A stretch of DNA of 42,137 bases from a virus: IMG/VR virus record IMGVR_UViG_3300045885_000494, positions 1 to 42,137 of that record; one strand, given 5' to 3'. Both the position numbers and the translations under genes were made by a program. Shown here piece after piece: positions 1 through 42,137 of the stretch. Position 1 is the stretch's first letter, and every line of letters begins with the position of its first letter. The notes beneath the pieces are model-generated. The model ran no database searches. It saw only the letters and a list, made by a program, of their open reading frames with translations, and was not told the origin of the DNA.

Positions 1-127
1 ACGGCTCCCCCGCCACGTGCGTCCCCACCGCCCATTCCGTCCCCCGTCGGCCGCGCCAGAAATGGCTCAGGGTATACGTCCCTGGCGCGGTCAACTCCGC
101 GTCACGAAATTGGATCAACTCCTGCCC
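1..127. repeat. Terminal direct repeat, left copy (assembly overlap)
   Basis: These 127 bases are identical to the last 127 bases of the window (42011-42137). The length 127 is a common assembly k-mer size, and one open reading frame continues without a break when the two ends are joined. This marks a circular or circularly permuted genome of 42,010 bp. A true 127-bp terminal repeat is less likely but not excluded by sequence alone. Confidence 0.93.
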
Positions 128-1870
128 CAGCCAGACCAGGTTCCCGCCCCCCTGGAACGCCTCATCCGTCAGACTGAAGATCTGGCCATGGTCGAGGTGC
201 ACCTCCAGCGTCGAGGTGGTATCGGTGAAATGCGCCGGCGCACTCGGCAGCACGGTCATGGCCGTCCCGGCAATCGCCTCCAGGGTCCCGGCGTGCACCA
301 CGTCGTAACTGGCGCCGCCGTCCTGCGAGCGGTGCAGCGTGGCGCCTGGCCAGGCGTCCTCCGGCGAGGCCGCTGGGTAGGCATAGATGACGTGGAAGCG
401 TGGCGCCTGATCGTTCGAGTCCATGGCTGGCAGGTCCAGAAAGAGGACTGTGGTAGGCTGTAAGAACAGCAGCACGGTCTCCGGAAAATCCCCGATGGCT
501 GGCGGAGGCCCCTCGACAAACAGCACCGGCACGCTGTCCCCGCGCGCCTTGAGCTGCAGCAGGCCAGGGCGCCCGTAGTGCGCTTCCGTCAGGAGCAGGC
601 TATGGGTCTGCTCCCGGCTGGTGACGGTGATGCGATCACCGGGCTCCAGCATGGCCCAGCGGCGGCTCAGCTCCAGGGCATACTGCGTGCGCTCGATCCA
701 CACCCGGTCGAGGCTTTCTTGCGCCAGGGCTTTGGCGTCGGCGTCGTCCATGGCCACGGCCGTGCTGATGGCGCGGGGCGATTCGACCGTGTCGAGCGTG
801 CCGATGGTGGCCAGTTGTGTCCCTGGCTGATAATCCCGCCCCACCGCCGTGTACGTCAGGTTGAGCTGCGTCGGCAGGAGGCGGGTGCGCTCGCGTGCAA
901 TCTGTAACCCCTGCGTCTGGTCGGTGCGCTCGGAGGCATCAAGATCCGTCGCCGGGATGTCTGCCACCACATCGCCCGTCCCCAGGCGGCGCGCGGCGAG
1001 CCCGGTGCCGCTCTCCCGCAGATAAAAGCGATACGCCACCATGAGTTGCTCCAGCATCGTGCGCACCGCCTGCACCCCCGTGAGCAGGTAGCGCACCCGT
1101 GGCGTGTGCAAATCGGCCACATCGATCGTCTCTGCTGGCACCCCGGCTGCCATGACCAGGGTGGTGACCACCTGGGGCAGCGTGCGCTCGCCTTGCGTCA
1201 CCTCGAATGTGAAATTAGGCACCCGTGGATAGGGGCCCATGTCGTAATCTTTCAGCATCACATAGCACGTATAGATATACCTCGGCGTGGTAAACGGGCC
1301 ATGCCAGAAGAGATGCGTCGGGTCCTGGGGCTGGTCATCCGTGCCCGGATAAAAGGTCCAACCGGTGGGCAGCGCGCCCCCTGGGGCCGTGTCCACATTC
1401 CACAGCAGCGTGCCATCGGCCCAGGCGTTGCGCAGCCCCGTCATGGGGCCGGTCACCAGCGTGTCGCAGAGCGCAATGCCCACATCGACGCTGTATGTTT
1501 TGGTGATACTCACGCGCTTGGGGCCCCCCTTGCCACCGCCCTGGGTGGTGCGGTGCTCGTGGGGTTTCTTGGGACTGATAAAGAAGATGTTCCCGGCGAG
1601 GCGGTTCGTATCGAAGACCTGCGCCATGGGTTGCCCAAAGGCGCTCGTCTGGATCTGCAGCCCGGCGACGGACTCTTGCCGGTTCACCTGATCGCCCGCG
1701 GTGGCGTAATCGACGATCCCGCCCACCAGGCCGCCGACCGTTGCGCCCAGGGATGCCCCCATCACAAAGGCCCCCAGGGCGGTACTGGCGCCAAACGTGA
1801 TGGGGGTCAACGCGACAAGCGCGATCCCTGCCAGCGCCCCGCCGATGGTGCCAAGGGTGGAGCCTTTCAT
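1..1870 (-). CDS. Tail tip / central fibre protein, N-terminal part (continues at 42010)
   Basis: This is the start of a 785-residue protein whose remainder lies at 41523-42010; joining the ends keeps one uninterrupted frame of 786 codons. It begins with a glycine/alanine-rich hydrophobic segment (about residues 5-55), as seen in putative phage tail proteins of the GTA and lambda J type. Then come regions rich in beta structure, including IPATDLDASER at roughly a third of the length. ATG at 1870 overlaps the stop of the upstream NlpC/P60 gene as ATGA; an in-frame ATG six bases earlier is also possible. Position after the DUF2460, DUF2163 and NlpC/P60 genes is the standard order of GTA-like tail tips, where this last protein forms the hub and receptor-proximal tip. 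Receptor function is inferred. Confidence 0.85.
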   Translation of the reverse strand, partial: MKGSTLGTIGGALAGIALVALTPITFGASTALGAFVMGASLGATVGGLVGGIVDYATAGDQVNRQESVAGLQIQTSAFGQPMAQVFDTNRLAGNIFFISPKKPHEHRTTQGGGKGGPKRVSITKTYSVDVGIALCDTLVTGPMTGLRNAWADGTLLWNVDTAPGGALPTGWTFYPGTDDQPQDPTHLFWHGPFTTPRYIYTCYVMLKDYDMGPYPRVPNFTFEVTQGERTLPQVVTTLVMAAGVPAETIDVADLHTPRVRYLLTGVQAVRTMLEQLMVAYRFYLRESGTGLAARRLGTGDVVADIPATDLDASERTDQTQGLQIARERTRLLPTQLNLTYTAVGRDYQPGTQLATIGTLDTVESPRAISTAVAMDDADAKALAQESLDRVWIERTQYALELSRRWAMLEPGDRITVTSREQTHSLLLTEAHYGRPGLLQLKARGDSVPVLFVEGPPPAIGDFPETVLLFLQPTTVLFLDLPAMDSNDQAPRFHVIYAYPAASPEDAWPGATLHRSQDGGASYDVVHAGTLEAIAGTAMTVLPSAPAHFTDTTSTLEVHLDHGQIFSLTDEAFQGGGNLVWLGQELIQFRDAELTAPGTYTLSHFWRGRRGTEWAVGTHVAGEP

Positions 1871-2307
1871 GGACATGCGGTCACCCCCGGGAATTGCCAG
1901 ACACGGTCATGCAGGACCAGCCAGCTCCCGACCAGCGGATGCCGACACACCCCCTGATCGACCACACTATGGATCATCTCATCCCCTGGCAACAGAAACG
2001 CTGCATGCGAGACGACATGCCCAAACTTGAACGTCACGACATCACCGGGCTGGCGGTCCTCCCAGGGACACACAGTACAGCCACACTCACGCAGCACCGC
2101 ACTCATGAGATCCGTGTGCAGATGGAGGTGGCGCGTGGGGGAGTACGCCGGGGGCGTGTAGCCCGCGGGTAACACGCCGAGGGCTTTGGCCACGCCAATG
2201 ATGAGTCCGCCACAGTCGCACCCCACGCCGCGCACATGCGCCAGGTCATGAAACTTCGTGCCTTGCCATGTCAGCGCCTCGGCGACAATCCGCTCGCGCA
2301 ACGTCAT
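1867..2307 (-). CDS. Tail-associated NlpC/P60 cell-wall peptidase
   Basis: The 146-residue protein has the signature of phage NlpC/P60 cysteine peptidases: GCDCGGLIIGVAKALG near residues 29-44 carries the catalytic cysteine, and the segment GHVVSHAAFLL near residue 97 supplies the histidine region. Such proteins sit in the tail tip and cut peptidoglycan peptide stems during DNA entry. The gene overlaps its upstream DUF2163 neighbour (ATGA at 2304-2307) and its downstream tail-tip gene (1867-1870), so translation is probably coupled. It is the only wall hydrolase recognisable in the genome, but its place in the tail-tip module argues for entry rather than lysis. Confidence 0.88.
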   Translation of the reverse strand: MTLRERIVAEALTWQGTKFHDLAHVRGVGCDCGGLIIGVAKALGVLPAGYTPPAYSPTRHLHLHTDLMSAVLRECGCTVCPWEDRQPGDVVTFKFGHVVSHAAFLLPGDEMIHSVVDQGVCRHPLVGSWLVLHDRVWQFPGVTACP

Positions 2308-3170
2308 GTGAGTGGCCTCGTCAGCGGGTTGCGCATCACAGCATCCACGCCAGGAAGGGTGGGGAAGCCACCAAAACGCTGCTGATTCTCAAACACCCCG
2401 GCGCAGGTCACCAGGCGCTTGTCATCACCCCGAATAGCACTATAGCTCGCGCCAATCTCGACCGGAAATGGCAGCGGCCGGTGCAGATGAAACGTGTGAC
2501 CTGCCCACTGGCGCACGTCCACGCTGCGCCCCGTATGCCCGCCGCTGGTGAACGTCACCACGCCCTCGTTGAACCAGCCGTCGTCTTCCCCCTGCGCACT
2601 GTCGCTGAACTGATAGCGCCCGTCCGCTCCGATGCCGGTCACCGTGCCGGTGCGGGTCCACGGCCCCAGGTCGACCTGGCAGCGGCTATCGCCCAGACGC
2701 CACGGACAGGTGGCGCTATAGACCCGCCCAATCTGCGTGTCGAGCTGCTCGAGGAGGCCGTGCAGTTGCCCTTGAAACACCCCGGTCTGGCGGTCAATTT
2801 TGCCGAGCTTGCCGTAGAGCAGGATATTGCACTGCGTGGCGTCAAGCGCGGTGGGCAGCACGTCCCAGCGCGCCTCAAAGATAGTCACCTGCGCCTCGTC
2901 CCACACGCCAGCTTCCAGGTCTGCTTCCGTACTGACGTCCAGGAAGGCGCTGACATCGAGTGTGCCGGGCTGCATGTCCACCGTGGTCTGGGCGGCGGAC
3001 GCCCGCAGCCCAGCGGCAGCGCGGTAGGTGACTCCGGCAATCGCCAGGTCGCGGTCGTGCTCGACCCAGCCGTACACCTGGGAGTCCTGGCGGACGACAT
3101 GCCAAAAAATGGCCAGGGTGGTCGTACTGCGTCCGTAGTGGCTGACCAGGACAGGACTCCACGGTTTCAC
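2304..3170 (-). CDS. DUF2163 (BR0599-like) tail-tip protein
   Basis: This 288-residue protein resembles the DUF2163/phage_BR0599 family, part of the distal tail hub in GTAs and related siphoviruses. Recognisable parts are the N-terminal LAIFWHVVRQDSQVYGWVEHD and the later CNILLYGKLGKIDRQTGVFQ and YSATCPWRLGDSRCQVDLG segments, the latter holding the cysteines that bind an Fe-S cluster in the GTA homologue. The start is the GTG at 3170: it overlaps the preceding stop as GTGA and has GGAGG seven bases upstream; the longer open frame up to 3203 lacks a ribosome site. It lies between DUF2460 and NlpC/P60 genes, the usual order. Confidence 0.88.
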   Translation of the reverse strand: MKPWSPVLVSHYGRSTTTLAIFWHVVRQDSQVYGWVEHDRDLAIAGVTYRAAAGLRASAAQTTVDMQPGTLDVSAFLDVSTEADLEAGVWDEAQVTIFEARWDVLPTALDATQCNILLYGKLGKIDRQTGVFQGQLHGLLEQLDTQIGRVYSATCPWRLGDSRCQVDLGPWTRTGTVTGIGADGRYQFSDSAQGEDDGWFNEGVVTFTSGGHTGRSVDVRQWAGHTFHLHRPLPFPVEIGASYSAIRGDDKRLVTCAGVFENQQRFGGFPTLPGVDAVMRNPLTRPLT

Positions 3171-3964
3171 TGGCGTACCTCCAGAATCTCTATCGCATCG
3201 CACGAGTACACATTGGGCGCCACCCGCGTCACCGGCAAATGGTCCTGCACAAACCGACAGACGACTTCAAACGCCCCGCTGGCGCTCACCACCACGCCAG
3301 CCCCGGGCGCCGTCGTGAACGTCAGCAGCCCGCCCTCGTCCAGACTCCAGCCGCTCACCAGCGCCCCGTCCAGGCGCACGCTGACGGTGTCCTCGACCGG
3401 ATGCGTCAGGCGCCGCTCCCGCGTGTACGGCCCCACGACGTAGCGTTTCACCAGGTGCCAGGTGGTCTGCGTGCCGTCTCCGGTGCCAAGGGCGTTGTCA
3501 AACGTGTCGTCCGTAAAGTCACGGAACAAGAACAATCCCTCCTGGCCCCGTGTGGCGGCGTGAAAAAACTCCACGAGCAGCATGATCTGCTCAAACGTCC
3601 GGTTGACGGACCCCACATCCCAGCGGCACAGGGCCTCGGCCCAATTCACGTTGCGCTGTTCCTGGCCCGCAGCCAGGAGCACGACGTCTGTGCTGAAGCC
3701 TGGGCCTCCCGTGGCGCCGTAAGCAAGCTGGGCTGGGAAGCGTGGCAGGACGGTCGGCTCGACGCTGACGCGGAGCACCTCCAGGCCATGCGCGGTGAGG
3801 CGGACTGGCGCCGTGGTCGTACTGGCCACTTCCAGGGCCGCTTGCGTCCATCTGGCCCCCGGTGCCGAGTAGGTCAGCACTTCCAGCGCCACCTGCGTCA
3901 CCCGGGCAGGCGGCGTCGTACTGGTGAGCACTTCGAGACCGTGCTGCGTGAGCCGACTCGCCAC
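3167..3964 (-). CDS. DUF2460 tail protein with N-terminal LTQ-LEVL repeats
   Basis: The 265-residue protein has two parts. Residues 1-68 are four units of about 17 residues with the pattern R-L/V/W-T-Q-x-x-LEVL. Residues 75-265 match DUF2460 (TIGR02217), with LAYGATGGPGFSTDV, the FLFRDFTDDTFDNALGTGDG loop and a C-terminal beta-rich domain. DUF2460 proteins are the distal-tail (Dit-like) hub component of GTA-type tails. Start is GTG 3964 with AGAGG just upstream. A second DUF2460 gene without the repeats lies at 5009-5623, so this is a duplicate that acquired the repeat region. The same repeat unit recurs in the small gene at 40330-40485. Confidence 0.85.
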   Translation of the reverse strand: MASRLTQHGLEVLTSTTPPARVTQVALEVLTYSAPGARWTQAALEVASTTTAPVRLTAHGLEVLRVSVEPTVLPRFPAQLAYGATGGPGFSTDVVLLAAGQEQRNVNWAEALCRWDVGSVNRTFEQIMLLVEFFHAATRGQEGLFLFRDFTDDTFDNALGTGDGTQTTWHLVKRYVVGPYTRERRLTHPVEDTVSVRLDGALVSGWSLDEGGLLTFTTAPGAGVVVSASGAFEVVCRFVQDHLPVTRVAPNVYSCDAIEILEVRQ

Positions 3965-3973
3965 GGTGCGCCT

Positions 3974-5005
3974 CTACTGGTTGTGTACCCCAGCTTCCAG
4001 GGCATTGACCGCCGTGGTGGTCCAGGGCGCCCCGGTGGCCGGATCGGTTTCATAGAGCTGCGCATAGCACACGTAGGACAGGGCCAGGGCATGCAGCGTT
4101 GGGCCGACTGCGGGCGTGCCCCCCGAGAGCAGCATATTGGCAATGATGCGTGTCCCTGCGTCGTCCTTGCGGGCATTGGCGACATGCTGCACGCCTTTGA
4201 CCACCGGGTTGGGCATGCTCGGCAGGGCCGGGAACGTATGGGTTTCCTGCGCCCCGGTTGTACTGCTTCCCAGGTAATCCGTATCGGCGTTGGGCGCCAG
4301 CTCATCCACCAGCGCGTAATGGTCCATCCCGGCCGAGGGGGTCCAGGCGCGGTGCGTCCCGTCGCCGTTGGGAGGCAGATAATCGACGCGGCAATCGCCA
4401 AGAAACGACGTATTGCGTGGGCCATCCCCGTTGCAGACGTAGACATCGTCCATGTCCAGGTTGCCCAGCTGGACAATGCTGCCGAGATTGCCCAGGCGCA
4501 AGCGGTTGGCGGTGGCATTGGCGCTCATCTGGGTATCGGCACTGCTGACACTGACCACCGGGATGCCATCGACCCGAATGGTGCTCACACCACCCGTATT
4601 ACTCACCGTCAGGAACCATTCAATATAGTAGTAGGTATTAAATCCCAGGCCCACGCTCGACGTCGCCAGCACTGTCCCATCCCCGCGGCGCAGCTGCACC
4701 TGGCCGACCCCGGTGATATGCACCTCCGCCTGAATCGTCGTGCCATCGGACCAATCCATGAGGGGGTTGGTGTTGGGATGGGCGCTCTGCCAGCGGGCCG
4801 CCATGCCCACAATCCAGGTTGCGGCGGCAGGAAAGAGCTTGCCGAGAAAGGACGCATTGGCACTACTGCGGGCCGCATTGGTCCCCCGACGTCCCTGCCC
4901 CGCCTGTATCGTCAGATTCCCCGCAACGCTCTGCGAGAGCGGCCACTTCTCGGTGATGTTGGCCGTACTGTAATGGTCACACGAATCGACAAACATGAGG
5001 GCCAC
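3974..5005 (-). CDS. Jellyroll-like tail protein, paralogue A
   Basis: This 343-residue protein is clearly paralogous to the 341-residue product at 40485-41510: both begin with a FxDSxDHY motif and TEKW, share ATWIVG, FLGDCRVD, NGDG, WTPS, DESAPN/DELAPN-DTDYL, RGVQH/KGVQH and KKDDAGTR/RKDDAGTR, and end with ALEAGV. The beta-rich central region with short strands suggests a concanavalin/LamG-like jellyroll, as in minor tail or receptor-binding proteins; that fold is inferred. Start is GTG 5005 with GGGAGG seven bases upstream. It is followed by the LTQ-LEVL repeat gene, just as paralogue B is, so the pair duplicated as a unit. Confidence 0.72.
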   Translation of the reverse strand: MALMFVDSCDHYSTANITEKWPLSQSVAGNLTIQAGQGRRGTNAARSSANASFLGKLFPAAATWIVGMAARWQSAHPNTNPLMDWSDGTTIQAEVHITGVGQVQLRRGDGTVLATSSVGLGFNTYYYIEWFLTVSNTGGVSTIRVDGIPVVSVSSADTQMSANATANRLRLGNLGSIVQLGNLDMDDVYVCNGDGPRNTSFLGDCRVDYLPPNGDGTHRAWTPSAGMDHYALVDELAPNADTDYLGSSTTGAQETHTFPALPSMPNPVVKGVQHVANARKDDAGTRIIANMLLSGGTPAVGPTLHALALSYVCYAQLYETDPATGAPWTTTAVNALEAGVHNQ

Positions 5006-5008
5006 GCC

Positions 5009-5623
5009 TCAGCCTCCCGCATCCAGCTCTTCGTCCACCACTTCCACCAGCGCAATCCCCGCCGCGCTGAACACCCCGGGCGCCACGCAAGTCATGGGCA
5101 GGCTATCCTCCCCAAAGCGCACCACCCGGTCAAACTCCCCCGCCGCCGCCAGCACCGCCCCACTCGCCGGTGCCGTCGTAAACGTCAGGAGGCCGGTCGT
5201 GTCGTCCACCGTGTACGCCGTCGTTTGCACGCCGTTCACCGCCACAATCAGGCTGCTGGCCACCGGCTTCGTGAGGGGCACGTAGAGTTCCAGGCTGCCG
5301 TAGGCATAGCGTTTCTGGAGCTGGAACGTGCTGGTCACGCCGTCCCCCAGGGCAAAGGTGTTGTTGAACTGGTAATCCGTAAAGTCCCAGAACCGGAAGC
5401 TATAGCCACGGCCCACCGCCACGGCGCGAAAGAAGTGCAGCAGGGGCTGAATCTGCGCCTGCGTGCGGTGGATGAACGAGACCGTCCAGCGGCCCCGGCG
5501 CACGGGCCAGTGGGCGAGACGCGATTCGTAGCCGCCAGGACTCAGGAAGATATCGGTACTGAACTCCACGCCACCGGTGGCGCCGTAGGCCATCTCCTTT
5601 GGGAACGTGACGTTGCGAAACAT
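5009..5623 (-). CDS. DUF2460 distal tail protein
   Basis: The 204-residue protein is a full-length DUF2460 family member: MAYGATGGVEFSTDIFLSPG at residues 11-30, the FRFWDFTDYQFNNTFALGDG loop near residue 76, and TAPASGAVL in the C-terminal domain. It aligns over its length with the C-terminal two-thirds of the product of 3167-3964. In GTA-type tails this protein forms the distal ring that joins tube and tip. ATG 5623 is preceded by TAGGAG. It lies directly after the tape measure gene, the standard position, so it is likely the principal DUF2460 copy. Confidence 0.87.
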   Translation of the reverse strand: MFRNVTFPKEMAYGATGGVEFSTDIFLSPGGYESRLAHWPVRRGRWTVSFIHRTQAQIQPLLHFFRAVAVGRGYSFRFWDFTDYQFNNTFALGDGVTSTFQLQKRYAYGSLELYVPLTKPVASSLIVAVNGVQTTAYTVDDTTGLLTFTTAPASGAVLAAAGEFDRVVRFGEDSLPMTCVAPGVFSAAGIALVEVVDEELDAGG

Positions 5624-5631
5624 CCTGACTC

Positions 5632-8385
5632 CTACATGGCGCGGTACGAGGCCTGCACGGCCTGCGCGACGGTGCGTTGGATGGCCCCGCGGGAGGCGAT
5701 GATCCCCTGCGCGTCGGTGACCCCGTGGAGGTTGAAGACGAAGGTGGGGCTGGACAGCCCCATGCTCTGGTTATGTGGCAGGACGACGCCGCTCTGGCGC
5801 GGAATGACCAGTTCCGGGCCGCGCTCGCCCACCCAATACGGCTGGCCCGCGGTCACGGGTCCTCCAGACTGGCGGCCACTGAAGCGCCCGGCGGCTGCCT
5901 GGGCGGTGTACGCTGCCTCGGTGGTCGGCAGGGTCCCCCAGGTGGGCATGCTGCCCGCCAGCCCCACCAGGCTGAGGCCGGTTTGCAGCAGCCCGCCCCA
6001 ATCCACCTTCCCCAGCGCCTTGAGGCTGCTCTCGGTGGCAATGCGAAAGAGTTGCTCCACGGCATGGTTGGCCAGGTTGGTGAAGGAGAGCTTGCCGTGG
6101 AAGGCCATCTGCGCAAATTCCGTGGTGATATCTTCCATCGCCTCCATCCCGGCATCGCGCCACCTGTCCCACTCCTCGGCTTTGAGCAAGGCGTCCATCT
6201 GCTCGCGGGCCTGGGTCATCTGCGCAAAGGTCGCGCCCTGCGTGTTCGACAGGTCTTGCACGCTGCGCCCCAGGCGCTCCTCCGTCGACTCGCCGCGCCG
6301 GCGTGGGGCAAACTGCTGCATGGCGCGCTGGACGTTGGTCAGGCGCTCCGCACTCGCCGCTGCCTCGTCTGCCAGGCGGCGCGGGCGATCCTTGAGTTCG
6401 TCGTTATACGCTTTCGCAGCCTCATAGCGCTTGAGTTCATCCTCGATGAGTTGGGCGAGGGCCGGGTGCTCCTTGGCAAGCGCCTCCGCACGCTCCCGGA
6501 AACGCTCTTCCTCGGTCATAGCCAGGGATGCCTGACGCCGCTGCATCTCGCTCAGGAGCTGCACGACATCGTCATTCTGCTCGTAGATGGCCTTGCCTTT
6601 GGCCAGCGTGGCATCCAGTGCGTCTTTGCGGGCCTTTTCCGCCTCACGGGCCTCGGCGGTGGTATCTTTCTTGCCCTGTCTGTCAGCGGCTGCAGCGTCC
6701 TTCATCGCTTTCTCAAGCGCCTCGGTGCCGCTGGCGTGCTCACGCAGGGCCTTCGCTGGTCCAGTATCTTTATAGAGATTCCAGAGCTGCTGATTGCTCT
6801 GGATCAGCTTCACCGTCTCGGTCGTTTGCTTTTCCCGGAGCTTCAGGATCTCTTCTTCACTGGCCTTGCGGCCATAGAGCTGCTGCGAAACGGTGTGGAG
6901 TTGCTCCAACTCTTCGCGGTTTTTCTTCACCTGCGCCGTCAGGTCGGCCTGAAACTTGATGCGCTTTTCATCCACCGCGCCGGGCTCAATCCCCGCACCC
7001 TCTCCGAGAGGATCGCTTTCCTTCACCCGCTTATTGACGCTTTCCAGTTGCCGCTTGAGCTCAATTTCTTTGGCGATGGCGTCGAGTTCCCGCTGCCGGG
7101 CCGCCTCAATCCTGGCCGCGGTGTTGCCCAGCAATCCGCCGCCATATTGCTCAAGGGCCTTGCGCTCGTCTCGTGCCCGGCGGATCTCATCCTGCACTGC
7201 AACGAGTTCCTGTTGTCTCCCCACCTGCGCCCCAGGGCCACCGGCCAGGGTTTCGGCTTCTTTCAGGGATTTGCGCCGCGCCTCGTCAAAGGCCGACAGG
7301 GACTTGATGGCGTCATTCGCCGCGGTCACGACATTGGTGAGCCAGGTCACCGTGGCGCTCAGGGCTGGCAGTAACGCTTTGCCAATGGTGACGGAAAGTT
7401 CCCCGGTGGCATTGCCCAGACGTGCGAGTTCGGCACTCGCGGTGCGTGCGGCTTCCTGCGTGGCACCTCCCAGATCCGAGCGCACCACGGCCGCCCACGC
7501 TTTCCAGTTCTCAATCCCAACCTGGCCGGCTTCGAGGAGTTTATTGAGTTCGGCGGTACTTACGCCCATGGCCCGTGCCATGTCGTTAAACGCGCCTGGC
7601 AAACGCTCTGAGAGCTGGCCCCGCAATTCCTCGGCCTGGATCGTGCCTTTCGAAATGGACTGCCCGACTGCCAGCATGGCCCCGTTGATGTCTTCCGCCG
7701 ACTTGCCCAGCACGCGGCCTTTTTCCGCGATGGCCGTAAAGATGTCGCGCACCGCGGCGCCGGAGAGCGAGGTATTTTGGGCGGAGGCCGCGAGGGTCGT
7801 AAAGCCTTTGGCGAGGGACGTAAAGTCCACCCCGAGGCGATTCGCCGTCTGGCGTAAGAAATCCATGTCACGGGCCGCGACCTGGCTGGAGCCGCCGATG
7901 GCCTTGAAGGTGGCGGTCATGGACTCGAGCTGCATCGCGCTCTGGGCGGCGCCACTGAGGGCGTCTTTCACCTTCGCAAAGGCCGATGCCACGCCGGTAA
8001 TGGCCAGTTGTCCGGCCCCAAAGGCAAGTGCTTGCTGGGCCAGCGTCGTCAGCAAACCGCTCGCGGTGCTGGCCTGTTGCCCCACCGTTGCCGTCGCCTG
8101 GGCCGCCCGACTCGCCGCGCTGGCCGTCTGCGTCAGTGCACTCGCCGCCTGGACGGACGCCTGGGAGAGTTGCTGTGTACTACTCGCCGCGCCGCTGGCG
8201 GCCGCGCGCTCCTGCCCCATCGCCTGGGCCGCCTGGGTGCTGCTCTGCTCCAGGGCCTTCGTGGCTGTCTGGGCGCTCTTTTCTGCCTGCTCGACCTGGC
8301 GTAAGGCCTCCTGTACCTGGCGCGCACCGGTGAGAAGCTGGGAGGTGTTGTAGGCAATCCCTATAGTCACCAGGTCTTCAGCCAT
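5632..8385 (-). CDS. Tape measure protein
   Basis: At 917 residues this is the second-largest minus-strand tail gene and has the classic tape measure make-up: a long alanine/glutamine-rich alpha-helical N-terminus (residues 1-115), a hydrophobic tape-measure domain around 120-330 (including MQLESMTATFKAIGGSSQ and LRGQLSERLPGAFNDMARAM), a charged coiled-coil stretch 370-730, and the C-terminal GGPVTAGQPYWVGERGPELV typical of these proteins. At about 0.15 nm per residue it predicts a tail near 135-140 nm, in line with a siphovirus. ATG 8385 has GAGAGG upstream. It lies next to the chaperone genes, interrupted only by the plus-strand insert 8405-9126. Confidence 0.93.
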   Translation of the reverse strand: MAEDLVTIGIAYNTSQLLTGARQVQEALRQVEQAEKSAQTATKALEQSSTQAAQAMGQERAAASGAASSTQQLSQASVQAASALTQTASAASRAAQATATVGQQASTASGLLTTLAQQALAFGAGQLAITGVASAFAKVKDALSGAAQSAMQLESMTATFKAIGGSSQVAARDMDFLRQTANRLGVDFTSLAKGFTTLAASAQNTSLSGAAVRDIFTAIAEKGRVLGKSAEDINGAMLAVGQSISKGTIQAEELRGQLSERLPGAFNDMARAMGVSTAELNKLLEAGQVGIENWKAWAAVVRSDLGGATQEAARTASAELARLGNATGELSVTIGKALLPALSATVTWLTNVVTAANDAIKSLSAFDEARRKSLKEAETLAGGPGAQVGRQQELVAVQDEIRRARDERKALEQYGGGLLGNTAARIEAARQRELDAIAKEIELKRQLESVNKRVKESDPLGEGAGIEPGAVDEKRIKFQADLTAQVKKNREELEQLHTVSQQLYGRKASEEEILKLREKQTTETVKLIQSNQQLWNLYKDTGPAKALREHASGTEALEKAMKDAAAADRQGKKDTTAEAREAEKARKDALDATLAKGKAIYEQNDDVVQLLSEMQRRQASLAMTEEERFRERAEALAKEHPALAQLIEDELKRYEAAKAYNDELKDRPRRLADEAAASAERLTNVQRAMQQFAPRRRGESTEERLGRSVQDLSNTQGATFAQMTQAREQMDALLKAEEWDRWRDAGMEAMEDITTEFAQMAFHGKLSFTNLANHAVEQLFRIATESSLKALGKVDWGGLLQTGLSLVGLAGSMPTWGTLPTTEAAYTAQAAAGRFSGRQSGGPVTAGQPYWVGERGPELVIPRQSGVVLPHNQSMGLSSPTFVFNLHGVTDAQGIIASRGAIQRTVAQAVQASYRAM

Positions 8386-8404
8386 AACCTACCTCTCAAG
8401 TTTG

Positions 8405-8433
8405 TAGGCACGTATGCCGATATGAGATACAAT
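8405..8433 (+). promoter_or_regulatory. Putative sigma-70 promoter of the inserted two-gene operon
   Basis: A TAGGCA box (4 of 6 to consensus) at 8405-8410 is separated by 17 bases from TACAAT (5 of 6) at 8428-8433, with TGAG just before it. The predicted transcription start near 8440 coincides with the first base of the folded leader at 8441. The genes 8528-9126 face against the tail operon and so need their own promoter. Prediction from sequence only. Confidence 0.5.
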
Positions 8434-8440
8434 CACTCTG

Positions 8441-8524
8441 GTGTGGTAGGGTCAGCGGCTTGCAACCGCCCTGGCGTGCCTTAACCACGCCAGCTTTACC
8501 ACACTACACCTGTTAAGGAGGTGT
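8441..8524 (+). ncRNA. Structured 5' leader: three-way junction plus Shine-Dalgarno hairpin
   Basis: The leader of the 8528-9126 operon can fold extensively. An outer stem GTGTGGTA (8441-8448) pairs perfectly with TACCACAC (8497-8504). Inside it are a GCGG/CCGC hairpin (8455-8469, 7-base loop) and a perfect 8-bp CTGGCGTG/CACGCCAG hairpin (8471-8493, 7-base loop), making a three-way junction. Directly after, ACACCT (8506-8511) pairs with AGGTGT (8519-8524), which covers part of the AAGGAGGTGT ribosome site. This looks like a regulatory leader; the ligand or signal is unknown. The CTTGCAA loop resembles a tRNA anticodon loop, but a D-arm and a normal T-loop are missing, so it is not a tRNA gene. 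Confidence 0.5.
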
Positions 8525-8527
8525 CCG

Positions 8528-8884
8528 ATGGTCCGCTTTCTCACGCTGCTGTGTTGTGCCGTCTCTCTCGTGTGCTCCACGCCGGCTGTTGCCCCAGCCA
8601 AGGAGCCCACACTCCAAGCGCTCATCAAAGAATCCTGCACCCTCGCTGGCAACGTCGCAGTCCAGGCCGTTGATGCGCGTGCACATGGGGTCCATTCCTC
8701 GGCGCTGATTTCCCAGCTCAATACCCTTGAGTCGCAACATGCCATCAAAATGCCAGGCATGCTGGCTCTGCACACAGAAATTGTGCTGTACGTCTATAGC
8801 AAACCAACGCTCACACCACAGGCTGCACGCACCTTTGTCGAGGGCTTCTGCACCCGTGTCTTTACACAAGAGGCAGGCTCATGA
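8528..8884 (+). CDS. Small exported protein (moron-like), unknown function
   Basis: This 118-residue protein begins with a clear signal peptide: MVRF, then a hydrophobic stretch LTLLCCAVSLVC and an APAKE-type cleavage region near residue 25. The mature part has two cysteines, near residues 37 and 108, that could form a disulfide outside the cytoplasm. No family is recognised. A near-perfect AAGGAGGTGT ribosome site precedes ATG 8528. Orientation against the surrounding tail genes, its own promoter and leader, and overlap with a small membrane protein gene (ATGA at 8881) are the hallmarks of a moron, often expressed from prophages to alter the host envelope. That role is inferred. Confidence 0.7.
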   Translation: MVRFLTLLCCAVSLVCSTPAVAPAKEPTLQALIKESCTLAGNVAVQAVDARAHGVHSSALISQLNTLESQHAIKMPGMLALHTEIVLYVYSKPTLTPQAARTFVEGFCTRVFTQEAGS

Positions 8885-9126
8885 GCTTAATGAATATCGA
8901 GACCTATGACGCCCTCAAGGCTGCTGGTGCTCCTGAACTGGAAGCCCGCCAGGCTGCGATAGAAATGGCGACGATGGGTGGCCTGCTCACCATCATGGCT
9001 GAACGCCTAAATGGCCTGGAGAGCAAAATGACCTGGATCATGGGCATCGGTTTTACCGTCATGCTCGCTGGATTCTCCGCCGTGTTCGCTCTCCTGTGGC
9101 AAATCTTTCTGCGTTTGCCGCGCTAG
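8881..9126 (+). CDS. Small membrane protein, DUF1640/CCDC90-like layout
   Basis: The 81-residue protein has an N-terminal helix (IETYDALKAAGAPELEARQA), a middle heptad-like stretch ending in LNGLESKM, and one C-terminal transmembrane helix (TWIMGIGFTVMLAGFSAVF). This order resembles the small DUF1640-type coiled-coil membrane proteins found on mobile elements; the match is by pattern only. It overlaps the upstream signal-peptide gene by ATGA, so both are probably made together and may act together at the inner membrane. Its stop lies four bases from the convergent stop of the tail-chaperone extension at 9131. A holin-like role cannot be excluded, but there is only one membrane span and no lysin beside it. 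Confidence 0.65.
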   Translation: MSLMNIETYDALKAAGAPELEARQAAIEMATMGGLLTIMAERLNGLESKMTWIMGIGFTVMLAGFSAVFALLWQIFLRLPR

Positions 9127-9130
9127 GGCC

Positions 9131-9316
9131 CTACCGCCGCAGTTGCGCCCGGAGCTGCGCCTCGGTCTGCGCTTGCTCCTGGGCCTCGGCTTCCAGGCTA
9201 AACCACGCCGACCAGAGCGCCAGTTCCATCTCGGGCAACGCATCAATCTCCGCTAAGGACTTATGGAGCTTGGCTCCGAGGTATAAGCGAAATTGGAGGT
9301 AGGGTCCGCCTGGATC
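9131..9316 (-). CDS. Tail assembly chaperone, frameshifted extension (GT-like)
   Basis: An open frame of 61 codons, -1 relative to the upstream chaperone, runs from just after a TGA (9317-9319) to a TAG at 9131-9133. It has no usable start before TTG/ATG deep in the frame. Its peptide, with LGAKLHKSLAEIDALPEM and LALWSAWFSLEAEAQ, looks like the short second chaperone (lambda T equivalent) encoded just before tape measure genes. The two frames overlap at 9253-9316, which is where a -1 slip would have to occur. No textbook X-XXY-YYZ slippery heptamer is obvious there, so an atypical site is possible. The fusion would be about 190 residues. Confidence 0.6.
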   Translation of the reverse strand, partial: DPGGPYLQFRLYLGAKLHKSLAEIDALPEMELALWSAWFSLEAEAQEQAQTEAQLRAQLRR

Positions 9317-9693
9317 TCACGCTTCACCTCGTCCAGCGTCGGCGTGTCATTGGGGCGAGCCCCCATAATGATGAGCACCAGCCGCGCCAGCACTTCATAC
9401 GGCATCACCTGCAAGAGCTGCCGCGCTTCGCCCCACTGAAACAGGGGCCGTCCCTGATCATCCATGGCTTTGAGAATCAGCGTGTAGACCAGGCGTTCCG
9501 CGCCGTCTTTGGGCTCGCGAGCATCGATCTTCTGTTCATCGAGTCCCGTTTTCGGCCAGTAAAAGATTTCCAGCGGGTTGCCCGCATCGTCGGGAAATTC
9601 CGGCACCACGAGGCGCTGCGGCGCGGTGGGATAGGCGCGGCGGATGCGCTCCATGGCGCGCAGCCCACCAGGGGCATGGACACCGTTTTCCAT
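9253..9693 (-). CDS. Tail assembly chaperone (G-like)
   Basis: The 146-residue protein lies between the tail tube and tape measure genes, where siphoviruses encode the chaperone that binds the tape measure protein during tail assembly. Visible segments are a short N-terminus, AYPTAPQRLVVPEFPDD with NPLEIFYWPKTG, and helical ARQLLQVMPYEVLARLVLII. No catalytic motif is expected or seen. TAAGGAGG precedes ATG 9693. It reads into a -1 overlapping frame (9131-9316) that probably supplies a frameshifted extension. The assignment rests on position, size and the overlapping second frame. Confidence 0.75.
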   Translation of the reverse strand: MENGVHAPGGLRAMERIRRAYPTAPQRLVVPEFPDDAGNPLEIFYWPKTGLDEQKIDAREPKDGAERLVYTLILKAMDDQGRPLFQWGEARQLLQVMPYEVLARLVLIIMGARPNDTPTLDEVKREIQADPTSNFAYTSEPSSISP

Positions 9694-9702
9694 AGTGCCT
9701 CC

Positions 9703-10143
9703 TTAGGGCGTGACCCCTGGAGCGGGCGTCATCGTTAATTCGCCAGTGCCCTGAAACGTAAACGCGGCCTCGATAATGTTGGTCAGTTCGGCGGTGAGGG
9801 TGACACCGGTCACGATCACATCCCCGCTCAGATACTTATCGCCCAACGTCTCCCCCTGATTTTCCCAATGGAATTCCACGCCCGTGATCACGCCCGACGG
9901 CGTGGGTCCCACCAGGCACTCCCACAGGCTACTCTGTCCCACGTCGGCATTGTCGAACCTGGCCCGCATGGTGCCATTCCAGCCCGGCATGCCCGGGCGG
10001 TAACTGCGCCAGACATTGCCCATCACACTGGTCTCGAGACTGCCAAAGTCCTCGACAATGGTCCACCCAAACACCTGCCCAATGAGCACGTCAGGTGTCC
10101 CGCCAATACTCACCGAACCGTCCTGGCCACGGAATGTGGGCAT
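9703..10143 (-). CDS. Major tail tube protein
   Basis: The 146-residue product has the beta-sandwich-like sequence of siphovirus tail tube proteins: GQDGSVSIGGTPDVLIGQVF at the start, then alternating strands through the NGTMRARFDNADVG region, and a C-terminal TGVTLTAELTNIIEAAFTFQGTGEL strand region that is typical for tube subunits that add a final beta strand. It sits between the tail terminator and the tail chaperone genes. GAGGAGA lies upstream of ATG 10143. Many copies per virion are expected. Identification is by sequence pattern and gene order. Confidence 0.8.
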   Translation of the reverse strand: MPTFRGQDGSVSIGGTPDVLIGQVFGWTIVEDFGSLETSVMGNVWRSYRPGMPGWNGTMRARFDNADVGQSSLWECLVGPTPSGVITGVEFHWENQGETLGDKYLSGDVIVTGVTLTAELTNIIEAAFTFQGTGELTMTPAPGVTP

Positions 10144-10146
10144 ATG

Positions 10147-10548
10147 CTACGTCTCCTCGACTACATAGAATGGGATGGTGACGGCCACGCCGTACCACGG
10201 CGGCTCCTCTGGCAGCGTTACCGGCCCGCTCGCCGCATCGCAGCGCACGCCGCCAAACACCGCCCGCGTAAAGAGTGTCCGCACTTGATCCGCCAGCGTC
10301 AGCGCCACGCCAGCTCCCTGACTCTGCGGGCTATAGATGCTCACCTGATAGAGCCCGGGCACCAGGTTCAAGCGCTCCGGGTACATGGTGTGCAAGGCCC
10401 CGGCTGCCCACAACACCCATGGTCTGAGCCACAGCAGCCCCGCTGGCGCCACAAACTCGACGTTGGGCCAGGCAATCGGCGTGGTCGGGAAGGCCGCCGC
10501 TAAGCGCATCTCCAGTGCCGCGGTGGCCTGCTGCGTGGTGGTCGGCAC
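10147..10548 (-). CDS. Tail terminator / neck protein (DUF4128-like)
   Basis: This 133-residue protein has the outline of a phage tail terminator: an N-terminal helix (TQQATAALEMRLAAAFP), PIAWPNVEF, then YQVSIYSP and a final strand WYGVAVTIPFYVVEE. Proteins of this layout (DUF4128 and lambda U-like) cap the tail tube and join it to the head. GTG 10548 overlaps the upstream stop as TAGTG. Its position between an HK97 gp10-like gene and the tail tube gene is as expected. The family name is a pattern match and should be read as probable. Confidence 0.65.
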   Translation of the reverse strand: MPTTTQQATAALEMRLAAAFPTTPIAWPNVEFVAPAGLLWLRPWVLWAAGALHTMYPERLNLVPGLYQVSIYSPQSQGAGVALTLADQVRTLFTRAVFGGVRCDAASGPVTLPEEPPWYGVAVTIPFYVVEET

Positions 10549-10934
10549 TAGGACACCTGCGCCACGAGGGCATCAATAATGCCTGGAATTTCCGCAGCCG
10601 TGAGACGAACCATACCAGCTGGGGCCTGCTTTGACCATCCATACTCGAGTCGTCTCGCATACGGCAGGCTGTTGCTGTGATAGTACGTTTGTCCTACAGT
10701 AATCGCCGGGATGCGTGGCTCTGCCACCGCCACCTGGCCTTTCACAACATCCGGCGCCACGGTCGTGTCCGGTTGCCCTACTCCAATCGTCCAGCTTGCC
10801 CGGAACCTCCCGGTATCCACCGGGCTTTTCATCTTCAACCGCGCGTCCGTCTCCGCCAGCAGCAGCACCAGCACCTGGACGCTTTTCTGCGTCAGATGCA
10901 GGAGGACCTGCTGGATGTCGCTCTGCACGCTCAT
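10548..10934 (-). CDS. HK97 gp10-like head-tail joining protein
   Basis: The 128-residue protein has the gp10-type signature of tail-completion proteins: a helical N-terminus and ARLKMKSPVDTGRFRASWTIG near residue 35, in which the SPVDTGRFRASW motif is characteristic, then ARRLEYGWSKQAPAGMVRLT near the C-terminus. Such proteins act at the head-tail interface. The start is ATG 10934, overlapping the previous stop as ATGA; the longer open frame upstream is translation of the neighbouring gene in another frame. Position between connector genes and tail terminator supports the call. Confidence 0.82.
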   Translation of the reverse strand: MSVQSDIQQVLLHLTQKSVQVLVLLLAETDARLKMKSPVDTGRFRASWTIGVGQPDTTVAPDVVKGQVAVAEPRIPAITVGQTYYHSNSLPYARRLEYGWSKQAPAGMVRLTAAEIPGIIDALVAQVS

Positions 10935-11140
10935 GCCGGCCTCCGACGATGCTGAAACACCAGCACCAACTGTGTCTCGTACCGTGGCGCCGCCATGCCC
11001 CCTGGCCCCTCGACCGCCGCAGACCGGGTCGCCATGGTCACCAGCGCAAACCCTTCCTGCTCCTGCGCCTCGCACACCGCCGTCAGCGCCACCTCCCAGC
11101 CATCGTCGTCACAGGGTACGGTCATCACGTGGTAACTCAC
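10931..11140 (-). CDS. Small head-tail region protein, unknown
   Basis: The 69-residue protein starts at a GTG that overlaps the preceding stop as GTGA and is preceded by GGGAG; an internal ATG at 11125 is the alternative. It contains WEVALTAVCEAQEQEGFALV and ends RYETQLVLVFQHRRRPA, a short alpha/beta pattern without recognised family. It is embedded in a chain of overlapping connector genes, so it is probably a neck or tail-completion component. No specific function is claimed. Confidence 0.6.
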   Translation of the reverse strand: MSYHVMTVPCDDDGWEVALTAVCEAQEQEGFALVTMATRSAAVEGPGGMAAPRYETQLVLVFQHRRRPA

Positions 11141-11520
11141 GGGAGTTGCTCTCCCTCGGCACGTCCCTGCCAGATCCACACCAGCCCAGCCGCATCCTGC
11201 TCCTGACGCACCAGCAGCCACCAGGTCGCGCTATCGAGTTCCACCCTATCCCGCAACCCTGGCGTCACTGGAAGCGTCTCCTGGCGGATACAAAGGCGCC
11301 TATCCGTACTCAGCACACGCACCCCGTCAATCTCGTCCGCACGGTACTGACTCACGAGCACCTCCACCGGGTAGACTTCAGCCGCTGGCGAGGTCACCGT
11401 GCCCGTCGCCGGGTCATAGGTGGGAAGCCCGCGGTGATGCAGCAGTCCTGGATGCAGCGTGCCATCGAGCCGCTGAAACGCCACCTTGCTCATGTACTGA
11501 AGCGTCTGCGCAAGGCTCAA
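11137..11520 (-). CDS. Head-tail adaptor-like protein
   Basis: The 127-residue protein probably starts at TTG 11520, which overlaps the upstream stop as TTGA and has GAGG seven bases before it; the next ATG at 11493 lacks a ribosome site. Sequence features include GLPTYDPATGTVTSPAAEVYPVEVLVSQYRADEID split over two regions and a C-terminal DRVELDSATWWLLVRQEQD. The beta-rich pattern with a central charged strand fits stopper or adaptor proteins between connector and tail terminator. No family is named with confidence. Confidence 0.65.
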   Translation of the reverse strand: MSLAQTLQYMSKVAFQRLDGTLHPGLLHHRGLPTYDPATGTVTSPAAEVYPVEVLVSQYRADEIDGVRVLSTDRRLCIRQETLPVTPGLRDRVELDSATWWLLVRQEQDAAGLVWIWQGRAEGEQLP

Positions 11521-11969
11521 GGAGGTTCCTCGCCTTCTAGCGTCCAGGTCGGTGCCACACGGGTATCGCTGAGGCGTCTCGTAAAGGCAGGAGGCACCCG
11601 ACTGGCATCCTGCTCAGCCTGCCGCTTCTGGGCCACGTCGATCCCCCCGGCAAAGGCGCCCACCCCGCCTCCCATCGCACCCTCGTTGGCCTGGTCTTCT
11701 AAGTCCTTGGCCAGCGTGAAATAGCTCTTGGAGCGGTCCGACAGACTGATGCGGACTTCGCGGGCAATGTCGAGATCACACTGCCGGGCAAACTGGCGGG
11801 CAATCTGTCTGGCCACCTGCGCCGCTGCCCGGTACACGTTGGGCTGCTGCGTCAGCACCCAGGCGATTTCTTCGTTCTGCGCCAGCGGTTCCGCCTCGTC
11901 CACATCCCCCACGAGCCAATGCACCTGGTCGGTCGGTGTGCTGAGCGTGACATCATAGGTCCAGGTCAC
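11517..11969 (-). CDS. Head-tail connector protein (gp6-like)
   Basis: The 150-residue protein opens with TWTYDVTLSTPTDQVHWLVGD and DEEAEPLAQNEEIAWVL-type sequence, followed by helices AAAQVARQIARQFARQ and SYFTLAKDLEDQA. This is the usual pattern of connector proteins in which an N-terminal four-helix bundle docks under the portal. The C-terminal half is glycine-rich and likely flexible. GTG 11969 overlaps the previous stop as GTGA. Placement right after a capsid-proximal gene and before adaptor genes supports the assignment. Confidence 0.72.
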   Translation of the reverse strand: MTWTYDVTLSTPTDQVHWLVGDVDEAEPLAQNEEIAWVLTQQPNVYRAAAQVARQIARQFARQCDLDIAREVRISLSDRSKSYFTLAKDLEDQANEGAMGGGVGAFAGGIDVAQKRQAEQDASRVPPAFTRRLSDTRVAPTWTLEGEEPP

Positions 11970-12424
11970 CGGTGATTCCCCTGGCTTTTGTCGAGGTACA
12001 GCGGCGCTTCCTGCTCCAGGCGGCGCTCCTCAGCCTCCCCGGCCGTATCGGCATACATGCCGCCCGCCCCTGCGGCCCGCATCTCCAGACTGCGCTCGCG
12101 GGTCCCATGCCGCAGCCGCCCGTGCCGGTCGCGCATCTGGTCACTGATAAACGACGCGCCACACTCGCCACACTGCGTCAGCGCGCGCAGGTGCACCTGC
12201 ACGCGGTCAAAATACCCCAGGCGCGTTAAGACTTCGTCGTTCACCACCCCCGCCAGTTCGACCACCTGCCCCTGATCCACAAACAGATCATCAAGGTACT
12301 GAAACGGCCGGCGGGCATAGTAGAGATCCGGCTTGCTGGCCATGGGAGCTCCTGGCGGTAGCGGTGGCGGGAGAGAGGCTTTGCGCTTCGCCTCCTCCTG
12401 CAACCGGCGTTCCCGGGTCGGCAT
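11966..12424 (-). CDS. Capsid-proximal protein with a C2H2-type zinc finger
   Basis: The 152-residue product has a charged, proline-rich N-terminus (residues 1-30), a middle domain (PFQYLDDLFVDQGQVVEL), and residues 85-106 with spacing C-x2-C-x12-H-x4-H, matching the C2H2 zinc-finger consensus. The residues around it are basic, so it may bind DNA or protein at the head-tail vertex. It lies between the major capsid gene and the connector gene. Its C-terminus is rich in Glu, Arg and Ala. No known family is recognised; virion association is inferred from position. Confidence 0.65.
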   Translation of the reverse strand: MPTRERRLQEEAKRKASLPPPLPPGAPMASKPDLYYARRPFQYLDDLFVDQGQVVELAGVVNDEVLTRLGYFDRVQVHLRALTQCGECGASFISDQMRDRHGRLRHGTRERSLEMRAAGAGGMYADTAGEAEERRLEQEAPLYLDKSQGNHR

Positions 12425-12426
12425 GA

Positions 12427-13374
12427 CTACGCCACCGGATTATTAATAAACTGCCCGGCACGGGACGACGTCACATGCTGCGCAAAGTAGGTATTGCCCT
12501 CCAAAATATCCACCTCGCGCTCGTCATTGCGTTTGCGCGTGAAGTACTGGATACTGTTGGGCACCCGTTGCCAGGTAAACGTATAGGTCGCCGCCGGGGT
12601 CATCAGGCTCGGAGCCGAGGGGGTGTAGAGGAGCAGGGCGTCATTGCCCCAGACCCGCTGATACACCACGTTCGCTTCCGGGGTCCCTTCTGCAGACGTC
12701 GTATAAATCGCCCGTCCCACTAACACCGTCTCAATATCGAGCAGACTCGCCATCAGATCCGTCGTCACCACGGCCCGCTGCACATACTTAATCGTGTCCA
12801 TAATGTTCGGATGCCATTTCAGCACCGACATGACCTGCTTCCCCAGTACAAAGCGATTCGGCATCCGGGCAATGCGCCCTTCCACGGCGTCCTGATACGT
12901 CGTAATATCCACCAGCGGCGTCGAGGTGCCATAGGTCGACCACAGCACGCTCGGGGTCACATCGGCCCCCCACACGCCGGTGGTAAAGTAGCGGGTCGCC
13001 CAGTTCACCTCGCGTTTCATCATGAGCCGATCCGTCACAAAGGCGGTGCCATCCCGGTCCAGGTCATAGGGCGCGTCGGTGTTGTCCCGCACTTCATCAG
13101 GGATCTCGAAGCCAAACGAGTAGCGCGGGCAGTAGTAGGTCATCGTATTATCGACCGTAAAGCCGCCACGCTCCGACAGCGTCCCAGGCGCCCGGATCTG
13201 CGCCTGGTTCCTGAACCAGTGCGACTGATCATAGCGTGGGATAATGTCCGACTGGCGGCGTACCGGCACAATCGGCGCGATGGAGTCGGCAATGTAGAGG
13301 TCGTTTTTATAGCCAATCGACATGTTCGTCAGCAGCATGTCGACGTGCACGTCGCGGCTTGTCACCTCAGCCAT
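12427..13374 (-). CDS. Major capsid protein (HK97-fold expected)
   Basis: The 315-residue protein sits after the scaffold and decoration genes. It begins with SRDVHVDMLLTNMSIGYKND, a region common to a group of phage capsid proteins annotated from metagenomes. It continues with a long helix-forming segment DRDGTAFVTDRLMMKREVNWA, the spine-helix candidate, and beta-rich peripheral sequence with PSAPSLMTPAATYTFTW. The order protease, scaffold, decoration, this gene, connectors strongly supports the call. Its N-terminus is not obviously removed by a protease, since the scaffold is a separate gene. AGGAGA precedes ATG 13374. Confidence 0.85.
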   Translation of the reverse strand: MAEVTSRDVHVDMLLTNMSIGYKNDLYIADSIAPIVPVRRQSDIIPRYDQSHWFRNQAQIRAPGTLSERGGFTVDNTMTYYCPRYSFGFEIPDEVRDNTDAPYDLDRDGTAFVTDRLMMKREVNWATRYFTTGVWGADVTPSVLWSTYGTSTPLVDITTYQDAVEGRIARMPNRFVLGKQVMSVLKWHPNIMDTIKYVQRAVVTTDLMASLLDIETVLVGRAIYTTSAEGTPEANVVYQRVWGNDALLLYTPSAPSLMTPAATYTFTWQRVPNSIQYFTRKRNDEREVDILEGNTYFAQHVTSSRAGQFINNPVA

Positions 13375-13385
13375 GCATATGTCTC

Positions 13386-13754
13386 CTAGAAATAATCCAG
13401 CGTAATGGAGATGATACCGCCGGCAATCGTGCAGGCTTCTTGCGCCACCCCAACAATGTTGGTCTCACCAGCCGTCGCCTTAATAAACACCCCGCTGGCG
13501 TTTGGTCGGACCAGATCCCCCACCGCAATGGCCGTGCCGGAACCATCCGCATAGACCGGCGAGCGTCCAATGTGCATGACACAGGCTGCTTCTCCCTGCT
13601 TGGGCTTATTTTGCAGCACCCCCAGGCATACCCCCGCGGCGCCTTGCAGGCCCACCGTCCCAGCACCGGTCAGCATGACGCCTTTCCACTGATGCGTGGA
13701 GAGGTCGGCACCAGCCGTAAAACTCTCTTCAAACACCGGCATTTTCGTTGCCAT
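13386..13754 (-). CDS. Capsid decoration / head stabilisation protein (DUF2190-like)
   Basis: The 122-residue, beta-rich protein shows the profile of DUF2190/lambda D-type decoration proteins: MPVFEESFTAGADLS at the start, WKGVMLTGAGTVGLQGAAG, and a closing VGVAQEACTIAGGIISITL. It lies immediately upstream of the major capsid gene, preceded by AGGAGG at a good distance from ATG 13754. Such proteins bind the outer surface of the expanded shell. Family assignment is by pattern and position. Confidence 0.77.
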   Translation of the reverse strand: MATKMPVFEESFTAGADLSTHQWKGVMLTGAGTVGLQGAAGVCLGVLQNKPKQGEAACVMHIGRSPVYADGSGTAIAVGDLVRPNASGVFIKATAGETNIVGVAQEACTIAGGIISITLDYF

Positions 13755-13762
13755 CGGTCCTC

Positions 13763-14752
13763 CTAGCTACGGTCACGACTTTCTTTGCGGTGCCGCTCGT
13801 AGAGATCGGGACGTTCGTGCAAGACCTGCTCCCAGGCCGCCGTATACGTCGCCGCATCCCCCTTACTCACGGCCGCCTTCGCCAGCGTGTCAATCTCGGC
13901 CCACGCGGTAATGCCACCGGTCCGACTCTCCCCACTTTTGCCCACCGGCGAGAGCGCACCCGCACGCGCTAACTGCCCCTCAGCAGCCGCCAGCAGTTCT
14001 AACGCTCGATCACGCACGGACGGCTCCATCTGGTCAATGGCTTTGAGGACGCGCCAGTCTTCCTCGGGCTTGATCGGCAAGGCCTCATACCGCGCCGCCT
14101 TACTGATATACTCGCGCTCTTCCCGGGCCTCCTGCTCGCGCTTGGCCAGGGTCTCAGCGGCTTCCGCCCGGGCTTCGGCCACTTCCAGGCGCTTGGCGAT
14201 GTCGTCCTGCTTGGCCAGTTTCTCTTCCAGTTCCTTGATGCGGGTCTCAGCCGCTTCCGCCCGCTTGTCCACGTCGGCCATGTCTGGCTCCTTCTCGGCG
14301 GGCTCCGCTTCCCGCACAATTTGCTGTAATGCCGCGATGGCGTCTTTAATCCGGGTGAGGCGATTGCTGGCAATCACCCGCCCGGCTTTCTCTAACTCCG
14401 CCACCGCGTCTCTGGCCGCCTTCGCCACGGTGAGCTGTGGGATAAGCTTTTTGGCGGCCGCGCTAAATTCCTCGACCGTCTGCGCCAGCAGGTCTGCCAT
14501 CTCCGCTTCAGACGCCGTGCCGGTAATTTCCCGGACAGAACACTCGAGGGCGGCCACCAGCTCATACCAGGCATCCCGCGCTTCGCGTTCCTGGAGAATC
14601 TGGCCCACGGTACGCGGCGTATAGTCGTGGCCCATGTCCTCTTTGGTCACAGGCTCGTCACGTTTGTAGAGGGCAATCTTTGCATATTGATTCGCACCGC
14701 GATCCACCAGATCCACTCTATTGATCTTGAGCTTTCTGAGGCGTGTGGCCAC
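13763..14752 (-). CDS. Capsid scaffold protein
   Basis: The 329-residue protein is mostly charged, alanine- and glutamate-rich coiled coil between residues 75 and 240 (for example RAEAAETRIKELEEKLAKQ), as expected of a phage scaffold. The N-terminus contains INRVDLVDRGANQYAKIAL, a VDRGAN motif that in XkdF-type proteins marks the end of the protease region, so the gene may have arisen by splitting a protease-scaffold fusion. Start is GTG 14752 with GGAGG seven bases upstream. It lies between the XkdF-like protease and the decoration gene. Confidence 0.78.
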   Translation of the reverse strand: MATRLRKLKINRVDLVDRGANQYAKIALYKRDEPVTKEDMGHDYTPRTVGQILQEREARDAWYELVAALECSVREITGTASEAEMADLLAQTVEEFSAAAKKLIPQLTVAKAARDAVAELEKAGRVIASNRLTRIKDAIAALQQIVREAEPAEKEPDMADVDKRAEAAETRIKELEEKLAKQDDIAKRLEVAEARAEAAETLAKREQEAREEREYISKAARYEALPIKPEEDWRVLKAIDQMEPSVRDRALELLAAAEGQLARAGALSPVGKSGESRTGGITAWAEIDTLAKAAVSKGDAATYTAAWEQVLHERPDLYERHRKESRDRS

Positions 14753-14754
14753 CC

Positions 14755-15336
14755 CTACACCTCCTCACGGATAGCCGAGCCCTGGATAGAGAACATGCCA
14801 AAATCCCCCTCGCGGATACGCTTGAACACGTCCCCGTCCGGCACATGAAAGCCCACCCACAGGCCCTGCGGGAGACTGTCGCCCGGCAACCCCATGGCTT
14901 CCAGCTTTTCCGGGGTCACGACAAAGGACTCAATGAGCTGCCCCACGGCATCGCCTTCGTGCATGACGCCACTCTCCCGGTAGGCGAGGGCGAACTGGTA
15001 GGCGGCTTCTTCTAAATCGTCCACGTCAATGATGTCACCCTGCAGGTCTTCGACCACCTCGCCAGACTTCGTCACCGCGACCGACGCCCAGCCAAAGACG
15101 TACTGCCGCTCGCTATCAAACTTCAGCAGTTTCTCGACCTTGTGCCACTTTCCGTCGCTATCCTTGCTCCATCCGGCTCGGCGCAACCCGGCCCAGGCCG
15201 TTGCAAAAGCCTTGTCCTCGTCATCGGGATATTGCTTGTCGGCGGCGTTAAAGATCGTCCGCCACGTACTTTGACCCGCTGCAGGGAGGGCTGTGCGCAC
15301 AGCCTCAGGCAACTCCGCATTGCTGGCATACGGCAT
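14755..15336 (-). CDS. ChaB-domain / XkdF-like prohead protease fusion
   Basis: The 193-residue protein joins two recognisable parts. Residues 8-58 match the ChaB fold (LPEAVRTALPAAGQSTWR, DEDKAFATAWAGLRRAGW). Residues 70-193 match the XkdF-type putative serine protease of phage heads, with YVFGWASVAVTKSG, DLQGDIIDVDDLEEAAYQFA, a VMHEGDAVGQLIESFVV segment holding the candidate catalytic histidine and serine, and LWVGFHVPD with FGMFSIQGSA. Its job is probably to process scaffold and head proteins during maturation. The following gene keeps the VDRGAN motif usually found at the XkdF C-terminus. ChaB fusions to XkdF occur in some phages; the role of ChaB there is unknown. Confidence 0.82.
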   Translation of the reverse strand: MPYASNAELPEAVRTALPAAGQSTWRTIFNAADKQYPDDEDKAFATAWAGLRRAGWSKDSDGKWHKVEKLLKFDSERQYVFGWASVAVTKSGEVVEDLQGDIIDVDDLEEAAYQFALAYRESGVMHEGDAVGQLIESFVVTPEKLEAMGLPGDSLPQGLWVGFHVPDGDVFKRIREGDFGMFSIQGSAIREEV

Positions 15337-15338
15337 CG

Positions 15339-15635
15339 CTACACCCCAGCAGGCTCAGCAGGTGGGTATTCGGGCTCTGGTTCTGGCTCGGGTTCTGGTT
15401 CGGGTTCTGGTTCAGGGGGTTCCGGCGTCAGGTGCACGTTGGTGAGCAGACGACTGAGATGCTGGCGGCACGCTTCCAGTTCGGTATCGGTAGGACTGTC
15501 GCCTTCGAACGGTGCCAGGGGATTATCGACCAGCCACAGCTCTAACAGGTCATCACCTGTGACCGCGCCAGCGTCGCTCATGACGGCGTGGCAGGGCAGG
15601 CCGGTGGAATCGTCTCCGGTAATGGTGTAGGGCAT
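15339..15635 (-). CDS. Small acidic protein with Glu-Pro repeat tail
   Basis: The 98-residue protein starts at ATG 15635, with GGGAGGCTCCT just upstream; the longer open frame overlaps a terminator and is unlikely. It contains YTITGDDSTGLPCHAVMSDA, DDLLELWLVDNPLAPFEGD and a run of alternating Glu-Pro (about 8 pairs) encoded by 12-bp tandem units GGTTCTGG(C/T)TC(G/A) at about 15377-15415 as read on the plus strand. The Glu-Pro stretch should form a stiff extended rod. It sits between the minor-head polyprotein and the protease. Function is unknown; a head-assembly accessory role is inferred from position. Confidence 0.65.
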   Translation of the reverse strand: MPYTITGDDSTGLPCHAVMSDAGAVTGDDLLELWLVDNPLAPFEGDSPTDTELEACRQHLSRLLTNVHLTPEPPEPEPEPEPEPEPEPEYPPAEPAGV

Positions 15636-15690
15636 AGGAGCCTCCCAGGAAAAAGAGTGGGGAGGCGCTGGTACGGACGCTGGCAGGCAC

Positions 15691-15725
15691 AAAAAAAGCG
15701 TAGCCGGACAGGGTCCGTACTACGC
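15691..15725 (-). terminator. Rho-independent terminator after the minor-head polyprotein gene
   Basis: Read on the minus strand, GCGTAG, TA, CGGAC, CCT, GTCCG, G, CTACGC forms a long stem with a 3-base loop, followed at once by seven T residues. This is a textbook intrinsic terminator. It lies 49 bp after the stop of 15774-19382 and before the head genes at 15635 and below. Either it sets the level of downstream genes by partial read-through or an antitermination system is used. An outer pairing GTACGGAC/GTCCGTAC (15671-15678 with 15713-15720) could form a competing hairpin. Confidence 0.85.
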
Positions 15726-15773
15726 CTGAGCAGAAAGGTACTCTAGGGAACAACCCAAACGCAAGCAGAAAAA

Positions 15774-18700
15774 TCAGTCGGCGTTGGGGTCCGCCTGGTT
15801 GTAGCCGCTGGCACTCTCCGCCTTGCGCATGAAATGTTCCATTTCCTCACGCTCCTCGGTGCTGGGGGTATAGGCCGCAGCCTCCGCCTGCATGGCCCTG
15901 GCGTCCGCCACATACTCGTCGTGCGTCCACGTCTCATGGCCAGGGGGCCAGAGATCCGGCACAAAGGTATCGACGTCGTCGGCTTTGTCGACCACCTCAC
16001 GGCGGTCAGGAGCATGTTTGTCCACCTGCGGGATCTCCTCAATGTAATAGACCGGATGCGCGACATCCGGTTCACGCACAATATCCAGGATGCGAAACTT
16101 GGTATCGGGCGGGTAGAGAAATTCCTGCTCGCGGCTCTTGGCACCCATGGCCGACAGAGGTCGCACGTCATACGAGCCGCCATGGCTCTTGATGACATAG
16201 AGATACTGGCCGAAGCCAAACGTATGCAGCGCCACATCACGGTTGCGGCTGGTAGACGCAAAACCTTCCAGCATAATCTCGCCCCCCTTGACGTGCGTGG
16301 CCAGGTGCGCGGCTTTGATCTCCCGCACGCCCCGGTAATACCGCTCCGACTCCTGGGAACGCTCCAGTTTGGGCAAGGCCGAGAGGGCCGCGTCAATCAG
16401 TGGGGCATGCTGGACACGCTCCTGAGCACGCTTGTCCGGGTCACGGGAGTTCCAGAACACTTTGTTCATGTCGTGGTAATGCTGGCCCGTATAGGCATAG
16501 AGAGACACCGCTTCATATTCGTGCATGTCGGTCGGCACCTTCCGCTGCATGACTGATCGCGCATAGCTATCATAATTATACCCCAGATACTGCTTGAGCC
16601 TCGCCGTGGCCACGGCCACACTACTGTCGTGCTCCGTCAGCCCCACCTGCTCTTCCAGCAGCGTTGCGCGTTTCTGGAGGAGAGCCGCAATCTCCTTGCG
16701 TTGCTTCAGGGTGACGCCTTTGGCGGCTGGCAGCAGGTCCAGAAAGTTGTTACTCTGGGCGCGGAGGTGTTGCAGTTTTTGCACCTGCCCCAGCAGGTCT
16801 GGGATCGCGTCCGGGGCACCATAGCCCGAGGCCTGAAACACCTCGGCATAGGCCCGGTTCAGGTGGGGCTTCTGAAAGCCCTCCCATTCCAGGAGCTGCG
16901 TGAGCTGATTTGCCGGTTTCTTCGCCCCCTGCGCCCGGTACATGAGGGAGCCGCCGTTATCGATGCGGGTGAGCTGGTTGCCGCGCACCAGGATATTATC
17001 CATGGTCAGCCCCACGGCATCGCGGTTCGCCAGCCACACATCGGCCACAAAGCCCTTGAGCACTTCCTGCGCGCGGGCCTGCGTCAGGCCGGCCTTGTCG
17101 AGGGTCTGCCCGCCTTCCAGAAACGGCGCCGCCACGCCTACAATCTTGCCCTCTTTCATGACCAGTTGTTGCTCAGGCGCGTCAATGCCGAGTGAGCGAT
17201 ACAACCGATTCGCCGCAAATTCCTGGTACGCCTGCTGCGTCTCGGGATGTTTCAACACGCGCAGCACGCCGTCTGTGCCCCGGTAGAGCTGTGCGCCAGT
17301 CGATCCCCCTAACGCCTGTACGAGTTCCCCAGTGACCACATCAGCGTCAATCGTGTGGGGGACTTTGGGCAGCTTCGGTAACTCTGGAGGCGGTGGCGGG
17401 GCTGGCGCGGTGACGGGCGCTGGCGTCGGGAATGCCCCGGTGCTCACTGCTGGCGCCACGCCAGGCGTTTTGGGTAACAGGCCCTGGTCTTGCAGGGCCT
17501 TCAAGACCTTCAGCGGGTAGGGCTGGCCCTGCGCCAGCAAGCCGTGTTCGAGGTCCGCAGGGGAGAGGAGTTTCACACTCCACGTTTCCCCGCCAAAGCC
17601 CGTGGGGTTGCCGCCTATGCGCTCCCCCAGATAGAGGCGCGTCGTGCCGGTGGTGGTCGTGAAGTCGCCCACAAAGCCCGTCACTTTGGCCTGCAAGCCG
17701 GTCTCTTCAAAGACTTCTTTGAGGGCGTTTTGCTGCGGCGACAGGCCCTGCTCGAGGGTCCCCTTGGGAAAGGCCAGGCTGTAGCCGCCGAAATGATTCT
17801 TGGGCTCGTAGACCCACACCTTGCCGTGTTCGATCATCACCACGCCGGTTGAGAGCTTGCCGGTGGGGAGGGCTGGCAGCGGTCCCACGTCGACGTCTTT
17901 CGTCTGCATCCAAAAGTTCTGCGGCGGATTGGTGGACCACGGTGGCGACGGGCTGTGGATATCCCAACTTTCACTGACCAGGGGCGGAGGAGGTTCCACC
18001 TGTGCAGGTGGGACTTTCGGTTGCTTCGGCGCTTTCGGTTGCTTCGGGGGTTTGGGTACGGGTGGTTGCAGCACGGGCGCCGGCGGGGGCGGTGGAGGAA
18101 ACGGCTCGGGCTGCGGGAAGGTCACCGGAGTTGGCACCCCGGGCGGCGTGGTGAGCTGTGGCGCGGCAATGATGGTCGGCCGCACGATCACCACACACCG
18201 GCAATTGGGATGGCTTGGCGGACGCATCTTCGGACCAGTTGGGGTCTGAAACGGCTCGTCAAACAGATGGCCGTCCGGGTTCATCCCAGGGATGGCCTGG
18301 CAGATGGGACAGGTCCGGCTATCGTAGGTAATCAGCCAGAAGCGCCTGAGCGCCGTCTCTGGCAGATTGGCCTGGTGCTTGGCCGCCTGAAAGAACGTGT
18401 CCGCGGCGACGTTCAATGCCGCGTTGGTTTCTGTCCTGGCAATGGTCATGGTGCGCCGGCGCAAGAGGCGGTTCGCCAACTTTTCGGTCAGCACATCCAC
18501 CTTCGCTGGCGGCGTGTCACTTTCCATGAGACTCTGGTTATAGGCCAGAAGCTGCTTGCCTTGCGCCGGGAGGAGTCCGAGAATGTTGCGCAATTCCTTC
18601 GCAATCTTCGGGGTGGTCCAGCCCTCTGCTAAGCCCTGGCGCAGGATCGCACGGCCGGCCTCGACGGTCGGTGCCCACAGGTTCTTGGCCCGGGTCAGCC

Positions 18701-19382
18701 CCTCCGTGCGCACATACGCCTGTGCTCTGGGTGACAACAAGTCTTCGGGTAACTTGGTAGGGAGTTCCGCCGGCACTTTGGTGGCCAACAGGACCTGGCG
18801 TACCGCTGGCCACTGCGCCTCGGCAACCTGCTCAAAAAGCTTGCCGGTGAGTTCAGCAAACGCTGGCACGTAGTCATAGGCCATCTGCTGCATACCAAAA
18901 TCCACCAGGTCACTCATGGCGGCGGTGTGGTTGCCGGTGAGGAGGTGCTGGTGCACGCTGGCCGGGAGCTTTTCCCAGGTGAAGGCCTGCATAAGCGCTT
19001 GCTGGAGTTGCGGCGCCGCGGCTTCGGCAATGTCGATCAGTTGTTGCCACTGCGCCACGCCGGAGAGGGCGGTGGCGGGAGCGCCTTGCGGGGGACCGGC
19101 ACTGGCCCAGGAGGCGGGGGACTGGGTGCTCTGGCCAGCCTGAGCAGGCACGCCGAGCGCGGCCTGCGCGGCATAGACCTGCTGCAACTTCTCCTGGATA
19201 ATGGCCAGGTTCGCTGGTGTGGAGTGCGGGTCCTTGAGTCCTTGCTCTAAGCCCTCCTGGACAATCTTGAGCTGGCCCTCATTGAGCCCGCTATAGGGGT
19301 TCGCAGCTTTCACCAGCCGCAGGTGTGGCCGCTGGGGTGGGGCACGTCTGGGCAGGCGGGGGGCGAGGGCGAGCCAGGGCAC
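15774..19382 (-). CDS. Minor head polyprotein: Mu F-like / Nudix / kinase-like / ADP-ribosyltransferase
   Basis: The 1,202-residue protein has four recognisable domains joined by Pro/Lys-rich linkers. Residues about 105-400 are an SPP1 gp7/Mu F-like head morphogenesis domain with TARTET-like IARTETNAALN (315-325), CPIC (358-361) and HPNCRC (391-396). Residues 510-615 are Nudix-like: the box at 541-563 keeps the catalytic KE..EE core but has Leu for the first Glu and Lys for Arg. Residues 680-870 resemble the HipA/PI3K-like kinase fold, with VLKH (Lys711), NRD (786-788), DNILV (795-799) and IDNGG (807-811). Residues 920-1105 are an R-S-E ADP-ribosyltransferase: YYRG (Arg1017), STS (1043-1045) and EQE (1085-1087), plus the YT..Y.DMN segment. 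GTG 19382 overlaps the portal stop as TAGTG. F-like proteins join the portal, so the enzymes may be packaged and injected like T4 Alt; that is inferred. Confidence 0.85.
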   Translation of the reverse strand: MPWLALAPRLPRRAPPQRPHLRLVKAANPYSGLNEGQLKIVQEGLEQGLKDPHSTPANLAIIQEKLQQVYAAQAALGVPAQAGQSTQSPASWASAGPPQGAPATALSGVAQWQQLIDIAEAAAPQLQQALMQAFTWEKLPASVHQHLLTGNHTAAMSDLVDFGMQQMAYDYVPAFAELTGKLFEQVAEAQWPAVRQVLLATKVPAELPTKLPEDLLSPRAQAYVRTEGLTRAKNLWAPTVEAGRAILRQGLAEGWTTPKIAKELRNILGLLPAQGKQLLAYNQSLMESDTPPAKVDVLTEKLANRLLRRRTMTIARTETNAALNVAADTFFQAAKHQANLPETALRRFWLITYDSRTCPICQAIPGMNPDGHLFDEPFQTPTGPKMRPPSHPNCRCVVIVRPTIIAAPQLTTPPGVPTPVTFPQPEPFPPPPPPAPVLQPPVPKPPKQPKAPKQPKVPPAQVEPPPPLVSESWDIHSPSPPWSTNPPQNFWMQTKDVDVGPLPALPTGKLSTGVVMIEHGKVWVYEPKNHFGGYSLAFPKGTLEQGLSPQQNALKEVFEETGLQAKVTGFVGDFTTTTGTTRLYLGERIGGNPTGFGGETWSVKLLSPADLEHGLLAQGQPYPLKVLKALQDQGLLPKTPGVAPAVSTGAFPTPAPVTAPAPPPPPELPKLPKVPHTIDADVVTGELVQALGGSTGAQLYRGTDGVLRVLKHPETQQAYQEFAANRLYRSLGIDAPEQQLVMKEGKIVGVAAPFLEGGQTLDKAGLTQARAQEVLKGFVADVWLANRDAVGLTMDNILVRGNQLTRIDNGGSLMYRAQGAKKPANQLTQLLEWEGFQKPHLNRAYAEVFQASGYGAPDAIPDLLGQVQKLQHLRAQSNNFLDLLPAAKGVTLKQRKEIAALLQKRATLLEEQVGLTEHDSSVAVATARLKQYLGYNYDSYARSVMQRKVPTDMHEYEAVSLYAYTGQHYHDMNKVFWNSRDPDKRAQERVQHAPLIDAALSALPKLERSQESERYYRGVREIKAAHLATHVKGGEIMLEGFASTSRNRDVALHTFGFGQYLYVIKSHGGSYDVRPLSAMGAKSREQEFLYPPDTKFRILDIVREPDVAHPVYYIEEIPQVDKHAPDRREVVDKADDVDTFVPDLWPPGHETWTHDEYVADARAMQAEAAAYTPSTEEREEMEHFMRKAESASGYNQADPNAD

Positions 19383-20686
19383 TAGTCCAGGTCCTCTTCT
19401 TCCGGCGCCGGGAGCCCCATCTTGAGCCGCACCGGCCGCTCCAGGTCCTCCACGGCAAAGCCCGCCTGTGCCAGATTCTTGACCGCTTCCGACAGTTCCT
19501 TCACGTCCACATGCTCCACGTCGCCATGGCTCACGGTGGGCATCAGGTCCAACGGCAGCCCGTTCACCTCCCAGAGCACCGGCAGCGCCTCGCGCGCTAA
19601 CACCTCCCCGATGGCGTCGAGATAGCCCCCGAGGGCCGTCGCAAACAGGTTGGTTTTACTGCTTGCCAGGGCATAGGAGCCCACCTGCTCGTGGCCCACC
19701 AGAATCATATCGGCAAGCACGCTCTGGGCAATGCGGAGTTCGTAGCGCTTAATGATGGTGTCCGTATCAAACTGCCGTCTCCCCCCAGTGCTGAGCAGTT
19801 CTAACTTATACAGCTCGTTGCCCTCCGCGTCATAGACCAGCGGGAAAACAATCCCCTCTTGCTCATCCCGACGGATATTGGTGGCGAGTTTTTTGTACGT
19901 CTCCAGCAGGGCTTTGGCTTCGGGGGAAGCATCCGGCGCCAGCAGGGCTGGTGGCACCTTGACCACGGGCAGGCCGGCCAGGTCACGCTCAATCCCAATC
20001 CCCTCGATGTTTTCGATATGTGTGAGGTTGTACCAGGCGCGGTAGGCTGTACGCAGGATGCTGCGTCCCTCGGGGTTACTCTTGTAGGCCATGGGACGAA
20101 ACAGCAGCGTTTTGGCGCGGGGGATCGTCACCACGGGGCCGCCCGCGGGGGGTTGTTGCAGCATCGCGGTCACTTCATCGCGCTCGTTAAATTGCCATTG
20201 CAAGAGACTATCCTGCGAGCGCAAGCCCATATCGGCAAAGCCTAAGCGACCGTCTGTGGCACGTGACGACTGCCAGGGGTCGCGGTGGGCTCCACTGCGG
20301 CGCTTCAGCGTCCATTCCACCAGTGCCCAGCCAAAGGGCAGCATCGAGAGGATGTCACTGAGGCGCGTATGCCAGGTGGTCAGGCAATCATCGAAGAGTG
20401 CGTGTTGGGCAAAGCTGGCGAGGTCGATGGCCTGTTGGCTGTCATCCGCTGGCGTACAGGTCCAGCCGACCGGGCGCATGAGCATTTCGACCGCAAAGAG
20501 AATTGCCCCAACAATGGGGGAATTGTCGCGCATACGCTTGAACGTGCGCATGCCTGCCGGGCCGGTGAGTTCCGGTAAGAATTCCTCGCGGACGTAGCCA
20601 CCCCATTGCAGTAAGCCAGGGGTCCCTATGGGCTGCATAGGCGCGGTCACCGGAAACGCCGCGCTGGTGCCATTACGCTCTGCCAC
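19382..20686 (-). CDS. Portal protein (DUF935, Mu gp29-like)
   Basis: The 434-residue protein matches Mu gp29/DUF935 portals: an N-terminal GLLQWGGYVREEFLPELTGP, RDNSPIVGAILFAVEMLMRPV near residues 58-78, a central WALVEWTLKRR, KTLLFRPMAYKSNPEGRSIL near residue 205, and the C-terminal helix region with EVLAREALPVLWEVNGLP and MGLPAPEEEDLD. It forms the dodecameric DNA entry ring at one capsid vertex. GTG 20686 has GGAGG seven bases upstream and lies just after terL. The next gene is an F-like minor head protein, the usual partner of DUF935 portals. Confidence 0.9.
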   Translation of the reverse strand: MAERNGTSAAFPVTAPMQPIGTPGLLQWGGYVREEFLPELTGPAGMRTFKRMRDNSPIVGAILFAVEMLMRPVGWTCTPADDSQQAIDLASFAQHALFDDCLTTWHTRLSDILSMLPFGWALVEWTLKRRSGAHRDPWQSSRATDGRLGFADMGLRSQDSLLQWQFNERDEVTAMLQQPPAGGPVVTIPRAKTLLFRPMAYKSNPEGRSILRTAYRAWYNLTHIENIEGIGIERDLAGLPVVKVPPALLAPDASPEAKALLETYKKLATNIRRDEQEGIVFPLVYDAEGNELYKLELLSTGGRRQFDTDTIIKRYELRIAQSVLADMILVGHEQVGSYALASSKTNLFATALGGYLDAIGEVLAREALPVLWEVNGLPLDLMPTVSHGDVEHVDVKELSEAVKNLAQAGFAVEDLERPVRLKMGLPAPEEEDLD

Positions 20687-20689
20687 AGT

Positions 20690-21967
20690 TTACCTCCAAT
20701 GACTCTGCTGCGTGTCCCCACCGACACCGACCAGGGGCGTCTCCTGCGGTCCGAGCAAGAGCGCGGTCAGCGCCCATATACACGCGTCTAAACGGTTGGG
20801 ACTCGGCAGACTCCCCCCCGGCACCCACGAGCACAATTCATCCTCCAGCGCGCCAAACGTGCCGACGTGATGCACCTGGCCCTTTTCGTAGCGGGCCGCA
20901 ATCGGGTCCGCCCGCGCATATTTGCCCTGGCTCGCCCAGACGGTCTGCACGGCCGCCTGGTCGTCCACGGTCGCCAACGTCGTCGGCACCATCTCCCCCC
21001 CGTGGTTGCGCTCCGCAATGATCGCGGCGGCCTGCCATTTATGATACGCCGCGATGCACTGCCTCGCCCAGCCCAGCGGTGAACTGTCTAGACTCAGATC
21101 CTCCAGCACATAGCCGTGACCATCCGTCCCCAGGCCAGCGACCACAATCCCCGCGCTGCTGCCAGGATCGAGCCCCACGACAAGCCGCTTCATGGCAGGC
21201 GCCTGCGTCACTCTGGTGGCTTCCAGGCCGGCACGGGTCCATAACGCGCCTGGGGCATCGTCATTTTCCTCCGCCAAAATCTCTTGACGGTACGCCACAT
21301 AGGTCATATCCCTGGTGATCTCGTCCAGGGCCTGGGCGGAGAGATACGGATTCTCCTGGCTGGTAAAGTGAAACGTGGCCCAGCGGCCGGTCGTGTCCTG
21401 CTGTGCCCGGGCAAAGAGTTTCGAGGCATGGCGGGGGTCATGGGCTTTGGTGATCGAGGCGGTCCGAAAGGACGGCGGCGTATAGCAAAAGACCGCATCG
21501 CCGTTGGTATCGAGCAGCATAGGGGCACCAACCACGCCCCAGGCGTCCTCATTCATAAGCTGGTATTCGTCAAGGATGAGGAGCGAGGCATAATCGCCAC
21601 GCAACGTATCGGGACTCCAGGCGGTTTTCGCGCGCAGGCGTTGCTCGGTCCGGGGACGTTCGATGGTGTGGAGCGTCTCGTTTTGCATCAGAAAGCCCAT
21701 GGCGATGGGGGCAGCGAGTGCCAGCGTCACTTCATGCCAGAAGCGTTGCACCTGCTCCTGCGTCGGCACCGCATAGAGGATGCGCTGGCCCTGGAGGAAG
21801 GCCTGCACCGCGAGAATAGCCAATCCCGTTGTTTTCCCCCCACGCCTCCCGGCCCGAATGACCTTACGCTTCGCCGGGCTGGTTAAGAAACGGCGTTGCT
21901 GGGGGTGCGGCAATTTGAGGGGGATAGGCACTTCGATCTGGCGAGGTGCCTGGACGCTCGTTGGCAT
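20690..21967 (-). CDS. terL: Terminase large subunit
   Basis: The 425-residue ATPase-nuclease carries a Walker A motif RAGRRGGKTTG at residues 38-48, Walker B LLILDEYQLM near 129-138, and an RNase H-type nuclease domain with acidic residues in VVGLDPGSSAG, AERNHGGEM and NRLDACIWAL. It cuts concatemeric DNA and pumps it through the portal. ATG 21967 has AAGGTGG four bases upstream, so the 104-bp overlap with the 3' end of terS is probably real. Length is typical for phages with small heads. It sits directly after terS and before the portal. Confidence 0.95.
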   Translation of the reverse strand: MPTSVQAPRQIEVPIPLKLPHPQQRRFLTSPAKRKVIRAGRRGGKTTGLAILAVQAFLQGQRILYAVPTQEQVQRFWHEVTLALAAPIAMGFLMQNETLHTIERPRTEQRLRAKTAWSPDTLRGDYASLLILDEYQLMNEDAWGVVGAPMLLDTNGDAVFCYTPPSFRTASITKAHDPRHASKLFARAQQDTTGRWATFHFTSQENPYLSAQALDEITRDMTYVAYRQEILAEENDDAPGALWTRAGLEATRVTQAPAMKRLVVGLDPGSSAGIVVAGLGTDGHGYVLEDLSLDSSPLGWARQCIAAYHKWQAAAIIAERNHGGEMVPTTLATVDDQAAVQTVWASQGKYARADPIAARYEKGQVHHVGTFGALEDELCSWVPGGSLPSPNRLDACIWALTALLLGPQETPLVGVGGDTQQSHWR

Positions 21968-22376
21968 AGACCACCTTAAAAACCACGTCCTGGTCGTTGG
22001 CGCCGGTATGGGCGACTTTCATGCGGTCGCCGTACTTCTGGGGCATGGCGCCTTTCAGGAGGAAGATGAGGAGCGTATCGCTGTGTTTGGTCACCTGATA
22101 GGGGGTGCCATCGAGGGCATAGTGGGTTTCTTCCCAACCCTGGGCACGGCGGATGGCTTCTTCTTCCAGGCGTTCGCCAGCGATGGCCTGGGCTTCCTCA
22201 CAGGCAGCCGCATAGGCGGGATCGGTGCGCTTCCAGTAGTAGTGCAAATGCGTATCAACGCTGGTAGCCCGACACGCCTCCCGTAACCGTCCCGTCTCAG
22301 CATAGGCTAAGAGTAGCGCACGTTTTTTACTGTAGGAAATTGTAGGAAAAAGCGCGGTCGGTGCAGGCTTTGCCAT
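21864..22376 (-). CDS. terS: Terminase small subunit
   Basis: The 170-residue protein has the N-terminal helix-turn-helix of terS proteins (SYSKKRALLLAYAETGRLRE, ACRATSVDTHLHYYWKRTD) followed by helical oligomerisation sequence (EEAQAIAGERLEEEAIRRAQG) and a terminase-type DTLLIFLLKGAMPQKYGDR segment. It recognises the packaging site and recruits TerL. The start at ATG 22376 has GGGAG upstream; the longer frame to 22451 would run through an inverted repeat. It is the first gene of the late operon, behind a likely promoter at 22477-22503. Confidence 0.88.
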   Translation of the reverse strand: MAKPAPTALFPTISYSKKRALLLAYAETGRLREACRATSVDTHLHYYWKRTDPAYAAACEEAQAIAGERLEEEAIRRAQGWEETHYALDGTPYQVTKHSDTLLIFLLKGAMPQKYGDRMKVAHTGANDQDVVFKVVYANERPGTSPDRSAYPPQIAAPPATPFLNQPGEA

Positions 22377-22431
22377 ACGTGCTCCCTGGAGAGTGCGAGC
22401 GCAGTACGGCATGAGGCTGGTACGGTATCCA

Positions 22432-22464
22432 GGCGTAGTACGAGGGCTCATGACGCACTACGCC
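22432..22464. promoter_or_regulatory. Inverted repeat upstream of terS (candidate packaging or regulatory site)
   Basis: GGCGTAGT (22432-22439) and ACTACGCC (22457-22464) form an 8-bp perfect inverted repeat around a 17-base centre that includes the palindrome TCATGA. Short GTACGG and GTACG repeats lie just to the left. The location, in the terS leader, suits a TerS-binding pac/cos element or a late-promoter control site. There is no T-tract, so it is not an intrinsic terminator. The arms recur in two other hairpins in this genome. Confidence 0.45.
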
Positions 22465-22476
22465 TTAAGTGGGAAG

Positions 22477-22503
22477 GGTATAAAAAGCTCCTGCGGGTGT
22501 CAA
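22477..22503 (-). promoter_or_regulatory. Putative promoter of the late (packaging/structural) operon
   Basis: On the minus strand a perfect -35 box TTGACA (22498-22503) is followed after 15 bases by TATACC (22477-22482). The spacer is short but the -35 match is perfect, and no minus-strand gene lies between it and terS. A second TTGACA at 22617-22622 lacks a good -10 element. Transcription from here would run through the inverted repeat into terS. Confidence 0.5.
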
Positions 22504-22647
22504 GCAGGTTTGCGCCGAGGCCGTCGCGGCACCCTCCTGGCCTCGGTGGGAGCTGGCGTGGCGAGATACCGTGTACCCCGCACCGCGCCGCGCGCCGTGT
22601 CACGCGGGGTGGGCGTTGTCAAGGGAGGCGAGTATGTGTGACGTTGC
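22504..22647. other. GC-rich spacer between the DUF1829 gene and the late promoter
   Basis: With the promoter and inverted repeat, this makes a 271-base gene-free stretch. It holds alternating GC sequence (CCGCGCCGCGCGCC) flanked by CCCCGC and GCGGGG arms, which can fold into a strong hairpin, and the second TTGACA. No protein-coding sequence with a ribosome site is seen. It separates two minus-strand units and may end transcription from the immunity side. Confidence 0.45.
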
Positions 22648-23412
22648 TCATGCCGCAAGTTCGTCGCGGATCTCTTCGCGATGGCTCCAGCGCACGGGAC
22701 GCACGTCGTAGTGTTGCAAGGCATCGATGGTGCTGGGAGGGATGGGCTGTTCCGTATCGTTGAGCATCGCATAGGCGCGTGCCTCGATCAGTCGGATATC
22801 TTTCGTATCAACCCACGCAAAGACGACATTTTTGACGGTCTCGGGGGAGGGACGGTTGATGAGATGCACAATGCGTTCCGGATACTCACGGGATTTGGGA
22901 ATGACAAAATCAAAGACGGAGTCGAAGCCACTTTTGCCAGTGATCTTCAGACGTGTCGTATAGCGAATCTCACAGAGATCCAGCCAGTCCATCACATCAT
23001 CATAGAAGAGACGCGCGATCATGGGGACGGCGAGATAGAACATATCATTGACCGCAAGCATCGCTTGAATGAGACTATGTTTCCGGATGGCAAAATCTTC
23101 ATATGTCGCCATGGTCTCCAAGGCATTGTCACGCTGATGGACATGAAAGCCGTTGAGCGTCGTTGTGAGGAGAGCCTGTCGACGTTCGGTGTCCATGGAA
23201 CACCCTGAGTGGGCAAGATCGTCCAGGATATAGCCTCCATCAGTCAACACATACCCTTCGTCACGACGCTGGGCATAGATTTGCAGATGGTCGTTATGCC
23301 GGTCCAGGTAGGGGGTAGTGATCTCGATCCACTCGCCCACCTCGCGCAAGTCACTCTGACTGCGCAGCCAGCGATAGTAGTCATCAAGGAGCTGCTGCAT
23401 TGTGTTGATCAT
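22648..23412 (-). CDS. DUF1828/DUF1829 domain protein
   Basis: The 254-residue protein resembles proteins that combine DUF1828 (N-terminal; LLDDYYRWLRSQSDLREVG, IEITTPYLDRHNDHLQIYAQ, YVLTDGGYILDDLAHSG) with DUF1829 (C-terminal; ITGKSGFDSVFDFVIPKSR, AFAWVDT-like sequence and a final VRPVRWSHREEI). The start at ATG 23412 overlaps the upstream DUF6978-like gene as ATGA. Function is not known; such pairs occur in phages and mobile elements and suggest a two-component module. Base composition is less GC-rich than in structural genes. A defence, exclusion or toxin-antitoxin role is a guess. Confidence 0.75.
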   Translation of the reverse strand: MINTMQQLLDDYYRWLRSQSDLREVGEWIEITTPYLDRHNDHLQIYAQRRDEGYVLTDGGYILDDLAHSGCSMDTERRQALLTTTLNGFHVHQRDNALETMATYEDFAIRKHSLIQAMLAVNDMFYLAVPMIARLFYDDVMDWLDLCEIRYTTRLKITGKSGFDSVFDFVIPKSREYPERIVHLINRPSPETVKNVVFAWVDTKDIRLIEARAYAMLNDTEQPIPPSTIDALQHYDVRPVRWSHREEIRDELAA

Positions 23413-23867
23413 GTGAACAGCTCGTGTTGGATAGTTGGTGGTTCGACAATATGACAATAGAGAATGAAATCGTTGAGTGTCTGCCGAAGATCGGTCACGT
23501 TTGGGAAATCGTCCGTGGGGACCAGCACCGCCCACTTATCCTCATATCCTTCTCGGTAGAGATGGAGGTGCGTCCCTGGCAGCCGCGTCCCGTCTGGATT
23601 CGTATGGGGAGCAGCCCCAAAGCATAAGCGTACCAACATGACGATCTGCCGTGCACGCATGTGGTAGCTCCCTTTCCGGAGATCGATGCGACTGCGGCCC
23701 AGATTGAGGACAAACGCCTCACGTCGATCCGAGGAGATGAGGGGAATACTGCATCGGCCTCCTAGGCCAGGATAATTCCATACCTGCTCATTGAGTCTGT
23801 ATTTGGCCATCATGATGAGGTCGTCTGCCTCCGCCTGCGTCGGTTGCGTCTCAGCCATGCAGGTCAC
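23409..23867 (-). CDS. DUF6978-like protein
   Basis: The 152-residue protein shows the pattern I associate with DUF6978: RREAFVLNLGRSRIDLRKGS, RQIVMLVRLCFG, APHTNPDGTRLPGTHLHLYR and GYEDKWAVLVPTDDF. The conserved HxNPDG and HxHxYREGYxxKWA segments hint at an active or metal-binding site. GTG 23867 overlaps a 21-codon leader frame as GTGA; ATG 23858 is the alternative. It overlaps the DUF1828/1829 gene by four bases, so the two products are probably made in step. Function is unknown. Confidence 0.65.
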   Translation of the reverse strand: MTCMAETQPTQAEADDLIMMAKYRLNEQVWNYPGLGGRCSIPLISSDRREAFVLNLGRSRIDLRKGSYHMRARQIVMLVRLCFGAAPHTNPDGTRLPGTHLHLYREGYEDKWAVLVPTDDFPNVTDLRQTLNDFILYCHIVEPPTIQHELFT

Positions 23868-23929
23868 ATCGTGTCAGCGGCCATACGGTTGAAGCAAAGC
23901 CACCGTCTGTCGAAATCATCACGGCCCAT
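23864..23929 (-). CDS. Possible 21-residue leader peptide
   Basis: A short frame, MGRDDFDRRWLCFNRMAADTM, begins at ATG 23929, with AAAGGACG at good spacing, and ends in a TGA that overlaps the GTG start of the DUF6978-like gene in the GTGA style used throughout this genome. It may serve only to couple translation. Its size makes coding uncertain. Confidence 0.35.
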   Translation of the reverse strand: MGRDDFDRRWLCFNRMAADTM

Positions 23930-23962
23930 CGTCGTCCTTTCGTCTGCTATACTCTGCCGGGT

Positions 23963-23984
23963 CTCTGGCTCCTGCTGGCCAGAG
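23963..23984. other. Hairpin between XRE repressor and DUF6978-like gene
   Basis: CTCTGGC (23963-23969) pairs perfectly with GCCAGAG (23978-23984) around an 8-base loop, just after the stop of the repressor gene (24001) on the minus strand. There is no T-run, so it may be a weak attenuator or RNA-stability element that separates repressor and downstream gene expression. Confidence 0.4.
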
Positions 23985-24000
23985 GGAACTGCCGCCCTGG

Positions 24001-24330
24001 TTAGCCGCCAAGCACGGCCAGGGCGGTGGGCCACCGCTCGCTCGCGTCGTCTGTGCGGCGACGACGTTTCCGTGCCGGAGGGGTCGGATCATCGGTCAGA
24101 CCCAGCAGGTAATCGGTCGAGACGCCCAGCGCTTTCGCAAAGCGCACGACCGTCTCTGCAGCGATCCCACGCTGCCCGGCATTTTCGAGGTCACTGACCC
24201 AGGTACGCGGCGCATGCATCAAATCAGCAAGCTCTTGCTGGGTCAACTTCAGCCGTTCAAGCCTGCTGGCTTTCACCCGCTCGCCAAACTTCTCAAGCAA
24301 GGCGCGTTTCTCAGGTGACATCTCCGCCAT
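24001..24330 (-). CDS. XRE-family repressor (first of four)
   Basis: The 109-residue protein has one XRE helix-turn-helix: LLEKFGERVKASRLERLKLT, then QQELADLMHAPRTWVSDLEN as the HTH, and AETVVRFAKALGVSTDYLLGL. The C-terminus is short, basic and proline-rich, with no LexA-like peptidase domain, so it is probably not cleaved in an SOS response. ATG 24330 is preceded by GAGAGGAGG; the longer frame upstream runs into the promoter. Its own promoter (24350-24378) carries one ATGACGGG operator and the divergent early promoter carries the other, pointing to autoregulation and early-gene repression. Confidence 0.88.
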   Translation of the reverse strand: MAEMSPEKRALLEKFGERVKASRLERLKLTQQELADLMHAPRTWVSDLENAGQRGIAAETVVRFAKALGVSTDYLLGLTDDPTPPARKRRRRTDDASERWPTALAVLGG

Positions 24331-24349
24331 AGTTCCTCCTCTCATAAAT

Positions 24350-24378
24350 ATTCTACATACCCCGTCATTTTTCGTCAA
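24350..24378 (-). promoter_or_regulatory. Promoter of the XRE repressor
   Basis: On the minus strand TTGACG (24373-24378) and TAGAAT (24350-24355) are 17 bases apart. The spacer contains the operator half-site ATGACGGG (plus-strand CCCGTCAT, 24361-24368). Transcription would start about 12 bases before the ribosome site of the repressor gene. Confidence 0.75.
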
Positions 24379-24403
24379 ATCTGCTTTGCATATTCATGAC
24401 GGG
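24361..24403. promoter_or_regulatory. Paired operators ATGACGGG in a divergent promoter region
   Basis: CCCGTCAT at 24361-24368 and ATGACGGG at 24396-24403 are inverted copies, extended by TAT on the outer side (ATGACGGGnTAT). One lies in the spacer of each divergent promoter, so a single DNA-binding protein could control both. The adjacent XRE protein is the obvious candidate. Binding is inferred. Confidence 0.7.
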
Positions 24404-24414
24404 ATATGTATACT
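24386..24414 (+). promoter_or_regulatory. Early plus-strand promoter
   Basis: TTGCAT (24386-24391), a 17-base spacer and TATACT (24409-24414) make a good sigma-70 promoter that would drive the operon 24468-27503. The right-hand ATGACGGG operator lies in its spacer. Confidence 0.78.
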
Positions 24415-24467
24415 ATTAAGAGATGCTGAGACGTACTCGGCAACGCAACCCCGAGAGGAGTGCCACG

Positions 24468-24641
24468 ATGCCGACCCTGGATAATCATGAAGACCGCATC
24501 CAGCGCCTGGAAGCCGTGCTGCTGACGCATGAGGCGCGCATGCAGTCCCTGGAAGACATGATGGCGCGTGTGATCGCGCTCAACGAGCTGGTGGTGCAAC
24601 TGTTGCAGCGCCAGGAAGGCGACACACACAACGGGCAGTAA
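24468..24641 (+). CDS. Small coiled-coil protein, first early gene
   Basis: The 57-residue protein starts at ATG 24468, eight bases after GAGAGGAG. It is nearly all helix with a leucine heptad pattern: HEDRIQRLEAVLLTHEARMQ, SLEDMMARVIALNELVVQLL. Such peptides often form dimers and bind a host or phage partner. It is the first gene after the operator-controlled early promoter, a place where phages commonly encode regulators or inhibitors of host or repressor proteins. An antirepressor role is possible but unsupported by motif. Confidence 0.62.
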   Translation: MPTLDNHEDRIQRLEAVLLTHEARMQSLEDMMARVIALNELVVQLLQRQEGDTHNGQ

Positions 24642-24721
24642 ACGACGGAAGGCGCTGCGTCACCCTGGAAAAGTATCGCAGCGCCCTCCCGGTTCATCAC
24701 CCCTTAAGACGGAGACGAACA

Positions 24722-24952
24722 ATGCAAAGTATCGGACACGCCCCGAATTATTACAAGCGCGTCAAGCGCCTGCACCGTGCCGCCTACCACCGCTCGCAGC
24801 GCCTCACGCCCGAACGCAAAGCGCGGTTTATCGCCGAAAGCATTACACTCAAGCAGGATGAAGGCCGGTCGTGGACGCTGGCGGACTATGGCATTCTGGA
24901 GGGCTCGGAGATGCACGGCCTGGTGCTCGTGGCGCTCGAGGAGTTGCGGTAA
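24722..24952 (+). CDS. Small basic early protein, unknown
   Basis: The 76-residue protein starts at ATG 24722, after ACGGAGACG. Its first half is rich in Arg, Lys, His and Tyr (PNYYKRVKRLHRAAYHRSQR), and the second half is an acidic helix ending in LVALEELR. The charge split suggests nucleic acid or protein binding. Its stop overlaps the start of the SWIM gene (TAATG), so the two are translationally coupled. No family recognised. Confidence 0.65.
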   Translation: MQSIGHAPNYYKRVKRLHRAAYHRSQRLTPERKARFIAESITLKQDEGRSWTLADYGILEGSEMHGLVLVALEELR

Positions 24953-25644
24953 TGGACCTGCCCATCGGCGAAGAGCCGATTTACACCTTTACACAGGCTG
25001 TAAAGAGGACGTTTGACCTTGCAATGGCGCGGTTGCCGCAAGAGCTGCACGGTCATATGGAACGGGCGCATGCCCTGGTCCTGCACCGCCACGTCTTCCC
25101 CACGGACGACGGCCGCCATGCGCAGGTCCTGTCGTCCGATGGCGAGCGCTGGTATCCGGTGAACGGCCACTGCACCTGTATGGACGCGCCGAAAGCCCCA
25201 CAAGGTCTCTGCAAACATCGATTAGCCTTTGGTCTCTACCGCCGCGCCAGCGAGCTGCTCGCCGCGTCCCCCCGCCCTCTCCCGTTGGGAGAGGGTCCGG
25301 CGCCCGCCGCGTTGCCCGAAGCGCCCGCGAGCGTCAACGTGCGGGTCATGATCGACGGGCACGAGGTGCAGGTGACACTGAGGGACGTTGACGAAGAGCG
25401 CCTGCTGGTGCGCCTCGCCGCGCTGCTGGCGCGCTATCCGGCGGCGGTGTGCGGGGGGACGCGGGAGGCGAAAGCCGCGCCAGCGCAGGCAGCGCAGACC
25501 CAGGGACCACCCGCGTCAGGCGAGCCACCCAAATGTTTGTATCACGGCCCGATGAAGGCGAGCACGAAGGCGCCTGGGACTTGGTATTGTACCAAGAAAA
25601 ATTTTGATGGGAGCTACTGTCGAGAAAGGTATCCAACAGCATGA
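24952..25644 (+). CDS. SWIM zinc-finger protein (SWIM1)
   Basis: The 230-residue protein has an N-terminal helical region, then a SWIM zinc finger CTCMDAPKAPQGLCKHR (C-x-C-x10-C-x-H) at about residues 76-92. After a Pro/Ala linker comes a domain shared with the second SWIM protein (SVNVRVMIDGHEVQVTLRD), and a terminal finger of the type C-x2-H ... W-Y-C ... DGSYC. SWIM proteins bind DNA or partner proteins in replication and recombination. The last 25 or so codons are much more AT-rich than the rest, and a second version of the same C-terminus (ADGSYCTSRYP) ends the next gene; see the HNH entry. The stop overlaps the HNH start as ATGA. Confidence 0.82.
   Translation: MDLPIGEEPIYTFTQAVKRTFDLAMARLPQELHGHMERAHALVLHRHVFPTDDGRHAQVLSSDGERWYPVNGHCTCMDAPKAPQGLCKHRLAFGLYRRASELLAASPRPLPLGEGPAPAALPEAPASVNVRVMIDGHEVQVTLRDVDEERLLVRLAALLARYPAAVCGGTREAKAAPAQAAQTQGPPASGEPPKCLYHGPMKASTKAPGTWYCTKKNFDGSYCRERYPTA
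25275..25295. repeat. REP-like palindrome inside SWIM1
   Basis: CCCTCTCCC and GGGAGAGGG flank GTT, giving a perfect 9-bp stem. It is read in frame as PRPLPLGEGP, a peptide often produced when REP-type palindromes enter coding sequence. A related but imperfect CCCTCTCCCAGAGGG lies at 28424-28438 upstream of the initiator gene. Confidence 0.6.
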
Positions 25645-26354
25645 CGGCCACGTGTGAAATATGTGCCAAGGACTTTACGATCAAGCCGAGCTACGGCAAG
25701 AATGGCCGTGGCCGTTTCTGTTCGCAAGTGTGTTATGGGATCTATCGCCAGGGATGGGCGCCAGATCACAAACCTCGCAAGCCAAGTGGTACGCCGCTGC
25801 AACGTGTGCCTCTTGTGTGCCAGTATTGCCAGAAAGAGTTTCTCTGTTTTCCCTATCAAGCAAAGGCAGGGCGCAAATACTGTTCAAAAACGTGCAAATA
25901 TGCTGACAAAAAGCGTGTATTGTGTACGTGCTTTATCTGTGAACAATCCATGCATGTGACACCAAGTCGATTGACCTTTAGTGATCATACCTTTTGTTCT
26001 CCTGCATGTCTCAATACATGGCGTAGTGCAGCGCAACGTGGCCCGGCGCATCCAATGTGGAAAGGGGGTATCAGTCCTTTCACCTACTCACGCGAATTTC
26101 ATCAGAAACGGCCGCTTATCCTTGCACGTGACAACTATCTTTGTCAGGTCTGTGGACAACGGCGCAACCATATGAGCGTCCATCATATTGATGAGAATCC
26201 CGAAAATCATGATGAGAACAATCTTGTGACCGTGTGCCCGACATGCCACCGAGGGGTTATCCACGGCAAAGGCGAAGTGACCTTTGACAGCAATCGTCGG
26301 GCTATCTTTGTTGCCGATGGGTCCTACTGTACGTCACGCTATCCCGAGAAATAA
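25641..26354 (+). CDS. HNH homing endonuclease inserted at the 3' end of SWIM1
   Basis: The 237-residue protein carries three zinc-knuckle pairs in its N-terminal two-thirds (CEIC..FCSQVC; CQYC..YCSKTC; CFIC..FCSPAC). Then comes the HNH domain: CQVCGQRRNHMSVHHIDENP at about 168-187 and NNLVTVCPTCHRGVIHGKG. It should be a site-specific DNA nuclease. The gene is much more AT-rich than its surroundings and begins within the SWIM1 stop. Its last 13 residues, ADGSYCTSRYPEK, do not belong to HNH proteins but match the SWIM1 C-terminus. The likely history is insertion into SWIM1, which left the original 3' end fused to the nuclease while the element supplied a recoded end to SWIM1. Confidence 0.85.
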   Translation: MTATCEICAKDFTIKPSYGKNGRGRFCSQVCYGIYRQGWAPDHKPRKPSGTPLQRVPLVCQYCQKEFLCFPYQAKAGRKYCSKTCKYADKKRVLCTCFICEQSMHVTPSRLTFSDHTFCSPACLNTWRSAAQRGPAHPMWKGGISPFTYSREFHQKRPLILARDNYLCQVCGQRRNHMSVHHIDENPENHDENNLVTVCPTCHRGVIHGKGEVTFDSNRRAIFVADGSYCTSRYPEK

Positions 26355-26380
26355 CACACACAGATCACATACACATACAC

Positions 26381-26399
26381 GGGGGAGACGAGCTCCCCC
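26381..26399. other. GC hairpin after the HNH gene
   Basis: GGGGGAG (26381-26387) pairs with CTCCCCC (26393-26399) around a 5-base loop, 27 bases after the HNH stop. No T-run follows, so it is at best a weak terminator or an mRNA boundary. It is preceded by a short CA-rich run. Confidence 0.45.
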
Positions 26400-26425
26400 T
26401 GTCCATACATGAAAGGCCATGTCCC

Positions 26426-26809
26426 ATGCCATTCGATGACTTTCGCCCTCACTGTCCGGTCTGCGATTCGACACGGACCTACATCGATGAGCACCCCGCC
26501 GAACTCTGGGAGTTCCATGTGCTGGACTGCTGCTGCCTGCAGTGCGACGCCACCTTCGAGGTGGTCTACCGTGTCGTGCGTGTCAAAGAGGTGCGCTACG
26601 GCAACCCGCTCGGCCCGGTCTCCCTCACCGACTGTCCCTGGCAGGCCCTCGCTGCCTGGGAGGTTGATGAGGCGCAGTTGATTCGCACGAACGGCACGCA
26701 GTTCGCCGTGGGCTACGAGCCGCTGGTCTTCGCGGACGGACGCGGCAGCCAGCGCGGCTGGGAGGAGACCAGCCCGGAAGCACTCGAAACGCTGTGTGAG
26801 CAGTGGTAG
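26426..26809 (+). CDS. Zinc-ribbon early protein, unknown
   Basis: The 127-residue protein has an N-terminal zinc ribbon made of CPVC (residues 10-13) and CCCLQC (35-40), with beta strands between and after (FEVVYRVVRVKEVRYG). The rest contains DCPWQALAAWEVDEAQLI and a charged C-terminus. Zinc-ribbon proteins of this size often bind nucleic acid or act as adaptors. ATG 26426 is preceded by GAAAGG, a fair ribosome site. No family is recognised. It lies in the early operon ahead of three related small genes. Confidence 0.65.
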   Translation: MPFDDFRPHCPVCDSTRTYIDEHPAELWEFHVLDCCCLQCDATFEVVYRVVRVKEVRYGNPLGPVSLTDCPWQALAAWEVDEAQLIRTNGTQFAVGYEPLVFADGRGSQRGWEETSPEALETLCEQW

Positions 26810-26821
26810 GAGGAGACGAGG

Positions 26822-26998
26822 ATGGATCACTACCGATTCGACAATACCGACGGCTACACGCAGGCCGAACTCGACGCGCTCAACGCGGAGCTGGCTGGCC
26901 TCCTGGACGACCTTGCCGCCAGCACGGACGGCAACCCCGACCCGGATGACGTGCAGGCCCTCATCAAGCGCCACAACGACGACGTGGCGCGGCGCTAA
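26822..26998 (+). CDS. Small acidic early protein (MDHY type 1)
   Basis: This 58-residue protein starts at ATG 26822 after a strong AGGAGGAGACGAGG. It opens MDHYRFDNTDGYTQAELDAL and is helical and acidic, ending with DVQALIKRHNDDVARR. The start region (GGAGACGA-ATGGA-CAC) is shared with the next two genes, so the three may be duplicates or cassette exchanges. No function can be given. Confidence 0.62.
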   Translation: MDHYRFDNTDGYTQAELDALNAELAGLLDDLAASTDGNPDPDDVQALIKRHNDDVARR

Positions 26999-27008
26999 CC
27001 ATCCCCCC

Positions 27009-27029
27009 GGGGCGCCCGCGCGGCGCCCC
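27009..27029. other. Intercistronic GC hairpin
   Basis: GGGGCGCC (27009-27016) and GGCGCCCC (27022-27029) pair perfectly around CGCGC. It lies just after the stop of the 58-residue gene and just before the ribosome site of the next. No T-tract follows. A closely related hairpin is found at 27514-27532. Confidence 0.6.
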
Positions 27030-27046
27030 CCAGAGAGGAGACGACC

Positions 27047-27280
27047 ATGGACCACTACACGATCACGTTGACCGATACCGACACCGCCGACGGCAGCAGC
27101 ACCGCCGTGTGGACGTGCGACACGGCCGCGGCCGCCCGGCAGGAGGCGATCAGTTTTGTCTGTGAGGGGTCTGGCCCTACCCCGGCCTACCACGTCACGC
27201 AGCACCCGGACACCACGGTCTACTGGCTCGGGTCACGCGAGGCCGCCGTGGCACCACCCCTGCCCGATCCCGAGCGCTAA
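27047..27280 (+). CDS. Small early protein (MDHY type 2)
   Basis: The 77-residue protein starts at ATG 27047, nine bases after AGAGAGGAG. It begins MDHYTITLTDTDTADGSS, a beta-strand pattern, then TAVWTCDTAAAARQEAISFV, and ends in a proline-rich tail. The N-terminal strand-helix-strand outline may form a small alpha/beta domain. It shares the upstream cassette and first residues with its neighbours. Function unknown. Confidence 0.62.
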   Translation: MDHYTITLTDTDTADGSSTAVWTCDTAAAARQEAISFVCEGSGPTPAYHVTQHPDTTVYWLGSREAAVAPPLPDPER

Positions 27281-27302
27281 CCCCCCCAGAGAGGAGACGA
27301 CG

Positions 27303-27503
27303 ATGGACCACGACGCTGCCCATGCCCTGGCCGCCCGTATCCAGCAGGAGTTGAGCCACGCCACCGGGCAGGACTGCCGCCAGCGGGTGGGGGTCTACCG
27401 GGAGGACCGCCCCGGCCCGGCGACCTATACCGTGCACGTGTATGCCCCGCCGCGCCCCGCCTGGGTGCTGCACCGGCCGTGCCACTGGTGGCGACGCAAT
27501 TAA
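27303..27503 (+). CDS. Small early protein (MDH type 3), end of early operon
   Basis: The 66-residue protein starts at ATG 27303 with the same AGAGAGGAGACGACG cassette. It opens MDHDAAHALAARIQQELSHA, a helix, followed by VGVYREDRPGPATYTVHVYA strands and a basic, Trp-rich end (HWWRRN). It is the last gene of the early plus-strand operon before a convergent boundary with the replication genes. No family recognised. Confidence 0.6.
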   Translation: MDHDAAHALAARIQQELSHATGQDCRQRVGVYREDRPGPATYTVHVYAPPRPAWVLHRPCHWWRRN

Positions 27504-27513
27504 CCACCCCCCC

Positions 27514-27582
27514 GGGCGCCCCCGCGGCGCCCCACGCGCCGGCGTGTCAGGGAAACACGGACACGCCCCTCGCCCCCCTGAC
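27514..27582. terminator. Hairpin cluster between convergent early and replication operons
   Basis: Three possible stems lie between the stops at 27503 and 27600: GGGCGCC/GGCGCCC (27514-27532), GGCGTGTC/GACACGCC (27541-27567), and the competing GTCAGGG/CCCTGAC (27546-27582). There is no long T-run, so Rho-dependent or collision termination may be involved. The location argues for a two-way transcription boundary. Confidence 0.5.
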
Positions 27583-27599
27583 GCTGGCGGTGGGTGGCC

Positions 27600-28418
27600 C
27601 TAGGGCGGGGGCTGGCTGGCGGCTTTCTTGGCGGCGAGTCTACAGTTCTCACACCGTTGTGTTTTCAGTGACCTGACCGTGTCGCCCGTGTCGCCATAGC
27701 GATGGGTCGGATTGTCCTGACAGGGCTCTCCCAGAAAGAATCTGCGTTCGTCGAACGAGACAGATCGTGGACGTCTGGAAGGCGGTGGCACCTCCGCAGC
27801 AACGACAGGCGTACTGACTGGCTCAGGAATGGGAGCAGGATCTTTCCCCTGGAGGACCTCGGAGAAGGCTGGGCTGACCCAGGTACTGACCAGGTGTGCA
27901 GCTTTTTCCGTGACCTCGATACTTCGCGGCTTGCCTGGTTTGGCTTCAGTCTGCTGGGGAAGTGATTGCCCTAGTGCCTGGGGAAGTGATTGCCCTAGTG
28001 CCTGGGGAAGTGATTGCCCTAGTGCAGCCATTGCACACGATTGTTTTTTAAGATTTTTATTCTCTTTATCAATCGTGGGAAGTGGTTGCACTAGTAGGGC
28101 AGTAATTGCCCCAGGGGAAGTGGTTGCACTAGGGAAGTGATTGCCCTGCTTGAGCCATGGTCGCACGATGGCGTAGCGGTTCGTGCCGTGGCTGCCAGCC
28201 GAGGATGCAAGCGTCACATGCCCGGTTTCGGCAAGAAAATGGACGATAGTGTTCACCTGTCGGCGAGAAATCCCGGCTTCCCTGGCGATGGTAGAGAGGG
28301 ACATCTCCGCGTGGGTGCCGTCCGGGTGGGCGTACGAGGCCAGCAGCAGCAAGACCAGCTTGGCATTGCCTTTCGCCGTGCTGTGCCTGGCGACCTCTAG
28401 CATGATTTTCGTGCTCAT
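27600..28418 (-). CDS. Replication initiator-like protein with internal iterons (lambda O-like)
   Basis: The 272-residue protein has an N-terminal winged-helix domain (residues 1-95) with AEMSLSTIAREAGISRRQVN and ETGHVTL, resembling phage replication initiators and DnaD/O-type proteins. The middle (about 90-155) is a linker containing three ALGQSLPQ repeats, and its DNA is a set of iterons. The C-terminal part is Pro-rich and ends with a C-x2-C pair (CENC) and basic residues. Placement of the origin inside the initiator linker is the lambda O arrangement. ATG 28418 has GGGAGAGGG upstream. It is downstream of SWIM2 in one operon. Confidence 0.72.
   Translation of the reverse strand: MSTKIMLEVARHSTAKGNAKLVLLLLASYAHPDGTHAEMSLSTIAREAGISRRQVNTIVHFLAETGHVTLASSAGSHGTNRYAIVRPWLKQGNHFPSATTSPGAITALLVQPLPTIDKENKNLKKQSCAMAALGQSLPQALGQSLPQALGQSLPQQTEAKPGKPRSIEVTEKAAHLVSTWVSPAFSEVLQGKDPAPIPEPVSTPVVAAEVPPPSRRPRSVSFDERRFFLGEPCQDNPTHRYGDTGDTVRSLKTQRCENCRLAAKKAASQPPP
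27957..28149. repeat. Iteron array, candidate origin of replication
   Basis: Three tandem 24-bp copies of GGGAAGTGATTGCCCTAGTG(CCTG) occupy 27957-28028. Further related copies, GGGAAGTGGTTGCACTAG, lie at 28077-28094 and 28115-28132, with variants at 28097-28114 and 28132-28149. The copies flank the AT-rich segment 28041-28075. Regular repeats on both sides of an AT-rich stretch inside an initiator gene is the layout of the lambda origin. Initiator binding is inferred. Confidence 0.72.
28041..28075. other. AT-rich element between iterons (candidate unwinding element)
   Basis: This 35-base stretch, including TTGTTTTTTAAGATTTTTAT, is about three-quarters A/T in a GC-rich genome and lies between two groups of iterons. 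An easily melted segment at this place is what an origin needs. In the protein it is read as DKENKNLKKQ. Confidence 0.65.
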
Positions 28419-28423
28419 GGCAA

Positions 28424-28459
28424 CCCTCTCCCAGAGGGAGGGGGAGCGCTGGGCTCCCC
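28424..28459. other. Paired hairpins upstream of the initiator gene
   Basis: CCCTCT/AGAGGG (28424-28438, loop CCC) and GGGGAGC/GCTCCCC (28441-28459, 5-base loop) lie side by side in the 50-base spacer between SWIM2 and the initiator gene. The first overlaps the initiator ribosome site on the minus strand and could limit its translation. Confidence 0.45.
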
Positions 28460-28468
28460 GCTGTGAGG

Positions 28469-29140
28469 TTACTTGCCCTTACACCACGCTCCGTCTGCTG
28501 CTTTGTGGCTCCACCAGCTCCCCCGCTGGTTCGTCTGTTTCATCATTTGCACGCCGTGCACGATACACCATCCCTCTGGCGTCGGTTGCGCCGCCGGTGC
28601 GCTCGGCTGGACGGGCGGCGCCGGTGCAGCCTGTGTGACAGGGTACAGCGCCAGCACGGCCTCAAGTCGCTGCAGCAAGCGGGTTTCGTCGCTGTCGCGT
28701 AACGTCACCTGCACATCGCGTCCACCGATGGTCACGTGGCAGTTGACCGAGGCCGGCGCTTCCGGCAAGGGCTGCCGGGCTGGCGGTTGCGGCTGGGTCG
28801 TGTCCAGGGCTCGCCGGAGCATCGCGGCGGCAATCCGGTGTTTGCACAACTGCCCAGGCGCCTGGTCGAAGTCTTTGCAGGAGCAGAAGCCCGGACGCAC
28901 GGCGTAGGACGTGTCCGCGTCGGCCTGGCTGTAGACCAGCGCCGTGTGCTGCTCGCCTAAGACCACATCGCCAGCTAAGACCAGTGCGACCGCTTTCTCG
29001 ACGCGCCCATTCGACTCGGGGAGCTTCTCTTTGGCACTGGCGGCGACGGCAGCCACGGCCTGACGGAATGCCTGACGGTCGGTGCTCCCGAAGTCGGGCG
29101 CGGAAATTTCTTCCCATGAGAACTCGTTTACTGCTACCAT
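28469..29140 (-). CDS. SWIM zinc-finger protein (SWIM2)
   Basis: The 223-residue protein is a paralogue of SWIM1. It has FCSCKDFDQAPGQLCKHR (C-x-C-x10-C-x-H) near residues 85-102, a shared domain with SVNCHVTIGGRDVQVTLRD, and a terminal finger WCIVHG ... GSWWSHKAADGAWCKGK. That last pattern is frequent at the C-termini of phage recombination and single-strand-binding proteins. The N-terminus (SWEEISAPDFGSTDRQAF) differs from SWIM1. ATG 29140 is preceded by GGAG. It is transcribed from 29225-29253, ahead of the initiator gene, so a replication or recombination role is likely. Confidence 0.8.
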   Translation of the reverse strand: MVAVNEFSWEEISAPDFGSTDRQAFRQAVAAVAASAKEKLPESNGRVEKAVALVLAGDVVLGEQHTALVYSQADADTSYAVRPGFCSCKDFDQAPGQLCKHRIAAAMLRRALDTTQPQPPARQPLPEAPASVNCHVTIGGRDVQVTLRDSDETRLLQRLEAVLALYPVTQAAPAPPVQPSAPAAQPTPEGWCIVHGVQMMKQTNQRGSWWSHKAADGAWCKGK

Positions 29141-29173
29141 TGTGAAAATCTCCAGCTACGGTTGGTGATTGGC

Positions 29174-29211
29174 AAGGCGCGTCGAAACTGTTGCAGGTGG
29201 CGACGCGCCTT
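29174..29211. promoter_or_regulatory. Long hairpin in the leader of the SWIM2-initiator operon
   Basis: AAGGCGCGTCG (29174-29184) and CGACGCGCCTT (29201-29211) form a perfect 11-bp stem with a 16-base loop. It lies between the minus promoter (29225-29253) and the SWIM2 start. It may regulate replication-gene expression as an attenuator or as a palindromic binding site. A T-tract is missing. Confidence 0.55.
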
Positions 29212-29224
29212 TGTTCTATCTCTA

Positions 29225-29253
29225 ATTTTACACAAACGAAAAAATAGATACAA
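29225..29253 (-). promoter_or_regulatory. Promoter of the SWIM2-initiator operon
   Basis: On the minus strand TTGTAT (29248-29253), a 17-base spacer and TAAAAT (29225-29230) match sigma-70 boxes. The surrounding 70 bases are AT-rich, unlike the rest of the genome. The divergent XRE gene begins at 29322, so this is a shared control region; direct TATCTT copies at 29265-29270 and 29287-29292 may be operators. Confidence 0.62.
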
Positions 29254-29321
29254 GACAGAAATGCTATCTTCGGTTGTAAAAAGAATTATCTTGTGCAACA
29301 ATTGAGCAAAGGGAGGTTGCG

Positions 29322-29561
29322 ATGAACTTACCAGAGAGATTGCGCGAATTGCGTGCTGGCCATGATTGGACGCTCCAGGAACTCGGGGAACGCTCTGGCG
29401 TGAATTATGTGACAATTCATCGCCTGGAACGGGGGAGCACAAAGATTAGCTATCCGGTGATTATCAAGCTCGCCAAGACCCTGGGAGTCAGCAGCGATTA
29501 CTTACTCGGCCTGTCGGAAATTCGGGGCGGCGCGTCACGCCAGACCGCATCCGTGGCGTAG
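29322..29561 (+). CDS. XRE-family regulator (second of four)
   Basis: The 79-residue protein is a minimal single-domain XRE regulator: LRELRAGHDWTLQELGERSG, NYVTIHRLERGSTK as the recognition helix region, and KLAKTLGVSSDYLLGLSE. ATG 29322 is preceded by AAAGGGAGG. It is divergent from the SWIM2-initiator operon and probably controls it. The stop is embedded in a strong hairpin (29553-29582). Confidence 0.88.
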   Translation: MNLPERLRELRAGHDWTLQELGERSGVNYVTIHRLERGSTKISYPVIIKLAKTLGVSSDYLLGLSEIRGGASRQTASVA

Positions 29562-29582
29562 CACACCTTAGCGCTACGCCAC
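29553..29582. terminator. 10-bp hairpin at the end of the second XRE gene
   Basis: GTGGCGTAGC (29553-29562) pairs perfectly with GCTACGCCAC (29573-29582) around a 10-base loop and includes the XRE stop codon. The following sequence lacks a T-run, so termination would be weak or Rho-assisted. The arms share GGCGTAG/CTACGCC with hairpins at 15698-15725 and 22432-22464. Confidence 0.5.
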
Positions 29583-29836
29583 CAGGCATCCCGCCAACAC
29601 CACTCATACGCTTATGTCTATTTCTGTACCAGTATGACCACCTGTCTGTCGCGTGTTCGTGGGTATAGATCCAGGCGCTGCGCCAGATTAGGCTCCAGCC
29701 GCGCCGGGTCAGTGGCACTACCGCAGACATACCGTGACATGAGACTAGGAGGCTATGTGCTGCAGCGCCGAGAAAACGACAGTGCAAAGCACACCTGCTG
29801 ACATGGCACTAGGAGCTGTCAAGTGAATCGACTGAT
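29583..29836. other. Gene-free spacer between convergent XRE genes
   Basis: No convincing gene lies here. There is a direct repeat GACATG-x2-ACTAGGAG at about 29736-29751 and 29800-29815. A 23-codon frame at 29755-29826 begins only two bases after AGGAGG, which is too close for good initiation. Longer frames on either strand lack ribosome sites. Confidence 0.5.
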
Positions 29837-30193
29837 TCATGCGGATGGGCATAAGGCTTTGGCCAGGGTTTGCACCAGATGGAGGGCTTCGCTGACTTTC
29901 TGCTCGGTGTCTCGAATCGTCGCACAGATGTGCGGGGTGACGGTCTGCGCAGCCACGTTGCTCTGCACAACCTCAACCGCCAGCCCGAGTGCTACCGCAA
30001 TGCGGTTGAGGGTTTCTGTGGGCGTATTGACCTTCCCACGCTCAATCGCTGAGAGTTCTTGAAAAGAGAGACCGACGCGGCCCGCCACGTCTCGCAAGGT
30101 GAGACGCTGCGTTTTGCGTTCGACACGCAAGATAGCCCCAGCCCGCGCGGCACTCGCATGCACGGCTCGATTGGTCTCCGGCTCCTCACCCAC
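29837..30193 (-). CDS. XRE-family regulator (third of four)
   Basis: The 118-residue protein has an XRE domain at about residues 18-75: ILRVERKTQRLTLRDVAGRV, GLSFQELSAIERGKVNTPTE and LNRIAVALGLAVEVV. A second helical region (ATIRDTEQKVSEALHLVQTL) could serve dimerisation. Start is GTG 30193, with AGGAG ten bases upstream. It is divergent from the fourth XRE gene at 30369 and a likely candidate to bind the operator at 30319-30339. Confidence 0.85.
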   Translation of the reverse strand: MGEEPETNRAVHASAARAGAILRVERKTQRLTLRDVAGRVGLSFQELSAIERGKVNTPTETLNRIAVALGLAVEVVQSNVAAQTVTPHICATIRDTEQKVSEALHLVQTLAKALCPSA

Positions 30194-30310
30194 CTTCGTG
30201 GTTCTCCTACCTCAAAAATTCTTGCGTAGCCAGAATTAAGTCTAACTTGTCACCCAGCCATCCGCAAGAGGAAGATCTGCGGTGTACCTGCCCTGCCTGG
30301 CATACTTCGG

Positions 30311-30339
30311 TTGACATAAGAATATTGGAGTCGTATTCT
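30311..30339 (+). promoter_or_regulatory. Strong promoter with overlapping operator for the right operon
   Basis: TTGACA (30311-30316), exactly 17 bases, then TATTCT (30334-30339) form a near-consensus sigma-70 promoter. AGAATA (30319-30324) and TATTCT (30334-30339) make an inverted repeat with a 9-base centre that overlaps the -10 box, as repressor sites often do. It would drive the operon from 30369 to 34972. Confidence 0.8.
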
Positions 30340-30368
30340 CATGATAAAAGAGACAGGGGAGGGGTGGC

Positions 30369-30653
30369 ATGACCTTGCGGATACGCTACTGGCGCAAACA
30401 ACGGGGGTGGACGCTCAAACAGCTGAGCGCACGCTGTGGCATTCCCTTTCAACTCCTCAGCGATTACGAGATTGGACGGATCGATCCTCCCAGTTCGAAG
30501 CTGCAGCCGATTGCCCAGGCGTTAGGCGTCCAGGTCGGGGATTTCTTTCCGGCACTGTCGCCCCATGAGAGCAACGGCCATCCCCCCACCCCGCGCGCCG
30601 CGCTGCTCGCGCTGCCGCCGCGCCGCCGGCGGGGGTCGCGGGCGCCGCACTAG
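30369..30653 (+). CDS. XRE-family regulator (fourth; Cro-like position)
   Basis: The 94-residue protein has an XRE domain at residues 3-62 (IRYWRKQRGWTLKQLSARCG, IPFQLLSDYEIGRIDPPSS, LQPIAQALGVQVGDFF) and a Pro/Arg-rich basic tail. ATG 30369 follows GGGAGGGG. As the first gene of the rightward operon under an operator-controlled promoter and opposite another XRE gene, it occupies the place of Cro. Regulation is inferred from layout. Confidence 0.85.
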   Translation: MTLRIRYWRKQRGWTLKQLSARCGIPFQLLSDYEIGRIDPPSSKLQPIAQALGVQVGDFFPALSPHESNGHPPTPRAALLALPPRRRRGSRAPH

Positions 30654-30664
30654 AGGGAGGCGTG

Positions 30665-30928
30665 ATGGACGAGGACCTGCTGGCGTTCCAGCACTGGCTG
30701 CAGCACGCGACGCGCCAGATCCGCTGGCGACGGTTGGCGAGGCCGCCGCTGATCGACACGGTACGCGAGGCGGCCAGCGGCGAGGCGACCCCCACCCACG
30801 AGGGCATCCTGGACATCCCAGGGGTGGGCCCTGTCCCGGCCTACAAGCTCGCGACCGGTGAGGTGGTGTTCGAAGCGGAGACGCTCTGTCGGCTGTTCGG
30901 CATCGAGGAGCCAGACGATGCTCACTGA
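30665..30928 (+). CDS. Small early-right protein, unknown
   Basis: The 87-residue protein starts at ATG 30665 after AGAGGGAGG. It has a Trp/His/Arg-rich first half (LAFQHWLQHATRQIRWRRLA) and a second half with GILDIPGVGPVPAYKLATGE followed by VVFEAETLCRLFGI. It overlaps the following small membrane-protein gene by 11 bases. No family recognised; the basic N-terminus suggests nucleic acid contact. Confidence 0.62.
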   Translation: MDEDLLAFQHWLQHATRQIRWRRLARPPLIDTVREAASGEATPTHEGILDIPGVGPVPAYKLATGEVVFEAETLCRLFGIEEPDDAH

Positions 30929-31028
30929 CCTGCTCCTGATCGCGGGCGGCGTCGTGCTCGGCGTGTGCCTGACGGCCCTGTACGTGCTGTTGTGGTGCGA
31001 TGCGAGGGACGACGATGCACTGGAGTAA
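30918..31028 (+). CDS. Tiny single-span membrane protein
   Basis: A 36-residue protein, starting at ATG 30918 with GGAG seven to ten bases upstream, is MLTD followed by a hydrophobic stretch LLLIAGGVVLGVCLTALYVL and an acidic tail DARDDDALE. It should insert once in the inner membrane with the acidic tail on one side. It overlaps the preceding gene and lies in the replication operon. A role in superinfection exclusion or membrane anchoring is possible, without direct evidence. Confidence 0.55.
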   Translation: MLTDLLLIAGGVVLGVCLTALYVLLWCDARDDDALE

Positions 31029-31091
31029 CCTACTGCTGCGGCCGCGCGTGCAGGGGGCGGGGGATGATCAACACACACAGCAAGGAGGCGT

Positions 31092-31550
31092 ATGAGCCAG
31101 CGGGCTATCGCGTATGTGCAGACCATTGCCCCACTCCTGACGGAAAGCGAAGCCCTCGTGGCGCTGGCCATTGCCGAGTTGGCCAGTGAGGAGACCGACG
31201 TGGCCGAGGCCACCCTGGCGCAGATCGGCGCCCTGGCGGACCGCAAGGAACGCTGCGTGCGTTACTGCCTGCGTGCCATCGAACGGCACGGCCTGCTGGT
31301 GCGCGACTATCAGCCCTCCGGGCATGTGATCGCCAAAACGTTTTACTGGTTCGCGCAGCTCGTGCCGCTCGCCCCGCCGGAGCGACGCAGCGACCAGAGC
31401 GTGCGCCATATCGCCGATGCGGCCAGACGGCGCGCCGAACTGATGCGCCTGCGCAACGCCGCCATCCGGAGCCGCATGCTGGCCTGGCGCCAGCAGGCCC
31501 ACGGCTGCGCCGTGCCGACGCCCAGCGCCGGGCGCGAGACAGGCGGATGA
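31092..31550 (+). CDS. Winged-helix DNA-binding protein
   Basis: The 152-residue protein starts at ATG 31092, with AAGGAGG at ideal spacing. Residues about 15-75 look like a winged helix (LTESEALVALAIAELASEET, LAQIGALADRKERCVRYCLR, AIERHGLLVRDY), similar to the N-terminal domains of phage replication initiators. The C-terminal half is Arg-rich. It lies just ahead of the second initiator-like gene and may be an accessory initiator or regulator of replication. Confidence 0.68.
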   Translation: MSQRAIAYVQTIAPLLTESEALVALAIAELASEETDVAEATLAQIGALADRKERCVRYCLRAIERHGLLVRDYQPSGHVIAKTFYWFAQLVPLAPPERRSDQSVRHIADAARRRAELMRLRNAAIRSRMLAWRQQAHGCAVPTPSAGRETGG

Positions 31551-31646
31551 GGGCGGCATGCCCCGGGCAGGATGCCGGGGGCAGAGTGGGGGTAGAAAAA
31601 AGGGAGGGCGTGGTTGACACGCCAGTGCAGACCAGGGGGAGCACCG

Positions 31647-32600
31647 ATGGCCAGACGCAGACCGACGGAACAGAGCGCCTTACTCCTCAATGAGGAGCCA
31701 CTGCAGGTCTTACCATCCTTAGCGGTCGCTGTCGGTCTCAATGAAGCCATCATCCTGCAACAGTTACACTACTGGTTGAAGCGCAGTGAACACGTCCTGG
31801 ATGACAGGCCATGGATCTACAATACCTACGAGCAGTGGCGCAGTCAGTTTCCGTTTTGGAGCGCTGATACCATCAAACGCGCCATGCATCACCTCGAATC
31901 ACAAGAGGTCATCACGACAACGACCCGTTTTAACAGGAATCCGATTGACAAGACGAAGTGGTACACCATCAATTACGCGCACCTGAATGCTGTCTGCGGC
32001 TCCTCGACAGGGCAAGATGCCCCGACGACGATGCAGATTGCCCCATCGACAGGGCAAGATGCCCCGACGACGATGCAGATTGCCCCCATCGACGATGCAG
32101 ATTGCCCCATCGACGATGCAGATTGCCCTCACTCCCAGAGATTACAAACAGAGACTACTACAGAGATTCAAGATCCGGATCTCTCGTCCGTCACGGACGA
32201 GCCCGGGGTGACCAGACGTGCCACCAGGCCACCCATCCGCTACCCCCCTGGCTTCCTGACGTTCTGGGACGTGTATCCCCATGCGCGGCGTGCGTCCAAG
32301 CCTGCCTGTCTGAAACTCTGGGATAAGGCCGGCCTGGAAGACCGCACCGAGGAAATCTGTGCCAAGATCACCAGACTCAGCATAACCACCTGGCAGGGAC
32401 GGGAGCCCCATTTTATCCCCATGACCCTGACCTGGCTCAATCAAGGGCGCTTTGAAGATGAACTGGTTGATCTGCCCCCTGCGCTGGCCGCTGGCAGTGC
32501 CAGGGAGTTCCGTACGTTCGAGGCCACCAAACGCCTGTTGGAGGACCATGACGATGATGCAGAAGCGCGATCTCCGCGCGTTCCTCGACGGCTTAGTTAA
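31647..32600 (+). CDS. Second replication initiator-like protein with internal repeats
   Basis: The 317-residue protein starts at ATG 31647 with AGGGGGAG upstream. Residues 20-110 form a winged-helix domain common in phage replication proteins (AVGLNEAIILQQLHYWLKRS, WRSQFPFWSADTIKRAMHHL, WYTINY). Residues about 120-162 are a repeat region made of QDAPTTMQIAP and DDADCP units, encoded by iteron-like DNA repeats. The C-terminal 110 residues carry FLTFWDVYPHARRASKPACL and AKITRLSITTWQGREPHFIP, a pattern of DnaT/helicase-recruiting domains. The loader-like gene follows with overlap. It is distinct from the minus-strand initiator at 27600-28418. Confidence 0.75.
   Translation: MARRRPTEQSALLLNEEPLQVLPSLAVAVGLNEAIILQQLHYWLKRSEHVLDDRPWIYNTYEQWRSQFPFWSADTIKRAMHHLESQEVITTTTRFNRNPIDKTKWYTINYAHLNAVCGSSTGQDAPTTMQIAPSTGQDAPTTMQIAPIDDADCPIDDADCPHSQRLQTETTTEIQDPDLSSVTDEPGVTRRATRPPIRYPPGFLTFWDVYPHARRASKPACLKLWDKAGLEDRTEEICAKITRLSITTWQGREPHFIPMTLTWLNQGRFEDELVDLPPALAAGSAREFRTFEATKRLLEDHDDDAEARSPRVPRRLS
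32004..32129. repeat. Iteron-like repeats inside the second initiator gene
   Basis: A 42-bp unit starting TCGACAGGGCAAGATGCCCC occurs twice (32004-32045 and 32046-32087), followed by two 21-bp units ATCGACGATGCAGATTGCCC(C/T) at 32088-32108 and 32109-32129. GATGCAGATTGCCC thus occurs four times, and GGGCA-AGA-TGCCC twice as an inverted repeat. The core GATTGCCC is shared with the iterons at 27957-28028. Confidence 0.72.
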
Positions 32601-32940
32601 GATGGCTGTGCTGTTTGACGAGGAACTGTCGGAACTGCGCCAGCGACTGTATTGGGAGGTGCTGCGCGATGAGGTGACGATTGACGAATGGTGCCAGGCC
32701 TGCTGGCACGCCATGCGCCGTGAGACGTTTCATAAGGTCCCCCTCCCGGCCACCCTGATCGAGTATGCGCGGGAGTATCGGCGCGAGCAGCGCCTGCACG
32801 ACGTGGCGCTGACGCCCGGACTCCGAGACATCCGTGATGATCCCATCGCGCTCGAAGAGTTGCACACCCTGATGGCGAACGTCTTTCAGGACGACCGTCT
32901 GCATGACCCGATCCCGCCCTCCGAGCAGGAGGACCCATGA
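32554..32940 (+). CDS. Helicase loader-like protein (G39P/lambda P position)
   Basis: The 128-residue protein most likely starts at ATG 32554, nine bases after GGAGG; neighbouring ATGs at 32548 and 32557 are alternatives. It has LRQRLYWEVLRDEVTIDEWC, ACWHAMRRETFHKVPLPATL and IEYAREYRREQR, the Tyr-Leu-Asp ... Phe-Pro-Leu pattern of phage helicase loaders such as SPP1 G39P. It would bring the host replicative helicase to the initiator. It overlaps the initiator gene by 47 bases, as O and P genes often do. The family match is by pattern. Confidence 0.6.
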   Translation: MMQKRDLRAFLDGLVKMAVLFDEELSELRQRLYWEVLRDEVTIDEWCQACWHAMRRETFHKVPLPATLIEYAREYRREQRLHDVALTPGLRDIRDDPIALEELHTLMANVFQDDRLHDPIPPSEQEDP

Positions 32941-33113
32941 CGCCCCTGGCGCTGTTTGAGGCGCTTGCCGCCGTCACGACCGACCTGGTGGCGGAGTGCG
33001 AGCGGCTGCGGTTTTCGCCGCACAAGCTGGCGCTGGAGGCCCTCCGGGAGCGCCTGGACCGGGTGATCGACCAGGTCGTCGCCGAGGGCATCACCGAGGA
33101 GGAGGCGCCGTGA
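32937..33113 (+). CDS. Small helical protein, unknown
   Basis: The 58-residue protein starts at ATG 32937, overlapping the loader stop as ATGA with CAGGAGG upstream. It is helical (LFEALAAVTTDLVAECERLR, LALEALRERLDRVIDQVVAE) with acidic ends and probably dimerises. It overlaps the next gene as GTGA. No family recognised. Confidence 0.6.
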   Translation: MTPLALFEALAAVTTDLVAECERLRFSPHKLALEALRERLDRVIDQVVAEGITEEEAP

Positions 33114-33379
33114 GCAAGGGCCGCCGCACCGCCCTGCACGTCGTGCTCACGCCCGCCGAGCGCCAGACGCTGCAGCACTGGCAGCGCGTCTCGACGATGG
33201 CGGTGGGCCATGTGCGGCGCGGGCGCATCCTGCTCCTGCTCGAGACCGGCATGTCCATCACGCAGATTGCCCGGACCGTCGGCATGAGTCGGCGCCATGT
33301 CTACAAGTGGCTCCATCGCTTCCTCGCCTACGGCCTGCCGGGGCTGCGGGGACGGCGGGCAGGAGGGCGCACGCCATGA
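33110..33379 (+). CDS. Stand-alone IS630-type helix-turn-helix protein
   Basis: The 89-residue protein starts at GTG 33110 (GTGA overlap; GAGGAGG upstream). Its sequence is that of the N-terminal HTH part of IS630-type transposases: VLTPAERQTLQHWQRVS, VRRGRILLLLETGMSITQIA, RTVGMSRRHVYKWLHRFLAY and LPGLRGRRAGGR. The catalytic DDE domain is absent, and the frame ends cleanly at a stop that overlaps the next gene. It is probably a domesticated DNA-binding regulator, not a broken insertion sequence, because no terminal repeats are seen. Confidence 0.72.
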   Translation: MSKGRRTALHVVLTPAERQTLQHWQRVSTMAVGHVRRGRILLLLETGMSITQIARTVGMSRRHVYKWLHRFLAYGLPGLRGRRAGGRTP

Positions 33380-33618
33380 GCCGCGAGGTGGAGCGCCAAC
33401 GGCTGAAGAACCTGCTGGTGTATCACAGGAAGCACCGTCGACCACGCCTGGTGACGCACTTACAGCGGACCCTCGACGAGATGCCCATTGGGGGCATCCT
33501 GCCGGACGAGCCGCGGAACCTGGTGGCGCACTGCGGTGCGTGGCATCCGGTGGTGACGCTGCCGCTGGTACTGCCCTGTTGTGGCTGGGTACTGGAGGAG
33601 CAGGCCGCGCAGCCCTGA
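33376..33618 (+). CDS. Small basic/cysteine protein, unknown
   Basis: The 80-residue protein starts at ATG 33376 (ATGA overlap with the HTH gene). It has a basic helix (REVERQRLKNLLVYHRKHRR), then GGILPDEPRNLVAHCGAWHP and a CCGW motif near the end. Two to three cysteines and a histidine may bind zinc. It is part of the overlapping run of small genes; function unknown. Confidence 0.58.
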   Translation: MSREVERQRLKNLLVYHRKHRRPRLVTHLQRTLDEMPIGGILPDEPRNLVAHCGAWHPVVTLPLVLPCCGWVLEEQAAQP

Positions 33619-33706
33619 CGGCTCATGCCCACCGCCAGGGCGCACGAGGTGAGTCCCCCGCGACAGGCGAGGGGGTGTAGGATAGCACAGGAAAGGGAGG
33701 AAGACC

Positions 33707-33874
33707 ATGCCCGAGACCCCGACCTATCAGTGTGACCAGTGCGCCCGCGCGGTGCCCGTGGCCGCGGGCTTCTTCTGCGTGCCCGCCCCCGGCGAGCCCT
33801 TCTACGGCCAGGGCTGGCGCGTCTGCGCCGCCTGCGTGCCATCCACCGCGGACGATGAGGAGGACACACCATGA
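33707..33874 (+). CDS. Small zinc-ribbon protein
   Basis: The 55-residue protein starts at ATG 33707 after GGAAAGGGAGG. CDQC (residues 9-12) and CAAC (40-43) are spaced like a zinc ribbon, with a FFCVPAPGEPFYGQGWRV loop between. It overlaps the next gene as ATGA. Such fingers bind nucleic acid or proteins; nothing more specific is visible. Confidence 0.6.
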   Translation: MPETPTYQCDQCARAVPVAAGFFCVPAPGEPFYGQGWRVCAACVPSTADDEEDTP

Positions 33875-34089
33875 TCCAGTATAGCACCGCTGATGGGCGT
33901 TTCGTCACCATTGTCGAGGGCACGGCTGCCGCATCGGGTGCCTGCCTGCATTGTTGGCATCCGTATGTCGGGGCCTGGAGCGGCACGGAACCAGCCCTTG
34001 TGCACTGCTGCTGGTGTGGCATGGCGATGGCAGGTGTGCCTGTGTGCACGAGAGCCCATGGCCCCTACGCAGGAGGCACCCATGCCTGA
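33871..34089 (+). CDS. Small cysteine-rich protein
   Basis: The 72-residue protein starts at ATG 33871 with GAGGAGG upstream. CLHC (residues 25-28) and CCWC (46-49) make a zinc-ribbon-like pair, with a further Cys near residue 59. The first strand pair (MIQYSTADGRFVTIVEG) looks like a beta hairpin. It overlaps the next gene by eight bases. No family recognised. Confidence 0.6.
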   Translation: MIQYSTADGRFVTIVEGTAAASGACLHCWHPYVGAWSGTEPALVHCCWCGMAMAGVPVCTRAHGPYAGGTHA

Positions 34090-34387
34090 CGCCACCCCTG
34101 GCCAGGTGGCTTTTGTGGCCTTTCAGGCTGCGCTGCGTCCGATCATCCAGCCGATCCTGGCGTGGTCTGACCTGCCAGACACCGTCCACGCCTGCTGGGA
34201 GGCCGCCGCCGCGGCCGTGCTGGCGGCGCAGAGCGTGGGCGTGGTGCATCGCCTCTGTGCCGGCGTACCCCTGTGTGGGTTTACACGAAAGGCCCCGGGG
34301 GACTGGCCAGAGGGCCATCGCTGGAGCGCCTATCACGACGACGTGACATGCCAACAGTGTAAATACAGGAGCGGCGACTATGCCTGA
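34082..34387 (+). CDS. Tandem paralogue 1 with C-terminal zinc finger
   Basis: The 101-residue protein starts at ATG 34082 after CAGGAGG. Its N-terminus (PGQVAFVAFQAAL, CWEAAAAAVLAAQS) matches the next gene product, so the two are tandem duplicates. The C-terminal half has CAGVPLCGFTRKAPGDWPEG and TCQQCKYRSG, a possible zinc site absent from its paralogue. Function unknown. Confidence 0.6.
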   Translation: MPDATPGQVAFVAFQAALRPIIQPILAWSDLPDTVHACWEAAAAAVLAAQSVGVVHRLCAGVPLCGFTRKAPGDWPEGHRWSAYHDDVTCQQCKYRSGDYA

Positions 34388-34745
34388 ACTATCCCCCGGC
34401 CAGGTGGCGTATGCGGTGTACGCACAGGGTATGCAGCAGCACCACGCGATGTCGCTCTGGGCCTTCCTGCCGCCGTATTGCCAGGCCGCCTGGGAGGCCG
34501 CCGCGCAGGCCGTGCTCGACGCCGATAGCGATGGGCGCCACACGACCATGGCGCTGTTTCGGTACGGCATTGGCGATACGCTGCGCTTCACGGGAGCCCC
34601 CAGCCCCTTGACCGTCTATCTACGGCGCTGGGTGGAGCGCCACATGATGCCACCCTATGCCGAGTACGGGGTAGGGGCGGTGGAGGCCGCCGGGGTGCGC
34701 TGGGTGGTGGAAGCGGATCTCGACCCCTGGGAGGACAGGCCATGA
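34380..34745 (+). CDS. Tandem paralogue 2
   Basis: The 121-residue protein starts at ATG 34380 (GGAG about ten bases upstream). It shares SPGQVAYAVYAQG and AAWEAAAQAVLDADS with the preceding gene product. The C-terminal part (LTVYLRRWVERHMMPPYAEY, VRWVVEADLDPWED) is different and has no cysteines. The overlap with neighbours suggests one message. Function unknown. Confidence 0.6.
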   Translation: MPELSPGQVAYAVYAQGMQQHHAMSLWAFLPPYCQAAWEAAAQAVLDADSDGRHTTMALFRYGIGDTLRFTGAPSPLTVYLRRWVERHMMPPYAEYGVGAVEAAGVRWVVEADLDPWEDRP

Positions 34746-34972
34746 CGCGCTGTTGCATCTGCAGCCAACCAACCCGTGGCTGGGACTGGCACGACCAGGC
34801 CTGGTGTCCCGCCTGCTATGCCGATCACATTGCCAGGGGCGACCCGTGGCGCGACCAGGGCGCCCGACCGGCCCCGACCCGTGGCCTGCTCACCGACGTG
34901 CAACGGCGCCATCTCGCCCGCTGGCAGGCCGCCCTCGGGGTCGACACCCTCGACGAGCCCGCACCCCCCTAG
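34742..34972 (+). CDS. Small zinc-binding protein, last gene of the right operon
   Basis: The 76-residue protein starts at ATG 34742 (ATGA overlap). CCICSQPTRGWDWHDQAWCPAC at residues 4-25 (given here in two parts: CCICSQPTRGW and DWHDQAWCPAC) is a compact C-x2-C ... C-x2-C zinc finger with histidine. A helical tail follows (DVQRRHLARWQAAL). Its TAG stop shares bases with the TAG of the convergent lipoprotein gene (CTAG at 34969-34972). Confidence 0.62.
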   Translation: MTRCCICSQPTRGWDWHDQAWCPACYADHIARGDPWRDQGARPAPTRGLLTDVQRRHLARWQAALGVDTLDEPAPP

Positions 34973-35265
34973 CGCCGCCCCTGCCCCCGCTTCGCCTTCA
35001 GCCGCGGGCGCTCGCGCCGCTCCACGACCCGCTCCACCACCGTCGGCGGACAGCCCACACTGACATGCGGTTCCGTCCCCGCCTGCACCGAGCCCACGTG
35101 CGTCACCGGTTGCGGCCCGGCCACGTTGATTCTGACCTCTTCGCGGGCCTGGACGCGCTCTCTCAGGGCCGCGATATCCTGCTCCAGACGCGCCAGCCCC
35201 TGCCCCGTACAGCCCGCACACACACAGACGCCCCCCACCCACGCGGCGAGCGTCCAGCGCGTCAC
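34969..35265 (-). CDS. Small lipoprotein, possible spanin component
   Basis: The 98-residue protein starts at GTG 35265 (GTGA overlap). MTRWTLAAWVGGV is a short signal sequence, followed by the lipobox-like CAGC with Cys19 as lipidation site. Then comes a coiled segment LEQDIAALRERVQARE and a basic, Pro-rich end. A small lipoprotein with a coiled coil at the end of a late operon could be an outer-membrane spanin, but no inner-membrane partner is obvious. The -3 residue of the lipobox is Cys instead of the usual Leu. Confidence 0.58.
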   Translation of the reverse strand: MTRWTLAAWVGGVCVCAGCTGQGLARLEQDIAALRERVQAREEVRINVAGPQPVTHVGSVQAGTEPHVSVGCPPTVVERVVERRERPRLKAKRGQGRR

Positions 35266-35540
35266 GGCGTCTCGACCTCCCACGGCATGGGGCCAGGGCG
35301 GGCCTGCCACGTGTCTGCACGCTCCACGAGGGCCGTAGAGAGGCGTGCGGCCTCGTCCGGCTCCCCAGCCCCGTCCGGCTCCTGGGACGCCTCGAGGACC
35401 AGCCTCAGGGCGTCGACGGCCCCTTCCAGGCGCAGCTGGTTCATGACGAGCTGCTGACGCTCCTGCTCGAGAGCCCGCAGGCGCAGGAGGACGGCATCGA
35501 GCGTCTGTTGACGGTCGGTGAGGAGGGTGGCGGCGGTCAT
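35262..35540 (-). CDS. Small coiled-coil late protein
   Basis: The 92-residue protein starts at ATG 35540 (ATGA overlap with its upstream neighbour). Residues 1-55 form a long coiled coil (LDAVLLRLRALEQERQQLVM, LEGAVDALRLVLEASQ), followed by an acidic and Pro-rich tail. There is no membrane segment, so it is not an obvious i-spanin. It may be a tail-fibre accessory or chaperone given its place downstream of the fibre gene. Confidence 0.58.
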   Translation of the reverse strand: MTAATLLTDRQQTLDAVLLRLRALEQERQQLVMNQLRLEGAVDALRLVLEASQEPDGAGEPDEAARLSTALVERADTWQARPGPMPWEVETP

Positions 35541-35824
35541 AGGAAACGCGCCGCGAGCTGGGCGATAAACGGGTAATTACTACTGATCGCCGGGAGAATC
35601 ACCACGGTCAGCGCGTTGAGTCCCGCGCTGACCTGCTCCACCGTCAACCCCGACAACTCGGCCAGCTCGTCCAAATCGGCCTGCTCCAATGTCGTTTTGA
35701 CGCCGCCTTCGCTGTTGAAGATTTCGTTCAAGCCCTGGAGCTTGGGCTGCAAGTCGTTGAGGAGCGTCTTGGACACTGCGAAAGAGCGGGCCAATGTGTC
35801 CTTTTCAAGAGCGGTAATCGGCAT
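35537..35824 (-). CDS. Small late protein next to the tail fibre, unknown
   Basis: The 95-residue protein starts at ATG 35824 after TAGGAGG. It is helical: LEKDTLARSFAVSKTLLNDL, QADLDELAELSGLTVEQVSA and a hydrophobic C-terminus LTVVILPAISSNYPFIAQLA. The C-terminal hydrophobic stretch is too short and polar to be a confident membrane span. Genes here are often fibre-assembly chaperones or lysis genes; neither can be shown. Confidence 0.55.
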   Translation of the reverse strand: MPITALEKDTLARSFAVSKTLLNDLQPKLQGLNEIFNSEGGVKTTLEQADLDELAELSGLTVEQVSAGLNALTVVILPAISSNYPFIAQLAARFL

Positions 35825-35826
35825 AG

Positions 35827-38800
35827 CTAGCCTCCTAATGCTGTTTCGAGTTGTTCGACCCGTGCCAGCAATTCTTTCACTGCTTGCGTCAACATCGGCA
35901 CAATCTTACTCATGTCAACACCCTGCGGACTGATCGAGCCGTCAGGATTCAGCGCATCTGGCTGACCTGTGACGGCAAACGGCACGGCCTGCTGGAGCTC
36001 ATCGGCTACGAATCCCTCGCCGTAGTCATCGTTCACTTGCCAAAAGAACGACACCGGCCGGAGCTGGCGCAGCGTGGCGATGGCGTTGGTGAGGGGATGC
36101 ACGTTTCTCTTTAATCGTCTGTCGCTTGACGTGTTAAAACTTGTGGCCGTCGCCGTGGTGCTAATCGAGCCTATTCCCGTCCCTGCGGCGTTCGTGATAT
36201 ACATGACCAATGGTCCGCCGCTATCGGCGGTTTGCTGCGTCGAAATCGCGGCATGCACGCCTGGCGTAAAGCTGATATGGAGGCGATTCGCCACGGGCGT
36301 GGCGCCAATCCCGACCTGGCCAGCAAAATAGTTCCCGGCGCTTCCCCCCGCATAGACGTTAAATCGATTCGTGCCCGCCGTGATCGCGCTGTAGAGACCA
36401 AAGACACTCGCAGAGGTCGCGGGCTGATCGCTCAGGGAGAGGCCGATGTGGGTTGCCGTGGCTGCTGCGGCTCCCGTGGCCGGTTCAATCTGGAGGCCCT
36501 GGCTGTAGGTGGCGCCACTGGGGGCTACGGGCCAGAAACGCGCCGCAAAATACTGATTCGCCAAATCACTCGCCTCCACCGACCCCTGCACGTCGAGCAC
36601 GCCCGTACTGCTGTGCCCGCCCAGGGCGATACGGCCATCGCTAATGGCCACCGCACTGGCCGCCTGCGTCGCCATGGTGCCCAGCCCGAGATTGGTCCGC
36701 GCCGTCGCCGCGTCCGTGGCCCCAGTGCCGCCACTGGCCACCGCGAGGGGCAGCGTCAGGTTTTGCGTCAGCGAGGTCCACACGCCCCCTTTGCGGCCCT
36801 CAAAATCCGTGCCGGTCCACCGTAGCGTGCCGTTGGCTGTCCCCACTGCCGCGCCCAGAATGAGCGCACCGTTGACATCGAGCGCCTCCGCCGGAGTCGT
36901 GCGGCCCGAGCCGATGCCCAGGCGCCCCGCAAAATAGCTCTGCGCCGTGCCTGACGAGTAAAACGCATAGCGGTTCGTGCCACTATTCAGAAACGACGTA
37001 TAGGCCCGCACCAGCGCCGTGGACACAGGCTGATCGAGCACCTGCACGCCGCTAAACGACGAGGTGCCTGTCGCCGCGCCGACCGTGGCCTCAATCCGCA
37101 GGCCCCCAGACGAGGTGGCGCCACTCGGCGCCAGGGGCCACATGCGCATGGCGAGATAGGCATTGGCAATGTCTGACGCCACCACCGAGCCCTGCACGTC
37201 GCACACGCCCGTGCTGGCATGCCCCCCGATCGTCACCACGTCGGCATCCATCAGCAGCACGCTCGTGGCATCGAGCGTCAGCCCGGCGCTGCCGGCAAAC
37301 GCCCCGCCAGCATTGTACTGCGCCTGCGTGGGACTGCCGCCTGGCGTGCCGCCGCCCCCACCCGCTGGCGTACTCCAGGCCCCGCTGCCATCCAGATATT
37401 CTGTCGCCGTGCCGGAGAGTTTGGGCAGCAGCCCATGCTGCGTCGTCGAGGCGTTGTGGGTCGTCACGTCGCTGAGCGTCAACTTGGCTTCCGTCAGGCT
37501 GGCATCTTTCACGTCGGCGGTCAGGGCGGGCGTGGCGTCGGTGTACGTCAGATCGATGGTCGTGCTGTCCAGGAGCATGGCGCCCACGGCATCCTGCGCC
37601 TGCTCATCCGTGTAACTGGTCCCGGTGGGTGGCGTGCTCCAGGCCCCGGTGCCATCGAGGTACTGCGTCGCTACGTTCGGCGCCTTGGGCACGAGGCCGT
37701 GCTGCGTGGTGGTGACATTCGCCGTCGTGACATCGCTCAGGCTCAGCTTGGCCTCCGTCACCGACGCATCCTTGACGCTGGCTGTCAGCGTATTGGCGGT
37801 GTCGTCATAGGTGAAATCGATGGTCGCGGAATCCGTCGCCATGGCGCCAACGACATCCTGCACCGCTTCCGTATCCAGGCCGCCGCTCGCAGCCCCGAAC
37901 GTCAGCCCGGTTTCCCCAGGATTGACGAGGACCACCTGCCCCGCCTGCCCCGTATAGGCATCCGGCGTATCCAGGAGCCCCAGAAACGTCGTCGCCCCCA
38001 TCTCCCCTGGTGCGGTCGTCCGCGTGCCAGCCAGACTCCATCCCACGGTGGCCAGGGTGCTATCCGGGGTGGCAGGGGCGTGCAGCGACAGCACATCCCC
38101 TGCCGCAAACGTCTGCGCACTGGCCATGGTGAAGGTCGCCGTGGTCCCGGCTGCCGCAAACGTCATACTCCCGACACTGGCGCCATTTTTGCGGATATCG
38201 ATCACCGTACTGGCCGTGGCCGCTACTGCCGCACTGGCCTGCGAGCCGGTCAGGCCCGCTGGGAAGCTGACGCTGCGGGGAAAGGGGTAGCGGAGGAGCA
38301 CCTGCGAGGCGGGGAGGGTGCCGGCCCAGGTGCCGCCCAGGTCATAGGAGGCACTGAGCGCGGTGGTGAAGTCCAGGCCGGTCTCGCCCACGTTCACCAC
38401 CACGCCTTTGCCCGCCTGGCCCACATAGGTCGTCGGATCGGTATCACTCAAGGCCAGGAAGGACGACACCCCCGCGGCCGGCGCGGTCCACGCGGTGTCA
38501 TAGTCGGTCGTGCTTTGTTTCGTGAGCACCTGCCCCGCCGTCCCGCCAATCGGCACGCCTGGGCCAGGCGGCCCTTGGGGGCCCTGGGCGCCAGCGGAGA
38601 TGGTCGTTTGGATCTGCGAGGTATGCGCCGGGCCCTCAAAGTAGGTGAGCACGTTAAACGCCCCGCCGCCGCCACTGATGCGTGCCACGTACAGCTTGTT
38701 GACAATGCGGTCCGTGGCCAGCAGCGCGCCCCCGCCCGGCGCGCTGGCGATCCACTCTTGGAGCGCGACCGTGGTATTTTGAAACTCCTCACTGTACTCA

Positions 38801-40320
38801 TCGCGCACCAGCGTTTCGACGCCAGCCTCGGTTCGTACATAGACCTGGAGGTGGAAGCGCGCGATCGAGGCCCCACCCTCGTCCACGTGGGCGTAGAGAC
38901 GGCGGAAGGCGGTCCCGGCGGGATAGTCCACCGCCCCGGGCACGCCAGGATCGGTGGCAAACACCGCCACCAGGACATCGCTCGTGCCGCTGACCGGCGT
39001 GGTGATGACCTGCTCTGCACCCCCACTGGGGGAGGGCAGCATCGTTTTGTAGCCCGCAATATCCGAGTCGTCACTGGGGGCATAGTAAAAAATCCGGCCC
39101 GCCGATTGCCCACTGGGTCCCATCGGTCCCTCTGGCCCCGGAGGACCAGGCACGGGATCACCAAACGCCAGGCCGGTTTCCCCGGCGTTCACGATGACCA
39201 TTTTGCCCGTCTGCCCACTGTAGGTGGTCGGGTCCGTATCGGTGAGGTCGAGGAACGTGCTGACGCCCCCGCCTCCCCCCGTGACGCCCAGCGTCGCCCG
39301 CGCCGCGGCAGCATCCGCATCATCGAGCAAACTGCGGGCAAACGGCGTGAGCACGGTCGTACTTGCCAGGTCCGTGCCCGTAAAAAACGGCACGCGGTCG
39401 GCCCCGGTCGTCACCCCCGCCAGCGCACTCAGCGTGGCGTCAAAGGGCTGCACGTGGGTCCCTGGGACAAGGCCCAGCGTGGTCTGCATGGCGGCCTGAT
39501 CGGCGTCATCGAGGACCGTGCGGGCAAACGCCGTCAGCGGGGTCTGGGCAAACACGTCGCTTCCGGTACTGTAGGGGAGCTGGTTCGCCCCGGTGCCGAG
39601 GCTGGCGAGCGCCGTCAGGGTGGCATCCAGCGGTTGGGCGCCCGCCGGCGTGGCGGTGAGCACGCCAGCGCCGTCGAGACTGAGGCCACTGCCCAGGGTG
39701 ATTTCTTGCGGGTCGCCACTCCCAGCACTGTAACGGCCCAGCAGACGACTGGTGGCGACGTCCTGCATCTGGGCAAACGTGATCCCGTTGGCAGGCACCG
39801 CCGCACTGGCCTGCCCCGCGGTCGCAAAATCCCAGGTCACACTGCTGCTATTCTGCACCGCCCGCTCGCCGGTGAGCAGGGCATGCGCGCTCTGCACCAG
39901 GTACGTTGCGTCGGTGGGCGCCCCACTGCCGCCACCGCCCCCGGTGCCACTCGCCACCGGATAGACCGTGGCGCCGTCACAGTAGATGAGCGTGCGGGCG
40001 CTCTGGTCCACCGCCACGCCGCCGCCGCTGGCGGTTTTGACGGTCACGGTGAAGGCGCCACTGGTGCGGTTATCCGCGACGAAGACACGGCTCTCGGCGG
40101 GGACAATCACGTGCACGTTGGTGGTCAGCGTGCCCGTGAAGATGAGGACAAAGCATTGGGCTTGTGTGGCCGTGAGGGTCACATCCGTGCTGGTGAGGGC
40201 GATGGTGGTGGCGCCAGAGATACCCAGCGCGAGATTTTGTACCCCGTCGTTGGAAATTTGCTCCTTGCCGTAGCTGCCTGGGAGCATCAACGTGATCCCG
40301 CGCACGCTGGTTGTGGGCAT
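35827..40320 (-). CDS. Large tail fibre with collagen-like stretches and S74 chaperone domain
   Basis: At 1,497 residues this is the largest protein in the genome. It has many GxGLTFG/ DTPxTYxGQAGK-type repeats through residues 230-700, two collagen-like Gly-X-Y stretches (PGPPGPEGPMGPSG and GAQGPQGPPGPG), and serial repeats of TQHGLxPK and LSDVTT. The C-terminus is an S74 intramolecular chaperone with TSSDRRLKRNVHPLTNAIAT near residue 1395 and GFVADELQQAVPFAV. The Ser and Lys of the SSDRRLK motif are the expected self-cleavage residues. The fibre should trimerise, fold and then lose its C-terminal chaperone. ATG 40320 follows TAGGAGA. It is the main receptor-binding candidate. Confidence 0.9.
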   Translation of the reverse strand: MPTTSVRGITLMLPGSYGKEQISNDGVQNLALGISGATTIALTSTDVTLTATQAQCFVLIFTGTLTTNVHVIVPAESRVFVADNRTSGAFTVTVKTASGGGVAVDQSARTLIYCDGATVYPVASGTGGGGGSGAPTDATYLVQSAHALLTGERAVQNSSSVTWDFATAGQASAAVPANGITFAQMQDVATSRLLGRYSAGSGDPQEITLGSGLSLDGAGVLTATPAGAQPLDATLTALASLGTGANQLPYSTGSDVFAQTPLTAFARTVLDDADQAAMQTTLGLVPGTHVQPFDATLSALAGVTTGADRVPFFTGTDLASTTVLTPFARSLLDDADAAAARATLGVTGGGGGVSTFLDLTDTDPTTYSGQTGKMVIVNAGETGLAFGDPVPGPPGPEGPMGPSGQSAGRIFYYAPSDDSDIAGYKTMLPSPSGGAEQVITTPVSGTSDVLVAVFATDPGVPGAVDYPAGTAFRRLYAHVDEGGASIARFHLQVYVRTEAGVETLVRDEYSEEFQNTTVALQEWIASAPGGGALLATDRIVNKLYVARISGGGGAFNVLTYFEGPAHTSQIQTTISAGAQGPQGPPGPGVPIGGTAGQVLTKQSTTDYDTAWTAPAAGVSSFLALSDTDPTTYVGQAGKGVVVNVGETGLDFTTALSASYDLGGTWAGTLPASQVLLRYPFPRSVSFPAGLTGSQASAAVAATASTVIDIRKNGASVGSMTFAAAGTTATFTMASAQTFAAGDVLSLHAPATPDSTLATVGWSLAGTRTTAPGEMGATTFLGLLDTPDAYTGQAGQVVLVNPGETGLTFGAASGGLDTEAVQDVVGAMATDSATIDFTYDDTANTLTASVKDASVTEAKLSLSDVTTANVTTTQHGLVPKAPNVATQYLDGTGAWSTPPTGTSYTDEQAQDAVGAMLLDSTTIDLTYTDATPALTADVKDASLTEAKLTLSDVTTHNASTTQHGLLPKLSGTATEYLDGSGAWSTPAGGGGGTPGGSPTQAQYNAGGAFAGSAGLTLDATSVLLMDADVVTIGGHASTGVCDVQGSVVASDIANAYLAMRMWPLAPSGATSSGGLRIEATVGAATGTSSFSGVQVLDQPVSTALVRAYTSFLNSGTNRYAFYSSGTAQSYFAGRLGIGSGRTTPAEALDVNGALILGAAVGTANGTLRWTGTDFEGRKGGVWTSLTQNLTLPLAVASGGTGATDAATARTNLGLGTMATQAASAVAISDGRIALGGHSSTGVLDVQGSVEASDLANQYFAARFWPVAPSGATYSQGLQIEPATGAAAATATHIGLSLSDQPATSASVFGLYSAITAGTNRFNVYAGGSAGNYFAGQVGIGATPVANRLHISFTPGVHAAISTQQTADSGGPLVMYITNAAGTGIGSISTTATATSFNTSSDRRLKRNVHPLTNAIATLRQLRPVSFFWQVNDDYGEGFVADELQQAVPFAVTGQPDALNPDGSISPQGVDMSKIVPMLTQAVKELLARVEQLETALGG

Positions 40321-40329
40321 GCCTGTCTC

Positions 40330-40485
40330 CTAACTGATCACCGCAATCACCGGCCGCTCGGTCACCGGCGGTGGCCCCGCGCCTTCCGTGGTCAGAACTT
40401 CCACCACCTGCTGCGTCAGGCGGGCCGCTGGCGTCGTGGTGGTCAGCACTTCGAGCACCTGTTGCGTCAGACGTTGTTCCGCCAT
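40330..40485 (-). CDS. 51-residue LTQ-LEVL repeat protein
   Basis: The short protein begins MAEQ and contains two 17-residue units with RLTQQVLEVL and RLTQQVVEVL, then a Pro-rich tail. The same unit occurs four times at the N-terminus of the DUF2460 protein at 3167-3964. ATG 40485 overlaps the upstream stop by one base (TGATG). Both repeat-containing genes follow a jellyroll-like gene, so this is the second copy of a duplicated pair, here without a DUF2460 domain. Confidence 0.7.
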   Translation of the reverse strand: MAEQRLTQQVLEVLTTTTPAARLTQQVVEVLTTEGAGPPPVTERPVIAVIS

Positions 40486-41510
40486 CAGACGGCCTCCACC
40501 CCAGCCTCTAACGCATCAATGGCACTGGTCGTCCAGGCGGCGCCGGTATTGGGATCAGTGTCATACATCTGCGTATAAAACGCATAGCTGGTACTGAGTG
40601 TGTGGGTGGTACTGCCCACCTGCGTCGTCGCCCCGCTTTTCAGCAAACTTTTCGCCTGCCGGGTCCCCGCATCGTCTTTCTTCATACTCAAGCTATGCTG
40701 CACCCCACGCACCAGGGGGAGCGTCATGCTGGCCAGGTTGCCGAGGGTATGCGTCTCCCGCGCACTGGCCGTACTGCTCGCGAGGTAATCGGTGTCATCA
40801 TTCGGCGCACTCTCGTCCACCAGCGTGCTATGCGTCGTACCGCTCGACGGCGTCCACGCGCTGTTGGCGCCATCGCCGTTGGGAAAGAGGCAATCGACGC
40901 GGCAGTCGCCTAAGAAATCGGCATTAACGCCCCCAGTCCCGTCGCAGATGTACAGATCATCGTAATACCAGGAGGCACCAGAGGTGGACGAGCCGGGACC
41001 ACAACGGATTTGATTGCCCGACGCATTGGCCGTCACCTGCGTATCCTGGCCAGCCGCGACGGTGAGCACGACCGTGCCATCCACCCGTACCTGGCAGCTA
41101 TTGGCAGCAATACTATTGGCGATAGTGACCTTGAATTCCAGGTAATACGTCGTGCCAACGGCCAGCGCAAAGGTCGACGCCCCGTCCGTTAACGCATTGC
41201 CCGCACGTGTCACTTGCAACGTGCCATCTGCCGCCAGCATGAGTTGGGCCTGGATCGATCCCGCATCCAGCACGGCGATGAGACTGCGGAGGATCGCCGG
41301 CAAGCCCGTGCACCGATACGAACAGCCGACAATCCAGGTGGCCTGGGCATCGAGGGTTTTTTCGACATAAGTGCTCGAGGCAATCAGTAAGGCAGCCGTT
41401 CCACGCCGTCCACTGCCCGCACTAATCGCCGCCGCACTATTCGTGGTCCACTTCTCGGTGAGGTCTGCCGTCACGTAATGATCAAAGCTGTCGAGGAATC
41501 TGAGACTCAC
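40485..41510 (-). CDS. Jellyroll-like tail protein, paralogue B
   Basis: The 341-residue protein is paralogous to the product of 3974-5005 (shared FLDSFDHY, TEKW, ATWIVG, FLGDCRVD, DESAPNDDTDYL, KKDDAGTR and ALEAGV segments). It is beta-rich, and a LamG-like jellyroll fold is likely. It lies between the tail-tip gene and the fibre gene and is therefore a good candidate for a minor tail or second receptor-binding protein. The start at 41510 lies 12 bases downstream of the tail-tip stop. Confidence 0.72.
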   Translation of the reverse strand: MSLRFLDSFDHYVTADLTEKWTTNSAAAISAGSGRRGTAALLIASSTYVEKTLDAQATWIVGCSYRCTGLPAILRSLIAVLDAGSIQAQLMLAADGTLQVTRAGNALTDGASTFALAVGTTYYLEFKVTIANSIAANSCQVRVDGTVVLTVAAGQDTQVTANASGNQIRCGPGSSTSGASWYYDDLYICDGTGGVNADFLGDCRVDCLFPNGDGANSAWTPSSGTTHSTLVDESAPNDDTDYLASSTASARETHTLGNLASMTLPLVRGVQHSLSMKKDDAGTRQAKSLLKSGATTQVGSTTHTLSTSYAFYTQMYDTDPNTGAAWTTSAIDALEAGVEAV

Positions 41511-41522
41511 GTGTGGTCCCTC

Positions 41523-42137
41523 CTACGCCAGCGCCGCCCGCGACACGCCGTACCGCCCCACCTGGAAGACCGTGGCATACAGCACCGTCTGCGCCGCGCC
41601 AAAGTCCGCCGTTTGCTGGGCCGCCGTATACGTGTACGTCTGCACGCTCTGATAGGCCCCTGTGTCCGCCACGTCCACCTGCCGCGCGATGGTCGCCAGC
41701 GTGCCATCACTGTAGATGGTGACCCGGTACGTCAAAAAATCCGGGTCCGGCGTGGCCTCGCTGCCGTCCACCCAGGCCCCCGTAAACCGCGCCCGCCCCC
41801 GCCACGCGAGCAGCCAATCGTCATTGGCCTGTCTGGTCTGCGCAGAGTTCGTCGCCTCCCATGGCAGGAGATTCAGGCTGGGCGCGGCATAGTCTTCTGG
41901 TATCGCGTCCACGATATCCAGGCCCGACGTCACCGTTTTCCACTGTCTGGTGACGTAGCGCTCGCCTAACGGCATCTCCACGCTGTACACGGCCTGATCG
42001 ATCCACACAAACGGCTCCCCCGCCACGTGCGTCCCCACCGCCCATTCCGTCCCCCGTCGGCCGCGCCAGAAATGGCTCAGGGTATACGTCCCTGGCGCGG
42101 TCAACTCCGCGTCACGAAATTGGATCAACTCCTGCCC
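41523..42137 (-). CDS. Tail tip / central fibre protein, C-terminal part (joins the gene at 1-1870)
   Basis: This is the C-terminal end of the tail-tip gene that starts at 1870; bases 42011-42137 repeat 1-127. It reads IQFRDAELTAPGTYTLSHFW and RGRRGTEWAVGTHVAGEP in the shared part, then FVWIDQAVYSVEMPLGERY, and ends near VFQVGRYGVSRAALA before the TAG at 41523-41525. The RDA-x2 ... LSHFWRGRRGTE segment is typical of the phage tail family that includes GTA hub proteins. On the circular genome the joint gene is 2,358 bp. Confidence 0.85.
   Translation of the reverse strand, partial: GQELIQFRDAELTAPGTYTLSHFWRGRRGTEWAVGTHVAGEPFVWIDQAVYSVEMPLGERYVTRQWKTVTSGLDIVDAIPEDYAAPSLNLLPWEATNSAQTRQANDDWLLAWRGRARFTGAWVDGSEATPDPDFLTYRVTIYSDGTLATIARQVDVADTGAYQSVQTYTYTAAQQTADFGAAQTVLYATVFQVGRYGVSRAALA
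42011..42137. repeat. Terminal direct repeat, right copy (assembly overlap)
   Basis: Exact second copy of bases 1-127. It should be removed when the genome is circularised, giving 42,010 bp. Confidence 0.93.

What the first reader, a model, noticed from the sequence alone, without database searches (positions are those of the whole stretch)
15774..19382. Minor head protein fused to Nudix, kinase-like and ADP-ribosyltransferase domains
One 1,202-residue frame joins an F/gp7-like head morphogenesis domain (CPIC ... HPNCRC, 358-396) to a Nudix-like domain (541-563), a HipA/PI3K-like kinase fold (Lys711, Asp788, Asp808) and an ADP-ribosyltransferase with all R-S-E landmarks (Arg1017, STS 1043-1045, EQE 1085-1087). 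A portal-bound protein could carry three enzymes into the cell with the DNA, like T4 Alt but in a single chain. Nudix and transferase in one protein might act on NAD-derived metabolites, and the kinase might modify the same or another host target. The Nudix box departs from consensus (Leu for first Glu, Lys for Arg), so its activity or substrate may differ. Domain presence is read from sequence; delivery and joint action are inference.
Basis: partly seen in the sequence, partly recalled or inferred. Interest (0 to 1): 0.82.

Follow-up and report, generated by a model that had tools for sequence, protein, structure and literature searches.

The report
Phage head protein carrying three enzymes
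A phage capsid (minor head) protein is fused in one chain to a Nudix hydrolase, a HipA/PI3K-like kinase and an ADP-ribosyltransferase; the same trio recurs, fused, split or reordered, in unrelated phages and bacteria, so the three enzymes probably work together on the host at the start of infection.

Summary
Confirmed, with one correction: the 1,202-residue frame is on the minus strand (19382→15774). All four domains and the named catalytic residues are real. Pfam finds Mu-F, NUDIX and ART (E about 1e-10 each). No profile sees the window's kinase segment, but 38 of 75 relatives hit HipA_C, AlphaFold gives pLDDT 97, and the best PDB matches are CtkA, RIO, HipT and PI3K. Lys711, Asp788, Asn796 and Asp808 are 98-100% conserved in about 165 relatives. 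The gene sits between portal and capsid protease/major capsid genes, so a virion location is likely but untested here. MuF-ART and MuF-Nudix fusions are published. What I did not find published is the kinase partner and the recurrence of the trio: MuF-Nudix-kinase-ART (window, L007 at about 61% identity, L030); MuF gene plus a Nudix-kinase-ART gene in a Pseudomonas juntendi phage-like plasmid; kinase-ART gene with a Nudix gene 14-553 nt downstream in 20 loci, including isolated ~90-kb phages; and ART-kinase-Nudix in Pseudomonas chromosomes. The odd Nudix box (Leu/Lys for Glu/Arg) is the norm for this Nudix lineage. Best reading: a head-packaged multi-enzyme effector, a new variant of known MuF/polyvalent effectors. 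Delivery, activity and targets remain inference.

The parts
15774..19382 (-). MuF-Nudix-kinase-ART fusion protein, 1,202 aa, GTG start overlapping the portal stop codon
18645..19382 (-). N-terminal region 1-246 (PHROG head-morphogenesis matches begin at residues 122-165)
18186..18644 (-). Phage_Mu_F / SPP1 gp7-like minor head domain, residues 247-399, with CPIC...HPNCRC
   Evidence: 1.2e-11; phrog_2468 9e-22
17883..18185 (-). proline-rich tether, residues 400-500
   Evidence: sequence
17478..17870 (-). Nudix hydrolase domain, residues 505-635
   Evidence: 6.4e-10; 42-50% identity to separate Nudix genes of ~90-kb phages
17694..17762 (-). Nudix box GTLEQGLSPQQNALKEVFEETGL (541-563): Leu547/Lys555 variant, Glu556/559/560 kept
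17313..17465 (-). second proline-rich tether, residues 640-690
   Evidence: sequence
16650..17354 (-). HipA/PI3K-like kinase domain, residues 677-911; K711, E721, D781, N786, D788, D795, N796, D808
16044..16637 (-). R-S-E ADP-ribosyltransferase domain, residues 916-1113; R1017, STS 1043-1045, EQE 1085-1087
15777..16043 (-). C-terminal tail, residues 1114-1202, function unknown, conserved in L007
19382..20686 (-). portal protein (phrog_113), directly upstream
   Evidence: 2.6e-58
20690..21967 (-). terminase large subunit
21864..22451 (-). terminase small subunit
14755..15336 (-). XkdF-like / head maturation protease-like protein
12427..13374 (-). major head protein
   Evidence: 2e-80

Best explanation
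This is a MuF-anchored, head-packaged multi-enzyme effector. The N-terminal F/gp7-like domain places the chain in the capsid near the portal. Proline-rich tethers hang three enzymes inside: a Nudix hydrolase of a distinct lineage, a HipA/PI3K-like kinase and an arginine-type (ExE) mono-ADP-ribosyltransferase. They are ejected with the DNA and act together on host proteins at the start of infection. Most likely the kinase and ART modify host machinery (as T4 Alt/ModB and T7 kinase do), while the Nudix cleaves pyrophosphate-linked ADP-ribose or NAD compounds made or met in the same pathway. Shown here: the domains, conservation of catalytic residues, gene position, and recurrent linkage of the three enzymes. 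Inferred: packaging, ejection, activity, targets and division of labour.
For: Four domains with intact catalytic residues. Gene order TerS-TerL-portal-[this]-protease-major capsid. The same architecture at about 61% identity in L007 and again in L030. Same synteny with MuF split off as its own gene before a 1,466-aa Nudix-kinase-ART gene in P. juntendi plasmid p2463-1. Of 145 non-redundant kinase domains, 71 share their chain with an ART, 49 with MuF and 15 with Nudix; 20 kinase-ART genes have a Nudix gene 14-553 nt downstream on the same strand, and no other separate same-strand Nudix gene was found in these loci. Homologues labelled particle-associated in Yersinia phage fHe-Yen8-01. Independent fold hits include viral proteins named ADP-ribosyltransferase and Nudix_Hydrolase. 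Published precedent: head-packaged ARTs and MuF/Nudix fusions (PMC9503650), polyvalent proteins (PMC5512222).
Against: No virion proteomics or activity data exist for this phage, and the Yersinia label is broad. The kinase family was gathered with motifs covering D781-N786-D788, so conservation of those three is partly built in; K711, E721, N796 and D808 were not in the motifs. TM-scores to solved kinases are modest (at most 0.61), and direct profile comparison with E. coli HipA aligned only 33 columns. 29 of 145 chains carry MuF and kinase without an ART or Nudix detected by my profiles.
Confidence: 0.7

Rival explanations
1. MuF polymorphic toxin: the C-terminal enzymes poison competing bacteria or influence lysis-lysogeny, rather than helping productive infection.
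For: MuF toxins with C-terminal ART domains are proposed for temperate phages (PMC5576092). The C-terminal cargo varies widely on unrelated MuF carriers. Chromosomal ART-kinase-Nudix proteins exist, one of them in a context that is not phage-like.
Against: The small downstream ORF (15339-15692, low-complexity proline/glutamate tail) shows no immunity-like feature. The trio is also in ~90-kb phages next to methyltransferase and terminase genes. I found no integrase among the window genes scanned, though not every gene was scanned and the contig may be a fragment.
Confidence: 0.2
2. Anti-defence device: Nudix and ART (and perhaps the kinase) neutralise host NAD/ADP-ribose-based immune signals or NAD depletion.
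For: Phage Nudix domains are proposed to counter ADP-ribose signals (PMC9503650). Every separate same-strand Nudix gene found lies right behind a kinase-ART gene.
Against: The ART has the R-S-ExE macromolecule-modifying landmarks, not a signal-degrading class. The Nudix substrate is unknown; the NCBIfam matches are weak and mixed.
Confidence: 0.25
3. The kinase domain is a pseudo-enzyme that only regulates or folds the ART or helps packaging.
For: It sits directly before the ART in the window, and kinase and ART share a chain in 71 of 145 non-redundant cases; regulatory pseudokinases are common in biology (own knowledge).
Against: K711, N796 and D808, which were not part of the search motif, are 98-100% conserved over about 165 divergent relatives. 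The kinase also occurs with Nudix or MuF without a detected ART.
Confidence: 0.1
4. Chance fusion or annotation artefact without functional meaning.
For: The window contig is a single metagenomic record.
Against: Same architecture at about 61% identity in L007; the trio recurs in other contigs, in a complete plasmid and in isolated phages.
Confidence: 0.02

Closest known systems
MuF-ART and MuF-Nudix head-packaged fusions (PMC9503650; MuF toxins PMC5576092)
   Same: F/gp7-like head domain carrying C-terminal ART or Nudix, encoded with portal and capsid genes
   Different: Here Nudix and ART are in one chain with a HipA/PI3K-like kinase between them; I found no mention of that kinase partner in the passages searched of these papers
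Polyvalent proteins (PMC5512222)
   Same: Several effector domains in one phage protein, predicted to be packaged and injected
   Different: Their kinase group is described as Ser/Thr/Tyr-kinase-like with a His-Asp insert and a lost C-lobe. This one is HipA/PI3K-like with a WLxNxDxxGxxxDN...RxDxGG motif and a ~235-residue fold; the paper's typical ART clade is H-Y-D, this ART is R-S-E
T4 Alt (and ModA/ModB)
   Same: R-S-E ART, phage-encoded; PHROG Alt-like hit at residues 916-1048 (1.2e-4)
   Different: Alt is an internal head protein without MuF, Nudix or kinase domains (own knowledge)
HipA-family kinases incl. H. pylori CtkA; HipA-like kinase of Gratiaviridae gut phages (PMC8008677)
   Same: Same kinase superfamily by Pfam and fold; the Gratiaviridae kinase also sits between portal and MCP genes
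   Different: Gratiaviridae kinase is described with an ATPase and a glycosyltransferase, not with ART/Nudix/MuF fusions
Yersinia phage fHe-Yen8-01 and relatives (ST4, Jeremy, Dolphis, Touem01, Mecenats66, phiT5282EW)
   Same: Homologous kinase-ART protein and Nudix gene (31-50% identity by domain in the four read)
   Different: No MuF found in the chain; Nudix is a separate gene two positions downstream

Membership tests
Phage Mu F / SPP1 gp7 minor head proteins | PF04233 match above curated cut-off | tested here: met
   45.7 bits against cut-off 29.6, residues 247-399
Phage Mu F / SPP1 gp7 minor head proteins | gene next to portal and capsid genes | tested here: met
   portal abuts upstream, protease and major head protein downstream
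Phage Mu F / SPP1 gp7 minor head proteins | present in virions | not testable with these tools
   needs virion proteomics
Nudix hydrolases | PF00293 match above cut-off | tested here: met
   39.6 bits against 21.1
Nudix hydrolases | canonical box GX5EX7REUXEEXGU | tested here: not met
   Leu for first Glu, Lys for Arg; metal-site Glu kept; 23 of 34 unique boxes in kinase-linked Nudix have L/K and only 1 has E/R. A lineage variant: it matches the curated family profile, but not the textbook box, so substrate and rate may differ
HipA/PI3K-like kinases | kinase fold | tested here: met
   pLDDT 97, Foldseek CtkA/RIO/VPS34/HipT
HipA/PI3K-like kinases | curated profile match | tested here: inconclusive
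   window sequence has none; 38 of 75 relatives hit HipA_C at E up to 1 (best 2e-5); the one stretch shown covers the N-lobe and is below the curated cut-off
HipA/PI3K-like kinases | catalytic Lys, Asp, Asn, metal Asp | tested here: met
   K711, D788, N796, D808 at 98-100%
HipA/PI3K-like kinases | phosphotransfer activity | not testable with these tools
   needs assay
R-S-E ADP-ribosyltransferases (ART/VIP2/Alt-like) | PF01129 or PF03496 match | tested here: met
   PF01129 39.7 bits against 22.3; relatives' profile hits VIP2 7e-28
R-S-E ADP-ribosyltransferases (ART/VIP2/Alt-like) | Arg, Ser-x-Ser, Glu-x-Glu | tested here: met
   R1017, STS, EQE conserved
T4 Alt family proper | closest relationship to Alt rather than other R-S-E ARTs | tested here: inconclusive
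   PHROG Alt-like 1.2e-4 only; PDB and NCBIfam hits spread over VIP2, Tre1-like and XopAI; no tree built
Polyvalent proteins | several effector domains in one phage protein encoded with virion genes | tested here: met
Polyvalent proteins | injected with DNA | not testable with these tools
   needs ejection/translocation assay

The most novel reading that the evidence does not exclude
The three enzymes form one dedicated write-and-edit machine carried in the virion: the ART puts ADP-ribose (or NAD-capped RNA) on host arginines, the variant Nudix trims it to phosphoribosyl, and the HipA/PI3K-like kinase phosphorylates the same target or the trimmed product, giving a host modification that ordinary ADP-ribosyl hydrolases cannot reverse. 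The recurrence of the trio in different orders would reflect this shared chemistry.
Probability: 0.12. Interest if true: 0.88.

Novelty: new variant of a known kind. Interest (0 to 1): 0.62.

Why it matters
Head-packaged phage enzymes are the first to meet the host, yet few beyond T4 Alt/ModB and T7 kinase are understood. This work outlines a kinase family in phages, linked repeatedly to an ADP-ribosyltransferase and a variant Nudix, and points to isolated phages and hosts (Pseudomonas phages Jeremy and Dolphis; P. juntendi plasmid p2463-1) in which the joint function can be tested. The same module in bacterial chromosomal proteins suggests exchange between phage effectors and bacterial effector-like proteins.

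Tried and rejected
A scan of IMG/VR with the whole window protein found nothing, because its short patterns were too specific; the kinase alignment found 287 relatives. A portal-based control for carriers without the cargo gave only 3 loci, too few to use. Direct profile comparison with E. coli HipA was uninformative. I considered whether the kinase-linked proteins lacking a detected ART carry a hidden one: the alternative C-terminal domain (17 members, pLDDT 83.5) has only weak DarT similarity (E=0.14, TM to target about 0.5), so this is undecided. I rejected an assembly artefact (L007, L030, L171) and a pseudokinase as the leading reading (conserved K/N/D). One literature search failed on a disallowed character and was not repeated.
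Full report
Observation. The frame lies on the minus strand, 19382 to 15774. It encodes 1,202 residues from a GTG that overlaps the portal stop codon (TAGTG), preceded by AGAAGAGG, so translation is probably coupled to the portal gene. Pfam assigns Phage_Mu_F to 247-399, NUDIX to 512-620 and ART to 942-1102, all above curated cut-offs; ADPrib_exo_Tox is just below its own. PHROGs give head-morphogenesis matches from about residue 122 to 403 (9e-22), Nudix, and an Alt-like ART. Proline-rich stretches at about 400-500 and 640-690 separate MuF, Nudix and the rest.

The kinase segment. No profile hits it in the window protein. tblastn against phage records led to seven ~90-kb phages (Yersinia fHe-Yen8-01, Aeromonas ST4, Pseudomonas Touem01, Jeremy and Dolphis, Morganella Mecenats66, Enterobacter phiT5282EW) whose match covers the Nudix and kinase parts. 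In the four I read (L001-L004) the kinase segment and an ART share one protein, and the Nudix is a separate gene two positions downstream. An alignment of the kinase segment found 287 relatives in IMG/VR (80 kept) and 78 in bacterial genomes. Thirty-eight of 75 members match HipA_C individually, best 2e-5. AlphaFold2 on 70 aligned sequences gave mean pLDDT 97.1 and pTM 0.93. The best solved structures are CtkA (1.4e-5, TM up to 0.61), RIOK1, PRPK, VPS34 and HipT. In the viral fold library the top match is an 'ADP ribosyltransferase' of an uncultured phage (2.4e-16, TM 0.81), and others are named Nudix_Hydrolase or PI3K/PI4K. Across about 165 relatives K711 is 98%, E721 99%, D788 100%, N796 99% and D808 100% conserved. 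D781, N786 and D788 were in the search motifs and are biased; the others were not. The domain therefore looks like an active HipA/PI3K-type kinase.

The ART. Relatives' profiles match solved ARTs such as Lmo0066, VIP2, Vis and the PAAR-linked Tre1 type (1e-25 to 1e-31). R1017, the STS motif and E1085-Q-E1087 are conserved. By the usual rule for ExE enzymes (own knowledge) it should modify arginine.

The Nudix. Of 34 unique Nudix boxes linked to this kinase, 23 have Leu and Lys where the textbook box has Glu and Arg, and only one has Glu/Arg. The Glu residues of the KExxEE core are kept in nearly all. The Nudix profile was seeded from the window protein, so more distant canonical Nudix genes could have been missed.

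Arrangements of the trio. Using profiles built here on 166 kinase-containing frames and 145 after removing near-duplicates: ART is in the same chain in 71, MuF in 49, Nudix in 15. A further 20 kinase-ART genes have a Nudix gene starting 14-553 nt downstream on the same strand, and no other separate same-strand Nudix gene was found in these loci. The four-domain chain is in the window, L007 (about 61% identity over nearly the whole protein) and L030 (two ARTs). L034 and L094 have MuF as the gene before Nudix-kinase-ART. The complete plasmid p2463-1 of Pseudomonas juntendi has portal, MuF, a 1,466-aa Nudix-kinase-ART gene, XkdF-like protease and major capsid protein in the same order as the window. 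Five Pseudomonas chromosomal proteins have the order ART-kinase-Nudix; the one context I read (Pseudomonas sp. KUIN-1) is not phage-like, lying among sugar-transport, cellulase and chemotaxis genes. A Burkholderia protein has kinase followed by five Nudix units. The MuF carriers themselves are very diverse (35 types at a 0.75 similarity cut). Repeated joining in different orders argues that the three enzymes act on one problem.

Genome setting. The window is a linear IMG/VR virus record of 42,137 bases, about 57-68% GC, with small and large terminase, portal, this protein, protease, major head protein, tape measure and tail fibre, and replication-initiation and HNH genes. No integrase was seen among the genes scanned; the record may be a fragment, so the lifestyle is open.

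Virion location. The homologous kinase-ART (gp129), the small gp130 and the Nudix gp131 of Yersinia phage fHe-Yen8-01 are annotated as particle associated. That label also covers a primase, methyltransferases and many small proteins, so it is supportive, not decisive. I found no paper on this phage.

What is known. MuF-ART and MuF-Nudix fusions, and the packaging idea, are published (PMC9503650); MuF toxins with ART in PMC5576092; polyvalent proteins in PMC5512222, whose kinase group differs. A HipA-like kinase between portal and MCP genes in Gratiaviridae was described in PMC8008677. The searches for papers joining these terms found none describing the trio; the library lacks most subscription journals, so absence there is weak evidence.

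Mechanism. Most likely the MuF end seats the protein in the capsid, the tethered enzymes enter with the DNA, the kinase and ART modify host proteins, and the Nudix cleaves ADP-ribose- or NAD-type pyrophosphates in the same pathway. T4 ModB, which links NAD or NAD-RNA to host arginines (PMC10468400), shows such chemistry is plausible. Steps after domain recognition are inference.

Verdict. A real and coherent finding: a new variant of head-packaged phage effectors, with a kinase partner I did not find linked to them before and a recurring three-enzyme module. Interest 0.62.

Noticed in passing
L007 (and L167, L168), MuF domain: An intein-like insert (starts C-VPGDALV, ends THN before CRC) interrupts the conserved HPNCRC motif of the sister protein; the window protein lacks it.
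   Followed up: partly
L035, L022, L032, L040, L044, L053, L070 and others, C-terminal ~375 residues: A second conserved C-terminal domain (RRG...GGAxYxFTRI...NETIFK...WPDGR) follows the same kinase where no ART is found; AlphaFold pLDDT 83.5, only weak DarT-like similarity.
   Followed up: partly
L106, L108, L117, L145, L159: Chromosomal Pseudomonas proteins with the order ART-kinase-Nudix; the one context examined (L106) is not phage-like. Possible bacterial effectors derived from, or ancestral to, the phage module.
   Followed up: partly
L153:6873-12710: Burkholderia sp. Ax-1724 protein with a probable ART (by eye), the kinase and five tandem Nudix units, two of which have degenerate boxes.
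   Followed up: partly
L001-L004, gene between kinase-ART and Nudix: A gene of about 160 aa sits between the two enzyme genes; no Pfam match for the one scanned (L001); particle-associated label in the Yersinia phage.
   Followed up: no
window 3974-5005 and 40485-41510, minus strand: Two similar ~340-aa proteins near opposite ends of the contig (FxDSxDHYxTAxxTEKW start), likely paralogous structural proteins.
   Followed up: no
window 22648-23535, minus strand: DUF1828/DUF1829 protein immediately before the terminase genes; function unknown.
   Followed up: partly
BFVD L7TJZ0: A kinase-like fold match in an archaeal tailed virus (Halorubrum sodomense tailed virus 2, annotated PI3K/PI4K), suggesting the fold extends to archaeal viruses.
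   Followed up: no
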